Shown in pieces: positions 1 to 64,000 of a DNA stretch of 64,000 bases. Position 1 is the stretch's first letter. Every line of letters starts with the position of its first letter. Source of the stretch: Arcobacter sp. CECT 8983 (GTDB taxonomy: Bacteria; Campylobacterota; Campylobacteria; Campylobacterales; Arcobacteraceae). The stretch lies in NCBI RefSeq assembly GCF_004118855.1, contig NZ_PDKF01000008.1:1-64000 (forward strand), in the 5' to 3' direction. Below the pieces are notes generated by a model. The model was not told the DNA's origin. It did no database searches and worked only from the letters and a program-made list of their open reading frames with translations. A program made the position numbers and the translations under genes.

Positions 1-102
1 CGAAGTGGAAATACCCAGCTCCATTCCGAACCTGGAAGTCAAGCACTTCTGCGCTGATAATACTGCAGGGTCCCCTTGTGGAAATGTAGGTCGCTGCCAG
101 CT
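1..102 (+). rRNA. 5S ribosomal RNA, 3' part (cut by window edge)
   Basis: The opening bases read as a bacterial 5S rRNA: the CCATTCCGAACCTGGAAGTC segment of loop B/C, then GGTCGCTGCCAG close to the 3' end. The 5' end lies outside the window, so the molecule is partial; the 3' end is estimated to within a few bases. It marks the end of an rRNA operon, supported by the terminator at 162-207. Confidence 0.93.
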
Positions 103-105
103 CTT

Positions 106-160
106 GAGTATTGCATTCTTTTAAAATGTTCCATTTTATCAGAGTATTGCAACTTTTAAA
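106..160 (+). repeat. imperfect direct repeat in the 5S 3' flank
   Basis: GAGTATTGCA occurs at 106-115 and again at 142-151, each followed a few bases later by a CTTTTAAA block. The copies are 36 bases apart, between the 5S end and the terminator. This could be a duplication scar or part of the 3' processing region; nothing in the sequence decides between these. Confidence 0.5.
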
Positions 161-161
161 G

Positions 162-207
162 CCTATCTAAGCATTCTTTCCTAGTCTGTTTAGATAGGTT
201 TTTTTTT
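162..207 (+). terminator. rRNA operon intrinsic terminator
   Basis: CCTATCTAA (162-170) pairs perfectly with TTAGATAGG (190-198), giving a 9-bp stem with a 19-base loop followed directly by an uninterrupted run of T (199-207). The run ends at the first base of tRNA-Thr. Confidence 0.88.
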
Positions 208-283
208 GCCTGCATAGCTCCAACGGTAGAGCAATTCCATGGTAAGGAAGAGGTTACTGGTTCAAATCCAGTTGTGGGCACCA
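208..283 (+). tRNA. tRNA-Thr (GGT anticodon)
   Basis: A full cloverleaf is visible. The acceptor GCCTGCA pairs with TGTGGGC with two G-T wobbles. The D stem is GCTC/GAGC, the anticodon loop ATGGTAA carries GGT, and the T arm is ACTGG-TTCAAAT-CCAGT. The CCA end is encoded. The gene begins immediately after the T run of the rRNA terminator, leaving no room for its own promoter, so it probably depends on read-through. It ends six bases before the stop codon of convergent msrQ. Confidence 0.93.
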
Positions 284-288
284 CAACT

Positions 289-843
289 TTAAACTCTATT
301 TCTTTTTATTATCTGTTGAAGTAGTTTCCAGTAACCAATTAATATTATCACTCCTATATAAAAGAACTGTATTATTGTTAAAGATTTTTGAGCCATTATA
401 AAATGGATTGTGATAAGAATTAAACTTAAATATACTAGCTTATGATAATTTTTAAATATCTTATAAAGCTTATTAGTAGATGTTATTGCCATAAATAGTA
501 AGATTAAAAATGCAATCATACCTAAATAGATAAAAGGTTTATCTATGGTCTCTTTTATAAGAAATTCAATGTTAAATTCTGCATCTAATACTAAAAAATT
601 TAAAAAATGAATTAGTGCATAGAAAAAACCATATAGACCTATCATTCTTCTATATTTTATTAAATTATAATGTTTTTTTATTAGGGAGATGCAAATACTA
701 AAGAAAAGTATAACAGTAGCAGTAACTCCACTAATTGTATAAATATACTTTATTGGATCTTTTACATTTTGTATTAAAAATAATTCATAACATGCAAATA
801 TAAAAGGAATTAAAAGTATAAAAAAAAGTAAAACTCTTTTCAT
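289..843 (-). CDS. msrQ: MsrQ-type heme-binding membrane subunit
   Basis: This 184-residue protein is almost entirely hydrophobic, with about six membrane segments and conserved-type histidines (for example around HFLN and HKLVYLSLILITIH), as in the ferric-reductase-like MsrQ/YedZ family. In that family MsrQ passes electrons from the respiratory chain or flavin reductase to periplasmic MsrP for repair of methionine sulfoxide. It lies 9 bases downstream of msrP on the same strand, which is the standard msrPQ order and the strongest support for the name. Confidence 0.86.
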   Translation of the reverse strand: MKRVLLFFILLIPFIFACYELFLIQNVKDPIKYIYTISGVTATVILFFSICISLIKKHYNLIKYRRMIGLYGFFYALIHFLNFLVLDAEFNIEFLIKETIDKPFIYLGMIAFLILLFMAITSTNKLYKIFKNYHKLVYLSLILITIHFIMAQKSLTIIQFFYIGVIILIGYWKLLQQIIKRNRV

Positions 844-852
844 AATAATCCT

Positions 853-1812
853 TTAATAATGTTTTGTTAAATCCATACCTTTATATAAGTGGGCAACTTC
901 TTTTTCATATCCATTAAACATAAGTGTTTTTTGTTTAAAGAATTTTCCTAAAACTCTTTCTGTTTTTTGAGACCATCTTGGATGGTCAACATTTGGATTT
1001 ACATTTGCATAAAAACCATACTCTTTTGGGTTTGATTTTTGCCAAGTATTTAAAGGTTCTTTTTCAACAAAGGATATCTTTGCAATTGATTTTATTGATT
1101 TAAATCCATATTTCCATGGTACAATAAGTCTAATAGGTGCACCATTTTGTTTTGGCATTGATGTGCCGTATAGTCCTACTGCAAGTATTGCAAGATCATT
1201 CATAGCTTCATCCATTCTAAGTCCTTCCACATAAGGATATTCTATTGCTGGAAAAATCATATTTGCTTGGTCAGGGAACATATCATCATCAAATAAAGTT
1301 TCAAATCTAATATACTTTGCCTTTGAACTAGGATTTACATATTTTATAAAATCACTTAGTTTTATTCCAATCCATGGAACAACCATTGACCAACCTTCTA
1401 CACATCTAAATCTATATATTCTTTCATGTAAAGTGAATTTCTTTATTAAATCATCAAAATCTACTTCTATTTCTTTATCTACTAATCCATCAATAGTAAT
1501 TTTCCATCCATTTGTATCTAAAGTATGAGCCATATGTTTAACTCTCTCTTTTGATGTTGTAAATTCGTAGAAATTATTATAAGAGGTTATTTGTTCATAA
1601 GTATTTAATTCTAGATTATCTTTGTTCGAATCTTTTATATATTTTAAGTTAGCTGCTGGAATGTTTTCTTTAGCTAGTGCTTCTACAATTGCTGAAGATG
1701 TAACTAATGATGCTGCACCTAATTTTATAAAAGTTCTTCTTTTTTCAAATAATTCTTTAGGAGTAATATCTTTTTCATTTAGCTGCCATGAAGGTTTTTT
1801 AAAATAATTCAT
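853..1812 (-). CDS. msrP: MsrP-type molybdopterin methionine sulfoxide reductase, catalytic subunit
   Basis: The 319-residue product begins with a twin-arginine signal (RRTFIKLGAAS near residues 25-35), so it should be exported folded with its molybdopterin cofactor. The FRCVEGWSMVVPW segment holds the cysteine that ligates molybdenum in the sulfite oxidase/YedY family, and PKQNGAPIRLIVPWKYGFKS is the conserved cofactor-binding stretch. The family reduces methionine sulfoxide in periplasmic proteins using electrons from MsrQ, encoded just downstream. Length is normal for the family. Confidence 0.93.
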   Translation of the reverse strand: MNYFKKPSWQLNEKDITPKELFEKRRTFIKLGAASLVTSSAIVEALAKENIPAANLKYIKDSNKDNLELNTYEQITSYNNFYEFTTSKERVKHMAHTLDTNGWKITIDGLVDKEIEVDFDDLIKKFTLHERIYRFRCVEGWSMVVPWIGIKLSDFIKYVNPSSKAKYIRFETLFDDDMFPDQANMIFPAIEYPYVEGLRMDEAMNDLAILAVGLYGTSMPKQNGAPIRLIVPWKYGFKSIKSIAKISFVEKEPLNTWQKSNPKEYGFYANVNPNVDHPRWSQKTERVLGKFFKQKTLMFNGYEKEVAHLYKGMDLTKHY

Positions 1813-1877
1813 TATAAATCCTTTATTTTCTACTTATAATGAATTGTAAGTTATTTGTGTTAAGTTAATGTGTAGTT

Positions 1878-1900
1878 AAAATAGAGGAAACCTCTATTTT
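1878..1900 (-). terminator. hairpin at the end of tpx
   Basis: AAAATAGAGG (1878-1887) and CCTCTATTTT (1891-1900) form a perfect 10-bp stem with a 3-base loop spanning the tpx stop codon. The U-rich part lies within the stem rather than after it, so termination strength is uncertain. Confidence 0.6.
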
Positions 1901-2382
1901 ATTGAATCAAAGACTGCTTGATAGTTTGGTTGGTCTGTTATGTCTTCACAAATTTCTTTATGTATTACTATTCCTTCTTGATCTGTAACAAATATTGCTC
2001 GACAAGTAACTCCTTTTAGAGGTCCATCAGCTATTAATACTCCATAAGAATTTGCAAAATCTTTATCTCTAAAATCACTTCCTACTTTTAAATTGTCAAT
2101 TCCTTCTGTAGTACAAAATCTTCCTGCAGCAAATGGTAAATCCATTGATACTACAATAACTTCAATATCTAGTTGTGCTGCTTCTTCATTAAATTTTCTT
2201 GTTTCTTCAGCACATACAGGTGTATCTAAAGAAGGAACTACCGCTATAATTTGAGCTTTTCCACCAATTTTAATTTCTGATAAATCATTTGCAATAACAG
2301 TAACTTCAGGTGCTTTATCACCAATATTAACTTCTTTTCCAGTTAAGTTAACAATATTTCCTTTTAATTTAGTTGTTGCCAT
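1894..2382 (-). CDS. tpx: thiol peroxidase Tpx
   Basis: This 162-residue atypical 2-Cys peroxiredoxin fits the Tpx family closely. The peroxidatic cysteine is C57 in PSLDTPVCAEETRKFN and the resolving cysteine is C90 in GRFCTTEG, the spacing expected for Tpx. It reduces hydrogen and alkyl peroxides in the cytoplasm or periplasm with thioredoxin as donor. It is a single gene with its own hairpin at the 3' end. Its position beside msrPQ makes a short oxidative-damage region, though each is probably its own transcript. Confidence 0.95.
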   Translation of the reverse strand: MATTKLKGNIVNLTGKEVNIGDKAPEVTVIANDLSEIKIGGKAQIIAVVPSLDTPVCAEETRKFNEEAAQLDIEVIVVSMDLPFAAGRFCTTEGIDNLKVGSDFRDKDFANSYGVLIADGPLKGVTCRAIFVTDQEGIVIHKEICEDITDQPNYQAVFDSIK

Positions 2383-2536
2383 ATAACTAACCCTTTTTGT
2401 AAAAGTTTTAGAAGATTGTATCTAAATTAAAAATATAATGAACTTATGGAGATTTATATATTATTAAATAATGTGATTTAAAAAAGACTTTATGGCAATC
2501 GTAATATAATAATTTACTTATTATTTAGGGCTTCTT

Positions 2537-5488
2537 ATGAAAAATATTTCTATTCGTGTAAAGTTAATATTATTATTTATTTTAATAAAAATCATACCCT
2601 TGTTTATTGTTATTTTTATTGCTTATGAAGGTATTATAAGCTTAGAAAGATATTTAAATGATAATAGAAAAAATTTGTTTAATGAAAATAAAGAGATTAT
2701 ATTAAATACTGCTAATAAATCAATTGAAGATAGCATAAAGTATTTAGATAAAAAAACTCAATTGTCTTTAGAAAGATTAAGTTTTGAAATTGCTAATAAA
2801 GTTGCAGACTTTTTATATGAAAGGGATAAAGACTTACTTTTTTTATCAAAAATAGATATTAATCAAGAAATATTAAAAAATTTTTATGATGTGAAGAATA
2901 GAGATATTATTTTACAAGAAGAGTATATTTATGATGATAAAAATAAAAAATGGACTCCTAAAAATAAAAGGCAAAAAATTCAAAGAGAGGTGACAACAGC
3001 AACTTTAAAGGATAATGAAAAGAATTTTAATTATACAGATCCAATTGAGTTAAAGAAAAAGTCAATTCCAATATATAAAGAAGTTGTATATTTTGATATA
3101 AATGGAAATGAACAGTATAAAGTTTCAAGTATTAGCAATAAATTAAAGAATATTTCAAACAAAAAAAATACATATATAAATTCAGAGAATTATTTCAAAG
3201 AGATACAAGTATTAAAAAAAGGTGAAATATATGTTTCTGATGTAATTGGAGAATATGTAGGAACAAAAATAATAGGTCCTTTTACAAAAGAAAAAGCCAA
3301 GAAAATTAACATCGCTTTTGATCCTGAAAAATATGCACATGCAGGAAAAGAAAATCCTGTTGGCAAAGAGTTTGAAGGAATTATTAGATTTATTACACCT
3401 GTTTTTAAAAATGGAATAAAAAAAGGGTATATCTCTTTTGCATTAGATCATAAACATATTATGCAGTTTACTGATACTTCAAATCCAACAAGTAATTATG
3501 CAATACAAACTCTTCCTGATCCAAAGAATGGGAATTATGCTTTTATGTGGGACTATGAAGGTAAAAATATTTCCCATGTAAGAGACTATTTTATTTCTGG
3601 GTTTGATAGAAATACTGGAAAAAGGGTAATACCTTGGTTAAGTAAAGATGTTGCAATAAAATTTGAGAACTCTAAAAAAGATATAAATGAGTTTTTATCT
3701 ACATATCCTAAATTTGAAGAACAATCTTTACAGAAAAAACCAAATATTAAACAACTTTTAGAAGAGGGAAAAGTAGCTTTAGATTGTAGGTATTTAAATT
3801 TTGCTCCACAATGTGAAGGATGGATGCAAGTTACTAAAAATGGAGGATATGGTTCTTTTGTTATCTTTTGGAGTAATGTTTGGAAATTAACAACTGCAGC
3901 TGCAATTCCATATTATACTGGTAAATATGCAGATAGTAAAAGAGGTTTTGGTTTTATAACTATTGGAGCAAATGTAGAAGAGTTTCATGCTCCTGCAAAT
4001 GAAACAAAAAGAAGTGTAACAAAAATCCTAGAAGAACAAACAAAGAATTTGAAAGAAGTTTTAGCTAAAAATAAATTTGAAGTCACATCTTTTATTGACT
4101 CTTTAATTCATGAATTATCAATAGTTACTTTAATTATGATAGTTTTAATTATATTTATTTCAATATTTATCTCAAAATATATTACTTCAAAAATTGAATA
4201 CATTTTACAAGGAACAAAAAGATCTATAAATAATGATATTTTAGATATAAGCAAAATAAAAACTGATCTTTATTTTATTAGTGAACATGTAGTAGAACTA
4301 TTTTCAAAAAAAGCAAGTGAAAAACATCTAAAACTAATATTTAATATTGACCATAAAATACCTCTATGTATCTTAACAGATGGAATAAGATTAAGACAAG
4401 TATTATCAAACTTATTATCAAATGCAATTAAGTTTACTCACGAAGGTAAAGTATCTTTAAATATAACTCTTCTAGAAGAAAAAGATAATAGATGTAAAAT
4501 AAGATTTGAAATAGAAGATAGTGGAATAGGAATACCACAAGAGAAGCTAGAAAATTTATTAAAACCCTTTGACCAAGTAGATCATAAGGTAAATAGACAA
4601 TATGAAGAAACTAGATTAGGATTAAGTAATTGCTTTCATATTATACAAGCATTAGGTTCTAAAATGAATACACAAAGTGAAAAGAATGTAGGAAGTAAAT
4701 TCTTCTTTGATTTAGAAACCAAAAGTTGTGATGATAATCTTCATATTTCAAAAAGCTTTTTAAATCATCTTAAATTTAAAGTAACTAAAGAAGATAGTGA
4801 TTTATATCACTACATAAAAAGATACCTAGGATTGTTTGGAAAAGAAACTAAAGAAGATGAGAAACCTGATATAGTAATTTGCTCTTGTGATAAAATAAAA
4901 GAACAATTAAATACTATGAGAGATAAATATAAACATATTCCTATTCTAATTCTTTTTGAGTATGAAGATGAAGTTAAAGATTTTAAATTAAGAGAAAATG
5001 AACATACTTTAGTTCTGCCTTTTTATGCCTCAAAAGTAAATGATGCTCTAAAAGAACTTTTAAGAAAAACTAAGCAAATAAAAAAGACTTCAAAAGAAGA
5101 AATAAAATATGAAGCTAAAGTACTTGTAGCTGAAGATAATGAAACAAATCAAGAGCTAATTTCTAATATCTTAGATAGTATGAATATAAAATACTCAATT
5201 CAAGGAAATGGATTAAAAGTTTTAAACGAATATAAACAAAACTCATATGACTTAATCCTTATGGATATAAATATGCCAGTATTAGATGGTGTAGAGAGCT
5301 TTAAAGAAATAAGAAAATATGAAGAAGAGAATTTTTTAAAACAAATACCAATAATAGCTCTAACTGCAAATGCTATAAAAGAAGATAAAGAGAGATTCTT
5401 AAGCTTAGAAATGAATGAATATTTAAGTAAACCAATAAATATAGATGAATTAAAGAAAGTATTTAATAAATATCTAAAAAAGAGATAA
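2537..5488 (+). CDS. Cache-type hybrid sensor protein with degenerate kinase core and C-terminal receiver
   Basis: The 983-residue protein has a membrane segment at about 8-30, a large periplasmic Cache-like sensor up to a second segment near 530-549, then a HATPase-like domain, a pseudo-receiver (about 745-855) and a full receiver with phospho-acceptor D910 in LILMDINMP. The dimerisation helix bearing the usual SHEIRTP box is missing: the second membrane segment runs almost straight into NDILDISKIKTDL. The GTGLGL ATP-lid motif reads ETRLGL. The N box (LRQVLSNLLSNAIKFT) and the DSGIGI box remain. It therefore looks unable to autophosphorylate, while the receiver is intact. No frameshift is seen. 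Confidence 0.85.
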   Translation: MKNISIRVKLILLFILIKIIPLFIVIFIAYEGIISLERYLNDNRKNLFNENKEIILNTANKSIEDSIKYLDKKTQLSLERLSFEIANKVADFLYERDKDLLFLSKIDINQEILKNFYDVKNRDIILQEEYIYDDKNKKWTPKNKRQKIQREVTTATLKDNEKNFNYTDPIELKKKSIPIYKEVVYFDINGNEQYKVSSISNKLKNISNKKNTYINSENYFKEIQVLKKGEIYVSDVIGEYVGTKIIGPFTKEKAKKINIAFDPEKYAHAGKENPVGKEFEGIIRFITPVFKNGIKKGYISFALDHKHIMQFTDTSNPTSNYAIQTLPDPKNGNYAFMWDYEGKNISHVRDYFISGFDRNTGKRVIPWLSKDVAIKFENSKKDINEFLSTYPKFEEQSLQKKPNIKQLLEEGKVALDCRYLNFAPQCEGWMQVTKNGGYGSFVIFWSNVWKLTTAAAIPYYTGKYADSKRGFGFITIGANVEEFHAPANETKRSVTKILEEQTKNLKEVLAKNKFEVTSFIDSLIHELSIVTLIMIVLIIFISIFISKYITSKIEYILQGTKRSINNDILDISKIKTDLYFISEHVVELFSKKASEKHLKLIFNIDHKIPLCILTDGIRLRQVLSNLLSNAIKFTHEGKVSLNITLLEEKDNRCKIRFEIEDSGIGIPQEKLENLLKPFDQVDHKVNRQYEETRLGLSNCFHIIQALGSKMNTQSEKNVGSKFFFDLETKSCDDNLHISKSFLNHLKFKVTKEDSDLYHYIKRYLGLFGKETKEDEKPDIVICSCDKIKEQLNTMRDKYKHIPILILFEYEDEVKDFKLRENEHTLVLPFYASKVNDALKELLRKTKQIKKTSKEEIKYEAKVLVAEDNETNQELISNILDSMNIKYSIQGNGLKVLNEYKQNSYDLILMDINMPVLDGVESFKEIRKYEEENFLKQIPIIALTANAIKEDKERFLSLEMNEYLSKPINIDELKKVFNKYLKKR

Positions 5489-5509
5489 AAGCTATTATAT
5501 AGCTTTTAT
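5485..5509. terminator. bidirectional terminator hairpin between convergent genes
   Basis: ATAAAAGCTA (5485-5494) and TAGCTTTTAT (5500-5509) pair perfectly around a 5-base loop. The hairpin covers the stop codon of the upstream sensor gene and touches that of the converging S1 gene, so both transcripts could end here. Confidence 0.7.
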
Positions 5510-6328
5510 CGAAGTTTCATTAAGTATGATTTTTTTATCTTCTAATAGTTTTGTTAGTGAAGCTTTGAAAGCTTTTTTACTCATTTTAAAAGTATCTTTT
5601 ATATCTTGGGTATCACTTTTATATGTAAAGTTTAATTCTCCACTATTTTCTTTTAGAATATCTAAAACTCTTTGTGAGTTGTCATCACTTTTTTTAGCAC
5701 CAATTTTTTGTAGTGAAATGTCAAGCTTGTCATCTTCTCTAACAAATTTGATATAAGCTCTTTTTTTATCTCCAACTTGAATTTTCTCAAAAATCTCATT
5801 GTGATAGATAAGACCTGGATATTTGTTATTTACAATAACTTTAAAGCCTAGAGGTGTTTTAATATATGGAATAATCTCTACTTCATCGTTTTGTGAAAAC
5901 TTATAATCAAGTTTTTTTAGTTCAAATTTTTCAGTTCCAATAAGTCTATGTGTTTTTTCATCTTCTATAATTTGAACTACTTTTTTCTCTCCTATATTAA
6001 AAGTAGATCTTTGCTTATTTTTAGGAACTAATAAGTCTTTTGGAAGACCTATATCTAAAAAAGCTCCAAATTTTGCAATATCAATTACCTCTAAAGCTAC
6101 AAAGTCACCTTTAAATCCATAAGGAGTTAAGGTTGTTGCTACAAGTCTATCTTCACTATCTGTGTATATAAATACATCTATGATAGAATCAATTTGCATC
6201 TCTTTTTTAATATATGCATTTGGAAGTAATACTTCTTCATCATTTAAGGCTTTTAGATAAAGTCCTGGTTCACTAACTCTTGATACTTTTAGTTTATTTA
6301 TTTCACCTAAGTTTATTTCTTTGTTCAT
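5495..6328 (-). CDS. CvfB-like S1 RNA-binding protein
   Basis: The 277-residue product opens with an S1-type OB fold (GEINKLKVSRVSEPGLYL) and carries a second S1 module at about 72-110 (GDFVALEVIDIAKFGAFLDIGL...DLLVP). Further repeats follow, then a C-terminal winged-helix-like tail (KMSKKAFKASLTKLLEDKKI). This is the layout of the CvfB/YitL family, RNA-binding regulators with roles in virulence gene expression in Gram-positives. Its start overlaps the end of znuB by four bases, so it is probably translated with the zinc transporter genes; a role in zinc response is not established. Confidence 0.8.
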   Translation of the reverse strand: MNKEINLGEINKLKVSRVSEPGLYLKALNDEEVLLPNAYIKKEMQIDSIIDVFIYTDSEDRLVATTLTPYGFKGDFVALEVIDIAKFGAFLDIGLPKDLLVPKNKQRSTFNIGEKKVVQIIEDEKTHRLIGTEKFELKKLDYKFSQNDEVEIIPYIKTPLGFKVIVNNKYPGLIYHNEIFEKIQVGDKKRAYIKFVREDDKLDISLQKIGAKKSDDNSQRVLDILKENSGELNFTYKSDTQDIKDTFKMSKKAFKASLTKLLEDKKIILNETSIKAI

Positions 6329-7122
6329 TTTTTTCCTAATAGTTTTACCAATAAAAGTGTGATTACACCAACAATAATGATACTCGCTCCTGAGCTAATG
6401 TCATATACATATGAAACTAACAATCCACAAATTGTGAAAAATGTTGCAAAAAGTGAACTAATAATCATCATTGAAGAGAGTCTTTTGGCAAAAAACTCTG
6501 CTATAAAAGTAGGAATAGTTAATAGTGCAATAACTAAAATTAGACCTACAACTTTAATTGCTGCAACAACACTAAGCGCAGCAAGAATTAGTATTAATGT
6601 ATAAAAAAACTTAACAGAAATACCTCTTAAACTTGCAAATTCACTATCATAAGAGACTGCAAGTATTTGTTTATAAAATAGTGATACTGATATTAATATA
6701 AATAAGTTTAAAACCAATAGATAATAAACATCAGCTTGAGAAACTGCAATAATTGATCCAAAGAGATATGACATTAAATCAACATTATATCCTGGGGTTA
6801 TGTCAATTAGAATAATACCTATTGCCATTCCTAAAGCCCACATAATACCTATTATTGAATCAATTCTCTTTCTATTTTTTAAAGTTATTGCTGCAATAAT
6901 CACTGCTGTTAATATTGCAAAAAATGTTGCTCCAAATAAAATAGGTAAACCTAAATATATTGCAAGACCAATCCCTCCGTAAGAGCTATGGGCAATTCCT
7001 CCAGCTAAAAAAGTAATTCTATTAACAACAATTAATGAACCAATAATTCCTGCTGCAATAGATACAAGGATACCTGCAAGTATTGCATTTTGTATAAAAT
7101 CATATTGTAAGGCGTCTAGCAT
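6325..7122 (-). CDS. znuB: zinc (ZnuB-type) ABC transporter permease
   Basis: This 265-residue polytopic membrane protein belongs to the ABC-3 permease family. It carries the conserved loop GGIAHSSYGGIGLAIYLG near residues 35-55 and about eight to nine membrane segments. It would form the channel for zinc or manganese import with the ATPase encoded 9 bases upstream. The matching solute-binding protein is not adjacent; the only candidate in the window is the histidine-rich ZnuA at 59.5 kb. Zinc is favoured over manganese because of that protein. Confidence 0.86.
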   Translation of the reverse strand: MLDALQYDFIQNAILAGILVSIAAGIIGSLIVVNRITFLAGGIAHSSYGGIGLAIYLGLPILFGATFFAILTAVIIAAITLKNRKRIDSIIGIMWALGMAIGIILIDITPGYNVDLMSYLFGSIIAVSQADVYYLLVLNLFILISVSLFYKQILAVSYDSEFASLRGISVKFFYTLILILAALSVVAAIKVVGLILVIALLTIPTFIAEFFAKRLSSMMIISSLFATFFTICGLLVSYVYDISSGASIIIVGVITLLLVKLLGKK

Positions 7123-7131
7123 TTTTTCTCT

Positions 7132-7875
7132 TTATACATGTGTTGAGTTACAACAAACTTGTTTTTTACCAAGGGCAGAAAGTAGTTCTACTTCACATAG
7201 ATGCTCATTATCATCATACTTTTCTTCAATATTTTTTAAATGATGATAAACTAAATTTTTATTTATATGGGCAACATTTTTTGCATAGTTTAAAAGTACT
7301 GAAATATCGTGACTAACAACAACAATAGCTATAGACTTATTTAATTCTTTTAATAAATCATATACTTCTTTTTGTCCTTTTACATCAATACTTGCAGTTG
7401 GTTCATCAAGTAGCATTAATTTTGGATTTGCACAAAGTGCCCTTGCTATAAAGACTCTTTGTCTTTGACCTCCACTTAAATCACCAATTTTACTATCTGC
7501 AAAATTATCCATACTAACTTGTTTTAATGAGTGCATTGCACAAGAAATATCTTCTTTTGAATAACCAAATAGTTTTTTCTTTTTTAACTTATGACCCATA
7601 AGCACTACTTCTAAAGCAGTAATAGGAAAATCAATATTTAAATTTGTATTTTGGGGAACATAACCAATTTGGTTTTCTTTTAAAAAATTTTTGATTTTAC
7701 CTTTTTTGGGCTCAAGAAGTTTTAGTATTAGTTTTAGTAGAGTTGATTTCCCTCCACCATTTGGACCAATAATAGCAAGAAAATCATCTTTTAAAATATC
7801 TAAATTGATATCTTCTAAAATAGTTTGTTTATCATAAGAAAAAAATATATTTCTTAATTCTATAATTTTATTCAT
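7132..7875 (-). CDS. znuC: zinc (ZnuC-type) ABC transporter ATP-binding protein
   Basis: The 247-residue ATPase has Walker A GPNGGGKST (37-45), signature LSGGQ (133-137), Walker B LMLLDEP (153-159) and the switch histidine in SHD near residue 189. The C-terminal tail is unusual, with CEVELL, then CCNSTH close to the end, a Cys/His group that could bind metal. It is the first gene of the znuCB-cvfB transcript and has a strong promoter upstream (7908-7937). No copy of the Zur-like palindrome found at 59.4 kb is visible in front of it. Confidence 0.87.
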   Translation of the reverse strand: MNKIIELRNIFFSYDKQTILEDINLDILKDDFLAIIGPNGGGKSTLLKLILKLLEPKKGKIKNFLKENQIGYVPQNTNLNIDFPITALEVVLMGHKLKKKKLFGYSKEDISCAMHSLKQVSMDNFADSKIGDLSGGQRQRVFIARALCANPKLMLLDEPTASIDVKGQKEVYDLLKELNKSIAIVVVSHDISVLLNYAKNVAHINKNLVYHHLKNIEEKYDDNEHLCEVELLSALGKKQVCCNSTHV

Positions 7876-7890
7876 TTATATTTATATTAC

Positions 7891-7937
7891 CCCTTGTTAA
7901 GGGCGGTATTATACTATATTAAGTAAAGAAAAGTCAA
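7891..7937 (-). promoter_or_regulatory. sigma70-type promoter of znuCB with 5' hairpin
   Basis: Reading the minus strand, TTGACT (7937-7932) and TATAAT (7913-7908) are separated by 18 bases, a near-consensus promoter. The -35 box overlaps the stop codon of the preceding gene. The predicted transcript begins near 7901 with CCCTT-AAC-AAGGG (7903-7891), which could form a small hairpin at the very 5' end of the mRNA. Confidence 0.7.
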
Positions 7938-8698
7938 TCAATAAGGAATTTTACTTTTTCAGTTATTGAGTGCCAAAGAATTCCTATATATTCATGCATT
8001 GCAGATTCTGTTTTTTTAAGGTTAGAAGCTTTGGGAACACTAAATATTTTACCTTCTTCTTTAGCTAAATAATCTGTAGGTGCAGCAATTGGGTTTAGCC
8101 AATTATCTTCAAATATTTTCATAGCTCTTGGCATATGAGATGCAGATGTAACAAGAATGAAAGGTTCTTTTTTTAAAGTTTTTTTAGTATATTCTGATTC
8201 TTCTTTTGTATCTTTTGCTTCTTCATGCAAAATGATACTTTCTTCTTTTAGTCCAAGTTTTATTGCAACATTTTTCATCATTTGAGCATTTGATAGTTTT
8301 TCATCACCTTTATATCCAGAAAGAATAAGTTTTGCATTGTTTAGTTCTTTATATATTCTAATTCCTTCTGTAAGTCTCATCAATGCAGTTTTTGAAAGTT
8401 GAGAAACATCTGATAGATTTTCATTATTTATATGCCCTGAACCTAAAACTAACACATAATTTATTGATTTGTCAATTTTTAAATATGAAGGATATTGATT
8501 TTCTAAAGATTTTACTAAAGTATTTGAGAAAGGAGAATAGGCAATTAGTGCAGTCCACAAAAAAGCAATAATCATAAAAAAGTTTGCTTTTCTTTGTTTT
8601 TGAATTAATAGATAAAATAAACCAATTACAAATAAAGTTAAGCCAATAGACAAAGGCATAAGTAAAGCAGAAATAATTTTTTTTAAAGTAAATAACAT
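7934..8698 (-). CDS. ElyC/SanA/YdcF-family membrane-anchored protein (DUF218)
   Basis: Two N-terminal membrane segments (about 5-27 and 38-55) are followed by a DUF218 domain with VLVLGSGH, LTEGIRIYKE, LILSG, EAKDT and the FILVTSASHMPRAMKIF segment near residue 185, all typical of the ElyC/SanA/YdcF group. Members are linked to envelope integrity and cell-wall precursor metabolism, but no reaction is known. It is the last gene of the operon that begins with the ABC ATPase and hemH, with 3 bases between it and the MEMO-type gene. Confidence 0.82.
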   Translation of the reverse strand: MLFTLKKIISALLMPLSIGLTLFVIGLFYLLIQKQRKANFFMIIAFLWTALIAYSPFSNTLVKSLENQYPSYLKIDKSINYVLVLGSGHINNENLSDVSQLSKTALMRLTEGIRIYKELNNAKLILSGYKGDEKLSNAQMMKNVAIKLGLKEESIILHEEAKDTKEESEYTKKTLKKEPFILVTSASHMPRAMKIFEDNWLNPIAAPTDYLAKEEGKIFSVPKASNLKKTESAMHEYIGILWHSITEKVKFLID

Positions 8699-8701
8699 TT
8701 T

Positions 8702-9499
8702 TTAGGTTTTTTCTCCAATTAAAAATGATGCATATCCCACTACACTTTTGTTGTCTTTTGTTCTATCATAACTTGTACAATAATGTAAAAATTTAGTTAT
8801 ATAGTTATTTTTTATGGAACTTTCTATTATAGCTTTTACGCCAATTTTGCCACAAGCTTCACAGGGTTTATCAAGTAAAGTTATATCCTTATTTATTATA
8901 CCATTTAAGCAAATATTGTCAAGATGTTTTGCTTCTTCAAGCTTGTAAAAGTGACTTAAATCTGTACTTATTACTATTAAATTATTTTCTTTTTTTAAAA
9001 GTTCATCAATTAAAAAAGATAATTTCTTGAAATCTATCTTGCCATATACTATTTCTATTATTTTTGAATTTTGAAAATAGTTTTTTATAAAAGGAGCTTG
9101 TGTTTCAGTTGAGTGTTCAAAGTGGGCATCTTCATCAAATCCAAGAAAGTCAAATTTATTTTTTAACTGCTCAACTAGATTTAAATTGATTTTTATATTT
9201 CCCAAAGGGGTTTCATATTCACTTTTCGTTGCAATAGAAGCACCTTCTAAGTAGTGTCTATGAGAAGGACCAATAACAATTATATTTTCAAAGTTTTGTC
9301 TAGCTGCAATATTATATGCTAAGTTAGCAGTAAAGCCACTGTAGATATATCCAGCATGGGGAACAATAATAGCTTTTATATTCATATTTAAATCATTTTC
9401 TAATGTGAAACTTGAATTAAAGTGCTCTATATATTTTTTAATCTCTTCTTCTCTGTCTGGATAAAAACTTCCACTTACTACTGCTTTTCTAATATCCAT
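8702..9499 (-). CDS. amrB: MEMO1-family protein (AmmeMemoRadiSam protein B)
   Basis: The 265-residue product has the dioxygenase-like fold signature of MEMO. The expected metal-site residues are H48 (VPHAGYIYSG), H80 (GPSHRH), D180 and H183 (STDLSHFY) and C241 (HYCTSYD), which match the positions known from human MEMO1. Human MEMO1 binds iron or copper and affects iron homeostasis; the bacterial reaction is unknown. It overlaps the radical SAM gene by 11 bases, indicating translational coupling. All three parts of the AmmeMemoRadiSam set are present. Confidence 0.9.
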   Translation of the reverse strand: MDIRKAVVSGSFYPDREEEIKKYIEHFNSSFTLENDLNMNIKAIIVPHAGYIYSGFTANLAYNIAARQNFENIIVIGPSHRHYLEGASIATKSEYETPLGNIKINLNLVEQLKNKFDFLGFDEDAHFEHSTETQAPFIKNYFQNSKIIEIVYGKIDFKKLSFLIDELLKKENNLIVISTDLSHFYKLEEAKHLDNICLNGIINKDITLLDKPCEACGKIGVKAIIESSIKNNYITKFLHYCTSYDRTKDNKSVVGYASFLIGEKT

Positions 9500-10484
9500 A
9501 AAAGACTCCTTCTAGTTTTTTGTTGCACTTAGGACATAGGTCATTTTTTAGATTATACTTTTTTACATTAAAAAATTCCCTTGAAATAAGAAGTTCATTG
9601 CAGTTTGAACAGTAAGTATTATTTTCATATCCTACATTTCCAATATAAACATATTTTAATCCATACTTTTTTGCAATATCATAAGCTTCTTTTAACTTCT
9701 CAAAAGAAGTTCTAGGAAGGTTTAACTCTTTATAGTCAGGATGAAAAGCAGAAATATGCCAAACTGTATTTTCTCCAAGGTTTTCTTTAATGAACTTTAC
9801 AATTTTTGTTATCTCTTCTTTGGAATCATTTTTTGTTGGAACTAATAATGTTGTAATTTCAGTGTGAATATTATTTCTTCTTAATTGTATTAAATTTTCT
9901 AAAACTTGATTTAAATTTCCACCTAGACTTTTTTTATAATAGCTTTCACTAAAAGATTTCAAATCAACATTTATTGCGTCAATAATACCTTTCATATCGT
10001 TTATGACTTCTTTACTTTCAAAACCATTACTTACAAAAACTGATTTGATTCCAAACTTTTTAGCTTCAATTGCAATATCCTTCGCAAAGGGGTAGAAAAT
10101 AGTTGGTTCATTATAAGTATAAGAAATTGATTGACAATCCCTTTGTTTTGCTATATTTACCACTTCTTTTGGTGATATATATTTTGTTTTATCTATTTTC
10201 TTTTCTTGAGAAATACCATGATTTTGGCAAAAGTTACAATGGAAATTGCATCCTACAGTTCCTAAAGATAAAGACTTAGACATTGGAAGAAAATGATATA
10301 AAGGTTTCTTTTCAATGGGATCAATATTAAAAGCACTAATATGACCATAAACTAAACATTTAACTTCATTGTTAATATGTTTATTAACTCCACAAATACC
10401 TATTTGGCTATCTTTTAAATCACAATAATAAGAACAAAGTAAACATTTTAATTTGTCCTTATTAGATTTAATAAAATAGTCCAT
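9489..10484 (-). CDS. amrS: AmmeMemoRadiSam system radical SAM enzyme
   Basis: The 331-residue enzyme has the radical SAM cluster motif CNFHCNFC (C79, C83, C86) and downstream SAM-binding stretches. An N-terminal Cys group (C14, C17, C21, C31) and a C-terminal zinc-ribbon-like pair of CxxC motifs (YCSNC and LCPKC, near residues 294-322) point to additional metal sites. This is the AmrS family, related to pyruvate-formate-lyase activating enzymes, found with AMMECR1 and MEMO partners. Its substrate is unknown. It lies one base after the AMMECR1-type gene. Confidence 0.92.
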   Translation of the reverse strand: MDYFIKSNKDKLKCLLCSYYCDLKDSQIGICGVNKHINNEVKCLVYGHISAFNIDPIEKKPLYHFLPMSKSLSLGTVGCNFHCNFCQNHGISQEKKIDKTKYISPKEVVNIAKQRDCQSISYTYNEPTIFYPFAKDIAIEAKKFGIKSVFVSNGFESKEVINDMKGIIDAINVDLKSFSESYYKKSLGGNLNQVLENLIQLRRNNIHTEITTLLVPTKNDSKEEITKIVKFIKENLGENTVWHISAFHPDYKELNLPRTSFEKLKEAYDIAKKYGLKYVYIGNVGYENNTYCSNCNELLISREFFNVKKYNLKNDLCPKCNKKLEGVFYGY

Positions 10485-10485
10485 A

Positions 10486-11037
10486 TTAAGATTCTTTTAT
10501 TTTTTCTGCTTCATAGATTTGGATTTTTGGATAAGTAGGTAGATTTGTAGGATCTAGTCCTGCTTTTTTACAAAGTTGTGAGATAAAAGCTTCAAAAGTA
10601 GGAAGTTGTTCCCATACATGAGGGAGGAAAGTTGCTCTTTTCCCTCCTATTTCTAAAATAACTCCATGTTTATTTGGTATTAGTTTTTGTTTTAAGTCAT
10701 CTAAGTCTGTGTAGATTAGCTCTTGAGGTGGTGTTAATATAGAAATCTCAATTTCGATATTTTGAAACTCTTCATAGCTTAATCTATTAAACCTTAAGTC
10801 ATTGAACGCTGCTGCTTTTGCGTTGTGAATAATATCATCAAATAAGGTTTTATGAGCAACAAGTGAGCCAACACAACCTCTTAGCTTATTGTCAAGATTT
10901 ATTGTTACAAAGCTTGCAGCTAGTTCATTTAAAATTGGAAATTGAGTTTTTAAAGAAGTATCTAAATAAGTTGTTTCATCAAATTCGCTTTTGATAGAAT
11001 CTTTTGCTAACTTTAAAAGAACATCTTCTATTTGCAT
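10486..11037 (-). CDS. amrA: AMMECR1-domain protein (AmmeMemoRadiSam protein A)
   Basis: The 183-residue protein is an AMMECR1 domain, recognised by KLRGCVGSL near residues 51-59 and NDLRFNRLSYEEFQNIEIEIS, with the family-typical ISILTPP segment. The conserved LRGC(I/V)G loop is thought to be the functional site. The human paralogue is a disease gene of unknown biochemistry. It is the first of the three AmmeMemoRadiSam genes and follows hemH by nine bases in one operon. Confidence 0.92.
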   Translation of the reverse strand: MQIEDVLLKLAKDSIKSEFDETTYLDTSLKTQFPILNELAASFVTINLDNKLRGCVGSLVAHKTLFDDIIHNAKAAAFNDLRFNRLSYEEFQNIEIEISILTPPQELIYTDLDDLKQKLIPNKHGVILEIGGKRATFLPHVWEQLPTFEAFISQLCKKAGLDPTNLPTYPKIQIYEAEKIKES

Positions 11038-11046
11038 TTTTTGCTC

Positions 11047-11991
11047 CTAGTTTAATTTTGTAATATCTTTAATAGCTTCAATAAAAATATCATCATCATT
11101 TACACATTTGCAAACTCTGTAATCTTTTATTCCTATTTCGTCTGCTTCTTCTTTGTATTCAATACTTAATTCAAAATCAGTTTCTGAATTATCAACTATA
11201 AATGCAATAGGGTAGATTAATACATTATCATCTTTATATTTTTTTAGTTGATCATCTAATGATGGCTCTAACCATTTCATTGGCCCAACTTTTGATTGGT
11301 AAGCTAAAGAAATCGATTTAAATTTAATACCTTTTTCTTTTAGCTTTTCTGAAAGTATTTGTACATGATCATTAACTTGTTTTTCATAGGGATCTCCTGC
11401 ATCTACAATTTTTTGAGGTAGTCCATGTGCTGAAAAAATTAAGTTAAAATCTTCAGTTCTAGCATTTGAAACTTCTTTTGTAATAGAATTTATAATTACT
11501 TCATTATAAATGTCATTTTCATAAAATGGTTCAATAACTGTAAGGTTAAATTCATTTTTTGCTGCTTCTTCAAAATCTTCTAATGAAGATTTTGTAGTTG
11601 TAGTTGAATATTGGGGATATAAAGGTAATAATACTACATCTTTAATACCTTTTTCTTTTAATTGTTTAATACACTCACTTGCAAAAGGAGGAGTATATCT
11701 CATAACTTGGAAAGTTTCTACTTCTTGTAATTGTTTGTTTAATTTATTAACTAAATCTTCTGTAAGTGGGTTTAAAGGAGAAAATCCTCCAATTTCTTCA
11801 TAGTTTTCCCATGCTGAGTTTAATCTTGTTGTAACAATAAACTTTGCAATAAATGATCTAAGAAGATTACTTTTTACTGTTAATATATTTTTGTCATTGA
11901 ACATATTTGTTAAAAACATTTTTAGTTCATTTTTATTTCTTGCCCCACCCATATTTAAAAGTACTAATGCTTTTGTAGGAGTTTTGTTCAT
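11047..11991 (-). CDS. hemH: ferrochelatase HemH
   Basis: The 314-residue enzyme inserts ferrous iron into protoporphyrin IX, the last step of heme synthesis. Family marks are LLNMGG at the N-terminus, PLYPQYS near residue 125, the catalytic H189 in FSAHGLPQKIV, and E270 in DNSETDFELSIEY. It lies 5 bases after the ABC ATPase gene and just before the AmmeMemoRadiSam genes. An iron-handling enzyme therefore shares a transcript with a MEMO-type protein. Confidence 0.95.
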   Translation of the reverse strand: MNKTPTKALVLLNMGGARNKNELKMFLTNMFNDKNILTVKSNLLRSFIAKFIVTTRLNSAWENYEEIGGFSPLNPLTEDLVNKLNKQLQEVETFQVMRYTPPFASECIKQLKEKGIKDVVLLPLYPQYSTTTTKSSLEDFEEAAKNEFNLTVIEPFYENDIYNEVIINSITKEVSNARTEDFNLIFSAHGLPQKIVDAGDPYEKQVNDHVQILSEKLKEKGIKFKSISLAYQSKVGPMKWLEPSLDDQLKKYKDDNVLIYPIAFIVDNSETDFELSIEYKEEADEIGIKDYRVCKCVNDDDIFIEAIKDITKLN

Positions 11992-11996
11992 TTGTT

Positions 11997-12605
11997 TTAA
12001 TCCTTTTGTAATTCATTTAAATTAATTATTTTATCGCTGCTCCAGTTGGCAAGACTGTTATCGTGAGTAATTAGAAGCATACCACATTTATCTAAATTAT
12101 TTATTAATAATTTCATAACTTCAATGGCGACAATGTTGTCTAAAGCTGAGGTTGGTTCATCTACTAATAATAAATCAGGTTCCATGAGTAATGCTCTTAA
12201 AATAGAACATCGTTGAAGTTGTCCACCACTTAGTTCGTGAGGTTTTTTATTAATTAACTCTTTTGATAGATTTAATTTTTCTAAAAGATCTTGTATTTTT
12301 TCTTCTAAGTTGACAGGGTTAATTACATCTTTAATTTGTTCAATAATTTGAAATGATGGATGAAATGAGCTGTACGGATCTTGATAAATACAAGATACTC
12401 TTTTTGACTTTATTGAGCCTTGCAAAGGTTGCAAATTTTTACAAATTAGTTCAAATAAAGTACTTTTACCACTTCCACTTGCTCCTACAATAGAAATTAA
12501 TTCATTGTTTTTAACTTCCAAAGAGAAGTCTTTATATATTAAATTATCTTTTGTATAACCAAATGACAAGTTTTTTATAGATAATACAGCTTCTTTACTA
12601 TTCAT
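11997..12605 (-). CDS. orphan ABC transporter ATP-binding protein
   Basis: The 202-residue ATPase has Walker A GASGSGKST (near 37-45), Q loop IYQDPYSSFHPSF, signature LSGGQ, Walker B LLLVDEPTSALD and ITHD. The YQDPYSSF(H/N)P run resembles peptide/nickel (Opp/Nik) type ATPases. It is short for that group and no permease or binding protein is nearby. It is the first gene of the hemH operon. Its partner permease is probably encoded elsewhere; the substrate cannot be read from sequence. Confidence 0.8.
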   Translation of the reverse strand: MNSKEAVLSIKNLSFGYTKDNLIYKDFSLEVKNNELISIVGASGSGKSTLFELICKNLQPLQGSIKSKRVSCIYQDPYSSFHPSFQIIEQIKDVINPVNLEEKIQDLLEKLNLSKELINKKPHELSGGQLQRCSILRALLMEPDLLLVDEPTSALDNIVAIEVMKLLINNLDKCGMLLITHDNSLANWSSDKIINLNELQKD

Positions 12606-12660
12606 TTTATATCCTATTTTCAGAAGCTAACTATATAAAAAAAATCATTAAGATTTATTT

Positions 12661-13242
12661 TTATTGGATGATAATTTGATTTTTGTGAGTTACTTGAAAA
12701 GTAATGTCATGTTGGATTAGTAAATCTGTTACAAATACTAATGCTGCTGTAGGAATATTATCTGAAAGAAAAGAATCTCTATCTTTGCAATATTCAAATT
12801 TCAAATATGGATATTCTATTTGTACTTTCTTTTTTATTTTTTTTAAATTAAACTCTTTAGTTGATAAAAATTCGTTTTCACAAGTAAATTTTCTACTTAT
12901 GATTTTTGTTAGTTGATTTTGAGAAAGAGGTTTTATAATAATACTTTTTCTAAATTTATCTTTACAAAGTTCACAGTTTTTTTCTAAAGGACAATTATCT
13001 TTATCAGATAATAAAAATATTTTTTGGTGAGGGTTTGTTTCAATTATGGTATTTAATATTTTTTTCCCTATATCGTCATTATAGTCTATAAATATTTTAT
13101 CATAATAATGTTTATTGAAAAAGTATAACATATCATTGTAATTTGATGCTTTATTTACAATAATTTCAATAGGGTAAAGATTAATCATATTACAAAACTT
13201 TTCTAAGTCTTGTTTATTATTATCATAAATTAGAATTCTCAT
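12661..13242 (-). CDS. receiver-like protein of unknown function
   Basis: The 193-residue protein starts like a response-regulator receiver (MRILIYDNNKQDLEKFCNMI, with acidic D7 and a KIFIDYNDD segment where the phospho-acceptor would lie, then IFLLSDK and IIIKPLS). The receiver is imperfect: YDNN replaces the DD pair. A Cys cluster CPLEKNCELC sits near 107-116. The C-terminal about 60 residues match no domain I recognise. Start choice rests on the beta-1 strand at the N-terminus. No Shine-Dalgarno sequence precedes it. The adjacent hybrid kinase is transcribed in the same direction. Confidence 0.65.
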   Translation of the reverse strand: MRILIYDNNKQDLEKFCNMINLYPIEIIVNKASNYNDMLYFFNKHYYDKIFIDYNDDIGKKILNTIIETNPHQKIFLLSDKDNCPLEKNCELCKDKFRKSIIIKPLSQNQLTKIISRKFTCENEFLSTKEFNLKKIKKKVQIEYPYLKFEYCKDRDSFLSDNIPTAALVFVTDLLIQHDITFQVTHKNQIIIQ

Positions 13243-13244
13243 AC

Positions 13245-13280
13245 GGTATTGTACTAAAAAAGTGTCTCAAAAGTGTCTCA
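13245..13280 (-). promoter_or_regulatory. tandem 11-bp repeats and -10 box in front of the receiver-like gene
   Basis: On the minus strand TGAGACACTTT occurs twice in direct tandem (13280-13270 and 13269-13259), one helical turn apart, then TACAAT (13252-13247) ends only five bases before the ATG. The repeats overlap where a -35 box would be, as activator sites do. The -10 position predicts a transcript starting at or next to the start codon, that is a leaderless mRNA. Confidence 0.5.
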
Positions 13281-13312
13281 TTTTAATATAAAATATGTAA
13301 AAAATATATTTT

Positions 13313-15736
13313 TTATATATATCTTTTTATTGTGGAATATAGTTTCTTTATTTCAATAGGTTTTTTTAAGTGATCATTCATCCCACATTTATGTGATTTT
13401 TCAATATCTTCATCTTGACTATTGGCTGTAAGGGCTATAATAGGGATATCTTTGTTCTTTGTTCTTATTATTTTTGTAGTTTCATATCCATCTAAATCAG
13501 GCATTTGTATATCCATTAAAATTAAATCAATAGAAGAGGAGTTATTTATTTTTTTTATAGCATTTTTTCCTGTAGAAACAATTTCTAAGTTGGCTTTTGT
13601 TCCTTTAAGTATTCCTTCTATGATTTGTTGATTCAATTTATTATCTTCTACAAGAAGTATTGTTTTATTTGAGAAATCTGGTTTTACATTTATTTTTATT
13701 TTTTCATCTTTTTTTGAGTAAGCTTTTAGTTCAAGTTTTACAAAAAAAGTACTTCCTTTGTTTTTTTGTGATTTTACCCAAATTTTACCATTCATTAATT
13801 GTACTAAATCTTTTGATATTGCAAGTCCTAATCCTGTACCTTCATACTTCTTAGAAGTGCTTAAATCACCTTGAGAAAAAGATTCAAATATAGTTTTTTC
13901 TTCATATTTATCAAGTCCTATACCAGTATCTTCTATTTCAATATATAATATATCTTCTTCTTTTTGTTCAATTTTTAATCTAATATAACCTTTTTGGGTA
14001 AATTTTACTGCATTGTGTAAAATATTAGTAAAAACTTGAGAAACTCTTAATTTATCACCAAAATAGTATTCACTTAAGTTTTCATCATACTCTAAAATAA
14101 ATTCTAAATCCTTTTCTTCTAAATCAATATCAATGTAATCAATACAATCACTAATTACTTCTCTTAATTTAAAAGGAGCATTATGAAACTCTATTTTACC
14201 TGCTTCAATTTTTGAAAAATCTAAAATATCATTGATAATTCTAAGTAAAGAATTAGCACTTTTATCAATTTTTTCAATATATTCTTTTTGATCTTTTTTA
14301 AGTTCAGTCTCTAATACAAGATGACTCATTCCAATAATTGAGTTCATAGGAGTTCTAATTTCATGACTCATATTTGCTAAAAAATTAGCTTTTGCTTTTG
14401 TTGCTTTATAAGCTTTATTTCTCTCTTTTTGCAATTGCCTATTTAAAAGAGTAAGTTTTCTATTCCAATACAGAGTAATTAGAATAATAAATAAAGAGAT
14501 AATTGAAAGTTGCCAAACTAAAGTATAATCTGTTTTGATTTGATAATTAATTTTAACCCATTTATTAAATATTTCTTCTTTGATTTCTTTTGTTAATACT
14601 GTTAAAGCTTTTTCAAAAATAGTATTTAAAATAGGAAGATCTTTTCTAGTAGCAATAGAAAGATTCATCTCTCCGTTTAGTTTTCCAGATACAGCAATTG
14701 AACCTATGAAATTTTTTTGAATAATATGGTTAATTACAATTGAGTTATCAATAAAACCGAATATCTCTTTTTTTTCAACTTTATTTAATCCCTCTTCAAC
14801 AGAATCAACTTCGATAATATTAACATTTGGATAACTTTGTTTTAATACTTTAAATAAATAGTGCCCTCTTAGGACAGCAAAGGTTTTATCTTTAACTTGT
14901 GCAATATTATCAAAAAAAGGTACATTTACTTTCGTTGCAACTACAATATTTAATTTAATAAATGAACTTGTAAAGTTTAAGTAAGCTTGTTTATCTTTTG
15001 AAGGAAAGGCTAAAGGTAATATATCACAACGTTTATTTTTAATTTTTTCTAAAGACTCTAACCACGTGTTTGTATGTACTAATTTTGTTTCAATATTAAG
15101 TTGATTTGTAAGTATTTTTAAAATATCAGAAGATATACCTATATATTTACCATCTTCAATCTTTTCAAAAGGTTCCCAATTAGGTGAAACACAAATTTTT
15201 AAAATACTATTTTGCTTTAAAAACTCATTTTCTTCTTTGGAAAATTCAATTCTCTTTTTATAGTAAGCATTGTCTTTAAAATATATTGTTAATTTTCCTA
15301 ATTTATTATATGTGTACTCTTTTTTTTCAATAATATCTTTTTTTATTGAGTCATAAAGTTTATATTTTTCAGGAAGCTTTTTAGTAAATTTAATTTTATT
15401 ATTTTCATCTCTATAAGCAGTTACAAGAGTTTCATTTAAATAAATATCTTTTATTTCAATTGCTTCTATAAAGTTATTTTGGAAATCTAACTCTATTTTA
15501 TCTTTAAGTCCTTCAATTGCAAAGTTTGAAAGATAAATAACACTAGATTTTGCAATTATTTTTGCTGTTTTATCTATATCTTGTGAAGTATTTATTATAG
15601 TTTCATATTTTTCAGGTGCATTTTTTGTTTCCAAAAAATACTTTTTTATAGTAAATTCTCCAAATAAGTAAATTAGTACTATAAGTAAAGCAGGAACAAA
15701 AGTATAAGAAAACCTTTTTAAACTTCTTTTTTTCAC
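13313..15736 (-). CDS. hybrid sensor histidine kinase with a periplasmic solute-binding (SBP_bac_3) domain
   Basis: The 807-residue protein has an N-terminal membrane segment, a family-3 periplasmic solute-binding domain at about 180-405 (LKICVSPNWEPFEKIEDGKYIGISSDI), a second membrane segment near 410-430, a HisKA domain with H458 in NMSHEIRTPMNS, a HATPase with DTGIGL and GTGLGLAIS, and a receiver with D742 in LILMDIQMPDLDG. All catalytic motifs are intact. It follows a free-standing SBP_bac_3 protein by 7 bases, so both probably sense the same class of small ligand, such as an amino acid. No output protein is obvious. Confidence 0.9.
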   Translation of the reverse strand: MKKRSLKRFSYTFVPALLIVLIYLFGEFTIKKYFLETKNAPEKYETIINTSQDIDKTAKIIAKSSVIYLSNFAIEGLKDKIELDFQNNFIEAIEIKDIYLNETLVTAYRDENNKIKFTKKLPEKYKLYDSIKKDIIEKKEYTYNKLGKLTIYFKDNAYYKKRIEFSKEENEFLKQNSILKICVSPNWEPFEKIEDGKYIGISSDILKILTNQLNIETKLVHTNTWLESLEKIKNKRCDILPLAFPSKDKQAYLNFTSSFIKLNIVVATKVNVPFFDNIAQVKDKTFAVLRGHYLFKVLKQSYPNVNIIEVDSVEEGLNKVEKKEIFGFIDNSIVINHIIQKNFIGSIAVSGKLNGEMNLSIATRKDLPILNTIFEKALTVLTKEIKEEIFNKWVKINYQIKTDYTLVWQLSIISLFIILITLYWNRKLTLLNRQLQKERNKAYKATKAKANFLANMSHEIRTPMNSIIGMSHLVLETELKKDQKEYIEKIDKSANSLLRIINDILDFSKIEAGKIEFHNAPFKLREVISDCIDYIDIDLEEKDLEFILEYDENLSEYYFGDKLRVSQVFTNILHNAVKFTQKGYIRLKIEQKEEDILYIEIEDTGIGLDKYEEKTIFESFSQGDLSTSKKYEGTGLGLAISKDLVQLMNGKIWVKSQKNKGSTFFVKLELKAYSKKDEKIKINVKPDFSNKTILLVEDNKLNQQIIEGILKGTKANLEIVSTGKNAIKKINNSSSIDLILMDIQMPDLDGYETTKIIRTKNKDIPIIALTANSQDEDIEKSHKCGMNDHLKKPIEIKKLYSTIKRYI

Positions 15737-15743
15737 AATGTAT

Positions 15744-16460
15744 TTAATATCTTTCTAAAATTTTATCATAAGTGCCATCAGCTTTTATTTCTTCAAAAGC
15801 TGATTTCCAATCCTTTATTATATCATCACTTGTGTCTTTATTGAAAGCAATATATAATTTTGATTCAAAGAAAGCTTCCATTTTTACTGGAAGAATTTTT
15901 TTATCTAAATCTTTTTGTTTAAGATTATAAATAAAAGTCACTTCATCTGCAGGTAGAAGGTCAGTTTTATTTTCTAGCAACTTATTTAGTCTATTGTTAG
16001 CTAATGTATTTATATCAAGATTTTTAAACCCAAGCATTTTAAGTGTGTCAAATGTAATAGTATCACCTTCAACAATAATTGAATCTACTTTTTTTGCATC
16101 TTCAAGAGTTTTTATATCTAAATCTTTTCTTGATGCATTTTTAAAAAATCTTACTTTAATTGAAGCAATAGGACCTATCCATTTAAAAAGTTTTTCTCTC
16201 TCTTTTGATTTTGAAGTAAGAAATAGGGCATAACCTTTTTTTCTTAGGGTTATATTATATGCTCTTTTCCAAGGGAAGAGTTTTATCTCTTTTTTATTTC
16301 CTAATCTTTTTTGTATCTCTTTTATTAAGTCTATGCTAATTCCAGATAATCCATTTTTATTTTCTATTTGATAAGGAGCCCATGACTCAGTAAGAGGCTG
16401 TATTTGATCACTTGAAAACAAAATATTTATAAATAATAAAAGTATAAATAAAGTTTTCAT
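15744..16460 (-). CDS. periplasmic solute-binding protein, SBP_bac_3 family
   Basis: I place the start at the ATG at 16460 because it begins a normal signal peptide (MKTLFILLLFINILFSSDQ) and follows an AGAGAG ribosome site; the frame stays open a further 45 codons upstream but that part looks non-coding. The 238-residue product contains SWAPYQIENKNGLSGISIDLIKEI, the usual start of this family. No ABC permease is adjacent. It precedes the SBP-containing hybrid kinase and may act as its ligand-presenting partner. Its promoter region is shared with the divergent iron operon and has two Fur-type sites. Confidence 0.85.
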   Translation of the reverse strand: MKTLFILLLFINILFSSDQIQPLTESWAPYQIENKNGLSGISIDLIKEIQKRLGNKKEIKLFPWKRAYNITLRKKGYALFLTSKSKEREKLFKWIGPIASIKVRFFKNASRKDLDIKTLEDAKKVDSIIVEGDTITFDTLKMLGFKNLDINTLANNRLNKLLENKTDLLPADEVTFIYNLKQKDLDKKILPVKMEAFFESKLYIAFNKDTSDDIIKDWKSAFEEIKADGTYDKILERY

Positions 16461-16527
16461 AACTCTCTCTTTTTTTATAAATTTTTTAATTATATAAAAA
16501 AAGTAATAAAAGTATTCTAATATTTTA

Positions 16528-16542
16528 TGATAATGGTTATCA
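16528..16542. promoter_or_regulatory. Fur box (7-1-7 type)
   Basis: TGATAATGGTTATCA is a 15-base site of the 7-1-7 form with perfect 6-base inverted ends. It lies between the solute-binding protein gene and the DUF2325 gene, so it could control both directions. Confidence 0.75.
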
Positions 16543-16579
16543 ATATAATAAAACTTTAAGTTTTCTACTGTTACTATAC

Positions 16580-16594
16580 TGATATTCATTATCA
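16580..16594. promoter_or_regulatory. second Fur box (7-1-7 type)
   Basis: TGATATTCATTATCA has TGATA/TATCA inverted ends and the same 7-1-7 form. It is 16 bases before the DUF2325 start and would cover the promoter or start of transcription of the plus-strand operon. Confidence 0.72.
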
Positions 16595-16610
16595 TTTAAA
16601 GGATAGAGAG

Positions 16611-16913
16611 ATGTCAGTTTTAATTATCGGTGGAGACAAAATTGATACTATAAAAAGTATTTTAGATCAGTTGGGAAGTTTTTCAGTTACGCATTGGGAT
16701 ACAAGAAAAAAATCAAGTGCTTGTAGAAAAGATATTCCTCAAAATACAGATTATGTATTAATGTTAACAGATTTTGTAAATCATAATGCAATGTACAAAT
16801 ATAGAAAGGAAGCAAAAAAGAAAAATATTCCAGTTATTTGTACAAAAAGAAGTGCTAGTTCAGTGTATTGTGAGGTTTGTAAGTTTTTAAATATAAAAAA
16901 ATGTGAGGCATAG
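16611..16913 (+). CDS. DUF2325-family small protein
   Basis: The 100-residue product resembles the DUF2325 family: a Rossmann-like start (MSVLIIGGDKIDTIKSIL), then YVLMLTDFVNHNAMYKYRKEAKKKNIPVICTKRS. A C-terminal CEVCKFLNIKKC adds three cysteines (CxxC plus one), a possible metal or redox site. Function is unknown. It is the first gene of a tight five-gene set ending in flavodoxin, behind two Fur boxes, so it is probably made when iron is scarce. A GGATAGAGAG ribosome site precedes it. Confidence 0.75.
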   Translation: MSVLIIGGDKIDTIKSILDQLGSFSVTHWDTRKKSSACRKDIPQNTDYVLMLTDFVNHNAMYKYRKEAKKKNIPVICTKRSASSVYCEVCKFLNIKKCEA

Positions 16914-17114
16914 ATGAGCGAATTAGTTATCAATGAACTTAATGGTTTTAAAAACTATAAGTATGAATCAACAACAAGTAGAGTAGTAAACTTAAAAAAT
17001 ATATCTGATGCAGATTTAGATGAATTTTTAGCTATTACAAATATATTAGATAGAAATTACATTAAATATAAGTTTACTACAAATATAGACATTAGAATTT
17101 TAGGTAAAAAGTAA
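16914..17114 (+). CDS. 66-residue protein of unknown function in Fur-boxed operon
   Basis: The start codon follows the stop codon of the DUF2325 gene without a gap, so the two should be co-translated. The 66-residue product has no membrane segment and no cysteine. SDADLDEFLAITNILDRNYIKYKF suggests a mixed helix and strand domain. I recognise no family. Its inclusion in the operon that ends in flavodoxin points to iron-limited growth. Confidence 0.7.
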   Translation: MSELVINELNGFKNYKYESTTSRVVNLKNISDADLDEFLAITNILDRNYIKYKFTTNIDIRILGKK

Positions 17115-17131
17115 AAAATAAAAGGGAAAAA

Positions 17132-17308
17132 ATGTCAAATTTAATTTTAAGAAAAGAGATAAGAAGTGTCATTAGAAACTCAGGACAAGTAGCAAATTCT
17201 AAAATGCTTTGTTCAATTGTAAAACTAATGAATATGCGATATAAAAACTTAGATAAAAAAAGAGTTGTATCATTAACAAATGAATTACTTTTTGAGTCAA
17301 GAATATAG
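17132..17308 (+). CDS. 58-residue protein of unknown function in Fur-boxed operon
   Basis: ATG at 17132, behind an AAAGGGAAAAA ribosome site, opens 58 codons ending in TAG at 17306-17308, directly abutting the ATG of the next gene. The product is basic (MSNLILRKEIRSVIRNSGQ at the start) with one cysteine, soluble and probably helical. The tight junctions at both sides and a good ribosome site argue that it is a real gene. It resembles no family I know. Confidence 0.65.
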   Translation: MSNLILRKEIRSVIRNSGQVANSKMLCSIVKLMNMRYKNLDKKRVVSLTNELLFESRI

Positions 17309-18064
17309 ATGAAAAATTTTGGCTTTAATAGTAAACATGAATATCTTCCTTCTTTTGATAAATTTCAAAGTAGTGTAAATCAAAGATTAATGTTTTTAAA
17401 ACTTTTTAATCAACAAGTAAACTGTTCTTTGAAGTTTTCAAAAAAGGAGATGTTTTTATGTAAAAACAACTCTTTATTTGAGATTTTTATTAACAAAATA
17501 TTTACTAACTTACAATGTAGTTCTAATTATTCTTCTAATGTTAATATTGATATAAAAAAAACGATATTAATAAATAAGTTCTTAAAAAAAGTTAGATTAA
17601 GAACAGAAACAATCCCTATAAAATACTCTATATTTACAAAAAATATTAATAATTTAAAGAAATCAACTGCTTTAATAAAACTACTTTTAGAAAACGATTT
17701 TTCATTTTTTTTAGATGGAAATAATAGTTTTAAGAAGTTTGTTTCTAATAAAATTGTTAGTTCTTCTCATAATAGAGAAGTAACTGTTAGTGATGACTGC
17801 ATTGATATAATCTCACATGAACAACTATTCCAGACTAAAATATTCACTTTTTGGGAATTTATAAATAGTAAAAAACTAGATATTGATAAACATATAAATA
17901 AAGCAGTTAAATGTATTAAAGAAAGTAATTTTAAACAAGTTTATTTAGTTTATCCCAAAAATGATGATTTTTGTAAACATGTAAGTGTTAGATGTAATGA
18001 TATAAAAAGCACTGAGTATAACATTAAATTAGTTCCATACTCAATGCGTTCAACTTTAAGATAA
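17309..18064 (+). CDS. 251-residue protein of unknown function in Fur-boxed operon
   Basis: The start codon follows the previous stop with no gap. The product is 251 residues, Lys/Asn/Ser-rich, without signal peptide or clear membrane segment, with six cysteines spread over its length (CSLKF, LCKNN, LQCSS, DDCID, KCIKE, and CKHVSVRC near the end). The second half has a DxSF-like strand and helix pattern but no motif I can name. Flavodoxin starts 15 bases later. Function unknown; low-iron expression is inferred from the operon. Confidence 0.72.
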   Translation: MKNFGFNSKHEYLPSFDKFQSSVNQRLMFLKLFNQQVNCSLKFSKKEMFLCKNNSLFEIFINKIFTNLQCSSNYSSNVNIDIKKTILINKFLKKVRLRTETIPIKYSIFTKNINNLKKSTALIKLLLENDFSFFLDGNNSFKKFVSNKIVSSSHNREVTVSDDCIDIISHEQLFQTKIFTFWEFINSKKLDIDKHINKAVKCIKESNFKQVYLVYPKNDDFCKHVSVRCNDIKSTEYNIKLVPYSMRSTLR

Positions 18065-18079
18065 TTTAGGAGGAAAAAT

Positions 18080-18571
18080 ATGAAAGCAATATTTTATGCA
18101 ACAAGTACAGGAAATACAGAAGAGGTTGCAAATAAAATTCATGAAAAATTAGATGGGTTTGAATTAATAGATATTTCAAGTGATGGCGTTGATAAAATCA
18201 ATGATTGTGAATCAGTTATTTTAGGTGTTTCTACTTGGGGTGAGGGTGAATTACAAGATGATTGGGAAGATTGTTTTGATGATATACAAGAAATAGATTT
18301 TAAAGATAAAAAAGTTGCACTTTTTGGCTTAGGAGATCAAGACAGTTATGGTCATGAGTTTGTAGATGCTTTGGGAATTATGTATGAAACATTAGTTGAA
18401 AAAAATGTACAAATCGTAGGTGAAACTTCAACTGATGGGTATGATTATGAATATTCTAAAGCTGAGGTAAATGGGAAGTTTGTAGGATTAGTAATTGATG
18501 AAGATAATCAAGAAGATTTAACAGATGAAAGAGTAGAAAATTGGTGTAAGCAAATAAAAGATTTAATATAG
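18080..18571 (+). CDS. fldA: long-chain flavodoxin
   Basis: The 163-residue protein has the FMN phosphate loop TSTGNTEEVA (near residues 8-17), the STWGEGELQDDW loop and GLGDQDSYGHEFVDALG, with the extra loop of long-chain flavodoxins. It carries one or two electrons at low potential and replaces iron-sulfur ferredoxin when iron is scarce. It is preceded by an AGGAGG site and closes the Fur-boxed operon, which makes iron-responsive expression likely. Confidence 0.93.
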   Translation: MKAIFYATSTGNTEEVANKIHEKLDGFELIDISSDGVDKINDCESVILGVSTWGEGELQDDWEDCFDDIQEIDFKDKKVALFGLGDQDSYGHEFVDALGIMYETLVEKNVQIVGETSTDGYDYEYSKAEVNGKFVGLVIDEDNQEDLTDERVENWCKQIKDLI

Positions 18572-18574
18572 TAT

Positions 18575-18589
18575 TGATAATTATTCTTA
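18575..18589. promoter_or_regulatory. possible weak Fur half-site upstream of the porin gene
   Basis: TGATAATTATTCTTA matches the left seven bases of the 7-1-7 Fur form perfectly but the right half only partly (ATTCTTA for ATTATCA). It lies between flavodoxin and the porin gene, about 80 bases before the latter. Confidence 0.3.
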
Positions 18590-18668
18590 AAATCAAGAAA
18601 TATTAAGTTTTTTTTTATTACAATTCAAAACTAATTCAAGCTGGTTGAATTACACACAAGGAGATTTA

Positions 18669-19784
18669 ATGAAAAAAATAAGTTTAATTGCTGCATCTTT
18701 ACTATTATCAACTAATTTAGTTGCTAATAGCTTTGATGAAGCTTTCAAAGCAGGTTCTGTAAGCGGTGACATTACACTATATGGTGAAAAGCAAGATAAT
18801 AGTGGTGGAAATAAAGACTCAGGTTTTTCTATGGGGTCTATTGGACTTTCATATGAAACTGGTGAGCTAAATGGTTTTAAAGCAGCAGTAGGTTTTAGAG
18901 GAAATCACGATTTTTCTGAAGTAGAAGAAGATGATTATTCTGATGGAAGTGAAAAAGAAGCAATTCTTCATACTGCTAATATCTCGTATGCTAATAAATA
19001 TTTAGGATTAACTCTTGGTAGACAAGAGATTGATTTAGAATGGTTAGGAGACTACCATGAATCAGCGGTTCTTGGCATTACTGCAATTCCTAATACAACT
19101 GTTGTACTTGGATATACAAATAGAATAGCAGTTGCAGATGCAGATGCACCTTTAGAAGATTTTGATGATTTTGGTGAAACAAGTGAAGGTAAAAAGATTG
19201 ATTATGCTGCTGTAATAGATGCAAAATATGAAGGTGTAAAAGGTTTAGTTGTTAATCCTTATTTTTATGATGCAGACAATTTAGCTAACTGGTTTGGTTT
19301 AAAAGTTGATTATGATACTGATATGTTTGGTGTAACTGTGCATGGGGCAAGTTCAAATGAAGATGTTTCAGGAACAAAAGATGGAGATATCGCTCATATT
19401 GAAGGTAGATTAAATATTGCAGGATTTGGTTTTAATCTTGGATATATAACTACTGATAATAATGGTGGAGTAGGTTCAATGGCTACTTTAGGTGAGAATA
19501 TTAATCCTTTTGATGCCTTAAGAGGTGGTGATGGTGAAAAGGTTTATGAAACAGATACCGAAACTACTTATTTAAATGTAAACTATGAAATATCTGGTGT
19601 TGAACTAGGAGCTATGTATGGTGAAATGGAATATGGAAGTGACAAAGATAAAGAGTTTGATTTTACTGTAGATTACGGAATCACTGATAACTTATCTATT
19701 GGTGCACTTTATGTAAATCTTGACGCCCAAGATAGTGATGATGATTATGATAAATTAACTTTAACAGTTGAGTATTCATTTTAA
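18669..19784 (+). CDS. outer-membrane porin-like beta-barrel protein
   Basis: I start at 18669 because AAGGAGATTTA precedes it and a signal peptide follows (MKKISLIAASLLLSTNLVANS); an in-frame ATG eight codons earlier lacks these. The 371-residue product is acidic, Gly/Tyr-rich with alternating strands, and ends in EYSF, the aromatic last residue of outer-membrane barrels. It resembles the OprD-like or major outer-membrane porins of Campylobacterota. Substrate unknown. Position after the iron operon suggests, but does not show, iron-linked expression. Confidence 0.82.
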   Translation: MKKISLIAASLLLSTNLVANSFDEAFKAGSVSGDITLYGEKQDNSGGNKDSGFSMGSIGLSYETGELNGFKAAVGFRGNHDFSEVEEDDYSDGSEKEAILHTANISYANKYLGLTLGRQEIDLEWLGDYHESAVLGITAIPNTTVVLGYTNRIAVADADAPLEDFDDFGETSEGKKIDYAAVIDAKYEGVKGLVVNPYFYDADNLANWFGLKVDYDTDMFGVTVHGASSNEDVSGTKDGDIAHIEGRLNIAGFGFNLGYITTDNNGGVGSMATLGENINPFDALRGGDGEKVYETDTETTYLNVNYEISGVELGAMYGEMEYGSDKDKEFDFTVDYGITDNLSIGALYVNLDAQDSDDDYDKLTLTVEYSF

Positions 19785-19802
19785 TAAAACTTATTAAAAA
19801 AT

Positions 19803-19831
19803 AAGGAAGAGACTTTTTTAAGTTCTTCCTT
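19803..19831. terminator. hairpin between convergent porin and desuccinylase-like genes
   Basis: AAGGAAGA (19803-19810) pairs with TCTTCCTT at about 19824-19831, with an additional ACT/AGT pairing inside and one bulge. It lies between converging genes. No clear T run follows, so it may be a weak terminator. Confidence 0.45.
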
Positions 19832-19838
19832 ATAAACT

Positions 19839-20879
19839 TTATATAATCTCTTCTTTATCTAATTCAGAAAATTCATTATTAATTATGGCATCTTCATGGA
19901 AATATTCAATCTTATTTTCTGCTGTTTCTAAATTCTTAAATTTTGCAATATGAAAAATAGCATCACCTTCTTGGATTAAAGGAATTTCAGATTTACCAAT
20001 AATTATTCCATCAAAACTTGCTCTTATTTCATAACTCATGTCATCTAAAGGTTCATCAACATAGGCTATAACTTCATCTTCTTTAACTGTTTCTCCTAAG
20101 CCTTTAATAGTTCTTATAATTCCACTTTCAGTTGATCTAATCCATTGACTTGTTTTTGCAATAATAGGAAGAGAAAATTTTTTTCTTTTAGTTGTTTTAG
20201 GAATCATTTGTGTCTCTCTTAAGACATTTATTATTCCTTTTACTCCTATTCTAATTGATTTCTCATCAAATCTTAAAGCTTCTCCTGCTTCATAAAGTAA
20301 AACAGGAATTCCTCTATTTTGGGCTTCTTCTCTTAATGAACCATGTCTTAATTCAGAGTGTAAAACAACTGGTGCTTCAAAAGCTTTTGCAAGATTGTAG
20401 GTAAAAGGATTATTTAAATCTGTACGAACTTGAGGTAGATTTGATTTATGAATAGAAGCAGTATGTAAATCTATTCCAAAATCACATTTTGTAACAATTT
20501 CATCAAAAAATATTTTTGCAATTCTACTAGCAAGTGAGCCTTTTTTTGAGCCAGGAAAAGATCTATTTAAATCTCTTCTATCTGGCATATATCTTGATAA
20601 AGTTGTTACTCCATATGTATTTACAATAGGAATTAAAATCAAAGTTCCTTTTAGTTTTTTAAGAATAGTAAGCTTTCTTAATCTTCTAATAATTTCAATA
20701 CCATTTAATTCATCCCCGTGAACAGCTGCACTAACAAAAATAGTTGGACCATCTCTTCTTCCTCTTATGATTCTAATAGGTAATCTCATAGGAGAGTGAT
20801 AAAGTTTTGGAAGCTTTAAATCTAAAGTAATATTTGAATTTGCTTCTATTTCAGTATCAGCTATTATTAGCTTTTTCAT
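19839..20879 (-). CDS. succinylglutamate desuccinylase/aspartoacylase-family zinc hydrolase
   Basis: The 346-residue protein shows the zinc site of the AstE/ASPA (M14-like) family: H54 and E57 in AAVHGDELNGIEI and H139 in GIDLHTAS, with RDLNRSFPG as the conserved arginine stretch. A lipoyl-like beta domain follows near 240-310 (GETVKEDEVIAYVDEP). Such enzymes cleave N-acyl or peptide bonds of acidic residues. It is the last gene of a three-gene set with RimK and a retropepsin-like protein, so its target may be glutamate tails or amide links made by RimK. Confidence 0.85.
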   Translation of the reverse strand: MKKLIIADTEIEANSNITLDLKLPKLYHSPMRLPIRIIRGRRDGPTIFVSAAVHGDELNGIEIIRRLRKLTILKKLKGTLILIPIVNTYGVTTLSRYMPDRRDLNRSFPGSKKGSLASRIAKIFFDEIVTKCDFGIDLHTASIHKSNLPQVRTDLNNPFTYNLAKAFEAPVVLHSELRHGSLREEAQNRGIPVLLYEAGEALRFDEKSIRIGVKGIINVLRETQMIPKTTKRKKFSLPIIAKTSQWIRSTESGIIRTIKGLGETVKEDEVIAYVDEPLDDMSYEIRASFDGIIIGKSEIPLIQEGDAIFHIAKFKNLETAENKIEYFHEDAIINNEFSELDKEEII

Positions 20880-20881
20880 AA

Positions 20882-21805
20882 TTATGCCCCAATATTATCT
20901 CTTTTGATTCTTCTTTTTTTGCCTCCTGGGTTAGGTACATTCTTTTCAATATAATCCATAATCTTTCCAGCAATATCAATTTGAGTTGATTTTTCTATTC
21001 CTTCTAAACCTGGACTTGAATTAACTTCCATTACAAGAGGACCACGACTTGAAGGAATCATATCTACTCCACAAACTCCTAAGCCCATAGCTTTTGCAGC
21101 TGCTAAGGCAGTTGATTTTTCTTTTCTATTTAATTTATAAGATGTAGCACTTCCACCTTGGTGTAAGTTTGATCTAAAATCTCCTTCTGCACCTTGTCTT
21201 TTCATTGCTCCAACAACTTCACCACCTACAACTAAAGCTCTTATATCAGCTCCTCCTGCTTCTTCTATAAACTCTTGAACAAGTAAGTTTACATCCATCC
21301 CATAAAAGGCATCTAAAACAGATTTTGCAGCTTTTTCACTATCTAGTAGTACTACTCCAACACCTTGAGTTCCTTCTAAAATTTTAAGAACCAATGGTGC
21401 TCCACCACTTAGGGCAATAACGTCCTTTGCACTCGATTTGTTTGAGGCAAAAACGGTTCTTGGCATATCAACACCATTCTTTGATAAAACTTGTAAACTT
21501 CTTAGTTTGTCTCTACTTCTTGCAATAGCTAAATTTCCAGAAGTACTAAAAACATCCATCATTTCAAAATGTCTTACCATTGCAGTTCCATAAAATGTTC
21601 TACTTGCGCCAATTCTTGGAATAATTGCATCTGGAACAGGTAATTTTTTTCCTAAATAATTTATTAAAAGTTCACCTTTAATAATTTCAATTGTGCACCT
21701 TAAATAATCAATTACTTTTATTTCCCAGCCTTTTTTTTCTCCTGCTTCAACTAATCTTCTAGTAGAATATAGCTTTGAATTTCTTGATAAAATATATACT
21801 CTCAT
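20882..21805 (-). CDS. rimK: RimK-family ATP-grasp ligase
   Basis: This 307-residue ATP-grasp enzyme begins with a RimK N-terminal domain and carries [42 protein letters not shown] and the Mg-binding [25 protein letters not shown]. coli RimK adds glutamates to the C-terminus of ribosomal protein S6 and makes poly-glutamate; related ligases modify other substrates. The GADIRA and EVNSSPG stretches match RimK. Here it lies between a retropepsin-like gene (upstream) and an AstE-like gene (3 bases downstream). Confidence 0.9.
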
Positions 21806-21816
21806 TTTGCCCTCTC

Positions 21817-22224
21817 TTATAATTTAGATAAATACTCTTTTGATACATCAACTAAGAACCTCTTACTTAAGAACTTTCTTCCTATTAGCATAGGTAGTTT
21901 CATATCTGCTCTATTTGTAAGAGTAATTACACTCTTATACTTTTTGCCCATAAATTCTACATTAACCTTGATAGAAGCTCTTTCTTGAAGTTGACCATTA
22001 GAACTTCTTACTTTTTTTAATTTAAAAAGTGGCATTTTCATTCTCTTCCCATGATAAGAAGGGTGTACTTCATCAAGTAGTGTAAAATATACTAAATTAT
22101 CTTTTATCTCTATATCATCACAGTGTAATGCATTTGAGTCTGCACCTGTGTCAACTTTTGCATCTAAGTCATAAAGTTCTAAATCAATTATTGATATAAG
22201 TTCTTTTTTACCCACAATTTTCAT
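21817..22224 (-). CDS. RimK-associated retropepsin-like aspartic protease (formerly annotated ATP-dependent zinc protease)
   Basis: The 135-residue protein carries the aspartic protease motif DTGA (D25-A28) in [14 protein letters not shown] and the later MLIGRKFL segment typical of retropepsin folds; such enzymes act as dimers. The family was once named RimK-associated ATP-dependent zinc protease, but the visible motif argues for aspartic catalysis. It is the first gene of the trio with RimK and the AstE-like hydrolase, a grouping known from comparative genomics of peptide-ligase systems. It could process the protein that RimK modifies. Confidence 0.85.
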
Positions 22225-22312
22225 ATGTAAATACTCGCATATTAAGATGTAAATTAATTAAAATTATTACTCTATGCTATCATAAAATTATTAAAATATA
22301 AGTGTTTGAGTT

Positions 22313-22339
22313 TAGAAGAGGGAGTTTATTCCTCTTCTA
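22313..22339 (-). terminator. hairpin at the end of the imelysin/diheme operon
   Basis: TAGAAGAGG (22313-22321) and CCTCTTCTA (22331-22339) pair perfectly around a 9-base loop that contains the stop codon of the last gene. There is no strong T run after it on the minus strand. Confidence 0.5.
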
Positions 22340-23483
22340 GTAGGTGTTCGTATCTTTTGTCAGTTAAAAGTTTCATAAATGCAACTAAGGCATCTATTTT
22401 TCTATCATTTTGTTTTTTTGCTTTTAAATCCTCTAAGGAAATAGTCTCTTCTACTTCAGGTTCTGCCCAAGGTTTTCCTGTTTCTGGATTTATTGTTCTT
22501 TCTTTATTATTATATTTATCATAAAATTCAACTACAGTTCTTAAATCTTTAAATACACCATTGTGCATATATGGAGCAGTAACTGCTACATTTCTTAAAG
22601 TAGGAACTTTGTGTTTACCTAAATGTTTTTTATCAGTAACTTTTGGATTTGCTAATAAGCCTTTATCAATATCTTTTACACCATTTTTAGCTCTTAATTC
22701 ATGATTAATAGGTGTTCCTATATTGTGATACTCATAGTTTGTAAATGTTTCACCCTCTGAATCTTCTGGTTTATTTAAGTGGCAGTTGGCACAAGAGTTA
22801 TTTGCATTTGAGAAAAATAGTGATCTTCCTAAATCCTCTAATGGAGTTAAATCATATTCCCCTCTTAAAAATCTATCATATTTTGAATCAAAAGGTGCAA
22901 ATTCTTTTGTTTGTTCAAATTTTTCAATTGAATCAGTCATTGCAGTATAAGCTTTTTCATTTGATAAGAAAATATCTTCCCCATAAATTGTCTTAAATGT
23001 TTCTAAATAATAAGGGTTCTCTTTAAGTCTATCTACAACAGCTTTTTTAGATGGCATTCCCATTTCAATTGGATTTGTAGGAGGACCTCCTGCTTGTCCT
23101 GCTAAAGTATCTTCTCTTCCATCCCAGAATTGACCACCAATATATTGCTTGCTTTCTTTATCATAATGAAACTTTGGGCTAAACATTGCATATGCTGCAC
23201 TTGGTGCTTGTCTATCGCCTAGAGATTTGTTGTTGTCCCCAAGAGATGCCATGGCTTTTATTCCATTGTCTCTATCATCGGTAAAACCTCTATTAGGATT
23301 GTGACAAGTAGCACAAGCTTGTGTTCTATTTTTAGATAAGTTTTTATCAAAGAATAAGACTTTTCCTAATTGTTCTTTTTGTTTTATTTTTTGTTCTAAC
23401 TCTTCTTTTGATAAAGTAGAGTTTGTACAACCAGCAACAAGTAAAGCAGTCGTTGCTAGGGCAACTAGATTTAAATATTTCAT
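22326..23483 (-). CDS. diheme cytochrome c peroxidase/MauG-family lipoprotein
   Basis: The 385-residue protein has a lipoprotein signal (LLVAGC, Cys19) and two heme c sites, CATCH near residue 57 and CANCH near 232, in the order expected for the CCP/MauG family, plus APYMHNGVFKDLRTVVEFY near the C-terminus. The family reduces hydrogen peroxide or oxidises protein-bound substrates in the periplasm. It is the fifth gene of a Fur-boxed operon with two imelysins, a DUF1111 diheme protein and a membrane hydroxylase, and overlaps the hydroxylase gene by one base. Confidence 0.88.
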   Translation of the reverse strand: MKYLNLVALATTALLVAGCTNSTLSKEELEQKIKQKEQLGKVLFFDKNLSKNRTQACATCHNPNRGFTDDRDNGIKAMASLGDNNKSLGDRQAPSAAYAMFSPKFHYDKESKQYIGGQFWDGREDTLAGQAGGPPTNPIEMGMPSKKAVVDRLKENPYYLETFKTIYGEDIFLSNEKAYTAMTDSIEKFEQTKEFAPFDSKYDRFLRGEYDLTPLEDLGRSLFFSNANNSCANCHLNKPEDSEGETFTNYEYHNIGTPINHELRAKNGVKDIDKGLLANPKVTDKKHLGKHKVPTLRNVAVTAPYMHNGVFKDLRTVVEFYDKYNNKERTINPETGKPWAEPEVEETISLEDLKAKKQNDRKIDALVAFMKLLTDKRYEHLLEEE

Positions 23484-24385
23484 TAACTTCTCCTTCTTAA
23501 AATATTTATAAATGGTAATAGTAATAAGTTTTTTATTGAGTTATACTCTTTCATTTGCTCTTTTCTAAGTCCAAATTTTAAAACTTTAACTTCCTGTGAA
23601 AGTTTTAATGTTCCAAAAACTCTATCCCAAACACTCAAATATCCACCATAATTTTTATCAAAAAAGTTTTTACTATGATGTATTTGATGTTGTTTTGGTG
23701 AAATAAGCCATTTTTCTAAAAAAGTAAAATATCCAAGAGGAATATGTGAATGTCTTAAGTTTGAACCTAAAAAAGAAAAAAGAAATACAAAAGCATTAGC
23801 CCCAATTATTTCTACAGTTCCAATTTTTGAACCAAAAAAATACAGAAATACTCCAGTTGTAAGTCCTATACTAAAAGAGTATCGAAAACCAAAAAGAATA
23901 TTCTCTATTGGGTGAACTCTATAAAAAGTTAGAGGATTTAAAACTTTTGCACTATGATGTATCTTATGAAACTCCCATAAAAAAGGAATAGTATGAAGAA
24001 ATCTATGAAGCCAATATCTTGTAAAGTCACTTATAATAAAAAGTGTAATAGTGTACATAATAATTACTACTTCATAAGAAAGAGTATTTATATGATTAAA
24101 TCCAAACTCTAAATAAAGAAGTTTTCTTATATATAATGCAACACTATTTGCGCTAATTACTATTGGAAAAATTATTGCAACTTTAATAATATATGAAAGA
24201 ATAAAATAGTAATAATCAAGCTTAGCACTTGGGTGTAGCCATAAAGCTTTAGATATATTAGTTCTTATATATTTTTTATTAAAGTATAAATAAATCATTG
24301 CAATAGCAATTGAAGAGATAATATAAACCCAGAAAGTTCTCTTATCTGGGTTTATTAAATACTCAAAGAGTAAAAGGTCATTCAC
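23483..24385 (-). CDS. sterol desaturase/fatty acid hydroxylase-family diiron membrane protein
   Basis: This 300-residue membrane protein has the histidine boxes of the family: HRFLH, HKIHH and HQIHH, with several membrane segments. These ligate a diiron centre that hydroxylates or desaturates lipids using oxygen. It is embedded in an iron-regulated operon: two bases after an imelysin gene and overlapping the diheme peroxidase gene. Its lipid substrate is unknown. A link with the peroxidase as electron partner is possible, not shown. Confidence 0.85.
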   Translation of the reverse strand: MNDLLLFEYLINPDKRTFWVYIISSIAIAMIYLYFNKKYIRTNISKALWLHPSAKLDYYYFILSYIIKVAIIFPIVISANSVALYIRKLLYLEFGFNHINTLSYEVVIIMYTITLFIISDFTRYWLHRFLHTIPFLWEFHKIHHSAKVLNPLTFYRVHPIENILFGFRYSFSIGLTTGVFLYFFGSKIGTVEIIGANAFVFLFSFLGSNLRHSHIPLGYFTFLEKWLISPKQHQIHHSKNFFDKNYGGYLSVWDRVFGTLKLSQEVKVLKFGLRKEQMKEYNSIKNLLLLPFINILRRRS

Positions 24386-24387
24386 TT

Positions 24388-25371
24388 TTAGTCACCATCT
24401 GCATCAATTATTTTTGCATTTATTGAAAGTTCTTCAATTAAGTCTAAAAAAAGAACAACATGAATTGTATTTGTTACTTCATAAAGCTCTTTTGCATCTT
24501 TAAAATCATCATCTTTAATCTTATCATTTAATGAGATTGCTTTTGTAATAGAGTCTCTTAAAACATCAACTTGTTTATTATGAGTTAAATCTTTAAGATA
24601 ATCTCCATAGTCATAATAATTTTCGCTGTTAAAAATATTTTTATATGTATTTAAAATAGCAGCAATAGCTAAAGAAGAGTTCTTACTAATAAAATATTCA
24701 CCTCTTTTATTATCAAAGTTGTCTTTATATTTTTTGCTAGTACCTAAAATATCTCCAACTCTCCACTCTTTTAGTTTATATGTATTTTGAATTAATCTAT
24801 TGATTAAAATTCCATTTGCTTTTTTTAAATCACTTAGAAAAGTTTTATGTAAGGCTTTATACTCATTATTGATATCTTCAAGGTAAGACTTAATTCTTTT
24901 TACAATAGTAAGAGTTAGTTCATTTACTCTTTTATTTTTAATATCTTTTTTATATAAAACATACTCTAATGCATTTATTGATTTAAGTGAGTTTTTAAAT
25001 AGAGCAATTCTTGGTTCATCGTTACTTTTTATAGCTCGGTCTAATTGTATTTTTATATCTTCATTTCCATGATGATAAATATCAATTAATCTTGGAGTAT
25101 CAATATAATCTTCATTTAAATCACCTAAAATGTAAACTGATTGAACACTTTTCCATGATGTAACAAGGTTTTTAAACTCTTTTTTTGCATTTTCTATATT
25201 TTTATTAGTAATCTCTTTTTCTAAAGCTTTAATATCTTCTAAAACTTTTTGTGAATCTTTTAATATCACTTGTTCATAGATATTGTTTAATGCTTTTTTA
25301 TTTTTGTCAACCGCTGCATTTGAGATAGTAACTAAACAAAGTATTGTTAGAACTATTTTTAATATTTTCAT
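24388..25371 (-). CDS. imelysin-family periplasmic protein (second copy, GxHxxE motif lost)
   Basis: The 327-residue product has a signal peptide (MKILKIVLTILCLVTISNA) and the all-helical imelysin layout with SWKSVQSVYILGDLNEDYIDTPRLIDIYHHG. The family's GxHxxE motif is replaced by INALEY near residue 134, so the histidine ligand is absent. Family members (EfeO M75, ICMP, IrpA) take part in periplasmic iron uptake. It lies one base from the DUF1111 gene. It may have become a partner subunit of the complete imelysin encoded two genes upstream. Confidence 0.82.
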   Translation of the reverse strand: MKILKIVLTILCLVTISNAAVDKNKKALNNIYEQVILKDSQKVLEDIKALEKEITNKNIENAKKEFKNLVTSWKSVQSVYILGDLNEDYIDTPRLIDIYHHGNEDIKIQLDRAIKSNDEPRIALFKNSLKSINALEYVLYKKDIKNKRVNELTLTIVKRIKSYLEDINNEYKALHKTFLSDLKKANGILINRLIQNTYKLKEWRVGDILGTSKKYKDNFDNKRGEYFISKNSSLAIAAILNTYKNIFNSENYYDYGDYLKDLTHNKQVDVLRDSITKAISLNDKIKDDDFKDAKELYEVTNTIHVVLFLDLIEELSINAKIIDADGD

Positions 25372-25372
25372 T

Positions 25373-26773
25373 TTATAACCTTTCTAAAAATTGTAGTAAT
25401 TCTTTTCTTTTTTCTTTTTGTAAGTTCATGAACGCTTCTTTCGAAGTTTCTGCTTCTCCACCATGCCAAAGTATTGCTTCTTGGAAGGTTCTTGCTCTTC
25501 CATCATGTAATAATCTTGGCTTTTTGCCATTAATCTTTTCATGCAAACTTAAACCCCATAGAGCAGGTGTTTTCCATTCACTACCACTTGCATTAAACTC
25601 TGTTCTTCCATCTGCTAAACCCTCTCCCATGTCATGCAATAATAGGTCAGTAAATGGTGAAATATTTATACCACTTTTTGTAGTAAATGAATCTTTATGA
25701 CAATCTGCACAACCAATAGATTTAAAAAGTTTTAATCCTTTTTTATATAAATCATCTTTTGGAGCAGTATATGTTTGTCTTTTCTTTATATAAAAATCAA
25801 TTGCATGTAGTCTATTGTCTGGTAAGTCTATTTTATGTCTAGCTTTTGGAACTTTTTTGCAAGCTATTTGTTTATCTGTACATCTATCTTCTGTAAAAAT
25901 TGTAGTTGTTAAACCCATATCATTTATAGCTGCATCTGCTGTTTGATGTACTAGTGATGTATTATTTGCTTTCCAAGAATATTTACCTATTTCTTTTTTC
26001 TTTGTAATAGGAGAGTAGGCATAATTAACACGTCCAGAAATTCCATCTTTATTTTTATCAAATTCATCTGCATTTGCTAATATTTGTTCATCCGGAATAT
26101 CTTCTATTAGTCCTAAACCATTTAAAGAGGGTGCAATTCTAAATGTTATAATAGTATCTTTGTGTAATTCTCCATATTGTAAATCATTTAATACATAAGT
26201 AGGTTTTAAAATAGTATCAACTTCACCATCTGGAAACTTCACTTTAAGTTCTTCAAATTTTATTTCTGGTTTTGCTTCAAACTTTACATCAAGTGTACCA
26301 TTTATTGCAATTTGACCACCATAAGTTGGTTCAGGAATTAAGGGATTTGTTTTTAAAAACTCTAACTCTTCTTTTAAGCCTTTTGAAGGAATTGATAGTT
26401 TAGGAATAACAGATCTTGATAAACTACCATCTTCATTGTATAAATTACCTCTACCATTACTTGGGTGACAACTATTACAGGTATTTGCATTAAATAAAGG
26501 ACCTAATCCATCCCTAGCTGTAGTAGCACTTGGAGCTTCAACCCAAGGAATTCTAAAAAAACTTTTTCCTAAAATAAATTTATCGTACTCTTCATTTGAT
26601 AAAGAATTTACAGGCTTTAGTAAGGTTTTTTTATTTTGGCTATGAGTTATTTCTGAACTATTAGCTAAAACCGCAAAAAGCCCAATAGCAAAAAGTGCTA
26701 CGAGGCTTTTATTTATAAGGGTTTTATTAATTGATTTGAAATTATAGTTTTGTTTCTTCTGGATCTGTAACAT
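25373..26773 (-). CDS. DUF1111 diheme thiol-oxidoreductase-like protein
   Basis: The 466-residue protein has a membrane or signal segment near 25-42 and two heme c sites, CNSCH near residue 101 and CADCH near 356, with family marks such as GRVNYAYSPI, TPALWGLSLHEKI and RTFQEAILWHGGEA. DUF1111 proteins usually accompany imelysins in iron-regulated operons; the reaction is unknown, perhaps redox handling of iron before transport. Its 5' end overlaps the preceding imelysin gene by 32 bases, so the exact start could be later, but co-translation is likely. Confidence 0.86.
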   Translation of the reverse strand: MLQIQKKQNYNFKSINKTLINKSLVALFAIGLFAVLANSSEITHSQNKKTLLKPVNSLSNEEYDKFILGKSFFRIPWVEAPSATTARDGLGPLFNANTCNSCHPSNGRGNLYNEDGSLSRSVIPKLSIPSKGLKEELEFLKTNPLIPEPTYGGQIAINGTLDVKFEAKPEIKFEELKVKFPDGEVDTILKPTYVLNDLQYGELHKDTIITFRIAPSLNGLGLIEDIPDEQILANADEFDKNKDGISGRVNYAYSPITKKKEIGKYSWKANNTSLVHQTADAAINDMGLTTTIFTEDRCTDKQIACKKVPKARHKIDLPDNRLHAIDFYIKKRQTYTAPKDDLYKKGLKLFKSIGCADCHKDSFTTKSGINISPFTDLLLHDMGEGLADGRTEFNASGSEWKTPALWGLSLHEKINGKKPRLLHDGRARTFQEAILWHGGEAETSKEAFMNLQKEKRKELLQFLERL

Positions 26774-28082
26774 CGTCTGTACTTAAAGAGATTCCATTTG
26801 CATTTGCAATTGTAACCATTTCATCACCAAGTTTTCTCATTTGATTTTTAAGTTTTACAATAACTTTTGCCATTGGATTATCTGGCTGAATTTGGTAATC
26901 AAAGTGTTCTTTTGTTTTTGCTGTTTTATCAACTTTTGCAATTTTTTCTTCAATAGATGACATTAAAGCAGTAATTCTAGCTTTGTCTTCTTTTGAAACT
27001 TTATCTAATAATGATGGACCATAGTCTTTACCATTATAAGTTGATGTTAAAATATTTTTGAAACCTAAATAGTTTGTTACAATATCTCTATGTGTATTAT
27101 CAGAGAAGCAAGAGTGCTCATCTTCTTCAGATGGTGTTAATACAGCAACTGCAATTCTTTCATTTGCAAGTTCTGATTTAATAAATACACCCATACCAGC
27201 AATAACTTGTTTTAATGCTTCTTCTTTAGATAAATTTTTAGCCGCATCTTTTCCTGTTAATTTTCCTTGGAATGCTGCTTGATATAAACCATCTTTATTC
27301 CAAGCTGAAGTAACAGTTTCTAAATCAGAAACAATTTTTTGTGCAGAAGCTTTTAAGTAAGCTAATCTTCTTGGTGCATTTACATCTGAAGTAAAATCAG
27401 AAAGTGGTCTTTGTCCCGCTGTTAATGGACCATGAGTAATTGAATCTTTTACAAAGTTAGAGTAATCTTGATCTTGTCCCCATAATAAAAACTCAACAGC
27501 GTGATATCCAGTAGATACATTTGCTTCTCCACCATTTTCATTTAATGCAGTTAAAGCATCAACTGTAATAGAACTTACATCAACTGTTGATGAATCTTCT
27601 CCACCTGGATTAAACTTACCTTTTGTATCAATGATATTTCCAGCAGTTCTTTTACCATTTGCATCAATAGTATAGTCAATCATATTTTCATCTAGTGGCC
27701 AAGCATTTAATTGCCCTTCTAATGCACCATATTTTTCTGCTACCCAACCTTCTTCTGCATCAATTGGACCATTTGAAAGTCTAAAAATTTCAGTTTGTCC
27801 ATAAGACTCTCTAGAAACTAACCAAGCATCTTTTGCTGCTAGTAAATTTTTTTCTGTAGGATTTGCTGCAAATTTATTAATAGCATTTTGTAATGCTTTT
27901 GCATCTTGAAGTGCATCATTGTAGTTATCATGTGCAATCATTGCATAAGCACTTAAAACATCACCTTTTTCTATGTTGTGGTGTGAATGTACTTTTGAAT
28001 CTGAATTTGAAGCTGCACAACCAGCGAATGCTAGTGCTGCTGCAAAACTAATACTTGCTGCTAATAATTTTGTTTTGTTCAT
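26742..28082 (-). CDS. imelysin-family lipoprotein (ICMP/IrpA-like)
   Basis: The 446-residue product has a lipoprotein signal ending in LAFAGC (Cys22) and the complete imelysin signature GYHAVEFLLWGQD (GxHxxE near residue 207). A second conserved block is ERIAVAVLTPSEEDEHSCFSDNTHRD. Such proteins bind iron in the periplasm and are needed for growth on low iron in several bacteria. It is the first gene of the operon with the DUF1111 protein, a second imelysin, a hydroxylase and a diheme peroxidase, and has two Fur boxes just upstream. Confidence 0.9.
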   Translation of the reverse strand: MNKTKLLAASISFAAALAFAGCAASNSDSKVHSHHNIEKGDVLSAYAMIAHDNYNDALQDAKALQNAINKFAANPTEKNLLAAKDAWLVSRESYGQTEIFRLSNGPIDAEEGWVAEKYGALEGQLNAWPLDENMIDYTIDANGKRTAGNIIDTKGKFNPGGEDSSTVDVSSITVDALTALNENGGEANVSTGYHAVEFLLWGQDQDYSNFVKDSITHGPLTAGQRPLSDFTSDVNAPRRLAYLKASAQKIVSDLETVTSAWNKDGLYQAAFQGKLTGKDAAKNLSKEEALKQVIAGMGVFIKSELANERIAVAVLTPSEEDEHSCFSDNTHRDIVTNYLGFKNILTSTYNGKDYGPSLLDKVSKEDKARITALMSSIEEKIAKVDKTAKTKEHFDYQIQPDNPMAKVIVKLKNQMRKLGDEMVTIANANGISLSTDDVTDPEETKL

Positions 28083-28105
28083 ATTTTTCCTTTTAGTTTT
28101 CTAAG

Positions 28106-28120
28106 TGATAGTCGTTATCA
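28106..28120. promoter_or_regulatory. Fur box upstream of the imelysin operon
   Basis: TGATAGTCGTTATCA, 7-1-7 form, lies 24 bases before the imelysin start on the minus strand. Confidence 0.75.
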
Positions 28121-28168
28121 AATAATAAGAGTATTCTAAATGAATCACACTTAAATCATACTTAATAT

Positions 28169-28183
28169 TGATAGTCTTTATCA
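28169..28183. promoter_or_regulatory. second Fur box upstream of the imelysin operon
   Basis: TGATAGTCTTTATCA differs from the neighbouring box at only one base and lies 48 bases further upstream, directly behind the stop codon of the preceding gene. Confidence 0.73.
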
Positions 28184-28186
28184 GTA

Positions 28187-28576
28187 TTATAGATTATTAA
28201 TATATTTTCTAATTGTGTTTATAAGTTCATCATTAATTGATTTCATATCAATTTCATCTTTATAGCATTCGTATTCTTCTAAAATAAAAATATAGTTATT
28301 TAATGTATTAATTAACTTGATTTCATTAGTTAGTAATACTAATTTTGAAATAATAGATCTAATAACTACTTTTTTTTCTGCTAAGTTTTCACAAGACATT
28401 GTAACAATCTCATCACTTAATATAGAAAAGGTATTAAGCTTTTTTTCTCTTAACCATTTTTTTCTATCTTGCTTTTGAGAAATTTTTGAACTAATTACTG
28501 AATCAATTAACTTTGTGGCAATTGTTCCAACTAATGCATTGCTTGCAAGAGTGTTTATAGCAGGTAGTGCAATCAT
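28187..28576 (-). CDS. 129-residue protein of unknown function behind Fur boxes
   Basis: The product is predicted helical. An N-terminal apolar stretch (MIALPAINTLASNALVGTIATKLIDSVI) is followed by a basic segment (SQKQDRKKWLREKK) and long amphipathic helices. I recognise no family. It is transcribed toward the imelysin operon, with a Fur box directly upstream (28592-28606), so iron-controlled expression is likely. It may be co-transcribed with the imelysin genes or separate, since Fur boxes lie on both sides. Confidence 0.65.
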   Translation of the reverse strand: MIALPAINTLASNALVGTIATKLIDSVISSKISQKQDRKKWLREKKLNTFSILSDEIVTMSCENLAEKKVVIRSIISKLVLLTNEIKLINTLNNYIFILEEYECYKDEIDMKSINDELINTIRKYINNL

Positions 28577-28591
28577 TTTTTATCCTTTACT

Positions 28592-28606
28592 TGATAATAG
28601 CTATCA
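28592..28606. promoter_or_regulatory. Fur box between the 129-residue gene and fur
   Basis: TGATAATAGCTATCA, 7-1-7 form, extended to TTGATA/TATCAA inverted ends. It is 15 bases before the start of the minus-strand gene. Confidence 0.77.
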
Positions 28607-28643
28607 AAATTATAAGAGAAGAAGTCTTAAAAGGAGTTTAAAA

Positions 28644-28658
28644 TGATAATTACTATCA
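28644..28658. promoter_or_regulatory. Fur box in the divergent fur region
   Basis: TGATAATTACTATCA lies within a longer inverted repeat with perfect AATGATA/TATCATT ends (28642-28660), 59 bases before the 40-codon ORF on the plus strand. Confidence 0.78.
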
Positions 28659-28693
28659 TTAATATTAAATTAAGAATATTTACATTAGTATTT

Positions 28694-28708
28694 TGATACT
28701 GATTATTA
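28694..28708. promoter_or_regulatory. weaker Fur-like site before the 40-codon ORF and fur
   Basis: TGATACTGATTATTA fits the 7-1-7 form except for one base in the right half. It lies 9 bases before the small ORF. With the two boxes upstream it suggests that fur is self-regulated. Confidence 0.5.
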
Positions 28709-28717
28709 AGGTTGAAA

Positions 28718-28840
28718 ATGAAAAGAGAGTATCAAGTATCAAATTTACATAAAAAGAATATCAAAATTCATAGTAGGCTTTGGAAAGTTTATACTCTAGC
28801 TTTATTAGTTAGTATTGTAATAATATATATAAGAGGATAA
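28718..28840 (+). CDS. 40-residue single-span membrane peptide upstream of fur
   Basis: ATG at 28718 behind AAGGTTGAAA opens 40 codons ending in TAA at 28838-28840, two bases before the fur start. The product has a basic N-terminal half (MKREYQVSNLHKKNIKIHSR) then one apolar helix (VYTLALLVSIVIIYIRG). The tight junction to fur and position behind Fur boxes support a real co-transcribed gene. No family recognised. Confidence 0.5.
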   Translation: MKREYQVSNLHKKNIKIHSRLWKVYTLALLVSIVIIYIRG

Positions 28841-28842
28841 TA

Positions 28843-29292
28843 ATGAATACTAAACATGGAATGACATTCGATGCATTTTTAAAAAACTTCAAACTACATG
28901 TATCAAAACTTGGATTTAAAAACTCAATTCAAAAAGATTATATTTTAAAAATTCTTTTTTATTCAGAGGAACACTTAACGGCTGAACAAATAGCTTTTAA
29001 AGTAAAAGAAGAATATAACATTGATGTGGGAATTGCAACAGTTTACAGAACAGTTAAGTTTTTTGAAGATTTAAATATTCTTGATAGTTTAGATGTTGGA
29101 GATAGTGTAAAAAGATATGAGCTTAAAATTTCAGAACATCATGACCACTTAGTTTGTACCTCTTGCCATAAAATTATTGAGTTTTCTGATGACACAATTG
29201 AAGAAAAACAAGAATCAATTGCAAAAGATAATAATTTTATTTTAAAAGACCATGCAATGATAATTTATGGCTTGTGTGAAGATTGCCAATAA
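28843..29292 (+). CDS. fur: ferric uptake regulator Fur
   Basis: The 149-residue regulator has the winged-helix start (SIQKDYILKILFYSEEHLTAEQIAFKVKEEY...IGIATVYRTVKFFEDL-like), the HHDHLVCTSCHKIIEF metal-binding stretch and a final CEDC pair. It represses iron-uptake genes when loaded with ferrous iron. Its position beside the imelysin operon and multiple Fur-type sites makes it the iron regulator rather than the second Fur-family protein at 59 kb, which is adjacent to zinc genes. Confidence 0.9.
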   Translation: MNTKHGMTFDAFLKNFKLHVSKLGFKNSIQKDYILKILFYSEEHLTAEQIAFKVKEEYNIDVGIATVYRTVKFFEDLNILDSLDVGDSVKRYELKISEHHDHLVCTSCHKIIEFSDDTIEEKQESIAKDNNFILKDHAMIIYGLCEDCQ

Positions 29293-29371
29293 AAGAGTTT
29301 CTCCTTTTTTAACAAAGAATCTTTAACTTCTCTTTTTCTTTATTTTATAAATTAATAAAAATAAAATTTGT

Positions 29372-29407
29372 TGATAGTGATTCTAAATTTATAATAAGTT
29401 ATTATTA
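29372..29407 (+). promoter_or_regulatory. possible operator region of the P1B-ATPase cluster
   Basis: TGATAGTGATTCTAA (29372-29386) matches a left Fur half-site, and TAATAA-GTTA-TTATTA (29392-29407) is a perfect inverted repeat. Both lie just before a TACAAT box and the first gene of the cluster. The match to Fur is partial, so iron control is plausible but not certain. Confidence 0.4.
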
Positions 29408-29441
29408 AGATTAAGATACAATAATTACAAAAAGGAATTAA

Positions 29442-29756
29442 ATGATAAGTACTGAAGATATTATTAAAATAGCTAGCTATTTTACTGTTATAGCTCATAC
29501 TCCTGGAAGATTAAGAGTAAGAGTAAATCCAAAAATTAAAAATGAAAGTGGAAATATCACTTTAGAGGATATAGAAAACTTACCAGAAAAGATTGATGGA
29601 ATAAACAGTATTAAAGTTAAAAAAATAATAGCTTCTGTAACTATTACTTATGATCCTTCTGTTTTTCCTCCTAGTCTATGGGATGATTTAATAGCAAATA
29701 GAAACCTAAATGAAATCACAGAGCTAATAAATAGTTTAGCAAAGGAGGTTGTGTAA
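29442..29756 (+). CDS. HMA2-like small protein, first gene of the P1B-ATPase cluster
   Basis: The 104-residue product has the HTPGRLRVRV start and DGINSIKVKKIIASVTITYD strands of a heavy-metal-associated-like (HMA2) ferredoxin fold, but no CxxC metal motif. A short N-terminal helix (TEDIIKIASYFTVIA) and a C-terminal helix flank it. The cluster's P-type ATPase begins with a similar fold (HQTNLRVRY), so the two may interact or share a role in substrate delivery. It is followed without a gap by the ferritin-like gene. Confidence 0.75.
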   Translation: MISTEDIIKIASYFTVIAHTPGRLRVRVNPKIKNESGNITLEDIENLPEKIDGINSIKVKKIIASVTITYDPSVFPPSLWDDLIANRNLNEITELINSLAKEVV

Positions 29757-30434
29757 TTGGCAGCAAATTTAGATGAGGCTTTATTAATAAGCCAGAGAAT
29801 AGATGTAAATGATCCTCAACCAATAGTTTCTCAAGCACTTAGAATAGCAATTTATGATGAATGTAAAGCATATGAAGCATATGTAAGAATAATTGAGAAA
29901 TTTGGTTTAGTTCAACCTTTTGTGCATATAAAAGAATCTGAAGCTAGGCACTATCAAGCTTTAATCTTTTTATTACAAAAATATAATGTAGAGGTACCAA
30001 TTAACGATTGGCATTTAAAGATTGAAGCACCAAATAGTTTTATTGAAGCTTGTGAATTAGGCGTGGCAAGTGAAATTCAAAATATTGCTATGTATGATAA
30101 TCTTTTAACTCATGTTCAAGAAGCAGATATAAGAGATGTTTTTTATCAACTACAGGCTCATTCTTATAATAACCATTTGCCAGCTTTTAGAAACTGTATT
30201 TTAAATCATTATACAGTAGCAAATGATGTTCAAGGTTTTAATCAAGAACAAATAATGGAAAAAATTGGTGAGTATCAAATGATATTAGAAGATATGCTAA
30301 ATGGAAATATGGATGAAGCAAAATTGACAAATCTATTTTCTAAGTTAAATCTTTCAATGCTTTCAGGAGCAGCACTAGGCGCAGCTGGTGTTGCATTTTT
30401 TAATGACTATATGAATAAAAAAGATAAGGAGTAA
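29757..30434 (+). CDS. ferritin-like protein with C-terminal membrane tail
   Basis: Translation begins at TTG (29757), directly after the preceding stop and 9 bases behind a strong AAAGGAGG site. The 225-residue product is a four-helix DUF2202/ferritin-like domain. The first carboxylate-histidine set is present (E35, E62-x-x-H65), but the second helix pair reads SYNNHLPAF where an acidic ligand is usual, so the diiron site may be incomplete. A glycine-alanine apolar segment (LSMLSGAALGAAGVAFF, about 198-214) could anchor it in a membrane. This is unusual for ferritin-like proteins and suits a membrane-bound iron compartment. Confidence 0.75.
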   Translation: MAANLDEALLISQRIDVNDPQPIVSQALRIAIYDECKAYEAYVRIIEKFGLVQPFVHIKESEARHYQALIFLLQKYNVEVPINDWHLKIEAPNSFIEACELGVASEIQNIAMYDNLLTHVQEADIRDVFYQLQAHSYNNHLPAFRNCILNHYTVANDVQGFNQEQIMEKIGEYQMILEDMLNGNMDEAKLTNLFSKLNLSMLSGAALGAAGVAFFNDYMNKKDKE

Positions 30435-30437
30435 GTC

Positions 30438-30695
30438 ATGGCTTTACCATTTGTAGTAGGATTAGCAGTAGGAGCAGGGGCAGTATATGCTTTTACAAAA
30501 TCAGATAAGTTAAAAGAAAAAGCAACTTCAATATTTTCAAAATCAAAAGACGTAGCTAATACTTCAATTGAAAAAAGTAAAGAAACTGTTGATGAGGTAA
30601 AAGATACAATCAATGCAACAGCAGCATGCATAAAAGAGAAAAAAGAACAACAAAAACAAGAAAATAATAAAGAAAAAAAAGAGGACTCTAAATAA
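30438..30695 (+). CDS. small YtxH-like single-span protein
   Basis: The 85-residue product has an N-terminal glycine-rich apolar segment (VVGLAVGAGAVYAFTKS), then a long charged helix with KEKATSIFSKSKDVANTSIEKSKETVDEVKDTI and a Lys/Glu tail. This resembles YtxH-type and gas-vesicle-associated helical proteins that sit on membranes. It begins 3 bases after the ferritin-like gene and overlaps the next start by one base, so the cluster is translated as a unit. Confidence 0.75.
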   Translation: MALPFVVGLAVGAGAVYAFTKSDKLKEKATSIFSKSKDVANTSIEKSKETVDEVKDTINATAACIKEKKEQQKQENNKEKKEDSK

Positions 30696-31057
30696 TGAAT
30701 CAACCTTTAATTAATAATCCATCAAATCCTATTTTAAGAAGTGTAATAACTGGAGCAATTGCTTCAGCTGTTGCATCAAGCACTATTAATATGAGAAAAG
30801 TTAAAAATCAAGAGATTAGTAAAAAAGAAGCACTAAGAGATACTTTTAAAAGAACATCTCAAGGAGCAATTGCAACGGGAGCTGCTGTCGCTACTGCTGA
30901 TTATCTATCTCAAAAGGGTGGATTTATAAAAGCAATGACAACTATCTCTGTTGGAATGGCAGGAATTTATGCATTAGAAGTTTTAGATGATAAACTAAAT
31001 AAATGTGATGAAAAAGAGTGTTGCGAAGATGTTACTTTAATTGCAAAGGAGCAATAG
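30695..31057 (+). CDS. glycine/alanine-rich membrane protein with C-terminal Cys pair
   Basis: The 120-residue product carries two small-residue apolar segments (SVITGAIASAVASSTI and GAIATGAAVATADYL) separated by a charged linker, a third near FIKAMTTISVGMAGIYAL, and a C-terminal CDEKECCED motif with three cysteines among acidic residues. The apolar helices look suited to tight packing or membrane curvature; the Cys-acid patch may bind iron. I do not recognise a family. It abuts the next gene with no gap. Confidence 0.7.
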   Translation: MNQPLINNPSNPILRSVITGAIASAVASSTINMRKVKNQEISKKEALRDTFKRTSQGAIATGAAVATADYLSQKGGFIKAMTTISVGMAGIYALEVLDDKLNKCDEKECCEDVTLIAKEQ

Positions 31058-31456
31058 ATGAATCAAAATGGAAATCAAAACCCACAAAATATGAATATAA
31101 ACCAAAATCAAATGAATAATATGAATCAACAAAATATGTATGATCCAAATATTGATAATACAAGAGTTGGAGCAACTGCTTCAATGAATATAAATCAAAA
31201 TCCATATATAAATCAAAATCAACAGTTTTCAAATGCACAACAAAATCCTCAAAATCAAGGTATGTTTAATAATGCTGATTTTGTAAAGGGTGCTTTAGTT
31301 GGAGCAGCTGTAACTTTCCTTTTAACAAATAAAGGTGCTCAAGAAACTATTATGAAAGCAGCTTCAAAGGGAACTGAACTTTTTCAAGCAGGAATGGAAG
31401 AGTTAAAAGAGCGATATGAAGATGCAAAAGCTCAAATGGAAGCAAACCAAGAATAA
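31058..31456 (+). CDS. Asn/Gln-rich prion-like protein with a membrane span
   Basis: About the first 75 of 132 residues are dominated by Asn and Gln with interspersed Met, Pro and Tyr, a prion-like low-complexity domain. One apolar segment follows (ADFVKGALVGAAVTFLLTNK, about 76-95), then an amphipathic charged helix. Such domains can self-assemble or form condensates. In a putative iron-granule cluster it could scaffold the compartment; this is inference. It lies between a glycine-rich protein and the P1B ATPase. Confidence 0.75.
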   Translation: MNQNGNQNPQNMNINQNQMNNMNQQNMYDPNIDNTRVGATASMNINQNPYINQNQQFSNAQQNPQNQGMFNNADFVKGALVGAAVTFLLTNKGAQETIMKAASKGTELFQAGMEELKERYEDAKAQMEANQE

Positions 31457-31461
31457 TAGCT

Positions 31462-33579
31462 ATGAGTAATAACTATAAAATAGTACACCAAACTAACTTA
31501 CGGGTTAGATATAAATATTCTTTATTAGATGATAAATATATTGATGAAAATATATTAAAAAAAGATTTAGAGAAGTTAGAAGGTGTAGAAAGTGTAAGAG
31601 TTAATAAAGTAGCAAAAAGTGTTGTAGTTAACTTCACTGACTCTAAAGTTTTAGAAGCTGTAGAAAAGAGACTTAAAGATTTAACCCTTGATGATTTATT
31701 AGAATCTTGTAAAAATGAAGCAGTGTGTGTTTCTTGTGTTAGTAATGAAGATCCTAGCATAAAAGGAATAGTGAGAGCTAGTTCTGCTTTACTTGCAGAA
31801 AGACTTACAAAAAATAGTTTAATCAAAGCTACTGTTTCTTCTGTTGCTGCTGCACCTTTATTACTTGAAGGAAGTAAAGAACTTTTTGAAGAAGGTCTTA
31901 CTTCAAAGGTATTAGAAAGTGCAGCAGTTGGTATCTCTTTATATAGAAAAGATTATTTAGCTGCAAACTCTACAAACGCAATGTTAGAGTTAGGTGAATA
32001 TATTGAAGAAACAACAGTACATAAAAGTGATGATTTATTAAAAGAGCTTTCTAAGCCAAATGTTGAAGAAGCTTGGATTGAAAAAGAAGTTGACGGAAAA
32101 ATCACAGAAGTTTTAGTTAAAAGTAGTGAGATTAAAACTGGTGATGTTGTAGTTGTAGGAGTTGGAAATACAATTGCAGTTGATGGTCATATTTTAGATG
32201 GAAGTGCAAGTGTAAATGAAGTTTCAATGACTGGTGAAGCTGAACCTGTTACTAAAAGAAGAGGGGATAGAGTTATTTCTGGAACTATCATTGAAGATGG
32301 TAGATTAAGAATTTGGGCTGAATATGTAGGGGCAGATACAGCAACACAAAGAATCAAGCACTATATAGAAAACTCATTGAATGAAAAGTCTTCTGTTCAA
32401 TTAAAAGCTACAAAATTAGCTGACAAATTAGTTCCTGTAACTCTTGGACTTGCTGGTACTTCATATGTTTTAACAAAAGATTTTGAAAGAACAGCTTCTA
32501 TTTTACAAGCTGATTACTCTTGTGCTTTAAAACTTGCAACTCCTGTAGCTTTTAAAACAACTATTTCAAAAGCAGGACATAGTGGTATTATGATTAAAGG
32601 TGCAAAATCTATTGAATCTTTAAGTAGCGCTGATACCTTTGTTTTTGATAAAACTGGAACTTTAACTGAAGGAGAACTTGAAGTTATCTCAGTTGAGTCA
32701 TATGATGATGAGTGGACTGAAGAAGATGTTTTAAATCTTACTGCTTCAACAGAAGAACACTATTTCCATCCTGTTGCTGAAGCTGTTGTAAAAGCTGCAA
32801 AAGAAAAAGGGTTTGTACATATGCACCATGAAGAAGTTGAATTTATTGTTGCCCATGGTGTAAAAACAGAAGTTGATGGAAAACAAGTAGTTATTGGAAG
32901 TAGGCATTTTTTAGAAGATGATGAAAAAATTAATTTTGGTAAAGCTAAAACAAGAATTCAGAAATCCTTAGACAAAGGAGAAACACTTCTTTACATAGGT
33001 TTTGATGGAAAACTTTTAGGAACAATCTCTTTAGCGGATAATTTAAGAAAAAATACTAAATCTTCTATACAAAAATTAAGAGAACTTGGTGTTAAAAATA
33101 TTGTAATGCTAACAGGAGATACTAAGAAAAAAGCTTCGATGATAGCCCAAGAGCTTGATATTGATGAGGTAAGAGCAGAACTTTTACCAACTGATAAAGC
33201 TAAAATTGTAAAAGAGCTTATGGATGAAGGTAGAAAAGTTGCATTTGTTGGAGATGGAATAAATGATGCTCCAGCATTAATCTCTTCTCATGTTGGTATA
33301 TCAATGAGTAGGGGAGCAGATATTGCAAAAGCAACAGCAGATGTAAGTTTATTAAAAGATGATATATCAGCAGTTGTAGAAGCTAAAGAGTTAGCAAATA
33401 ACACAATGAAATTAATTAACAATAACTTCAATGCAACAGTAGGAATAAATTCAGCTATTTTAGCAGGAGCTACTTTTGGATTGTTTTCTCCTATACAAAC
33501 AGCAGTACTACATAATGGTACTACTATAGGTTTACTTCTAAACTCAATTAGAGGTGTAAAAGTAAATAAATTAAAGTAG
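31462..33579 (+). CDS. P1B-type ATPase with SCA motif, FezB/P1B-6-like
   Basis: The 705-residue pump has the full P-type engine: TGEAEP (257-262), phosphorylated D396 in DKTGT, HP (436-437), GDGINDAP (597-604). An N-terminal HMA-like fold lacks CxxC, but CVSC lies at 89-92. The usual CPC transport motif is YSCALKLATP (352-361), with no proline after the cysteine-bearing turn. The first membrane pairs are short and poor in apolar residues. These traits, and the small membrane genes in front, resemble the P1B-6 ATPases (FezB) that load iron into ferrosomes. That assignment is from memory of the family and is not proven. Confidence 0.8.
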   Translation: MSNNYKIVHQTNLRVRYKYSLLDDKYIDENILKKDLEKLEGVESVRVNKVAKSVVVNFTDSKVLEAVEKRLKDLTLDDLLESCKNEAVCVSCVSNEDPSIKGIVRASSALLAERLTKNSLIKATVSSVAAAPLLLEGSKELFEEGLTSKVLESAAVGISLYRKDYLAANSTNAMLELGEYIEETTVHKSDDLLKELSKPNVEEAWIEKEVDGKITEVLVKSSEIKTGDVVVVGVGNTIAVDGHILDGSASVNEVSMTGEAEPVTKRRGDRVISGTIIEDGRLRIWAEYVGADTATQRIKHYIENSLNEKSSVQLKATKLADKLVPVTLGLAGTSYVLTKDFERTASILQADYSCALKLATPVAFKTTISKAGHSGIMIKGAKSIESLSSADTFVFDKTGTLTEGELEVISVESYDDEWTEEDVLNLTASTEEHYFHPVAEAVVKAAKEKGFVHMHHEEVEFIVAHGVKTEVDGKQVVIGSRHFLEDDEKINFGKAKTRIQKSLDKGETLLYIGFDGKLLGTISLADNLRKNTKSSIQKLRELGVKNIVMLTGDTKKKASMIAQELDIDEVRAELLPTDKAKIVKELMDEGRKVAFVGDGINDAPALISSHVGISMSRGADIAKATADVSLLKDDISAVVEAKELANNTMKLINNNFNATVGINSAILAGATFGLFSPIQTAVLHNGTTIGLLLNSIRGVKVNKLK

Positions 33580-33598
33580 AAGAAAATTCTTCTACTTT
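33573..33598. terminator. strong bidirectional hairpin after the P1B ATPase
   Basis: AAAGTAGAAGAA (33573-33584) and TTCTTCTACTTT (33587-33598) form a perfect 12-bp stem that includes the ATPase stop codon. It separates the plus-strand cluster from the converging minus-strand gene. Confidence 0.75.
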
Positions 33599-33601
33599 TA
33601 A

Positions 33602-33853
33602 TTATTCTTTAGAAATTTTCATTAAATTTACATACCAGTCTTCATCAACTGTGTCTAAATCAATACTTGAAAGAAATATCTCTAAATTATATGCATCATT
33701 TACATTTAATTCTTCGATAAACTCTTCTGGAATAAATAGTGCTTCTGTGCAGTAACTAAATAGTTGTTCTTCACATTGGATATCTTCCATACCCCAACCA
33801 TCTTCAAAATCACTTACAATAAAATATCTTTCTGGTTCAACTTTACTCTTCAA
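33602..33853 (-). CDS. small acidic protein of unknown function
   Basis: The 83-residue product is strongly acidic (VSDFEDGWGMEDIQCEEQL, then VDEDWYVNLM) with two cysteines and no membrane segment. It follows the ABC permease gene by 21 bases on the same strand with an AAGGATCTACTTGAAGAG ribosome region. No family recognised. Confidence 0.6.
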   Translation of the reverse strand: MKSKVEPERYFIVSDFEDGWGMEDIQCEEQLFSYCTEALFIPEEFIEELNVNDAYNLEIFLSSIDLDTVDEDWYVNLMKISKE

Positions 33854-33874
33854 GTAGATCCTTTCTTTTTTGGT

Positions 33875-35485
33875 TTATTTAAAAATTTCTTGATCAATTT
33901 TTTTAAAGTTTTTGTCAAAAATTGCGACATGATAACTTTTCTCATCTGTATATCTTATTAGATAATATTTAGGATTTGAAATAAGTTGTAATCTCATTGT
34001 TTTATAATCAAAATTATCTAGTTCTAAGCCCCTAAATTGAAGGTCTTTATAATCAATTAAATAAATTTTGTTATTTTTAGAAATTGCAAATCCTGCTAGT
34101 TTTTGTTGGTTATTTTCAGCTATTTTTATATGTTTTATTTCAATATTTTTAGGATAAGTAACTTCTTTTAAATAAATTTCATTATTAGCTCTATTTATTT
34201 TAAAAAGTTTATCTTTTGCATCAAGAAAAAAGTAACCTAAATCAAATGGTTTTAAATTTGTTGCTTTTCCCCAAATATTTTTAATTGGAAAAGTGACATT
34301 GTTTTTCTTAACTAATTTCTTAACCTTATTTGTAAGTTTATTATCTAGCTTTTCATCAAAGTTATATATTTTTATTTCTTTATTTTTAAATAAAATAAAC
34401 TCTTCTGGAAATTTAATCATTCCTATATTACTTATTGGATTTATAAAAGGAAAGAAGTCTAGTTCTTGTTTTTTTAAATCTTCTGGGTTGTATGAAAAAC
34501 TTAATCTTGATTCTTTAATAATTTTTTTATTAAAACTTTCATTACCAATTTTTATTGGAAGTTTATTTTGAATATCAAGATTTCTCCAATATACAAAAGG
34601 TAGATAAGACTCATAAGTCTTTCTATCAAAGGTTTCTTTACCTTTTATTCCATATTCAAAATGATGCTCTCCAAAGTTTTTTTGATAAATAAACTCTTCT
34701 TTTATTGGTGAATAGAATATATAGTATTTATTAAAACTTTTTTTGTATTTTTCTTTGTAGGTATTGTAGGAGAAGAAAGAAACTATTACAATAGATATAA
34801 GAAGCAAACTTTTATATAATTTACTTTTTAGTCGTTGTTCTTTTATACTATAAAAACTATCTAATGTAATAAAAAACATTGTAGCAAGCAATACTAAGCA
34901 AAACAGATCAAAAGATGTATATATACTTTTATGAAAATTAGTTGTAATAAATAGAGTAATAAGTAGTTTTATTACACTAAATAAAGGCTTTCTTTCAATA
35001 ATAGCAGAACTAATCCCAAGGTATAAAATTGTTGCTGAAAGTAAATAGAAAAACATATCTTTTAAAGCTATAAAAATCATCTCATAAGGATAGTAGTTTA
35101 ATAAAATAAAATAAGTTGAAATACTAAAGATAATACAAATTATAAATAGACAAAAAAATCCTACAGCAAGGTGCATAGATAAAGATTTGTACATGTCAAT
35201 TGGAAGATGAATCATTATTTTTATTTTTTTACCCATTTTTTCAGGAATAAATTGAAAAGAAGATATTAAAAAGGCTGTTATATAAAACAAGTATGAAAAA
35301 TATTGGTATGGTTTTTGTTCTAAAGTAATAAACCTATACCACATCATAGACTCAGGTTCAACAGTTGAAAAAAGAAAATCAAGCCTAAACCAAAAATATC
35401 CTAATATAAAAATACTTAGAAATAATAAAGAAATTACTAAATATTTAATCTTTAACCACTCTTTTTTAACAATTGAATAAATCAT
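33875..35485 (-). CDS. ABC-2-type permease with large non-membrane C-terminal domain (DUF4857-like)
   Basis: The first about 240 of 536 residues hold six membrane segments of an ABC-2-type permease. The remainder, about 270 residues, is a mostly beta domain without membrane segments (HHFEYGIKGKETFDRKTYESYLPFVYWRNLDIQ and later repeats such as FAISKNNKIYLIDYKD), possibly a periplasmic propeller-like sensor or substrate domain. I think it belongs to the DUF4857 group, but cannot confirm. The ATPase gene precedes it by one base. Substrate unknown. Confidence 0.72.
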   Translation of the reverse strand: MIYSIVKKEWLKIKYLVISLLFLSIFILGYFWFRLDFLFSTVEPESMMWYRFITLEQKPYQYFSYLFYITAFLISSFQFIPEKMGKKIKIMIHLPIDMYKSLSMHLAVGFFCLFIICIIFSISTYFILLNYYPYEMIFIALKDMFFYLLSATILYLGISSAIIERKPLFSVIKLLITLFITTNFHKSIYTSFDLFCLVLLATMFFITLDSFYSIKEQRLKSKLYKSLLLISIVIVSFFSYNTYKEKYKKSFNKYYIFYSPIKEEFIYQKNFGEHHFEYGIKGKETFDRKTYESYLPFVYWRNLDIQNKLPIKIGNESFNKKIIKESRLSFSYNPEDLKKQELDFFPFINPISNIGMIKFPEEFILFKNKEIKIYNFDEKLDNKLTNKVKKLVKKNNVTFPIKNIWGKATNLKPFDLGYFFLDAKDKLFKINRANNEIYLKEVTYPKNIEIKHIKIAENNQQKLAGFAISKNNKIYLIDYKDLQFRGLELDNFDYKTMRLQLISNPKYYLIRYTDEKSYHVAIFDKNFKKIDQEIFK

Positions 35486-35486
35486 T

Positions 35487-36320
35487 TTAATACTTTCCTA
35501 CAAAACCTAAGAACTTATCTTCAAAACTAGTTTGAACTTCCTTTAGGTTTTCAAATTTTTCAAAACTATATATTTTCTTTTTGCCCTTGAACTCTTCAAT
35601 TCTATGAATAAGTGATTTGTCTATTTTTTCATTATGAAATTCATAGCATCTAAAATTATCAATAAAATTAGACATTTTATCTTGATATACTTTTCCACCC
35701 TTTTGGACAATTGCCATGTCATCAATTAGGTCAACTAAATCTTCCATTACATGAGAGGTTATTAGTACCGTTATTTTTTTTTCTTTTATATAATCTTTTA
35801 AATAATCAATAAAAAGTCTTCTATATCCTGCATCTAATCCCATTGAATAATCATCTAATATAAGTAGTTTTGCATTTTGTGCAAATAAACCTCCTAAAAC
35901 AACTTGAGATTTTTGTCCAAAGGATAAAGTTGAGATTTTTTGCTCATAGGATAAATTCATTAAGTCAATAAGTTCATAGAATATATTTTTATCCCAAGTT
36001 TCATAAAAAGAAGAATAAAACTCTTCGTTTTGTTTAATTGTCATAAAATCATAAGCAATAAACCCTTCATGAAGAAGTGCAATTTTTTTCTTTGTTTGAG
36101 ACGATAAATTATGAGAAGACTCATTAAATAGTGTACAACTACCTTTTAATGGTTTGATATATCCCATTAAAATATTTATTAAAGTTGACTTTCCAACACC
36201 ATTTTTGCCTAAAATACCATAAACTGAGCCTTCATTAATTGAAAGGTTTAGATTTTCATATATAATTTTCTCACTATACTTGTGTGTTAGGTTTTCTATT
36301 TTAATAATTGTTTTTTGCAA
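35487..36320 (-). CDS. ABC transporter ATP-binding protein with altered Walker B
   Basis: The 277-residue ATPase has Walker A GKNGVGKST (38-46) and switch His in ITSHVMEDL. Two motifs are unusual: signature LSFGQ (132-136) for LSGGQ, and Walker B LLILDDYSMGLD, where D157 replaces the catalytic glutamate. Aspartate at this place usually slows ATP hydrolysis. It pairs with the permease gene one base downstream, forming an export or structural ABC system of unknown substrate. A perfect palindrome lies 24 bases upstream of its start. Confidence 0.82.
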   Translation of the reverse strand: MQKTIIKIENLTHKYSEKIIYENLNLSINEGSVYGILGKNGVGKSTLINILMGYIKPLKGSCTLFNESSHNLSSQTKKKIALLHEGFIAYDFMTIKQNEEFYSSFYETWDKNIFYELIDLMNLSYEQKISTLSFGQKSQVVLGGLFAQNAKLLILDDYSMGLDAGYRRLFIDYLKDYIKEKKITVLITSHVMEDLVDLIDDMAIVQKGGKVYQDKMSNFIDNFRCYEFHNEKIDKSLIHRIEEFKGKKKIYSFEKFENLKEVQTSFEDKFLGFVGKY

Positions 36321-36343
36321 ATAATAGCCTATTTATAATTTTA

Positions 36344-36361
36344 ATAATTGATATCAATTAT
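36344..36361. promoter_or_regulatory. perfect 18-bp palindrome upstream of the ABC genes
   Basis: ATAATTGATATCAATTAT is self-complementary over its full length and lies between the ABC ATPase gene and the divergent GGDEF gene. It could be an operator. It contains TTGATATCAA but lacks the spacer seen in the Fur sites. Confidence 0.4.
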
Positions 36362-36488
36362 ACTAATTAAAAATTAAATAAAGATGAAAAGAGTTAAAAT
36401 AATTTTATAATTTATTTATACTTTATTGATTACTTTTTAACAAAAATAATGATATATTAACTTTATAATATTCTATGACTGGAGAGAT

Positions 36489-37919
36489 ATGGGAACAAAA
36501 TATAAGGTTGTGTTTTTAATTACAAGTTTATTAATTATATTGTCTATTTCTATCTCTTTTATTAACTATTCAATTTCATATTATTCTGTGCAAAAACAGT
36601 TAAAAAATCAGACATTACCACTATTTTTAAATAATGTATATTTAGATATTCAAAAACATATTGTAAAACCACATATTATTTCTTCTACTATGGCAAATAA
36701 TAGTTTTCTAAAAAACTGGCTTAAAGAAGAATCCAACACAGAAAAAATAAAAGAGTATTTATTCTCTATAAAAAAAGATTATGATTTATTTAATACTTTT
36801 TTAGTATCAGAAAAAACAAAAAAATATTATACTAAAGATGGAGTATTAGAGGTTATAAATGAAAAAAATCCTTTAAATGCTTGGTATTTTGACTTTAAAG
36901 AAAGTGATAAAAACCATGAAATGAATTTAGATTTAAATAAATTTATGTCAGATGACTTAATCATATTTATAAATTATAAAATCTATGATGAAAATTCAAA
37001 ATTACTTGGAGTAACAGGAGTTTCTCTTAAAACATTATATATAAATAAAATATTAAAAACATTTAGAACTCATAAGCATTTTATAGTAAGCTTTTATAAT
37101 AAAAATGGACAAATGGTTTTATCGGAAAAGTATATAAATAGTAAATACTCTGATTCTGGGAAAAAGAGTTTAAGTAAATTTAAACAAGAGATTTTAAGTA
37201 AAGACTCTTCAATGTTAGAGTATAAAGAAAATGGAAATACTTATATTTTAAACTCTAAATATATCCCTGAACTTGATCTATATTTAACCGTAGAAACAAA
37301 TTTAGAAAATTTTACTTATAATATAACAAATGTCTTATATTTTAATATGATTGTTTCTTTTTTAGTCACAGCAATAATTGCATTTTTAGTTTATTTAATT
37401 ATAAAAAACTATAGTAAAAAAATAGAGTTTTTATCTCAACATGATCCATTAACAAAAGTTTCTAATAGAAGAGATTTTGAATTAAAACTTAATACTTATT
37501 TTAACTTAATGAAAAGAAAGAGAAATGATATATGTTTAATCTTTATAGATATTGACGATTTCAAAAGTCTTAATGATAAATTAGGTCATCATATTGGAGA
37601 TAAAGTATTAGTTCAGTTTGCAAATATAATGCAATCAGAAATAAGAAAAACTGACTTATTTGCAAGATGGGGAGGGGAAGAATTCCTCATAGCTCTTATT
37701 GATTCAAATATATCAGATACAACAAACTTAACAGAAAAATTAAGAATGCTTATAGAAAATGATATTAAATTAAATAAATTAACAAAAACAAAAGTCACAG
37801 CAAGTTTCGGTATCACGAAGTTAGAAGAAGATGATACGATAGAAGAAGCAATATCAAGAGCTGATAAAGCTATGTATCTATCAAAAAATGAAGGTAAAAA
37901 TCAAGTTTCAATATTATAA
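36489..37919 (+). CDS. diguanylate cyclase with periplasmic Cache domain
   Basis: The 476-residue protein has membrane segments near 7-29 and 290-312 enclosing a periplasmic Cache-like sensor (YFDFKESDKNHEMNLDLNKF, then GVTGVSLKTLYI). The cytoplasmic GGDEF domain has active-site GGEEF (about 395-399) and an inhibitory RxxD site (RKTD) exactly five residues before it. It should make cyclic di-GMP in response to an external ligand. Its end overlaps the end of the converging GGDEF gene by 19 bases. Confidence 0.9.
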   Translation: MGTKYKVVFLITSLLIILSISISFINYSISYYSVQKQLKNQTLPLFLNNVYLDIQKHIVKPHIISSTMANNSFLKNWLKEESNTEKIKEYLFSIKKDYDLFNTFLVSEKTKKYYTKDGVLEVINEKNPLNAWYFDFKESDKNHEMNLDLNKFMSDDLIIFINYKIYDENSKLLGVTGVSLKTLYINKILKTFRTHKHFIVSFYNKNGQMVLSEKYINSKYSDSGKKSLSKFKQEILSKDSSMLEYKENGNTYILNSKYIPELDLYLTVETNLENFTYNITNVLYFNMIVSFLVTAIIAFLVYLIIKNYSKKIEFLSQHDPLTKVSNRRDFELKLNTYFNLMKRKRNDICLIFIDIDDFKSLNDKLGHHIGDKVLVQFANIMQSEIRKTDLFARWGGEEFLIALIDSNISDTTNLTEKLRMLIENDIKLNKLTKTKVTASFGITKLEEDDTIEEAISRADKAMYLSKNEGKNQVSIL

Positions 37920-38911
37920 GAGTTTTTATCTAAATAAGAAACTAAAATATCCTTTCCTTCTTCTTTCGCTTTTGATAAAGCATCATAAGTTTTAGTTAAT
38001 AAAGAATCAAGATTATCTTGTGGATTGTCAATTGTAGAAAGACCTATACTTGTTGTTATATTAATTTTTTTATTTTTATACTCAAACTCCATATTTCGAG
38101 TCTCATTTAATAATCTTTTTGCAAGAATTTGTGCATCTTCTAATGAAGTCATTGGAAGAAGTAAAATAAACTCTTCCCCACTGTATCTAGCTAAAATATC
38201 AGAGTCTCTAATACTACTTTTTAAAAGTTCTGCAAAACTTTTAATAATAGTATCTCCAAATGCATGAGAACATGACTCATTCACATGGGTTAAATTGTCA
38301 ATATCTAAAACCATACACGTAAGACAACTATCATATCTATGAGCAAGTGATATAGCTTTATTTGCATGATCATTTAAGTATCTTCTATTTCCTACTTCAG
38401 TTAAGATGTCATTAAATGCAAGTGTTTTTAGTTTTGAATTTGTACCTTCTATTTCTTCAGTTTTTTGAATTAAAAGTGCATCTAAATCTTTATTTAATTC
38501 TTCTAATCTTTGTTTAGTAAGTTTTAATTCTGTTACTTCTCTTGATATTCCAATAACTTTCTTTTCATGAGTATCCTCATCATTTATAGGAATAATCATA
38601 GTATTATAGTATCTGTCTTCACCATTAATATTTACTGTTTCTTCTTCTATAATAGGTTTATTCTCTTCTAAACACTTTAAATATTTTTCTTCTAAAAAAC
38701 AAGCATTTTCTTCACCTAAAAACTCTTTTAGTTTTTTATTGATAATTTTTTCATTTTGACCAAGATTTTTCATTTGCGATGGATTCATTTCTTCGGCAAC
38801 AAAATCTCCATCTTTATCAAGGGATGCTAAAAACATATTATCATTTGAATTGCTCCAAAAATGGTCAAAAAGGCTAAGTTTTCCTTTTGCTAATTTAGAA
38901 ATTGTATCCAT
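37901..38911 (-). CDS. PAS-GGDEF diguanylate cyclase
   Basis: The 336-residue cytoplasmic protein has an N-terminal PAS-like domain (about 10-130), a coiled-coil linker (LKLTKQRLEELNKDLDALL) and a GGDEF domain. The active site reads SGEEF, a functional variant in many cyclases, with the inhibitory RxxD (RDSD) five residues ahead. There is no membrane segment, so it would sense an internal signal. It converges on the Cache cyclase with overlapping 3' ends. Confidence 0.88.
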   Translation of the reverse strand: MDTISKLAKGKLSLFDHFWSNSNDNMFLASLDKDGDFVAEEMNPSQMKNLGQNEKIINKKLKEFLGEENACFLEEKYLKCLEENKPIIEEETVNINGEDRYYNTMIIPINDEDTHEKKVIGISREVTELKLTKQRLEELNKDLDALLIQKTEEIEGTNSKLKTLAFNDILTEVGNRRYLNDHANKAISLAHRYDSCLTCMVLDIDNLTHVNESCSHAFGDTIIKSFAELLKSSIRDSDILARYSGEEFILLLPMTSLEDAQILAKRLLNETRNMEFEYKNKKINITTSIGLSTIDNPQDNLDSLLTKTYDALSKAKEEGKDILVSYLDKNSYNIET

Positions 38912-39087
38912 TTAAATTCTCTTTTTTTAAAATATTATTGATTATATTAACTTATAAATTATGAAAATAATATTAAGAGTGACTTTATTTTTTATTAATT
39001 ATTTTATACTTTTGGTTTAATATTAATAATAAAAAAATTTTTTTTAGGTAAAATAATTATATTGTAAATATGTGTATGTGAGGTTTT

Positions 39088-41001
39088 ATGAAAGTTTTCT
39101 TATTTGTTATTTTTCTTACTACTTTAGTTTTTTCTCAAAAACTTGATTTTTTATTAAAAGAGTATGAAAGCTCATCAAAAAACTCACTTGAAACATTAAA
39201 TGAAAAAATGGGTTATGTAATTGTTTATACAAAAGAAGAACTGGAGTTTATGCAGTATAACAATTTATCTGACGTGTTAAAAGATATTCCTTCAAGTAAT
39301 TCTAATATTAATAGGTTTGGTTTAAATACTATTTCACTTTCTGGAAGTAAAACTGATGTAACAGGATTTTTTAGATTATATATAAATGACCATGAAGTAA
39401 GTTCTATTTATAATCAATCTCCTTCTTTAACTTGGCTTCAAATGCCTGTATCTATGATTGATCATATTGAAGTTTATTATGGAGAAGGCTCTTTTACATT
39501 AGGAAATGAAACAGGAGTTCAGTTTATAAGAGTTTATACTAAAAGTGCTCAAAGAGAAAATGGAAGTGAAATACAAACTGTTCAGTCAAATAAAAATACA
39601 AATACTCAAAGTTTTACTCACTCTGCTATTTTAGAAAATGGTTGGAGTTATTTATTACACTTTACAAATAACAATAATGATTCATATAAAAATTTTAATA
39701 ATAATCAATTAAAAAATAATCTAAACTCTCAATACTTTTTTATAAACTTAAACTCTCAACGAATAAATATTGATATGGGATACTCAAAAATAAAAAAAGA
39801 TATCTATACTGGATATTCTTCTGATTTTACACCAGATGATGGTGAGTTAAAGTCAGATAACTTTTTTATTAATGCTAGTACCTCTTTTTTAAGGGATAAT
39901 TCTTTAAAAGCAACACTTTCTTATGATATAAATAATTTTAGATATGAAGAAGAAAATGATAATGGTTTATTTATTGTTCCAAATGTGGACTTGACAAATC
40001 CATTTCTTAGTACAAATTATTTTAAAGAAGATATAAAGTTAGAAAAGATTAATGCTTCTTTATCAAAAAAGTTTAGACTTGGTAAACATGAAATCTTTAC
40101 TGCAATAAGTTTAAAAGATAAAAAATATACTGTAAAAGAAAGAGAAACAAATTTAAATAAAAATATTGGCAAGTATAATGATTATGATGAAGAAAAAATT
40201 TACTCTTTTATGTTTCAAGAGGATTATGAACTTTTTGACAATCTTCATCTAATAGGAAACTATAAGATTGATAAATACAATAGAGAAGGTTATTCTGTAG
40301 ATGATAAAACTGAAAGTTTATATAGAGTAGGGGCTATTTATTTACCTACTGATTATTTAGGTTTTAAATCTTTTTATACTAGCAGTTATACTCCTCCAAC
40401 TTTTTATAATATAGACTTTAAAGATAAAAAACTTTCAACTATAAAAACACAAAAATATAAGTATTTTAATATTGAGGGAGTTCTTACTTTAGGAGACTCA
40501 AAATTTAATATTGATTATCATAAAGTAAAAGTAGATGATTTTGCCTATCTTACTCCTGTTGGATTTATTAATATAGAAGATCAAATAAAAACAAGTGGCT
40601 TGATTTTTGAGTATGAATACAAGTTTGACAAAAACAATAAATTAAAATTAAACTATTTTACAAGTAATTTAAATAGAAATTATACTAATTCAAATAGAGG
40701 TGGATATGCTAAGTATCTAGGAAAATATCAAAATATAGATTATTTTACTTCTTTAGTATATAAAAACTCATATGAATATTTAGGAGTAGAGGTTGATGAT
40801 AGTTATAATTTAAACCTTGGATTTACATATCATCATACCAAAAATTTAAGTTTCAGTTTAAAAGGTGAAAACCTTTTAAATGAACCAACTGCTTCACTAT
40901 TTTCCGCTAGTTCTTTTTCTTTAAGGGGATTAAATAGTGAAAATATAGCATTAAATGATTATGAAAGAAAAGTATCATTTGCTATAAGGTGGCTATTTTG
41001 A
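39088..41001 (+). CDS. TonB-dependent receptor-like outer-membrane protein
   Basis: The 637-residue protein has a signal peptide (MKVFLFVIFLTTLVFSQK), a plug domain (LSDVLKDIPSSNSNINRFG, DHIEVYYGEGSFTLGNETG) and a long barrel ending in AIRWLF, an outer-membrane C-terminus with final Phe. A TonB box is not obvious. It is the first gene of a tight three-gene set with a YfiR-like periplasmic protein and a membrane diguanylate cyclase. The set suggests a sensory rather than nutrient role. No Fur box was seen upstream. Confidence 0.82.
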   Translation: MKVFLFVIFLTTLVFSQKLDFLLKEYESSSKNSLETLNEKMGYVIVYTKEELEFMQYNNLSDVLKDIPSSNSNINRFGLNTISLSGSKTDVTGFFRLYINDHEVSSIYNQSPSLTWLQMPVSMIDHIEVYYGEGSFTLGNETGVQFIRVYTKSAQRENGSEIQTVQSNKNTNTQSFTHSAILENGWSYLLHFTNNNNDSYKNFNNNQLKNNLNSQYFFINLNSQRINIDMGYSKIKKDIYTGYSSDFTPDDGELKSDNFFINASTSFLRDNSLKATLSYDINNFRYEEENDNGLFIVPNVDLTNPFLSTNYFKEDIKLEKINASLSKKFRLGKHEIFTAISLKDKKYTVKERETNLNKNIGKYNDYDEEKIYSFMFQEDYELFDNLHLIGNYKIDKYNREGYSVDDKTESLYRVGAIYLPTDYLGFKSFYTSSYTPPTFYNIDFKDKKLSTIKTQKYKYFNIEGVLTLGDSKFNIDYHKVKVDDFAYLTPVGFINIEDQIKTSGLIFEYEYKFDKNNKLKLNYFTSNLNRNYTNSNRGGYAKYLGKYQNIDYFTSLVYKNSYEYLGVEVDDSYNLNLGFTYHHTKNLSFSLKGENLLNEPTASLFSASSFSLRGLNSENIALNDYERKVSFAIRWLF

Positions 41002-41459
41002 TTAAGAAAATATTTATAGCCACTTTTTTAGTTGTTTCTTTAAGTGCAAACAACTATACATATCTTTTAGATGAATATAAAAAAGATACAGAATTAGAGG
41101 CAAAAATTGTTTTAAAAATAGCAAGGGATATTTTAAAAACAAATCCTGTACATCTATATATCCCAAATATGAAACCTTTAGATAGTAAGGTTTATTCTTC
41201 AGAAGTAAGATTAGTAAATACTTGTGAAAAAGCAAATTTTGTTTTTGTTAAATATAGTAAATCTTTTCAATGTGAGAAAAATAAAAAACTTTTTGTTTTA
41301 ACAAATAATTATAGACAATTATTGTCAAATCATAGTTTTATAGGTGCATTTTTTTGGAGTAAAAGTAGACCAAATATTGTTTTAGTAAAAAGTAGATTGA
41401 CTCAAAAAGCTATTATTTTGCCAAAAGAGTATGAACGATATATTGAGGACTTAAAGTGA
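40998..41459 (+). CDS. YfiR-like small periplasmic protein
   Basis: I prefer the TTG at 40998, which overlaps the receptor stop by four bases and follows AAGGTGG by four; a GTG at 40989 in the same frame is possible. The product, about 153 residues, has a signal peptide and a DUF4154/YfiR-type layout (LTNNYRQLLSNHSFIGAFFWSKSRPNIVLVKSRL). YfiR holds the cyclase YfiN inactive in the periplasm in the Pseudomonas YfiBNR system. Here the next gene, overlapping by four bases, is a membrane diguanylate cyclase, matching that pairing. Confidence 0.7.
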   Translation: MIKKIFIATFLVVSLSANNYTYLLDEYKKDTELEAKIVLKIARDILKTNPVHLYIPNMKPLDSKVYSSEVRLVNTCEKANFVFVKYSKSFQCEKNKKLFVLTNNYRQLLSNHSFIGAFFWSKSRPNIVLVKSRLTQKAIILPKEYERYIEDLK

Positions 41460-42619
41460 AAACAAAAGGACTTTTATTTAACAGATTTTTTTTGATATTT
41501 ATTTCAATATTTGTCTCAATATCACTTTTTCTTTTGCTTTCTGGACTTACTAAGTTTGAAGAAAGATTTGAAAAAAAAGTTTTAGAAGTAGTTACTGCTG
41601 ATATTATTGGAATTATAAAAAATACAGCAAACTCTATTGAAAACAATTTAGAAGGTAGTGAAAATTATATTGAAACAATAAAAAAGTCAAAGATGACACA
41701 GATTAATTTGGAAAATAAATTATCTGTACTTTTAACTGAAAATATAAAATATGCTTATTTACTTTATAAAGATAAAAAAAATGTTTTTAGATTTTTAGCA
41801 GATGGGGCACCAGATGAACAAAAAGCATTTTTAAATCAAAAGTTTGATGTAGAAAGTGAAGCTTGGTTTGAGGTTTATAAAACAAAAAAGCCTGTACTTC
41901 TTAAGCAGCCTTTACTTCATCAGCTCTCAATTACGTATTTAGAACCAATATTAAAAAATGATAATGTAGAACTTTTACTTGTAATTGATTTTTCTATAGA
42001 AAAAACAAAAGATGTAAACGAAGTGATTACTTTGGTAAAAGATATTGTTATCTCAATTAATATTGTAGTAGTGATTTTTATTTTAATCTTACTTATTCAA
42101 ACAATTAAATATTATATGGTTAAGAAAACTGCTTATGTTGATAAACTTACAAATGTTTATAATAGAAACTATTTGCAAGAAAATGAAAATAAAATAAACC
42201 TTGAAGAATATATTTTAGTTGCAATAGATATTGATCATTTTAAAAATGTCAATGATACTTTTGGGCATGATGCTGGAGATCTAGTTTTAAAAGAAGTTGG
42301 GAAAACAATTCTTAGTTCTATTCGTTCTAAAGAAGATATTGTAATTAGGTATGGTGGAGAAGAGTTTATTATTTTAACTAAAAAACAGCAAAGCCATGAC
42401 ATAAAAAGTCTTAGTGTGATAAAAAGAATTCATAAAAATATTCAAAGAAAAAAATTTAGAAATACTCGTGGAGAAACTATTAGTATAACTGTTTCTATTG
42501 GTGTAAATCTTTATCCCCATGAATCAAGAAACTTTAAAGAAGCATTCAATCTTGCTGACAAAGCTTTATATAAAGCAAAAGAAGAAGGAAGAAATCAAAT
42601 TCAAATATATAAAAATTAA
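41456..42619 (+). CDS. membrane diguanylate cyclase, third gene of the receptor/YfiR-like set
   Basis: Translation begins at GTG (41456) inside a GTGA overlap with the YfiR-like gene. The 387-residue protein has membrane segments near 10-30 and 195-220 around a periplasmic domain of about 165 residues, then a GGDEF domain with RYGGEEFIIL. The inhibitory site is lost: SKED stands where RxxD would be. It is therefore probably controlled from the periplasm by the YfiR-like partner rather than by product feedback. Confidence 0.88.
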   Translation: MKTKGLLFNRFFLIFISIFVSISLFLLLSGLTKFEERFEKKVLEVVTADIIGIIKNTANSIENNLEGSENYIETIKKSKMTQINLENKLSVLLTENIKYAYLLYKDKKNVFRFLADGAPDEQKAFLNQKFDVESEAWFEVYKTKKPVLLKQPLLHQLSITYLEPILKNDNVELLLVIDFSIEKTKDVNEVITLVKDIVISINIVVVIFILILLIQTIKYYMVKKTAYVDKLTNVYNRNYLQENENKINLEEYILVAIDIDHFKNVNDTFGHDAGDLVLKEVGKTILSSIRSKEDIVIRYGGEEFIILTKKQQSHDIKSLSVIKRIHKNIQRKKFRNTRGETISITVSIGVNLYPHESRNFKEAFNLADKALYKAKEEGRNQIQIYKN

Positions 42620-42643
42620 TATATAAAAAGATTTGATTATTTA

Positions 42644-42728
42644 TGGTGCGACCGACGAGATTTGAACTCGTACACCCGAAGGCACCACCCCCTCAAGATG
42701 GCGTGTCTACCAATTTCACCACGGTCGC
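42644..42728 (-). tRNA. tRNA-Leu (GAG anticodon)
   Basis: The minus strand reads as a class II tRNA of 85 bases: acceptor GCGACCG, D arm GTGGTGAAATTGGTAGAC, anticodon loop CTTGAGG with GAG, a long variable arm (TGGTGCCTTCGGGTG), T arm with GTTCAAATC, and encoded CCA (42646-42644). The long variable arm and GAG identify leucine. Confidence 0.95.
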
Positions 42729-42831
42729 TTTTTAAAGAAGTGAAATTATAGCTTTTTCATCTTATAAATTTTCTTAATTACATATACTTTATTATGTGAG
42801 AGGATGGTGTATTTAAAGAGAAGCCAAAGGC

Positions 42832-44955
42832 TTACTCCCTAAATTTTTTATTATGTACGTTATCAAGAATCTTGTTTGCTAAATCAGAAGTATTTTTAGC
42901 TATATCATGAGTTTGAGATGCTACAGAAGCATTATTTTGTGTTTGTTGGTCAAGTTTATTGATTACATCATTAATTTGTTCAATACTTGTCTTTTGCTCT
43001 TTTGAAGCATCAGATATATCTTTGATAGCTTTTGTTGTTTCTTCTATGTTTTCATTTAGCTTTTCATATCCTTTAATCATATGGTCAGCAATTTTCTTGC
43101 CATTATTTGTCTTTTCTGTGGCATTTTCAACTAATGTTTTTATTTCTCTTGCCGCTTCTGCACTTCTAGTTGCAAGGTTTCTAACTTCAGCTGCAACAAC
43201 TGCAAAACCTTTTCCAGCTTCTCCTGCTGTTGCTGCTTCAACTGCTGCATTTAATGAAAGAATATTTGTTTGAAAAGCAATTTGATCGATTACTGTAATT
43301 GCTTCTGCTATAGATTGTGTTTGTTCATTAATCTCATCCATTGATTGTACTGTAGAGTTTGCTAAGTTATTACCTTCTACAATAGATTTTCTTAGTTCAT
43401 CTGAATGATTAGACATATCTGAAATTCTATTTGTGTTGTTTATAATTGTACTTGTAATCTCTTCAATTGACGCAGCAGTCTCTTCTAGTGAAACAGCAGT
43501 TTCATTAGAAGATCTATTTAATTTATCAACATTTTGTAGTAATGTTTTTGAGTTACTATCAAGTTCAATACCGTTTATTTTATTCTCTTTTAACATTTGG
43601 GTAATAATAGAGCATAAGTTATTTAGACCTCTTGATACTTTTCCGTCTGGGTTATCAATTAAATTAGTAAAGTCAAGTTTTGAATACTCTTCTAATACTT
43701 TTAAAATAGGATTAATATCACTATTTACATTTGCATTTATTTTTTCAATCATTTCATTTAAAATATCTTTTAACTCATTTAGTGCTTTATTTGAGGTATT
43801 TGTTTTTACTAATATATCAAGTTTTCCATCATTTATATGATTTACTACTGATTTTACTTCTTCAATTAAAGCTCTATCTTCATCTAAACCTTTTGAAATT
43901 TGTTTTATCTCTGCATCAATTACTCTTCCCATATTTCCAAATTCATCATTAGTTTTTATATTTAACTCTTTTGCAACATTTTCTTCACCTTTTAAATATT
44001 TGAAGAAGAACTCAAGTCCATCTTCAACATCTTTTAGGGGAGCTAAAAGTTTTGTCATTGCTAAAAATAAAATTAAAAGAATAACCACCAGTAAAATAGT
44101 ATATAAAATCACATCTTTTATAATATTTCCTATGATTTCATCAATAATCTCTTCTTTATCAAGTTGAACAAGGGTGTACCAGTTTGCAGAAGGGATTTTA
44201 CTAAAAGATGCTAATACTTTTTTATCTTGGTATATAGCTTCTCCAAATTTATTTTCTTCATTTTTTATGTCATTATAAACAGTACTTTGTTTATCTAATA
44301 CTTTTTTATCTTTATGAATAAGAATCTTCCCTTCTTCATCAACTAAATATGCAAAACCTGTATTTTTAAATTTTATATTTAAAATTGTATTTACAATAGT
44401 ATCAATAAAGATATCAGAGCTAACTACCCCAACTAACTTATCTTCTCTTACTAATGGATAAAATACTGATACAACTAATTTTTTTGTAGTAAAATCAACA
44501 TAAGGTGGAGTTACCCCTCCTGTTTTCATTTCAACTGCTTGAGTATACCAATCTCTTTTTCTAGAATCATAATCAGTTGTTTGAGGTGTTCTTTTAGTTC
44601 CATCTGACATCAAGAAATTTCCATTTTCTTCATATCCTACATATACAGCAACAAAATTACCAGATTTTGAAGCAAGTCTTAGTTTATCTTCAATATTTTT
44701 ATTATCTATAGTAAGTTCATCAATGTCTTGGGGAAGTTCATCTGCAACAGCTTTTAGAATATTTATTCTAGATTGCAAATATCCTTCAATATAATTAGAA
44801 CTCTGTTTTGAAATATCTATCTCTTTTTGTTTTAAGTTTTCAAATTGAATATTATATTCAGTAGTTAAACTATTTACACCTAAAATAACAAATGAAATTG
44901 TTATTGAAATCAATAATAAAACTAAAATCTTAGCTTTTATACTACTTTTTTTCAT
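42832..44955 (-). CDS. methyl-accepting chemotaxis protein with dCache sensor
   Basis: The start is placed at 44955, where AAGGAGCATT precedes ATG; the frame extends 14 codons further without a ribosome site. The 707-residue receptor has a membrane segment near 10-30, a dCache periplasmic domain ([51 protein letters not shown]), a second membrane segment near 290, and a signalling domain with hairpin [20 protein letters not shown] and [19 protein letters not shown]. dCache receptors of this type often bind amino acids or organic acids. No CheW-binding pentapeptide for CheR is obvious at the tail. Confidence 0.92.
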
Positions 44956-45047
44956 AATGCTCCTTAATCTTAAGTATTCATTTTGAAAATATATCATTTA
45001 AAAGTAGCAATTTGGAGTCTTTTTTGTATTTAGGAAAAATTAAGTAA

Positions 45048-45084
45048 AAAAAAAGGTCAAAGTTTAATACTTTGACCTTTTTTT
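45048..45084. terminator. terminator of atpE
   Basis: GGTCAAAG (45055-45062) and CTTTGACC (45070-45077) form a perfect stem with a 7-base loop, flanked by a run of A on the left and T on the right, so it can act in both directions. On the minus strand it closes atpE. Confidence 0.88.
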
Positions 45085-45118
45085 ATTAGAAGTTTTATAA
45101 AATCTGTAGTTTTATAAA

Positions 45119-45433
45119 TTACCCTAAAAATGGATTTGCATATAATGCGATCATCGCAATAACTAATGCATAAATAACTTGTGCTTCGATCATCGCTAAT
45201 GCAATGAACATAGTAGTCATTAATTTTCCACCTAAACCTGGGTTTCTAGCAGTACCAGCAATAGTCGCAGCAGCAGTGTTACCCATACCGATAGCACCAC
45301 CAAGTGCAGCAAGACCAAGACCAATACCTGCAGCAACTACAGAGTAAGCTTTTAAAGTTTCGTTAGCAACTGCGCCATCAGCAGCAAATGCAGCACCAGC
45401 AATAGCTAGCATTAAAAGAACGATTTTTTTCAT
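45119..45433 (-). CDS. atpE: F0F1 ATP synthase subunit c
   Basis: This 104-residue protein has two membrane helices with the glycine-alanine helix (GIGLGLAALGGAIGMG), the conserved polar loop ARNPGLGG and ion-binding E83 in MIEAQVIYALV. An added N-terminal stretch (MKKIVLLMLAIAGAAFAADG) resembles a signal peptide and is usual for Campylobacterota AtpE. The gene stands alone, apart from the other ATP synthase genes, as is common in this phylum. A 26-codon ORF ends 11 bases before its start. Confidence 0.95.
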   Translation of the reverse strand: MKKIVLLMLAIAGAAFAADGAVANETLKAYSVVAAGIGLGLAALGGAIGMGNTAAATIAGTARNPGLGGKLMTTMFIALAMIEAQVIYALVIAMIALYANPFLG

Positions 45434-45443
45434 TCTAGATTCC

Positions 45444-45524
45444 TTATAATATATTTTTTTTCAAAGTCCGTTCGGATTGCGTAACCTTATCATAAAGATA
45501 AAGCGACCATAACATAAATGCCAT
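45444..45524 (-). CDS. possible 26-residue leader ORF upstream of atpE
   Basis: On the minus strand AGGGAG lies four bases before ATG (45524); the frame runs 26 codons (MAFMLWSLYLYDKVTQSER, then TLKKNIL) and stops with TAA (45446-45444) inside the TAAGGA ribosome site of atpE. Termination there would place ribosomes on the atpE start. It may be chance in AT-rich DNA. Confidence 0.3.
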   Translation of the reverse strand: MAFMLWSLYLYDKVTQSERTLKKNIL

Positions 45525-45688
45525 GATTCTCCCTACTTATCACTTTGATTGGCAAGATTTTATCTCAATGAACTTTAAAGTTATATTATAAGAACAAATT
45601 TTTAATAAAAAAAATTAAAAAAAATAAAATAATAAAAAGTTCAATTTGATTGCAGTATAATATGGCTTTAATATAAAAGGAAATAAAT

Positions 45689-47806
45689 ATGAAGAAACTC
45701 TTTTTTTCTCTTACTCTTATTATAGTTTTAATAATAGCTACAATATATGGAGTATTATTTACAAGTCCTGGTAACTCTTTAGTTGCTTCAATTATCGAAA
45801 ATAAGGTAAATGAAGGACAAAAAAATGTAAATCTAAAAGTAAATAACTTTGTTTTAACACTAGATAAAATTGTGTTTAAAGCAACTATTGATGATAATTC
45901 TGAAATAAATGTTTTTGGTGCATTAAATCTTTTTTCAAAAACAATAAATGTAAATTATAATATAAATATAAATGATCTTTCAAAACTTCAAAATATTACA
46001 AAACAAAAATTAAATGGTTCTTTTTCTACAAAAGGTATAGTAAGAGGAAATGAGTCTCTTGCTGAAATTATAGGTCAAAGTTTAATAGCTTCTGGTAAAA
46101 CAGAGTATGACGTAAAACTTGAAGATTTTAAACCTAAAAAAATCTTAGTAGAGATGACAAATATAAATATTGAAAAATTATTATATATGCTAAATCAACC
46201 AAAATATGCAACAGGTATTTTAAATGTAGATGCTGCAATTAAAAATGCAGATATAAACAATTTAGATGGAATGATAAATACTTCTATTAAAAAGGGTGTT
46301 CTAAATACTTTAGCTATTCAAGCAAAAAATAATAAAAAGAGTTTTGAACCTATACTTTTTAATGTAAATACACATACTCAACTTTCAAGTGAAGTAGCTT
46401 CTTCCCAAGTTGCTTTTGATAGTTCAGTTGCAAGTTTAGATATCAAAAAAGCTGATTATAATCTAAAAGAGAATTCTTTAGTAAGTGATTATAAACTATT
46501 TGTTAAAAGTTTATCAAAGTTAGAACCTTTAATTAATCAAAGATTAAATGGTAACTTTACTGCTATTGGTGATGTTAAGTTTGAAAATAATAATTTAGAC
46601 TTATCAGGTACTACTGATATTTTTAAATCAAATACTACATATAAAGTAACTACAAAAAACAATAAACCCAAAAGTGTTATCCTGAATATGAACGATGCCC
46701 AACTAGCATATGTTTTAAATTTAGTAGATCAACCAAAATTTGCAACTGGTCTTTTAAGTATTGATGCAAATATCAAAAATGCTGACTTAAATAATTTAGA
46801 TGGAAAAGTTATTACAAAAGTAGTAAATGGTTTAGTAAATAATAGTATTGTTAATAAAGAGTTTGAACAAAAATTAAAAGATAAAATAGATTTTAATGCA
46901 GTAATTGATACTTCATTAAATGAAAATTTAGCAAGTTCTATTATTGATGTAAATAGTTCTTTAGCAAATATTGATATGAAAGAAGCAGTTTATAATTTAA
47001 AAGATTTAGTGTTTACAAGTGATTATTTATTAACTGTTTCTGACCTTAGAAAACTAGAAGATGTAACTGCTCAAAAGATGAGAGGTAGTGTATCTTTAAA
47101 TGGGAATATAAGACAAGCTAAAGATGAATTAAAAGTAGATGGTCAATCAAAACTGTTTGGAGGAGATATTAACTTTAATCTAGTAAATGATAACTTTACA
47201 GCTAAAATAGATGGAGTGGAAATTAAAGATCTAACTCATATGCTTTATTATCCTGAAATTTTTACTTCTAAATCAAATATTGATCTAAATTATAATACAA
47301 CTTCAAAAATTGGTAATATCAAAGGAAGTTTAATAAACGGACAATTTATTCAAAATGAATTCTCAAATATTATTAATACTTTTGCAAAGTTTGATATTAC
47401 AAAAGAGATTTACAAAACAGTAGATATTGATAGTAAAATAAATAAAGACATAATTAATACTATTGTAAATATGGAAAGTAAATATACAACGATAAAAGTT
47501 CCAAATAGTACCTTAAATACAAAAACAAATACAATTAATGCAATAGTAAAAACAAAAATCAAAAAATATGATTTTGATACAAAAGTTACAGGAAATTTAG
47601 CTAATCCTAAAGTTCGTGTAGATACAAGTAAGTTTGTAAAAGATAAAATAAAAAATAAAATAAAAGAAAAACTAGAAGAAAAGTTAAAAGACTCTATTTT
47701 AAAAGATCTTTTAAACAAAGCTCCAATTCAAGAAGAACAAATAAAAAAACCAGCTTCAAATGAAGAAATAGCAAGAGCTTTTAAAGAGATGTTTGGTCAA
47801 AACTAA
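45689..47806 (+). CDS. AsmA/TamB-like envelope protein with three-fold internal repeat
   Basis: The 705-residue protein has one N-terminal membrane helix and a long beta-rich periplasmic body. A unit of about 175 residues recurs three times: KL-x3-(I/V)T/N-x-(Q/R)(K/R)(L/M)-x-G near 105, 277 and 454, and a (N/D)QPK(Y/F)ATG(I/L)L block near 170 and 346 with a diverged third near 520. The C-terminus is a charged helix (KDKIKNKIKEKLEEKLKDS). This fits AsmA-like bridge proteins that move lipid between membranes or affect outer-membrane assembly. The gene stands alone. Confidence 0.68.
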   Translation: MKKLFFSLTLIIVLIIATIYGVLFTSPGNSLVASIIENKVNEGQKNVNLKVNNFVLTLDKIVFKATIDDNSEINVFGALNLFSKTINVNYNININDLSKLQNITKQKLNGSFSTKGIVRGNESLAEIIGQSLIASGKTEYDVKLEDFKPKKILVEMTNINIEKLLYMLNQPKYATGILNVDAAIKNADINNLDGMINTSIKKGVLNTLAIQAKNNKKSFEPILFNVNTHTQLSSEVASSQVAFDSSVASLDIKKADYNLKENSLVSDYKLFVKSLSKLEPLINQRLNGNFTAIGDVKFENNNLDLSGTTDIFKSNTTYKVTTKNNKPKSVILNMNDAQLAYVLNLVDQPKFATGLLSIDANIKNADLNNLDGKVITKVVNGLVNNSIVNKEFEQKLKDKIDFNAVIDTSLNENLASSIIDVNSSLANIDMKEAVYNLKDLVFTSDYLLTVSDLRKLEDVTAQKMRGSVSLNGNIRQAKDELKVDGQSKLFGGDINFNLVNDNFTAKIDGVEIKDLTHMLYYPEIFTSKSNIDLNYNTTSKIGNIKGSLINGQFIQNEFSNIINTFAKFDITKEIYKTVDIDSKINKDIINTIVNMESKYTTIKVPNSTLNTKTNTINAIVKTKIKKYDFDTKVTGNLANPKVRVDTSKFVKDKIKNKIKEKLEEKLKDSILKDLLNKAPIQEEQIKKPASNEEIARAFKEMFGQN

Positions 47807-47808
47807 AG

Positions 47809-48504
47809 TTATTTCATCTGTTTTGTAAGTGGTAGGGAAACCCCTACCCAAGAAGCCACTCCTCCTCTGTACCAAAGAATTTTTTCCTTTGGAAATCCTA
47901 TTTTTATAAGTGTTTTTATAGCCCTTGGTGATTGGGCACACCATGAACCATTACAAAAAAATAGTGCAGTTTTTGCTTTAGTAAAGTCATATTTATTTTT
48001 GTCAACTATTTTTACTCCTAAAAGTTCATAGGCTCTTTCATATTCTATCTCAAAATCTTCATCATAAACTAACTCATCATATGGAATATTTACTGCACTA
48101 GGAATTGTTCCTTTATCAAACCAATCTTTTGTTCTACTATCTACTAATATATAATTTTTAGGGTCTTTATTGGATTTATTTTCAATAAATTCTAATACTT
48201 CTAGTTCTGCAAATGTTTTTATATCTTTATGTATTTGAAGTGGTTGAATAGTTCCTTTTGTTGTAATAAAAGTCTTTTTACACTTTTTATGAACTTTTGA
48301 AGAAGCTAAGTTTTCACTTTGAAAAGTTTCCACATTTACTGCTAGATTTAAACACTCTTTGTAAGATTGTCTTTCAATTATATAGTTTTCTTTTTTACCA
48401 TTTGAGTAAGTATGCTCTACTTTTACACCTTTAAGAGGTAACATTATAGGGTTTATTGCATAAGAATGAATAAAAAAGAAAAATATAAAAATAAGTTTTT
48501 GCAT
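47809..48504 (-). CDS. periplasmic rhodanese-domain protein
   Basis: The 231-residue product has a signal peptide (MQKLIFIFFFFIHSYA), an N-terminal part with two cysteines, and a rhodanese domain at about 105-225 with YILVDSRTKDWFDKGTIPSAVNIPYDEL and the active-loop cysteine in ALFFCNGSWCAQSPRA. A second cysteine in that loop (C-x4-C) is unusual and might form a disulfide. It could transfer sulfur or act as a periplasmic thiol enzyme. It converges on the AsmA-like gene, ending two bases away. Confidence 0.82.
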   Translation of the reverse strand: MQKLIFIFFFFIHSYAINPIMLPLKGVKVEHTYSNGKKENYIIERQSYKECLNLAVNVETFQSENLASSKVHKKCKKTFITTKGTIQPLQIHKDIKTFAELEVLEFIENKSNKDPKNYILVDSRTKDWFDKGTIPSAVNIPYDELVYDEDFEIEYERAYELLGVKIVDKNKYDFTKAKTALFFCNGSWCAQSPRAIKTLIKIGFPKEKILWYRGGVASWVGVSLPLTKQMK

Positions 48505-48592
48505 AAAGAACTCCTAAATTTATTTTATAGTAAGCTATGGTTTTAATAATATCTATTTTTGATTTAAAGAAATAATTATACAAGGATAAAGT

Positions 48593-49297
48593 ATGTTTAA
48601 AAGAGTATTAGTAACTGGTGGAAATAAAGGAATAGGAATAAAAGTTGTTGAAAAGTTTTTAGAACTTGATTATGAAATTATTACAATAGCTAGAAGTTAT
48701 GATAATTTTCCATATAAAGATAATGAAAAAGTAAAAACTATAGAGTACGATTTATCTGATGTTGATGGTTTAGTTACTTTAGCTAAAGAAGTAGGGGACA
48801 TTGATATTCTAATAAACAATGCAGGATATATGCAACCAAAATATACTTATAATAACTATCCAAAAGAAGCAAAAGAACATATTATGAATGTTGATTTACA
48901 TGCTCCTGTTGAGCTTATGAATCTATTTAGTGAAGGTATGAAGAAAAAAGGTTATGGAAGAATTGTAAATACAGCTTCAATTGCAGGACAAATAGGTCAT
49001 CCTGATGTTTGGTATGGTATTGCAAAAGCAGGGCTTATAAATGCTACAAAAATTTATGCAAAGCTTTTAGGAAGTGATGGTATCACTGTAAATTGTGTTG
49101 CTCCAAGTGCTGCTGAAACTGATATGCAAAAAGATAATGATGAAGCAAGAAAAGCTGCTTTTAAAGCTGCTGTTGTAACAAATAGATTTGCCGAACCAGA
49201 AGAAGTAGCTGCTGCAATTTTTTGGTTAGCAACAGATTGTCCAGAGTACATAAATGGAATAACAATTGACATAAACAATTGCTTTTATCCAAGATAG
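48593..49297 (+). CDS. short-chain dehydrogenase/reductase
   Basis: The 234-residue enzyme has the NAD(P) motif TGGNKGIG (8-15), NNAG near 85, the catalytic serine in VNTASIAG and YGIAKAG (Tyr-x3-Lys), with the C-terminal NGITIDINN resembling the usual GG-x-DGG end. It resembles FabG-like 3-oxoacyl reductases, but context gives no substrate. It is a single gene closed by a long hairpin. Confidence 0.88.
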   Translation: MFKRVLVTGGNKGIGIKVVEKFLELDYEIITIARSYDNFPYKDNEKVKTIEYDLSDVDGLVTLAKEVGDIDILINNAGYMQPKYTYNNYPKEAKEHIMNVDLHAPVELMNLFSEGMKKKGYGRIVNTASIAGQIGHPDVWYGIAKAGLINATKIYAKLLGSDGITVNCVAPSAAETDMQKDNDEARKAAFKAAVVTNRFAEPEEVAAAIFWLATDCPEYINGITIDINNCFYPR

Positions 49298-49315
49298 GTT
49301 TTAAACCTATCTTGG
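49289..49315. terminator. 27-base hairpin between convergent SDR and OB-fold genes
   Basis: CCAAGATAGGTTT (49289-49301) and AAACCTATCTTGG (49303-49315) form a perfect 13-bp stem with a one-base centre, overlapping the SDR stop codon. A T run is not adjacent. Confidence 0.55.
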
Positions 49316-49319
49316 GAAA

Positions 49320-50003
49320 TTAGATTTTTTCAACTTTTGCATTTACTCCAATAACTTTATATTTAAAGCCATATCCATAATCTACATCTGTATTAATAGT
49401 TCCTGTAACTTTTATTTTGTCACCTTTTTTTACTTTTTCATCTTCATTTGTTGACCTAAAGATAATTGCATTATCATTGTTTTGGATTTTGATCCAAGTA
49501 TTTCCCATAACTTTATTTGATACTTGAATTACTTCTCCTTGAACTATTACGTTTTTATTTTTAAACTTTTGTGCATTTTTATAAATAGTTGAAATATCAG
49601 TTTTAATAGCTTTTTCTTTTGAAATAGTAATATTATTAAACTTTGGATTAGGCTTTTTTGATGCTTGACCATGAATTCCATGTACATTATCAACTCCATG
49701 AATAGCTTTTTTTTGACCTTCAATTTCACCAAAAAGAACTTTATCAAAAGTTTTATCTAAAGTCTTACTTTTAAAATTTGTCATCCATGTTGACTCTTTA
49801 AGTGTTACTTTATCTCCAACTTTTACATTAGTTTTTGGTATTGCTGCCCAAATCTCTTCATTTTGTTTTTTTAATTTAATATAGATGTATGCTCCAGAGT
49901 TTTGTAACTCTAGAATCTCACCCTTGTGTAGTTTTCCTGCTGCAAATAAACTACTTCCTAATAAAAGTAATCCAATACATATTTGAGATATTATTTTCAT
50001 CAT
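49320..50003 (-). CDS. periplasmic protein with two OB-fold-like modules
   Basis: The 227-residue product has a signal peptide (MMKIISQICIGLLLLGSSLFA). The first module (GEILELQNSGAYIYIKL...EIWAAIPKTNVKVGDKVTL) resembles the NrfJ-related domain found near cytochrome c nitrite reductase genes, and the second (IVQGEVIQVSNKVMGNTWIKIQ...VKKGDKIKVTGTI) is a tRNA_anti-like OB fold. A TTGAT-N4-ATCAA site at the -41.5 position suggests control by an FNR/CRP-type activator. Function unknown; a role in anaerobic metal or cytochrome metabolism is inference. Confidence 0.72.
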   Translation of the reverse strand: MMKIISQICIGLLLLGSSLFAAGKLHKGEILELQNSGAYIYIKLKKQNEEIWAAIPKTNVKVGDKVTLKESTWMTNFKSKTLDKTFDKVLFGEIEGQKKAIHGVDNVHGIHGQASKKPNPKFNNITISKEKAIKTDISTIYKNAQKFKNKNVIVQGEVIQVSNKVMGNTWIKIQNNDNAIIFRSTNEDEKVKKGDKIKVTGTINTDVDYGYGFKYKVIGVNAKVEKI

Positions 50004-50034
50004 TTTGTCCTTTAACTGAATAGTTATTCATATA

Positions 50035-50076
50035 ATTTTATCACTATTTATTTATAAAAAAATTGATATTAATCAA
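50035..50076 (-). promoter_or_regulatory. FNR/CRP-type site and -10 box of the OB-fold gene
   Basis: TTGAT-ATTA-ATCAA (50063-50076) is a perfect FNR consensus. On the minus strand, 29 bases separate its centre from the -10 box TAAAAT (50040-50035), which puts the site at -41.5, the class II activator position. The transcript would begin near 50028, about 25 bases before the start codon. Confidence 0.68.
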
Positions 50077-50147
50077 AATAGTTAATTTGTTGACAATTAA
50101 TATATAATAAAAATAATATTAAGTACAATTTATAAATAGGGGTTATA

Positions 50148-51227
50148 ATGAATATAAAAAAAATAATTGCTTTTGTTTTTCTATCAATTTTTATAATAGG
50201 ATGTGGTGAAAAAAAAGAAGAACAGCTAGAAGAGAAATTTCCTAAAGTTGTCAAAATATATAATCTTGAAGAAGCTGGAAGTTATAAAATTAGTTTTGAG
50301 TATCCTGCACAAATAGAGGCATTTCAAGATTCAACATTAGCCTTTGAATTATCAGGAAAAATAGTTGAATTCAATTATAAAGAAGGACAAAAAGTAAAAA
50401 AAGGTTCTTTAATAGCCAAACTAGATGATGAGATATATATAGCAGATTATAATAGAGCTAAAGCAAATTATACTCAAGCTTTACATGATTATAAAAGATA
50501 TAAAAAACTTTTTTCTTCTAGATCAGTTGCAAAAGTAGAACTTGAAAAGCAAAAACAAAATCTTGATATAAATAAAGCCGCCTTCCAGATTGCAAAAAAA
50601 AATCTTGAAGAGACAAAACTAATTGCAGAGTTTGATGGAGTATTAGCAAAAAAACTAATTGATGATTATGAAAGAGTTACCGCCAAACAACCAATAGCAA
50701 GACTGCAAGATAATTCATTTTACAAAGTAAACTTTTTTGTTCCAGAAACAGATATTTTAAAACTTGATGGGGAACTAACTTTAGAATTTATATCTACAGT
50801 TGTAGATTTTTATGTTTATCTTCCAAATATTGATAAAAAGATAGATGCAAAACTAATTGATATTTCAACAACTGCTGAAGAAGTAACAAGAACTTATGAA
50901 GCAAGTTTACAAATAACGCCACCAAAAAATTTAACTATACTTCCAGGAATGACTGCAAAGGTAAGAGTTATTGCTAAAAATAAGGGTAAAAACTCTATGT
51001 ATATTCCATATAAAGCCATTTTTACAGATGATTCAAACTTTTCTTATGTTTGGAAAATAGACAAAAACAATAGAGTTCAAAAGGTAAAAGTTGAACTTGG
51101 TAAATTACACGATGATTCTGTTGAAATTTTAAATGGACTTGAAAATGTTTCAAAAATTGTTCTTTCTGGAATTAGATTTTTAAATGAAAATGATGAAGTA
51201 AAAGAGTATGAAAAAGTAGGCGAATAA
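50148..51227 (+). CDS. RND efflux periplasmic adaptor lipoprotein
   Basis: The 359-residue product has a lipoprotein signal (FIIGC, Cys19) and the membrane-fusion-protein layout: lipoyl half-motifs (ALSGKIVEFNYKEGQKVKKGSLIAKLDD-like and LIAEFDGVLAKK), a coiled-coil hairpin between them, and a beta-barrel with NLTILPGMTAKVRV. It links an inner-membrane RND pump to an outer-membrane channel. The pump gene follows by one base. No TolC-type gene is in the window, so the channel must be encoded elsewhere. Confidence 0.9.
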   Translation: MNIKKIIAFVFLSIFIIGCGEKKEEQLEEKFPKVVKIYNLEEAGSYKISFEYPAQIEAFQDSTLAFELSGKIVEFNYKEGQKVKKGSLIAKLDDEIYIADYNRAKANYTQALHDYKRYKKLFSSRSVAKVELEKQKQNLDINKAAFQIAKKNLEETKLIAEFDGVLAKKLIDDYERVTAKQPIARLQDNSFYKVNFFVPETDILKLDGELTLEFISTVVDFYVYLPNIDKKIDAKLIDISTTAEEVTRTYEASLQITPPKNLTILPGMTAKVRVIAKNKGKNSMYIPYKAIFTDDSNFSYVWKIDKNNRVQKVKVELGKLHDDSVEILNGLENVSKIVLSGIRFLNENDEVKEYEKVGE

Positions 51228-51228
51228 A

Positions 51229-54200
51229 ATGGATATTGCAAAATTTAGTATAAAAAACAAACTTTTTATTTATATTCTTACAATTTTAAGTGTTGCATAT
51301 GGACTTATTGTATATGAAAAAATGGGAAAACTTCAAGACCCTGAATATACAATTAAAGATGCAATTATTGTAACAAACTACCCAGGAGCAACAGCACTAG
51401 AAGTAGAAAAAGAAGTTTCTAATATATTAGAAGAAGCAATACAAAAACTTTCTTACGTAAAAAAGATAGTTACTAAGAATAGTAGTGGACAATCTTTAAT
51501 TATTGTTAGTATGAAAGATAAATATAATTCAAAACATCTTCCTCAGATTTGGGATGAACTTAGAAAAAAAATTCGTCAAGCTAGTTTGCAATTACCTCCA
51601 AGAGTTGAAAAACCATATATAAATGATGATTTTGGTGATGTATATGGAATTCTTTTTGCTGTGTATGGAGATGAATACTCTTATGATGAATTAAGAGATT
51701 ATGTTGACTTTTTAAAAAAAGAGTTGATTTTAATTGAAGGTGTTGGAAAAGTTGATACCTTTGGAGAACAACAAAGAGCTTTAATCGTTGAAATAAAAAA
51801 TGAAAAACTTGCAAAACTTGGTATTACTAAAGAGCAAATTGTCCAAGAACTTTATTTAAAAAATCTTGTTCCTTATTTTGGTAGAGTAAATGTAGGAAGT
51901 GAATTTTTAAGAGTAGAAGCAAATGGTTTTGAATCTATTAAAGAGCTTGAAAATATTGTAATAAAAAGTACTCAAGGCAAATCTCAGATTCTTTTAAAAG
52001 ATATAGCTTTGATAAAAGATTCCTATAAAGAACCAAGCTCTGAAATTTTGTATTATGATGGTCATAAATCAACTGCAATAGGAATTTCAACAACAAATGG
52101 TGGAAATGTTGTTGCCATGAGTAAACTTGTAAATGAAAAGTTAAAAGAGCTTGAAAGTAAAAAACCATTAGGTATAAAGCTTGGAGTGATTTCTGAACAA
52201 GGTGCTGATGTTGAAAAAGCTATTAACTCTTTTATTTTAAATTTAATTGAAGCAGTTGCTATTGTAATTATTGTTTTACTTCTTTTTATGGGACTTAGAA
52301 GTGGTCTAATTATTGGAGCAGTTTTACTTGTAACAATTATTGCAAGTTTTATTTTTATGCCACCTTTAGGAATTATGTTAGAAAGAGTGTCTTTAGGAGC
52401 TTTAATCATTGCCCTTGGTATGCTCGTTGATAATGCAATTGTTGTTGTAGATGGTATTTTAGTGCGTATAAATAGGGGAATGGAAGCAAAAGCAGCAGCT
52501 TCTCAAGTGGTAAAACAAACAGCACTACCACTATTAGCTGCAACAATTATTGCTATTTTAGCTTTTGGTTCAATTGGTTTATCTCAAGACTCAACAGGGG
52601 AATATACAAGATCGTTGTTTTTAGTTGTAATGATATCCCTTGGACTTTCATGGATTACTGCAATGAGTTTAACTCCAATTTTAGCAGTGCAGTTTTTAAA
52701 ACCTGTAAAGAAAAAAGAAAATGATGAAGAGTATAGTTCTTTTATTTACAAAATATATGGTTCAACTCTAAAGTTTGCAATAAATAATAGGTATTTAATA
52801 GTTGTTTTGGCAATTATAATTTTTTCTCTTTCATTACTAAACTTTAAACATATAAAGCAGAGCTTCTTCCCTGATTCATCAAGACCACAAATTTTAGTTG
52901 ATTTTTATCTTCCTCAAGGAAGTTCAATTGAAGCAACAAGTGAATATTTAAACTCTTTAACAAAAAATATAAAACTAATAAATGGAGTTGAACATATATC
53001 AACTTTTATTGGAAGTGGTAGTTTGAGATTTTTATTAACATATGAACCAACTCATCCAAATGCTTCTTATGGTCAAATGTTAATAGATGTTGATGATTAT
53101 AAAAAGTCAGACAAGATAATTAAATCAATTGAAACTTTAACAAAACAGACATATCCAGATATAAATGTATATGGTAAAAAGTTTATCTTAGGGCCAGCTT
53201 CAGGGGGTAAAGTTCAAGCAAAAATTTTTGGAAAAGATATAGATAAGTTAAGAGAGTATGAACAGAAAGTTTATAATATATTTTCACAATCACCTTACTC
53301 AAAAGGAGTTAGAAGTGATTGGAGAAATAAAGTAAAGGTTTTAAAGCCAGTTATCTCTTATGAAAAAGCAAATTTAAATGGTATTACAAAAGATGCTATA
53401 GCTCAGGCTATACTTGATACTTTCCAAGGAAGAACTATTGGAGTTTATAGAGATGGAGTTGAACTTTTACCTATTATTTTAAGAGCTCCACAAAGTGAGA
53501 GAGAAGACATTAAAAATATTGAAAATATTCAAATTTTTTCTCCTGTTGCTAATAAAATGATTCCATTAAAACAAATAATATCTTCTTATGAAACTATTTT
53601 TGAAGATGATATTATTTATAAATATAATAGAAAAAGAGCAATAACCATTCATGCTGATCCAATTGCAGATAAACTTCCAAATGATTTGTTATTTGATATT
53701 AAAGAAAAAGTAGAAAATATTCAGTTTGAAAATGGTTATTATATACAATGGCATGGACAATACAAAGAATCAAGAGATGCCCAAGAAGCAATTATACAAT
53801 CTCTACCATTTTTTGGAATACTCATGGTTTTGATAGTAATTGGTTTATTTAATTCAATAAAGAAAACCCTTGTTATTTGGCTTACCATTCCTTTTGCTTT
53901 AATTGGAGTTGTGATAGGACTTTTAATTATGGATTTGCCTTTTGGATTTATGTCTTTACTTGGTTTTCTAAGTCTTTCTGGGATGTTAATAAAAAATGCT
54001 ATAGTGCTTATCGATGAAATTACCATAGAACATGAGGTGAATAAATTAGATTTAAATGAAGCTATATATAACTCTGGATTAAGTAGGTTAAGAGCTGTAA
54101 CAATGGCTGCATTTACAACCGCACTTGGTATGCTTCCATTGGTTACTGATCCTTTTTTTGCATCAATGGCTGTTGTGATTATTTTTGGTTTAGTTGTTGC

Positions 54201-54273
54201 AACCATGCTTACAATGATTTTAGTTCCTGTGTACTATTCAATTTTCTTTAATGCAAAAAAATTAGAAAAATAA
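51229..54273 (+). CDS. RND efflux transporter (AcrB/HAE1 family)
   Basis: The 1014-residue inner-membrane pump has 12 membrane helices in the RND order with two large periplasmic loops. In helix 4, GMLVDNAIVVVDG keeps one of the two central aspartates of the proton relay, and helix 10 has GMLIKNAIVLIDE with the relay lysine, a pattern common in one HAE1 subgroup. It exports hydrophobic drugs or other small molecules by proton exchange. It forms an operon with the adaptor lipoprotein. Substrate range cannot be inferred. Confidence 0.92.
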   Translation: MDIAKFSIKNKLFIYILTILSVAYGLIVYEKMGKLQDPEYTIKDAIIVTNYPGATALEVEKEVSNILEEAIQKLSYVKKIVTKNSSGQSLIIVSMKDKYNSKHLPQIWDELRKKIRQASLQLPPRVEKPYINDDFGDVYGILFAVYGDEYSYDELRDYVDFLKKELILIEGVGKVDTFGEQQRALIVEIKNEKLAKLGITKEQIVQELYLKNLVPYFGRVNVGSEFLRVEANGFESIKELENIVIKSTQGKSQILLKDIALIKDSYKEPSSEILYYDGHKSTAIGISTTNGGNVVAMSKLVNEKLKELESKKPLGIKLGVISEQGADVEKAINSFILNLIEAVAIVIIVLLLFMGLRSGLIIGAVLLVTIIASFIFMPPLGIMLERVSLGALIIALGMLVDNAIVVVDGILVRINRGMEAKAAASQVVKQTALPLLAATIIAILAFGSIGLSQDSTGEYTRSLFLVVMISLGLSWITAMSLTPILAVQFLKPVKKKENDEEYSSFIYKIYGSTLKFAINNRYLIVVLAIIIFSLSLLNFKHIKQSFFPDSSRPQILVDFYLPQGSSIEATSEYLNSLTKNIKLINGVEHISTFIGSGSLRFLLTYEPTHPNASYGQMLIDVDDYKKSDKIIKSIETLTKQTYPDINVYGKKFILGPASGGKVQAKIFGKDIDKLREYEQKVYNIFSQSPYSKGVRSDWRNKVKVLKPVISYEKANLNGITKDAIAQAILDTFQGRTIGVYRDGVELLPIILRAPQSEREDIKNIENIQIFSPVANKMIPLKQIISSYETIFEDDIIYKYNRKRAITIHADPIADKLPNDLLFDIKEKVENIQFENGYYIQWHGQYKESRDAQEAIIQSLPFFGILMVLIVIGLFNSIKKTLVIWLTIPFALIGVVIGLLIMDLPFGFMSLLGFLSLSGMLIKNAIVLIDEITIEHEVNKLDLNEAIYNSGLSRLRAVTMAAFTTALGMLPLVTDPFFASMAVVIIFGLVVATMLTMILVPVYYSIFFNAKKLEK

Positions 54274-54305
54274 AGGATATAAATTATTAAATAAAGGTAT
54301 TCTAT

Positions 54306-55205
54306 CTAGAGTTCAACTTTTTTCTTTTTGTATATTTTTATATTATTTAAAATCTTTACTGCAATTATAGTCATGATTGTTCCAATAATAATTGAAACAG
54401 TGATGTTTTCTTTTAAAAATAGTGCACTTAGTGTAATTGCGGCAAAGGGAACTAAAAATATAAAGCTACTAACATTTGCAGCTCCTAGTTTTTCTATACC
54501 TAAAAAGAAAATAGTATTTGCAAACGTTGATGCAAAAATAGTGATTGCAAAAAGATTTATATAAAATATTGAATCAAATTTCTCATAAGCAATAGTTGTA
54601 AAATCCATAAAGAAAGTAGCCATAAAACTACTTACTATATATAGATAAAAAGTAAAAACAATTGGTGATATCTTTGTAGCTTTTGAACTTGTTATTGTAA
54701 GAAGAGGCCAAAGAATTGAGGCTAAAATAAAATATAAATTATGAATAACAAAAACTTCATCTAAATGTGCACTCCAAACATTTAACATTGTTAAAACACC
54801 TAATGCTCCTAAAGTTAATGCAAAATAGTCTTTTTTGAATATCTTTTTACTTCCAAATATTGCAAGTATTAAAAAAGTATTAATAGGAATAAGTGTAGTT
54901 ACAAATGCCCCACCTAAACTAGCAGTTCCTAATTTAGTACCAAGATAAAAATATTTCATATAAGCAACAAGTATTGCTGAAGCTACAATAACGATAAGAA
55001 AACTTTTTAAATCAATTTTAAAAGATTTTCTAAGTACTAGCATAATAGGAATCATCGTAACAGCAGTAATGATATATCTAAAAAACATTACATCATATTC
55101 GTTTATATAAGAGCTTAAAACTTTTATGTTTACCCACGAGCCACCCCAGCCAAGCATGGCAAAGAACATTAAGATATAAAATATATTTTTATTTGATTCA
55201 GTCAT
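54306..55205 (-). CDS. EamA/DMT-family membrane transporter
   Basis: The 299-residue protein has ten predicted membrane helices in two EamA repeats (FFAMLGWGGSWVNIKVLSSYINEYD at the start, and IFLVPFAAITLSALFLKENITVSIIIGT in the second half). Members export amino acids, metabolites or drugs. An AraC-type regulator is encoded just upstream on the same strand, a frequent pairing in which the regulator controls the exporter. Confidence 0.86.
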   Translation of the reverse strand: MTESNKNIFYILMFFAMLGWGGSWVNIKVLSSYINEYDVMFFRYIITAVTMIPIMLVLRKSFKIDLKSFLIVIVASAILVAYMKYFYLGTKLGTASLGGAFVTTLIPINTFLILAIFGSKKIFKKDYFALTLGALGVLTMLNVWSAHLDEVFVIHNLYFILASILWPLLTITSSKATKISPIVFTFYLYIVSSFMATFFMDFTTIAYEKFDSIFYINLFAITIFASTFANTIFFLGIEKLGAANVSSFIFLVPFAAITLSALFLKENITVSIIIGTIMTIIAVKILNNIKIYKKKKVEL

Positions 55206-55281
55206 TGTATAATCTTTTTTTTCAGGGATTATACTATTTACTCGATTTATTTGTCTAGAATAAAATTGCGAATTGTAAAAA

Positions 55282-56055
55282 TTACTTTTTTAAATATGAA
55301 GGTGAGTATCCAAAATATTTTTTGAAGTTTCGTCCAAAATGAGATTGATCATTAAATCCTACTTTTACACTAGCTTCACTTATTGATAAACCTTGTTTTA
55401 TAAGATTATTTGCTTGATTTAGTCTTTCATTTATGATAAATGCATGGGGTGTAAGCCCAAACTCTTTTTTAAAAAGTCTTAGAAAATGATATTTACTCAA
55501 ATTTACATTTAAAGCAAGAGTATCAAGGGAAAAGTTTGTATCTATTGAGTCTTTTATATATTCGTATGTATCTTTTACTATTTTTTTATCTTCAAATATT
55601 TTTTTATACTCTTTTGTATATAAAGTATTTGAAAGTATTAATTCAGATAAAGCATCAATAAGAAGTGTTTCTATTATCATTGAATTATTATTTTTAAAGT
55701 AAGTAGTGAAAAAATTATGAAGTTTTATAAAAAGTGTTCTATTTTCAATAATATGTCTTTCAAAAATTGGAACTTTTTTTTCATAAAACATTTGTTCATA
55801 GATATCTGATATAAGTTCAATTGTTGGATAAAAATTTACATGGGACCACTTTTCGGATTTACCTCCATGAACTTCTCCTGGATTATTTATTCTAATAGAA
55901 TATTCATAAGAGTTATATGACTGGTAAGAATTATATGATTTTAGTACACCTTCATAGGTTAGACCTATTGTGTAGGTATCATGATAATGTTTAGTAAAGT
56001 CGTCATTTGAGGATTTTACATTTTCAAATAGTATATTTTCTAATATTTTGCCCAT
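55282..56055 (-). CDS. AraC-family transcriptional regulator
   Basis: The 257-residue protein has an N-terminal cupin-like sensing domain (FTKHYHDTYTIGLTYEG, NPGEVHGG) and a C-terminal double helix-turn-helix (SLDTLALNVNLSKYHFLRLFKKEFGLTPHAFIINERLNQANNLI, KVGFNDQSHFGRNFKKYFGYSPSYLKK). A short internal repeat, SYNSYQSYNSY, sits near residue 40. It probably senses a small molecule and regulates the DMT exporter gene that follows. Confidence 0.9.
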   Translation of the reverse strand: MGKILENILFENVKSSNDDFTKHYHDTYTIGLTYEGVLKSYNSYQSYNSYEYSIRINNPGEVHGGKSEKWSHVNFYPTIELISDIYEQMFYEKKVPIFERHIIENRTLFIKLHNFFTTYFKNNNSMIIETLLIDALSELILSNTLYTKEYKKIFEDKKIVKDTYEYIKDSIDTNFSLDTLALNVNLSKYHFLRLFKKEFGLTPHAFIINERLNQANNLIKQGLSISEASVKVGFNDQSHFGRNFKKYFGYSPSYLKK

Positions 56056-56100
56056 ATTAAATTATAGCAAAACTATTAGAAGTATACTAGAATGATATTG

Positions 56101-56673
56101 CTACTTTAAAATAGTTTCTAAACTCTCTTTGATTTTACTAGGGTCTGAAAAGTGATCAACTTTAGCTTTAAATTTACCATCTTTATCAAAAAGATAGATA
56201 TATGAAGTGTGAGAAACTGAGTAACCCATTGCTGAATCATCTAAAGAAATTTTTTCATAATAAGTTTCATATCTTTTTGTAATATCATCAATATTCTCTT
56301 TATTTGAAGTTGCTCCAATAAAGTTTTTATGAAAATATTTTGCATACTCTTTTAGATTTGATAGTGTGTCTCTATTGGGATCTACACTTATAAATAAACC
56401 TACAAAATCTTTTGTTTTGTTTTCATCAAAAGATTTTAATGCTTGAGATAATGAACTTAATGAAGTAGGGCAAACATCAGGACAATATGTATATCCAAAA
56501 TAAATTGCTAAAGCTTTTCCTTTAAAATCATCTTTTGAGATTTTCCCATCTATTGTATTAACAGTAAAATCATATTTTTGACTTTCTTTATAATCTTCAA
56601 CAAAAGGTTTTAATATTGAAATCAATATTACTGCAACTAAAAAAATAATACCTAATTTAAAAAATGTTTTCAT
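56101..56673 (-). CDS. Sco1/SenC-family copper protein
   Basis: The 190-residue product has one N-terminal membrane anchor and a thioredoxin-like fold with the copper site CPDVC (C64, C68) in YFGYTYCPDVCPTS and the third ligand histidine near residue 155 (SVSHTSYIYLF). It delivers copper to, or reduces thiols in, cytochrome oxidase subunits. It is the last gene of a copper set with a PCuAC chaperone and a small membrane-anchored protein, overlapping the latter by one base. Confidence 0.92.
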   Translation of the reverse strand: MKTFFKLGIIFLVAVILISILKPFVEDYKESQKYDFTVNTIDGKISKDDFKGKALAIYFGYTYCPDVCPTSLSSLSQALKSFDENKTKDFVGLFISVDPNRDTLSNLKEYAKYFHKNFIGATSNKENIDDITKRYETYYEKISLDDSAMGYSVSHTSYIYLFDKDGKFKAKVDHFSDPSKIKESLETILK

Positions 56674-57161
56674 TATATATCCGTTTTAAATTGAAATCTT
56701 GCACCAATGTTTTCAGTAGCTTTTTCTATTTTTATATCTGCATTCCATTGCATATCTCCCACAGGACAAGTAGGAAGTGTTCCTATAGCTTCATAATTTC
56801 CATTACCTAAATTTTTGATTGGAAGATTAAAATCACCCATAAACATATTTGTAGCATATATGTTTAAAGTCAAATTTTTTAAAGTTTCATTATTGCTTTT
56901 AATGATAAATTTAAGTGGTTTCATAAGTGGAATAGTTTTAGGTTCCACACTTAAAGTGAATTCTGTTCCATCTTGTATTTTTATTGTGCAAGAGCTTTGA
57001 TGTAAATCACATTGTTTATTTTGAGTTACATATTTTACTTCACCTTTTAAAGATTGATAAAGTTTATTGAAATCTATTGCAAAGTACCCTATAACAATTA
57101 AAAGTATAATACTAAGTTGCAGTATTATACTTTTAAGATTGCTTTGTTTTTTTGTATCCAT
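56673..57161 (-). CDS. membrane-anchored periplasmic protein between PCuAC and Sco
   Basis: The 162-residue product has one N-terminal membrane segment and a periplasmic beta-rich domain. Two cysteine pairs are visible (QCDLHQSSC and a later TCPVGDMQW), and NIYATNMFMGDFNLPI holds methionines that might bind copper. It resembles FixH/YtkA-like beta-sandwich proteins, but I cannot name the family firmly. Its position between PCuAC (4 bases) and Sco (1-base overlap) argues for copper delivery to a cytochrome oxidase. Confidence 0.7.
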   Translation of the reverse strand: MDTKKQSNLKSIILQLSIILLIVIGYFAIDFNKLYQSLKGEVKYVTQNKQCDLHQSSCTIKIQDGTEFTLSVEPKTIPLMKPLKFIIKSNNETLKNLTLNIYATNMFMGDFNLPIKNLGNGNYEAIGTLPTCPVGDMQWNADIKIEKATENIGARFQFKTDI

Positions 57162-57165
57162 GAAA

Positions 57166-57636
57166 TTAGTTTTTCATTCCATTTTGCATATCTTTATGAT
57201 TTCCATGGTGTTTCATTCCACCCATCACAGTTTTAACAGGAGCTGTGATAGTTTTTGTTTCTCCATTAGATAATTCTAATGTTAATTCAACATTTTCACC
57301 TACTTTTAAAGGATTGTATAATCCAATTAACATAATATGAAAACCACCTGGTTTTAAAACAGTTTGTGATTTTGAAGTTACATCAATCTTTGGAACTTGA
57401 TACATTTTCATAACACCATCTTTCATGTCATGTGTATGTAGTTCAACAACCTTTGATACTGGTGATGAGGCTTTAACAATTGCAACATCTTTATCTGTAT
57501 TATTAATAACTGTCATAAATGCAGCAGAGTTTGGTAATCCTGGAGGTGTAGCTCTCACATAAGAGTTTTTAACTTCAATAGATGAAGCAAATAAAGCAGA
57601 AGCTATTACTAATAATCCAAGTAGAGTTTTTTTCAT
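57166..57636 (-). CDS. PCu(A)C-type periplasmic copper chaperone
   Basis: The 156-residue product has a signal peptide and the complete copper motif H67-x10-M78-x21-H100-x-M102. The C-terminus adds GGMKHHGNHKDMQNGMKN, a further His/Met-rich tail. The family loads copper into the CuA or CuB centre of cytochrome oxidases, often with Sco. It is the first gene of the PCuAC / small protein / Sco operon. Confidence 0.93.
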   Translation of the reverse strand: MKKTLLGLLVIASALFASSIEVKNSYVRATPPGLPNSAAFMTVINNTDKDVAIVKASSPVSKVVELHTHDMKDGVMKMYQVPKIDVTSKSQTVLKPGGFHIMLIGLYNPLKVGENVELTLELSNGETKTITAPVKTVMGGMKHHGNHKDMQNGMKN

Positions 57637-57691
57637 TTTTTGCCTTTTATAATTTTTGAAATAATTTTATATTACTTGTGTTAAAAAATTG

Positions 57692-58972
57692 TTAATTTAT
57701 TTTAACTCTTAGTAATAAAATCACACCAATAACTGCGGCAATAAATGAAGCTGCAAATACACCAAGTTTAACTGCTGAAATAACTTCTTCACTTACAAAG
57801 GCTAAGTGAGTAATGAAAATTGACATTGTAAATCCAATACCAGCAATAAATCCAACTGCTAAAATCTCACTCCAAGAAATAGTATCTGGTTTTTTAACAA
57901 TCTTAAATTTATGGGCTAAATAAGTAAACCCTAAAATCCCAATAGGCTTACCAATAACTAGACCAAGTACTACACCTAAAACAATTGCTAAGTTAGCATG
58001 AACTGTTGAGAAATCTATTAAAACCCCTGCATTTGAGAATGCAAATAAAGGCATAATAAAAAATGCTGATAAGCCATGTAAGTTATGTTCTAATCTTACA
58101 AGAGGATTTTGAACTTTATCATAACCATAACCGATAGTTTCTAAAGCATCAATTTGGTGATGATTTAAAACTGGGACTTTATCCATGTTTTTTTCAAAGT
58201 CATCTACTGATTGTCTAGTTTCTTTGATAAATTCTTTTTCATCTATTTTTGAACTAATAGGAATGGCAAAGGCTAATAAAACACCAGCGATAGTTGCATG
58301 GATACCAATTGCATGTATGTAAACCCAAAGAGCAATACCTAATATAAGATAAGGTAAAAGGTTAGTTACTCCTCTTTTATTTAAAATCCAAATAAGTGCA
58401 TATATAATACCCGCATGCAAGAAGTATTGAGTTTGAATATCACTTGTGTAAACAGTTGCTACAACTAAAACAGCACCTAAATCATCAACTACTGCTAAGG
58501 CAACTAAAAAAAGTTTTAGTGCAGGATTTACTCTTTTACCTAAAAGCATTAATATACCAAGGGCAAAAGCTATATCTGTTGCCATTGGAACACCAAAACC
58601 TAAGGGATTACTAGGGTTTAAAGAAACATAAATAAGAGCTGGAATTACCATACCACCAACTGCTGCAATTAACGGGAAAGAAGCTTTTTTTATAGTTGAA
58701 AGTTCTCCAATTAACATTTCTCTTTTTATTTCTAAACCAACCATTAAAAAGAATAATGCCATTAATGCATCATCAATCCAATAAGTTAAAGTCATAGAGA
58801 CTTTTATTTCTCCAATATTAATTCCAAGAGGTAAGTGCCAAAGGTCATAATAAGCTTGTCCAAGACTTGAATTAGCAACAATTACAGCTGCAAGAGTTGC
58901 AACAAATAATAAGATTCCACTTAAGGCTTCTTTATTGATAAACTTTTCTAAAGTAATCAATGGTTGAATCAT
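57692..58972 (-). CDS. nhaA: Na+/H+ antiporter NhaA
   Basis: The 426-residue protein has the NhaA layout with about twelve membrane helices, the ATDIAFALGIL stretch and the adjacent aspartates of the ion site in LAVVDDLGAVLVVA. It exchanges sodium for protons to hold pH and sodium balance. Its start lies three bases after the end of the Zur-like gene, so the two are probably co-transcribed, which is an unusual pairing. Confidence 0.95.
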   Translation of the reverse strand: MIQPLITLEKFINKEALSGILLFVATLAAVIVANSSLGQAYYDLWHLPLGINIGEIKVSMTLTYWIDDALMALFFLMVGLEIKREMLIGELSTIKKASFPLIAAVGGMVIPALIYVSLNPSNPLGFGVPMATDIAFALGILMLLGKRVNPALKLFLVALAVVDDLGAVLVVATVYTSDIQTQYFLHAGIIYALIWILNKRGVTNLLPYLILGIALWVYIHAIGIHATIAGVLLAFAIPISSKIDEKEFIKETRQSVDDFEKNMDKVPVLNHHQIDALETIGYGYDKVQNPLVRLEHNLHGLSAFFIMPLFAFSNAGVLIDFSTVHANLAIVLGVVLGLVIGKPIGILGFTYLAHKFKIVKKPDTISWSEILAVGFIAGIGFTMSIFITHLAFVSEEVISAVKLGVFAASFIAAVIGVILLLRVKIN

Positions 58973-58975
58973 ATT

Positions 58976-59350
58976 TTAATTTCCTTTTTTTAAACAATTT
59001 GGGCAGATACCCTTTATAACAATATTATCTATTTTATATCCTACTAAATTGAAAAATGGGCTTTCATGAATACACTCTATTTTTGAACAACTAGTACAAA
59101 TAAAGTGTGAATGCTCACTTTTTTGAAACTCAAAATATCTTTTTCTATCATTTGATTCGAAAGAAGTAATAATATTTTGATCTTCGAAAATAGAAATATT
59201 TCTATAAAATGTAGCTTTATCCATTTTTAATTCATCTTTTATGTCTTCATAACATAGCGGACGTTTAGTATTAATAAGTATTTCTAGAATTGCTCTTCTA
59301 GCTGTTGTTAATTTTACATTAGATTTGTTAGCTATTTTTTCTATGTTCAT
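58976..59350 (-). CDS. Fur-family regulator, probable Zur
   Basis: The 124-residue regulator has the winged helix (KSNVKLTTARRAILEILINTKRPL, DKATFYRNISIFEDQNII) and two structural CxxC pairs (CTSC near residue 86, CPNC near 118), with HSHFICTSC as the metal-binding stretch. It is divergent from znuA, and two copies of a TGCAAC palindrome lie between them, so a zinc regulator is the best reading. It is distinct from the iron regulator at 28.8 kb. nhaA follows in the same transcript. Confidence 0.85.
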   Translation of the reverse strand: MNIEKIANKSNVKLTTARRAILEILINTKRPLCYEDIKDELKMDKATFYRNISIFEDQNIITSFESNDRKRYFEFQKSEHSHFICTSCSKIECIHESPFFNLVGYKIDNIVIKGICPNCLKKGN

Positions 59351-59404
59351 CTTTTCATTATATCTTATTTGTTTTAAATTTTCTATACTTAAAAAGCTAA
59401 AAAA

Positions 59405-59419
59405 TACAACTAAGTTGCA
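59405..59419. promoter_or_regulatory. Zur-type operator, copy 1
   Basis: TACAACTAAGTTGCA is an inverted repeat of TGCAAC with a three-base centre and one mismatch in the left arm. It lies 55 bases from the Zur-like start, on the side of the divergent promoter region nearer the regulator. Confidence 0.6.
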
Positions 59420-59453
59420 TAAAAGTTTTTATATACTAATATTTCAAATAAAA

Positions 59454-59468
59454 TGCAACTGGGTTGCA
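59454..59468. promoter_or_regulatory. Zur-type operator, copy 2
   Basis: TGCAACTGGGTTGCA has perfect six-base inverted arms with a three-base centre, 49 bases from copy 1 and 22 bases before the znuA start. The duplicated palindrome in the divergent region indicates control of both genes. Confidence 0.68.
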
Positions 59469-59490
59469 AATAGTATCACAAAGGTAAAAA

Positions 59491-60492
59491 ATGAAAAATA
59501 TTTTTATAGCTTTTTTTGCATTGTCTGCAATATTGTTAGCTAAAGAAGTTACTGTAAGTATAGTTCCTCAGGAATTTTTTGTAAAGAAAATAGCAGGAGA
59601 TAAGGTAAATGTAAATGTTATGGTTAAGCCAGGAGCTTCTCCTGCTACTTATGAACCAAAAGTATCACAAATGAAAAGATTAGCACAGTCAGAAATTTAT
59701 TTTGCAATTGGCGTTCCTTTTGAAAATGCTTGGTTAGAAAAGTTTGAGAATGCAAATAAAAGTATGAAAATTGTTGATACTTCAGAAGGCATTGAAAAAT
59801 TAGAAATGCAAGCTCATTCTCACCATGACCATGATGAGCATTTATCTAAGCATGAAGAAAATGGGAATACTCATCACGACCATGAAGATGAACATGCACA
59901 CCATGACCACGATAAAGATGAACATGAACATGCACACCATGACCATGAAGAGCATGATCATGATGGACATAAAGAAGAATCAGAGCACCATGGACATGAA
60001 CATACAGGACTTGACCCTCATATTTGGTTAGAACCGACATTAGTTAAAAATCAAGCAAAAATTATCTATAGAGAATTAGTTAAAATAGACCCAGAAAATG
60101 AAGAGTTTTATAAAAAAAATTTACAAACTTTCTTAGTAGAGTTAGAGTCTTTAGATGCTCAGATAAAAGCTATTTTGAAAAAATATGAGCATAAGGCATT
60201 TATGGTATTCCACCCATCATGGGGATATTTTGCTAAAAAGTATCATTTAGAGCAAATAGCAATTGAAATTGAAGGGAAAGAACCAAAACCTTCTCAATTA
60301 GTTGAGCTAATTGAAGAAGCAAAAAAACATGATATAAAAGTTGTATTTGTAGCTCCACAGTTTTCTAAAAAAGGTGCAAAAACTATATCAAGTACTATTA
60401 AAGCAAATGTAGTTACAATTGACCCATTATCAAAAAACTGGGATAAAAATCTATTAAAAGTAGCAAAAGAAATTGCAAACTCTTATAAATAA
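59491..60492 (+). CDS. znuA: zinc-binding protein ZnuA
   Basis: The 333-residue periplasmic protein has a signal peptide (MKNIFIAFFALSAILLA), the cluster A-I solute-binding layout (VKPGASPATYEPKVSQMKRL, GLDPHIWLEP, FHPSWGYFAKKY), and a His/Asp/Glu-rich loop at about 112-170 with some thirty histidines. Such a loop is typical of ZnuA and points to zinc rather than manganese. The permease and ATPase genes are at 6.3-7.9 kb. A DUF1007-NicO gene follows with a 20-base overlap. Confidence 0.93.
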   Translation: MKNIFIAFFALSAILLAKEVTVSIVPQEFFVKKIAGDKVNVNVMVKPGASPATYEPKVSQMKRLAQSEIYFAIGVPFENAWLEKFENANKSMKIVDTSEGIEKLEMQAHSHHDHDEHLSKHEENGNTHHDHEDEHAHHDHDKDEHEHAHHDHEEHDHDGHKEESEHHGHEHTGLDPHIWLEPTLVKNQAKIIYRELVKIDPENEEFYKKNLQTFLVELESLDAQIKAILKKYEHKAFMVFHPSWGYFAKKYHLEQIAIEIEGKEPKPSQLVELIEEAKKHDIKVVFVAPQFSKKGAKTISSTIKANVVTIDPLSKNWDKNLLKVAKEIANSYK

Positions 60493-61936
60493 ATTCTTTT
60501 TATTTTTATTTATTTCAAGTAGTGCACTTTATGGGTGCGCTATTTGTACTATTTATTCTCCTGAAACAAAATTCTATGTTGAAGTAGATGCTTCACCTAA
60601 AAAAATAAATACTGCAAAAGTTACTTGGGTATTAACAAGAGAATTCACCGACTCATTAAAAGATGTTTATGATAAAAATGCAAACAATTTTTTTGATAAA
60701 AATGAATTAGAACTTATTGAACAAGCTATTTATGATTATGTTGTTCCTAGAAATTATTTGGTTCAACTTTCTTATTCAAAAACTTTAGATAAAGAGAGTT
60801 TTCTTCCTATAAACGTAAATAAAAGAAATGTTTATATTAAAAACTCAATTTTACATTTTGATTATACTATTGATTTGAATTTTGAGGTAAAAGATGAGCA
60901 TGTTTTATATTTTAGGCTTAGTGATGATGAAAACTATTTTGTTTTAGTGCATTTTGATAAGTTATCAAAAATTAATAAAATTGAAGATGTTAAAACAACA
61001 AAAATAGCAACTAGGGATGAATTGATTTTTAATTTCACCCTTGAAGGTGCACTTGCCCAAAAGCCTACATACGAAAAAAATGTTAAACAAATAAAACAAA
61101 CAGAAAAAGAAATAGCAAAACAAAATCTATATGAAGAATCAGATAAAGAAAAGAATCAATCTATTTTAAAAGATTTTGTTAAAAAAGTTAAATACTATCT
61201 TGTAAGAATTGAAAATGGTGATAACTTAGCTTTACTTATGCTTTTAGTTGTTTCTTTTGTTTATGGAGTTATTCATGCTTTAGGTCCTGGACATGGAAAG
61301 TCTTTAGCTTTTTCATATTTTATGGCAAACAAAAGTTCATATACTAAAGCTTTTATAATTTCTCAAGCTAGTGCTTTTATTCATATAATTGGAGCCATGA
61401 TTTTAGTTATAGTTTCGATTTTTATTTTGCAGTCAGTTTTAAATAGTTTTGTAAATGACTCAGTGGAAATTTTAACAAAGTTCTCTTCTGTGCTTATTAT
61501 GGCTTTAGCCCTTTTTATTTTATATAGAAAAATCAAAAATAAAGGTTGTTCTTGTAGCTCTTGTTGTTCTACTTCTACTAAAACAACTAAAAGTCCTTGG
61601 AGTACTAGTAAACCAAAAACAACAAATAGTTTAAAGCCAAACTTTATGAAGCAAGACTGGTATTTTGTAATAACTTCAGGACTTATTCCTTGTCCAGGTA
61701 CGGTAGTATTGTTTATTTATGCTTTTGTTTTAAAAACTTATTTTGCTGTAATTTTAGCTTCCATTGCCATTAGTTTTGGAATGGGTCTTGTGATTTTTGC
61801 AAGTTCATTTTTAGGTATTAGTGTAAAAAATTTAAGTGAAAAATCTCATAAAGTTACATATGCTTTAGAGATTATTGCTCCAATAGTGATGTTTATCTTA
61901 GGAATCTTTCTATTTTTAAATGCTCAGATTTTTTAA
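60473..61936 (+). CDS. DUF1007-NicO fusion metal transporter
   Basis: The start is TTG at 60473 within the last codons of znuA; no later start codon fits before the signal-like segment. Residues 1-210 form a periplasmic DUF1007-like domain beginning CAICTIY, and the rest is a NicO/RcnA-type transporter with VSFVYGVIHALGPGHGKSLAFSYF, a Cys-rich loop (GCSCSSCC) and a second half with SGLIPCPGTVVLF. Family members move nickel or cobalt, but placement after znuA behind Zur boxes suggests zinc uptake. The DUF1007 and NicO parts are separate genes in many bacteria and fused here. Confidence 0.85.
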   Translation: MQTLINKFFLFLFISSSALYGCAICTIYSPETKFYVEVDASPKKINTAKVTWVLTREFTDSLKDVYDKNANNFFDKNELELIEQAIYDYVVPRNYLVQLSYSKTLDKESFLPINVNKRNVYIKNSILHFDYTIDLNFEVKDEHVLYFRLSDDENYFVLVHFDKLSKINKIEDVKTTKIATRDELIFNFTLEGALAQKPTYEKNVKQIKQTEKEIAKQNLYEESDKEKNQSILKDFVKKVKYYLVRIENGDNLALLMLLVVSFVYGVIHALGPGHGKSLAFSYFMANKSSYTKAFIISQASAFIHIIGAMILVIVSIFILQSVLNSFVNDSVEILTKFSSVLIMALALFILYRKIKNKGCSCSSCCSTSTKTTKSPWSTSKPKTTNSLKPNFMKQDWYFVITSGLIPCPGTVVLFIYAFVLKTYFAVILASIAISFGMGLVIFASSFLGISVKNLSEKSHKVTYALEIIAPIVMFILGIFLFLNAQIF

Positions 61937-61978
61937 TTGATTGAAATCAACAGCTAAACTTTTGTATTTGATTATACT
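61937..61978 (+). promoter_or_regulatory. FNR/CRP-type site and -10 box of the cupin gene
   Basis: TTGAT-TGAA-ATCAA (61937-61950) is a perfect FNR consensus starting directly after the preceding stop codon. Exactly 29 bases separate its centre from TATACT (61973-61978), which puts the site at -41.5. An AAGG ribosome site and the cupin ATG follow. Confidence 0.7.
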
Positions 61979-61998
61979 TACAATAAAAAGGTCTTCAA

Positions 61999-62340
61999 AT
62001 GCAAAAGTTTAATATTTATGACAAGATAGAATATAGTGAGGAAAAAGTTTTAATAACTCCTATGTTTGATGATGAAAATAGAAAAGAAATAAGAATAGTC
62101 TTTACAAAAAATCAAATAATGAAAGACCACAAAACAAAGTTTCCAATTACTGTTGAAATAGTTGAAGGTTCTATTGATTTTGGAGTAAAGGAAGAGGTTT
62201 TTTCTTTAGTAAAAGGTGATATTGTTGCTTTAGATGGTGATATTATGCATAATCTAAAAGCAAATGAAAATTCAGTTGTAAGATTAAGTTTATCAAAAAA
62301 TGATACTACAAATAGAGTAAAAGGTGTTTTAAAACTTTAA
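61999..62340 (+). CDS. small cupin-domain protein
   Basis: The 113-residue protein is a single cupin barrel (TVEIVEGSIDFGVKEEVFSLVKGDIVALDGDIMHNLKANENS), with a KDHKTKFPITVEIVEG first motif and an H in IMHNL of the second. It may bind a metal or small ligand; its reaction is unknown. An FNR/CRP-type site at -41.5 suggests control by oxygen or a related signal. Confidence 0.82.
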   Translation: MQKFNIYDKIEYSEEKVLITPMFDDENRKEIRIVFTKNQIMKDHKTKFPITVEIVEGSIDFGVKEEVFSLVKGDIVALDGDIMHNLKANENSVVRLSLSKNDTTNRVKGVLKL

Positions 62341-62364
62341 ACTAAAGGTTTAACCCTTTAGTTT
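62339..62364. terminator. hairpin between convergent cupin and DUF2892 genes
   Basis: AAACTAAAGG (62339-62348) and CCTTTAGTTT (62355-62364) form a perfect 10-bp stem that covers both stop codons. Confidence 0.65.
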
Positions 62365-62560
62365 ATTCTTTATTGCAAGATGAACCACAAGTATTGATTT
62401 TAAAAGGACAATAAAGTGGACACCATCTAATAATACCTGTTGCAAGAGGTATTAAGCCAATAAGTCCAAGCCAACTGTTCATGATAAAACCAGCTACGAT
62501 TATTACAAGTCCAACTACTATTCTAAGTGCTCTATCTATATTTCCAACATTTTTGTTCAT
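62363..62560 (-). CDS. DUF2892 (YgaP-type) small membrane protein
   Basis: The 65-residue protein has the DUF2892 layout: KNVGNIDRALRIVVG, two membrane helices (VIIVAGFIMNSWLGLIGLIPLATGII) and a C-terminal cysteine cluster (RWCPLYCPFKINTCGSSC). DUF2892 occurs as the membrane part of the YgaP rhodanese and as free-standing proteins. A GTAAC-N4-GTTAC site at -41.5 in front of it, next to a Crp/Fnr gene, suggests direct control by that regulator. Confidence 0.88.
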   Translation of the reverse strand: MNKNVGNIDRALRIVVGLVIIVAGFIMNSWLGLIGLIPLATGIIRWCPLYCPFKINTCGSSCNKE

Positions 62561-62591
62561 GACTTTTCCTTTTTAATCTATGTTATTAAAA

Positions 62592-62632
62592 GTATAGGAT
62601 AAAAAGTTCTTTTTGTCAGTAACTTATGTTAC
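62592..62632 (-). promoter_or_regulatory. Crp/Fnr-type palindrome and -10 box of the DUF2892 gene
   Basis: GTAAC-TTAT-GTTAC (62619-62632) is a perfect inverted repeat overlapping the stop codon of the Crp/Fnr gene. On the minus strand 29 bases separate its centre from TATACT (62596-62591), again the -41.5 position. The half-site resembles TTAAC-N4-GTTAA, known for NssR of Campylobacter, more than TTGAT. Confidence 0.65.
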
Positions 62633-63241
62633 ATTATTTAAAAGTTCTATTTTTTTTCTGTGAAGTTTTACTATCTTTTTATTTTCTAGTTCTTTTAATA
62701 CTCTTGAAACAACTACTCTTGAAGTACCTAGTTTACTTGCTATTTCTTCATGGGTTATTTGAATAATATTATTATTCTCTTTTTTTAGTAAGCTTATTAT
62801 TCTTGAGTCTAGTCTTTTGAATTTTATATCTTCAATTAATGTAGTTAAGGCAGTAAATTTTACAGAGAATAAAGAAAAAATATATTGTTGATAAGTAGGA
62901 GATTTTATCATTAGTTCTTGAACTATTTTTGCAGGAATCAACCAGCCTTTGATTTGAGTTGTTGTTTGTGCGGTTGCAATTGCAGGTGTATTTGATATTG
63001 TACTTGATACATTAACTATACACTGCTCACCTTTTTTTATTTCATATAAAGGAATAACTTCACCTATATCTGCATAAATCAATAGTTCAACTGAACCTTC
63101 TTCTAAAAAAAGGATATCTGTGCAAATATCCCCTTGATTAAATAGTGTAAAGTTTTTTTCAATTTCAATATATTTTGAGTTATCAAGAATATATCTTTTC
63201 TCTTCATCAGTTAGATTTTTATAAAACTCAAACTCTTTCAA
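62624..63241 (-). CDS. Crp/Fnr-family transcriptional regulator
   Basis: The 205-residue regulator has an N-terminal cyclic-nucleotide-type barrel (FNQGDICTDILFLEEGSVELLIY) and a C-terminal helix-turn-helix (THEEIASKLGTSRVVVSRVLKELE). It lacks the N-terminal cysteine group of oxygen-sensing FNR. In the recognition helix, V177 stands where FNR and CRP have a glutamate that reads the G-C pair of TTGAT/TGTGA, while R180 is kept, so its half-site should differ. The GTAAC site in front of DUF2892 fits. A PLP-enzyme gene precedes it by 9 bases. Confidence 0.88.
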   Translation of the reverse strand: MKEFEFYKNLTDEEKRYILDNSKYIEIEKNFTLFNQGDICTDILFLEEGSVELLIYADIGEVIPLYEIKKGEQCIVNVSSTISNTPAIATAQTTTQIKGWLIPAKIVQELMIKSPTYQQYIFSLFSVKFTALTTLIEDIKFKRLDSRIISLLKKENNNIIQITHEEIASKLGTSRVVVSRVLKELENKKIVKLHRKKIELLNNVT

Positions 63242-63250
63242 AATATATCC

Positions 63251-64000
63251 TTATGATTCTAACTTTTTAAACTCATTGATTATCTCTTCAATGGGTTCAA
63301 CTCCTACAGAAATACGAATTAAATCTACTGGTAAATTAACTTCTTCTAAATGTTTTCTTCCACTTTCTGTAATAATTAAATCATAGTGTGCAAGATAAGT
63401 ATAGGGCATAAGAAGTGTGAACTCTGTTCCTAGGCTTGGTCCTTTTGCAAAATTTAATTTATCATAAGTTTGAGTTAAAGGCTTTGTAAATTCAATTGAA
63501 ATAACTCCACAATATGAATTATCATCAATAATTGTTTGAGAATAAAGCTCTTTATTTTCTTCATCCATACAGTGATAAACTTTTTTTATTAAGTCAGAAT
63601 TTTCAAGGTATGAAACAAGCTTTTTAGTATTTGTTGAAATAGCTTTTACTCTTTCTTTATAATCTTTTATCTCATATGCTAATCTTTGCATCTCTTTTAT
63701 ATGTACTGGTTCACAGTGTTTAAAAAACTCCCAATTCATATGTGAAAGAACATGTTTTTTATTTAAAATAACTGCTCCCATTAAAACATCTGCATTTCCA
63801 CAAGCAAATTTTGTGAGTGATTCTACAAAGATATCTGCATAGGCAGTTAAATCAAGGTTGAAAGGCGTAGCAAATGTTGTATCAATAATCAATGGAATAT
63901 TATACTTATCACAAAGCTCTCTAAGTTTTTTTATATCAAGGCATTTTAGTAAAGGGTTTGTTGGAAGTTCTGTAACTATAGCACTAACTCTTAAACCATT
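63251..64000 (-). CDS. Cys/Met-metabolism PLP-dependent enzyme, 5' part outside window
   Basis: The open frame continues through the window edge; the visible 249 codons start inside the protein (TELPTNPLLKCLDIKKLREL, then IPLIIDTTFATPFN). TNPLLK and IDTTFATP are marks of the gamma-class transsulfuration family (cystathionine gamma-synthase or lyase, O-acetylhomoserine sulfhydrylase), and ESLTKF holds the expected PLP lysine. The residues around it diverge from the common SATKY. Substrate cannot be fixed. It is upstream of, and probably co-transcribed with, the Crp/Fnr gene. Confidence 0.83.
   Translation of the reverse strand, partial: NGLRVSAIVTELPTNPLLKCLDIKKLRELCDKYNIPLIIDTTFATPFNLDLTAYADIFVESLTKFACGNADVLMGAVILNKKHVLSHMNWEFFKHCEPVHIKEMQRLAYEIKDYKERVKAISTNTKKLVSYLENSDLIKKVYHCMDEENKELYSQTIIDDNSYCGVISIEFTKPLTQTYDKLNFAKGPSLGTEFTLLMPYTYLAHYDLIITESGRKHLEEVNLPVDLIRISVGVEPIEEIINEFKKLES

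Follow-up and report, generated by a model that had tools for sequence, protein, structure and literature searches.

A candidate ferrosome-type operon with MamC-like and membrane-tethered ferritin-like proteins in Arcobacter

Does the run of six genes found next to a fur gene in Arcobacter sp. CECT 8983 specify an iron organelle of the ferrosome type, as the initial annotation of the locus proposed? The genes lie within the window (the whole 64,000-nucleotide stretch analyzed, from contig NZ_PDKF01000008.1), are all co-directional and span 29442-33579, with gaps by ORF coordinates of 0, 3, -1, 0 and 5 bases, matching the tight junctions originally described; the adjacent fur gene codes for a Fur-family paralog (Table 1). 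We consider it likely, with a probability of about three in four, that this operon encodes a ferrosome-type iron organelle, which would most likely be iron-regulated and Fe(II)-loading.

Table 1. Features of the candidate ferrosome operon and its 5′ flank (positions in the window).
Feature	Coordinates	Strand	Remarks
Predicted Fur-box-like sites, 5′ of fur paralog	28643..28709	.	1-3 mismatches to TTGATAATGATTATNA; predicted
Fur-family paralog	28843..29292	+	PF01475 113.8 bits
Conserved Fur-box-like element TTGATAGTGATTCTAA, 56-71 bases 5′ of first gene	29371..29386	+	
HMA2-like protein, 104 aa	29442..29756	+	PF19991 30.2 bits, cut-off 30
Ferritin-like (DUF2202) protein, 225 aa, C-terminal GxxxG membrane tail	29757..30434	+	
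GvpT/YtxH-like short glycine-zipper membrane protein, charged tail, 85 aa	30438..30695	+	
MamC-like two-helix membrane protein, 120 aa	30695..31057	+	NF038051 25 bits, below cut-off
N/Q-rich disordered N-terminus, glycine-zipper helix and YtxH-like tail, 132 aa	31058..31456	+	
P1B-6-type (FezB-type) ATPase, 705 aa	31462..33579	+	
Terminator-like hairpin, operon end, 11 pairs	33573..33598	+	consensus scan only

The ATPase carries DYSCALKL in TM4 (within the YSCALKLATP first noticed in place of CPC), an HN pair in TM6 (H684-N685) and a DKTGT motif; inspection of the sequences found no CPC, SPC or TPC motif in the ATPase, and CxxC is absent from both HMA-like domains. Its N-terminus is an HMA-like, non-thiol module with invariant H9, R14 and R16, and its membrane helices, earlier described as thin pairs, are indeed weakly hydrophobic (best-eight-segment mean 1.22 vs 1.9-2.1 in CopA, ZntA and the genome's own CPC ATPases). 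HN in TM6 is a reported hallmark of P1B-6 ATPases (PMC9374683), which are listed as Fe(II) (PMC7558416), and this pair, which played no part in the selection of loci, is found in 99 of 101 ATPases; the TM4 signature is in part given by construction in loci L061-L140, which were retrieved with it. In a tree with CopA, ZntA, the P1B-5 ATPase Nia and the genome's own CPC ATPases as comparison, and with no cobalt-type P1B-4 reference, the ATPase falls in a single clade (support 100/100) apart from all of these, outside both the copper and the zinc clade. The lack of CPC in TM4, the HN in TM6 and this separation from the Cu and Zn P1B clades mark it as a predicted P1B-6-type ATPase. The FezB-type assignment combines these class features with the gene set, the proven FezB sequences (D. 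magneticus RS-1, S. putrefaciens, R. palustris CGA009 and C. difficile) lying outside the sampling of the tree, in which other Shewanella species share the clade.

The gene set is conserved well beyond Arcobacter. In Vibrio, Shewanella, Kluyvera and purple sulfur bacteria (Chromatiaceae), HMA2, YtxH/GvpT-like, MamC-like and disordered YtxH-like proteins are encoded as a set ahead of the same ATPase; in Azospirillum the set is partly present there. Given its recurrence across these genera, we regard it as the predicted core of a Fez-type (ferrosome) system; likewise, conservation over so many genera rules out chance. A genome-contig search with a Vibrio-led TM4 fragment returned gammaproteobacteria and one alphaproteobacterium, with S. 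putrefaciens, RS-1 and C. difficile not among its matches, and no relatives were found in viral contigs. Compared by description with the Fez clusters of R. palustris, C. difficile and D. magneticus, the operon has the same combination of a P1B-6-type ATPase with small membrane proteins, and its predicted products include small membrane and HMA-like proteins encoded co-directionally with the ATPase, as in Fez loci. In R. palustris CGA009, six fez genes (RPA2333-2338), as many as here, give rise to ferrosomes (PMC12016538), and the ferrosomes of C. difficile need FezA and FezB, both Fur-repressed, providing a parallel for the predicted Fur link (PMC12574912). Unlike the FezC-containing loci of the RS-1/D. 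indicum type, 29442-33579 contains no FezC (DUF4405-like cytochrome), the genome's best DUF4405 gene being unlinked on a different contig, a point against the ferrosome reading. At the level of genes, the Fez-type reading was supported by the ATPase clade and the gene order: of the conditions set out to refute it, neither a copper or zinc clade for the ATPase nor unconserved gene order came true. The claim that the accessory set is unfamiliar fared less evenly: of its five accessory types, four are also seen in other phyla within fez-like clusters, and the ferritin-like gene is a real addition that sets the operon apart from the known Fez clusters.

The protein initially described as Gly/Ala-rich with a CDEKECCED motif resembles MamC (Mms13), a magnetosome protein, in having two membrane helices and a loop. 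It matches the NF038051 profile with E 1.7e-5, at 25 bits against a curated cut-off of 100 that none of 60 relatives reaches; the profile matches 31 of the 35 members of the family, and these matches are restricted to fez loci. A comparison by hhalign with a MamC sequence gave 96.7% and was collinear over 84 columns; the NF038051 results are independent of that sequence. E45 and D49 in the loop of the window protein align with Glu66 and Asp70 of MamC (PMC6584501), an acidic pair missing in the Vibrio and Shewanella relatives. The evidence supports a distant homology to the mineral-templating MamC, below equivalog level, within fez loci whose hosts are not known to be magnetotactic, which goes beyond what we found described. 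The cluster proteins of Azospirillum and Cereibacter gave no MamC match. Some further matches to the MamC model in relatives (E 0.0016-0.01), mostly in proteins of ~1030 aa scoring 16-19 bits, were judged to be chance.

The HMA2-like protein was confirmed as such and carries AHTPGRLRVR where CxxC would be expected. The YtxH-like label given to the 85-aa protein shifted: it is weakly GvpT-like (20.8 bits, below cut-off, with an invariant G8xxxG12), and the best YtxH match is instead the N/Q-rich protein, whose gene adjoins that of the ATPase and whose homologs are encoded 5′ of FezB at almost every locus. G78xxxG82, E115, E118 and D122 are invariant in the latter family. Its prion-like tract is real (54% N+Q in 72 residues), with a composition that is the Campylobacterota flavor of a disordered region whose gammaproteobacterial counterparts are P/Y/Q-rich. 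Since relatives lack both the prion-like composition and the CDEKECCED motif, these were dropped as core features.

The ferritin-like protein scores 27.8 bits with DUF2202 (Pfam gathering cut-off 22), and its AlphaFold model superposes on 3q4r (VIA Z 16.3, 28% identity, rmsd 1.9 over 131 residues); both family score and modeled fold place it among the ferritin-like proteins, and its glycine-rich membrane tail has a GxxxG at G204 and G208. The candidate metal ligands (E35, E62, H65, E106, H140) align with the E/ExxH/E/H pattern of MJ0754 (DUF2202, PDB 3q4n/3q4r) and fall short of the full rubrerythrin set E/ExxH/E/ExxH, as a Glu is absent three positions ahead of the final His (SYNNH), likewise in MJ0754. 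Unlike MJ0754, the window protein has the membrane tail and an operon shared with FezB, and one of its families, f10, has lost the metal ligands while keeping tail and gene, which argues against an essential ferroxidase role. Among Campylobacterota the gene is present in 95 of 102 genomes with FezB vs 2 of 196 without it (Fisher 1.6e-66), on the same contig as FezB, at a distance of 1.4-4.1 kb and never beyond 4.1 kb; similar proteins in Chromatiales were recruited separately. Such a predicted membrane-tethered ferritin-like partner of FezB is also beyond what we found described. Free-standing DUF2202 genes adjoin catalase, feoB or peroxiredoxin. Within the organelle model, these neighbors and a rubrerythrin Pfam match in 15 of 24 members leave a substantial minority chance that the protein is an oxidative-stress enzyme, a rubrerythrin-like peroxide scavenger guarding the organelle surface rather than an iron loader; the retention of tail and gene by f10 despite ligand loss better suits a structural role.

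Iron control of the operon is predicted from the adjacency of Fur and a conserved Fur-box-like element. The paralog is 47% identical to the genome's main Fur (one of four Fur-family genes), its orthologs (42-89% identical) lie 5′ of the cluster in many Arcobacteraceae relatives, and relatives carry fur genes beside the cluster. The element TTGATAGTGATTCTAA is seen again around -70 to -80 in most of the Arcobacteraceae relatives, with a summed score of 386 vs 351 ± 5 in shuffles, and Fur-box-like sites are enriched in the window (47 vs 22 ± 5). The predicted Fur site is AT-rich, which counts against the model. A TAATAAnTTATTA box at 29392 was rejected as the element, not being conserved in relatives, and TTGATAATGATT was preferred.

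This predicted control bears on an unlikely alternative to the organelle, namely a plasma-membrane platform for efflux of Fe(II) or another divalent metal, in which FezB exports and the small membrane proteins cluster and stabilize it with no vesicle formed. It has a precedent in the mycobacterial zinc efflux platform, where the P1B-6-like CtpC (HN in TM6) works with PacL1, a small membrane partner with a disordered region encoded beside it (PMC9374683), and the YtxH-like partners similarly combine a single membrane helix with a charged tail. However, CtpC has CPC, and the window partners match YtxH (9 of 24 members in a Pfam scan) rather than DUF1490 or DUF6110 (none of the 24). Moreover, the MamC-like and ferritin-like members, which PacL1-CtpC lacks, suit storage and mineral formation better than export, the conserved element points to an operon switched on when iron is scarce, opposite to what efflux would call for, and bacteria equipped with six fez genes form organelles. 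It is very improbable that the operon is an unusual resistance operon for Zn, Mn or Co, for although substrate assignment rests on sequence class and the ATPase exceeds the cut-off of TIGR01512 (Cd family), the missing CPC/SPC/TPC and CxxC motifs, the ferritin-like partner and the Fur linkage speak against it.

Returning to the ferrosome-type organelle, we draw on what was observed, namely the set of genes and how widely it is conserved, the homologies, the pattern of ligands and the conserved promoter element, to propose the following course. In iron shortage, as sites and adjacency suggest, the operon would be derepressed by the Fur paralog and/or the main Fur. The disordered YtxH-like, GvpT/YtxH-like and MamC-like proteins, with their short glycine-rich helices, would assemble together with FezB at one patch of the inner membrane and mould it into vesicles. 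When iron returns, FezB, with its non-thiol HMA modules and SCA/HN transport site, would pump Fe(II) from cytosol to lumen, as its P1B-6 class implies, where the lumen-facing MamC-like loop may, by homology, nucleate or size the iron mineral. The ferritin-like protein would be held by its GxxxG tail on the cytosolic face of the vesicle, where versions with intact ligands may capture or oxidize Fe(II) or remove peroxide, and those with lost ligands could serve as a structural coat or tether. Taken jointly, an ancestral MamC-like mineral-templating subunit common to ferrosomes and magnetosomes, and a Campylobacterota ferrosome coated by a tethered ferritin-like protein that joins the two iron-storage strategies known in bacteria, ferritin and the lipid-bounded granule, with a purely structural coat in one family, form a tentative picture to which we give somewhat less than even odds.

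If true, membrane-bounded iron organelles would span Campylobacterota, in which about one-third of the sampled genomes have this FezB. The MamC link would be a part common to ferrosomes and magnetosomes, offering a testable hypothesis for mineral nucleation in ferrosomes, and the tethered ferritin-like protein would represent a new coupling of ferritin chemistry to an organelle surface.

The initial annotation had proposed a ferrosome-like (Fez-type) cluster of six genes adjoining fur in this 2.74-Mb genome, which its closest named matches place with Arcobacteraceae, and we recovered six open reading frames on one strand with junctions of 0, 3, -1, 0 and 5 bases, 149 bases downstream of a Fur-family gene.

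Features of the predicted fez operon and its end
Feature	Coordinates	Strand	Product or role
ORF 1	29442-29756	+	HMA2-like
ORF 2	29757-30434	+	ferritin-like, DUF2202
ORF 3	30438-30695	+	85-aa protein
ORF 4	30695-31057	+	MamC-like, Gly/Ala-rich
ORF 5	31058-31456	+	N/Q-rich, YtxH-like
ORF 6	31462-33579	+	FezB ATPase, 705 aa
Terminator-like hairpin	33573-33598		operon end

FezB is a P1B-type heavy-metal ATPase (TIGR01525 match) that, as first read, lacks CPC: TM4 reads DYSCALKLATP and TM6 has LHNGTT. The TM6 HN pair is a conserved feature of P1B6 ATPases according to work on mycobacterial CtpC (PMC9374683), P1B-6 is given as the Fe(II) class in a review (PMC7558416), and HN is retained in 99 of 101 related ATPase sequences. 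In a maximum-likelihood tree, 36 SCA/HN ATPases formed a single group (support 100/100), with an Azospirillum ATPase as sister of the Campylobacterota group. The outgroup comprised Escherichia coli CopA and ZntA, two S. meliloti pSymA ATPases (one with the TPC motif and long C-terminal tail of Nia, the other with CPC) and the three CPC ATPases of the source genome; the proposed placement outside the copper and zinc clades thus held in a tree without a cobalt-type (P1B-4) reference. An H...R-x-R motif replaces CxxC in the separate HMA2 protein as well as at the N-terminus of FezB (H9, R14 and R16 invariant in 30 FezB sequences), a replacement that fits a non-thiol metal. The membrane helices of FezB are unusually polar (mean hydropathy 1.22 versus 1.9-2.1 for CopA, ZntA and the CPC ATPases of the source genome; 1.31 in a Shewanella relative). 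Its AlphaFold model has helices where eight membrane spans are expected, the closest structural matches being copper and zinc P1B ATPases.

The Gly/Ala-rich protein matched the NCBIfam MamC model below its cut-off of 100 (E 1.7e-5, 25 bits); within the protein family, 31 of 35 members hit MamC (best 9e-10), and any other family recurs in at most two. Named loci led to eight genomes or records; five of these match once each, at a position within the fez locus, and 14 control genomes gave no match. Of 60 Campylobacterota relatives, 31 carry FezB and 29 lack it; 22 of the former and none of the latter have a match at E <= 1e-3, located at the cluster position (in one case on a short contig of its own). 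Profile-profile comparison with a manually entered MamC sequence gave 96.7% (E 3e-10) over 84 collinear columns. E45 and D49 align with MamC Glu66 and Asp70 (i, i+4), two residues linked to iron binding and mineral templating (PMC6584501); at this site two Chromatiaceae members read EALRDTGK and EALADTGK, whereas the Asp is missing from the Vibrio and Shewanella members. We read the protein as a distant homolog of MamC and not an equivalog; the literature searched yielded no publication tying MamC to ferrosomes.

The membrane-tailed ferritin-like protein first noted proved to be a DUF2202 protein with a hydrophobic tail at its C-terminus, in which G204xxxG208 is invariant. Besides ferritins and bacterioferritins, its predicted structure (mean pLDDT 82, >90 in the bundle) matches MJ0754, a DUF2202 protein of known structure (3q4r; Z 16.3, rmsd 1.9, 131 residues, 28% identity); E35, E62-x-x-H65, E106 and H140 are candidate metal ligands. 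Among 298 Campylobacterota genomes, 102 have FezB, 97 the ferritin-like family and 95 both, always on the same contig and 1.4-4.1 kb apart, while of the 196 that lack FezB just 2 show so much as a weak ferritin-like match (Fisher p 1.6e-66, which overstates independence as the genomes are related). In two Chromatiales-type MAGs, a tailed DUF2202 gene lies immediately ahead of fezB; since their proteins group with free-standing untailed DUF2202, apart from the Campylobacterota set (99/98), tailed DUF2202 appears to have been recruited to fez loci twice, separately. Nine proteins of one family (f10) have E, R or K, A or G, E and Y at the five sites of the candidate ligands, with the tail intact; the tether is therefore more constant than the metal site. 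Two relatives' loci (L186 in G258, L187 in G268) have a highly divergent ferritin-like gene that has lost both ligands and GxxxG tail. Elsewhere, the source genome has a conventional ferritin gene and another of ferritin/Dps type, so the tailed protein comes as a supplement and is not the only ferritin.

An invariant GxxxG pair marks the single membrane segment of three products, namely the ferritin-like protein (in its tail), the 85-aa protein and the N/Q-rich protein. The N-terminus of the last, initially called prion-like, is indeed of low complexity and 54% N+Q; this composition shifts to P/Y/Q in gammaproteobacteria.

Conservation of gene order extends to Vibrio, Photobacterium, Shewanella, Ferrimonas, Kluyvera, Hafnia and Chromatiaceae, in which the same ATPase is preceded by varying combinations of HMA2-like, low-complexity membrane, MamC-like and YtxH-like partner proteins; judged by these gene sets, the core cluster is old and common to several genera. 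An Azospirillum locus has six genes in similar style, with no MamC match among its middle proteins. Six fez genes make the ferrosomes of R. palustris CGA009 (PMC12016538), matched in number by the six genes here. FezC, a DUF4405-like cytochrome in D. magneticus and D. indicum (PMC10979944), was not found in the window's cluster, which is therefore, unlike that of D. magneticus, not an RS-1-type locus. On the evidence, the cluster would function like a Fez locus. Three relatives' loci (L178, L179, L190) encode a second P-type ATPase (~700 aa) just upstream in the same direction, and several proteobacteria have additional HMA2-like or YtxH-like proteins beside the cluster, some divergently transcribed (L110:6974-7507, L112:7187-7570, L061:2819-3253). 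In chicken-meat Arcobacter the entire operon lies on 133-kb plasmids (CP129951.1, CP134847.1) near a tyrosine recombinase, followed in CP134847.1, where the annotation splits the ATPase into two ORFs, by TonB receptors, a ChaN lipoprotein and a Tn3 transposase; the operon thus appears mobile.

The adjoining Fur, a paralog at 47% to the main Fur of the source genome, has orthologs that precede the cluster in some ten relatives among Arcobacteraceae; more distant Fur genes lie upstream in family f10, and a main-Fur ortholog lies directly downstream of fezB in five relatives (L043, L045, L047, L056, L059). The window holds more predicted Fur-box-like TTGATAATGATTATNA sites than expected (47 versus 22 ± 5; reached by 0 of 100 shuffles), and these cluster at 28106-28709 and 29371. 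A similar element occurs 70-80 bases ahead of the first gene in most Arcobacteraceae (score over 40 upstream regions 386 versus 351 ± 5), and the fez genes of C. difficile are Fur-repressed (PMC12574912). Divergent from the fez side is a run of probable iron-acquisition genes (22326-28184, minus strand): an imelysin gene (PF09375; 26742-28082), whose promoter (28106-28184) has Fur-box-like sites, and neighbors of cytochrome- or imelysin-like appearance (22326-26773). A fourth Fur-family gene, perhaps a zinc regulator, is divergent from that of a putative periplasmic metal-binding protein, ZnuA-like by eye (58976-60492).

The leading alternative to an organelle is an efflux platform in the plasma membrane, of the CtpC/PacL1 type. 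Most likely, we propose, iron shortage derepresses the operon, whose products would build inner-membrane vesicles; upon return of iron, FezB would load these with Fe(II), the cytosolic face would carry the ferritin-like protein, and the MamC-like loop may aid mineral deposition inside. For specialists, the surprises would be the link to MamC and the tethered ferritin-like subunit.
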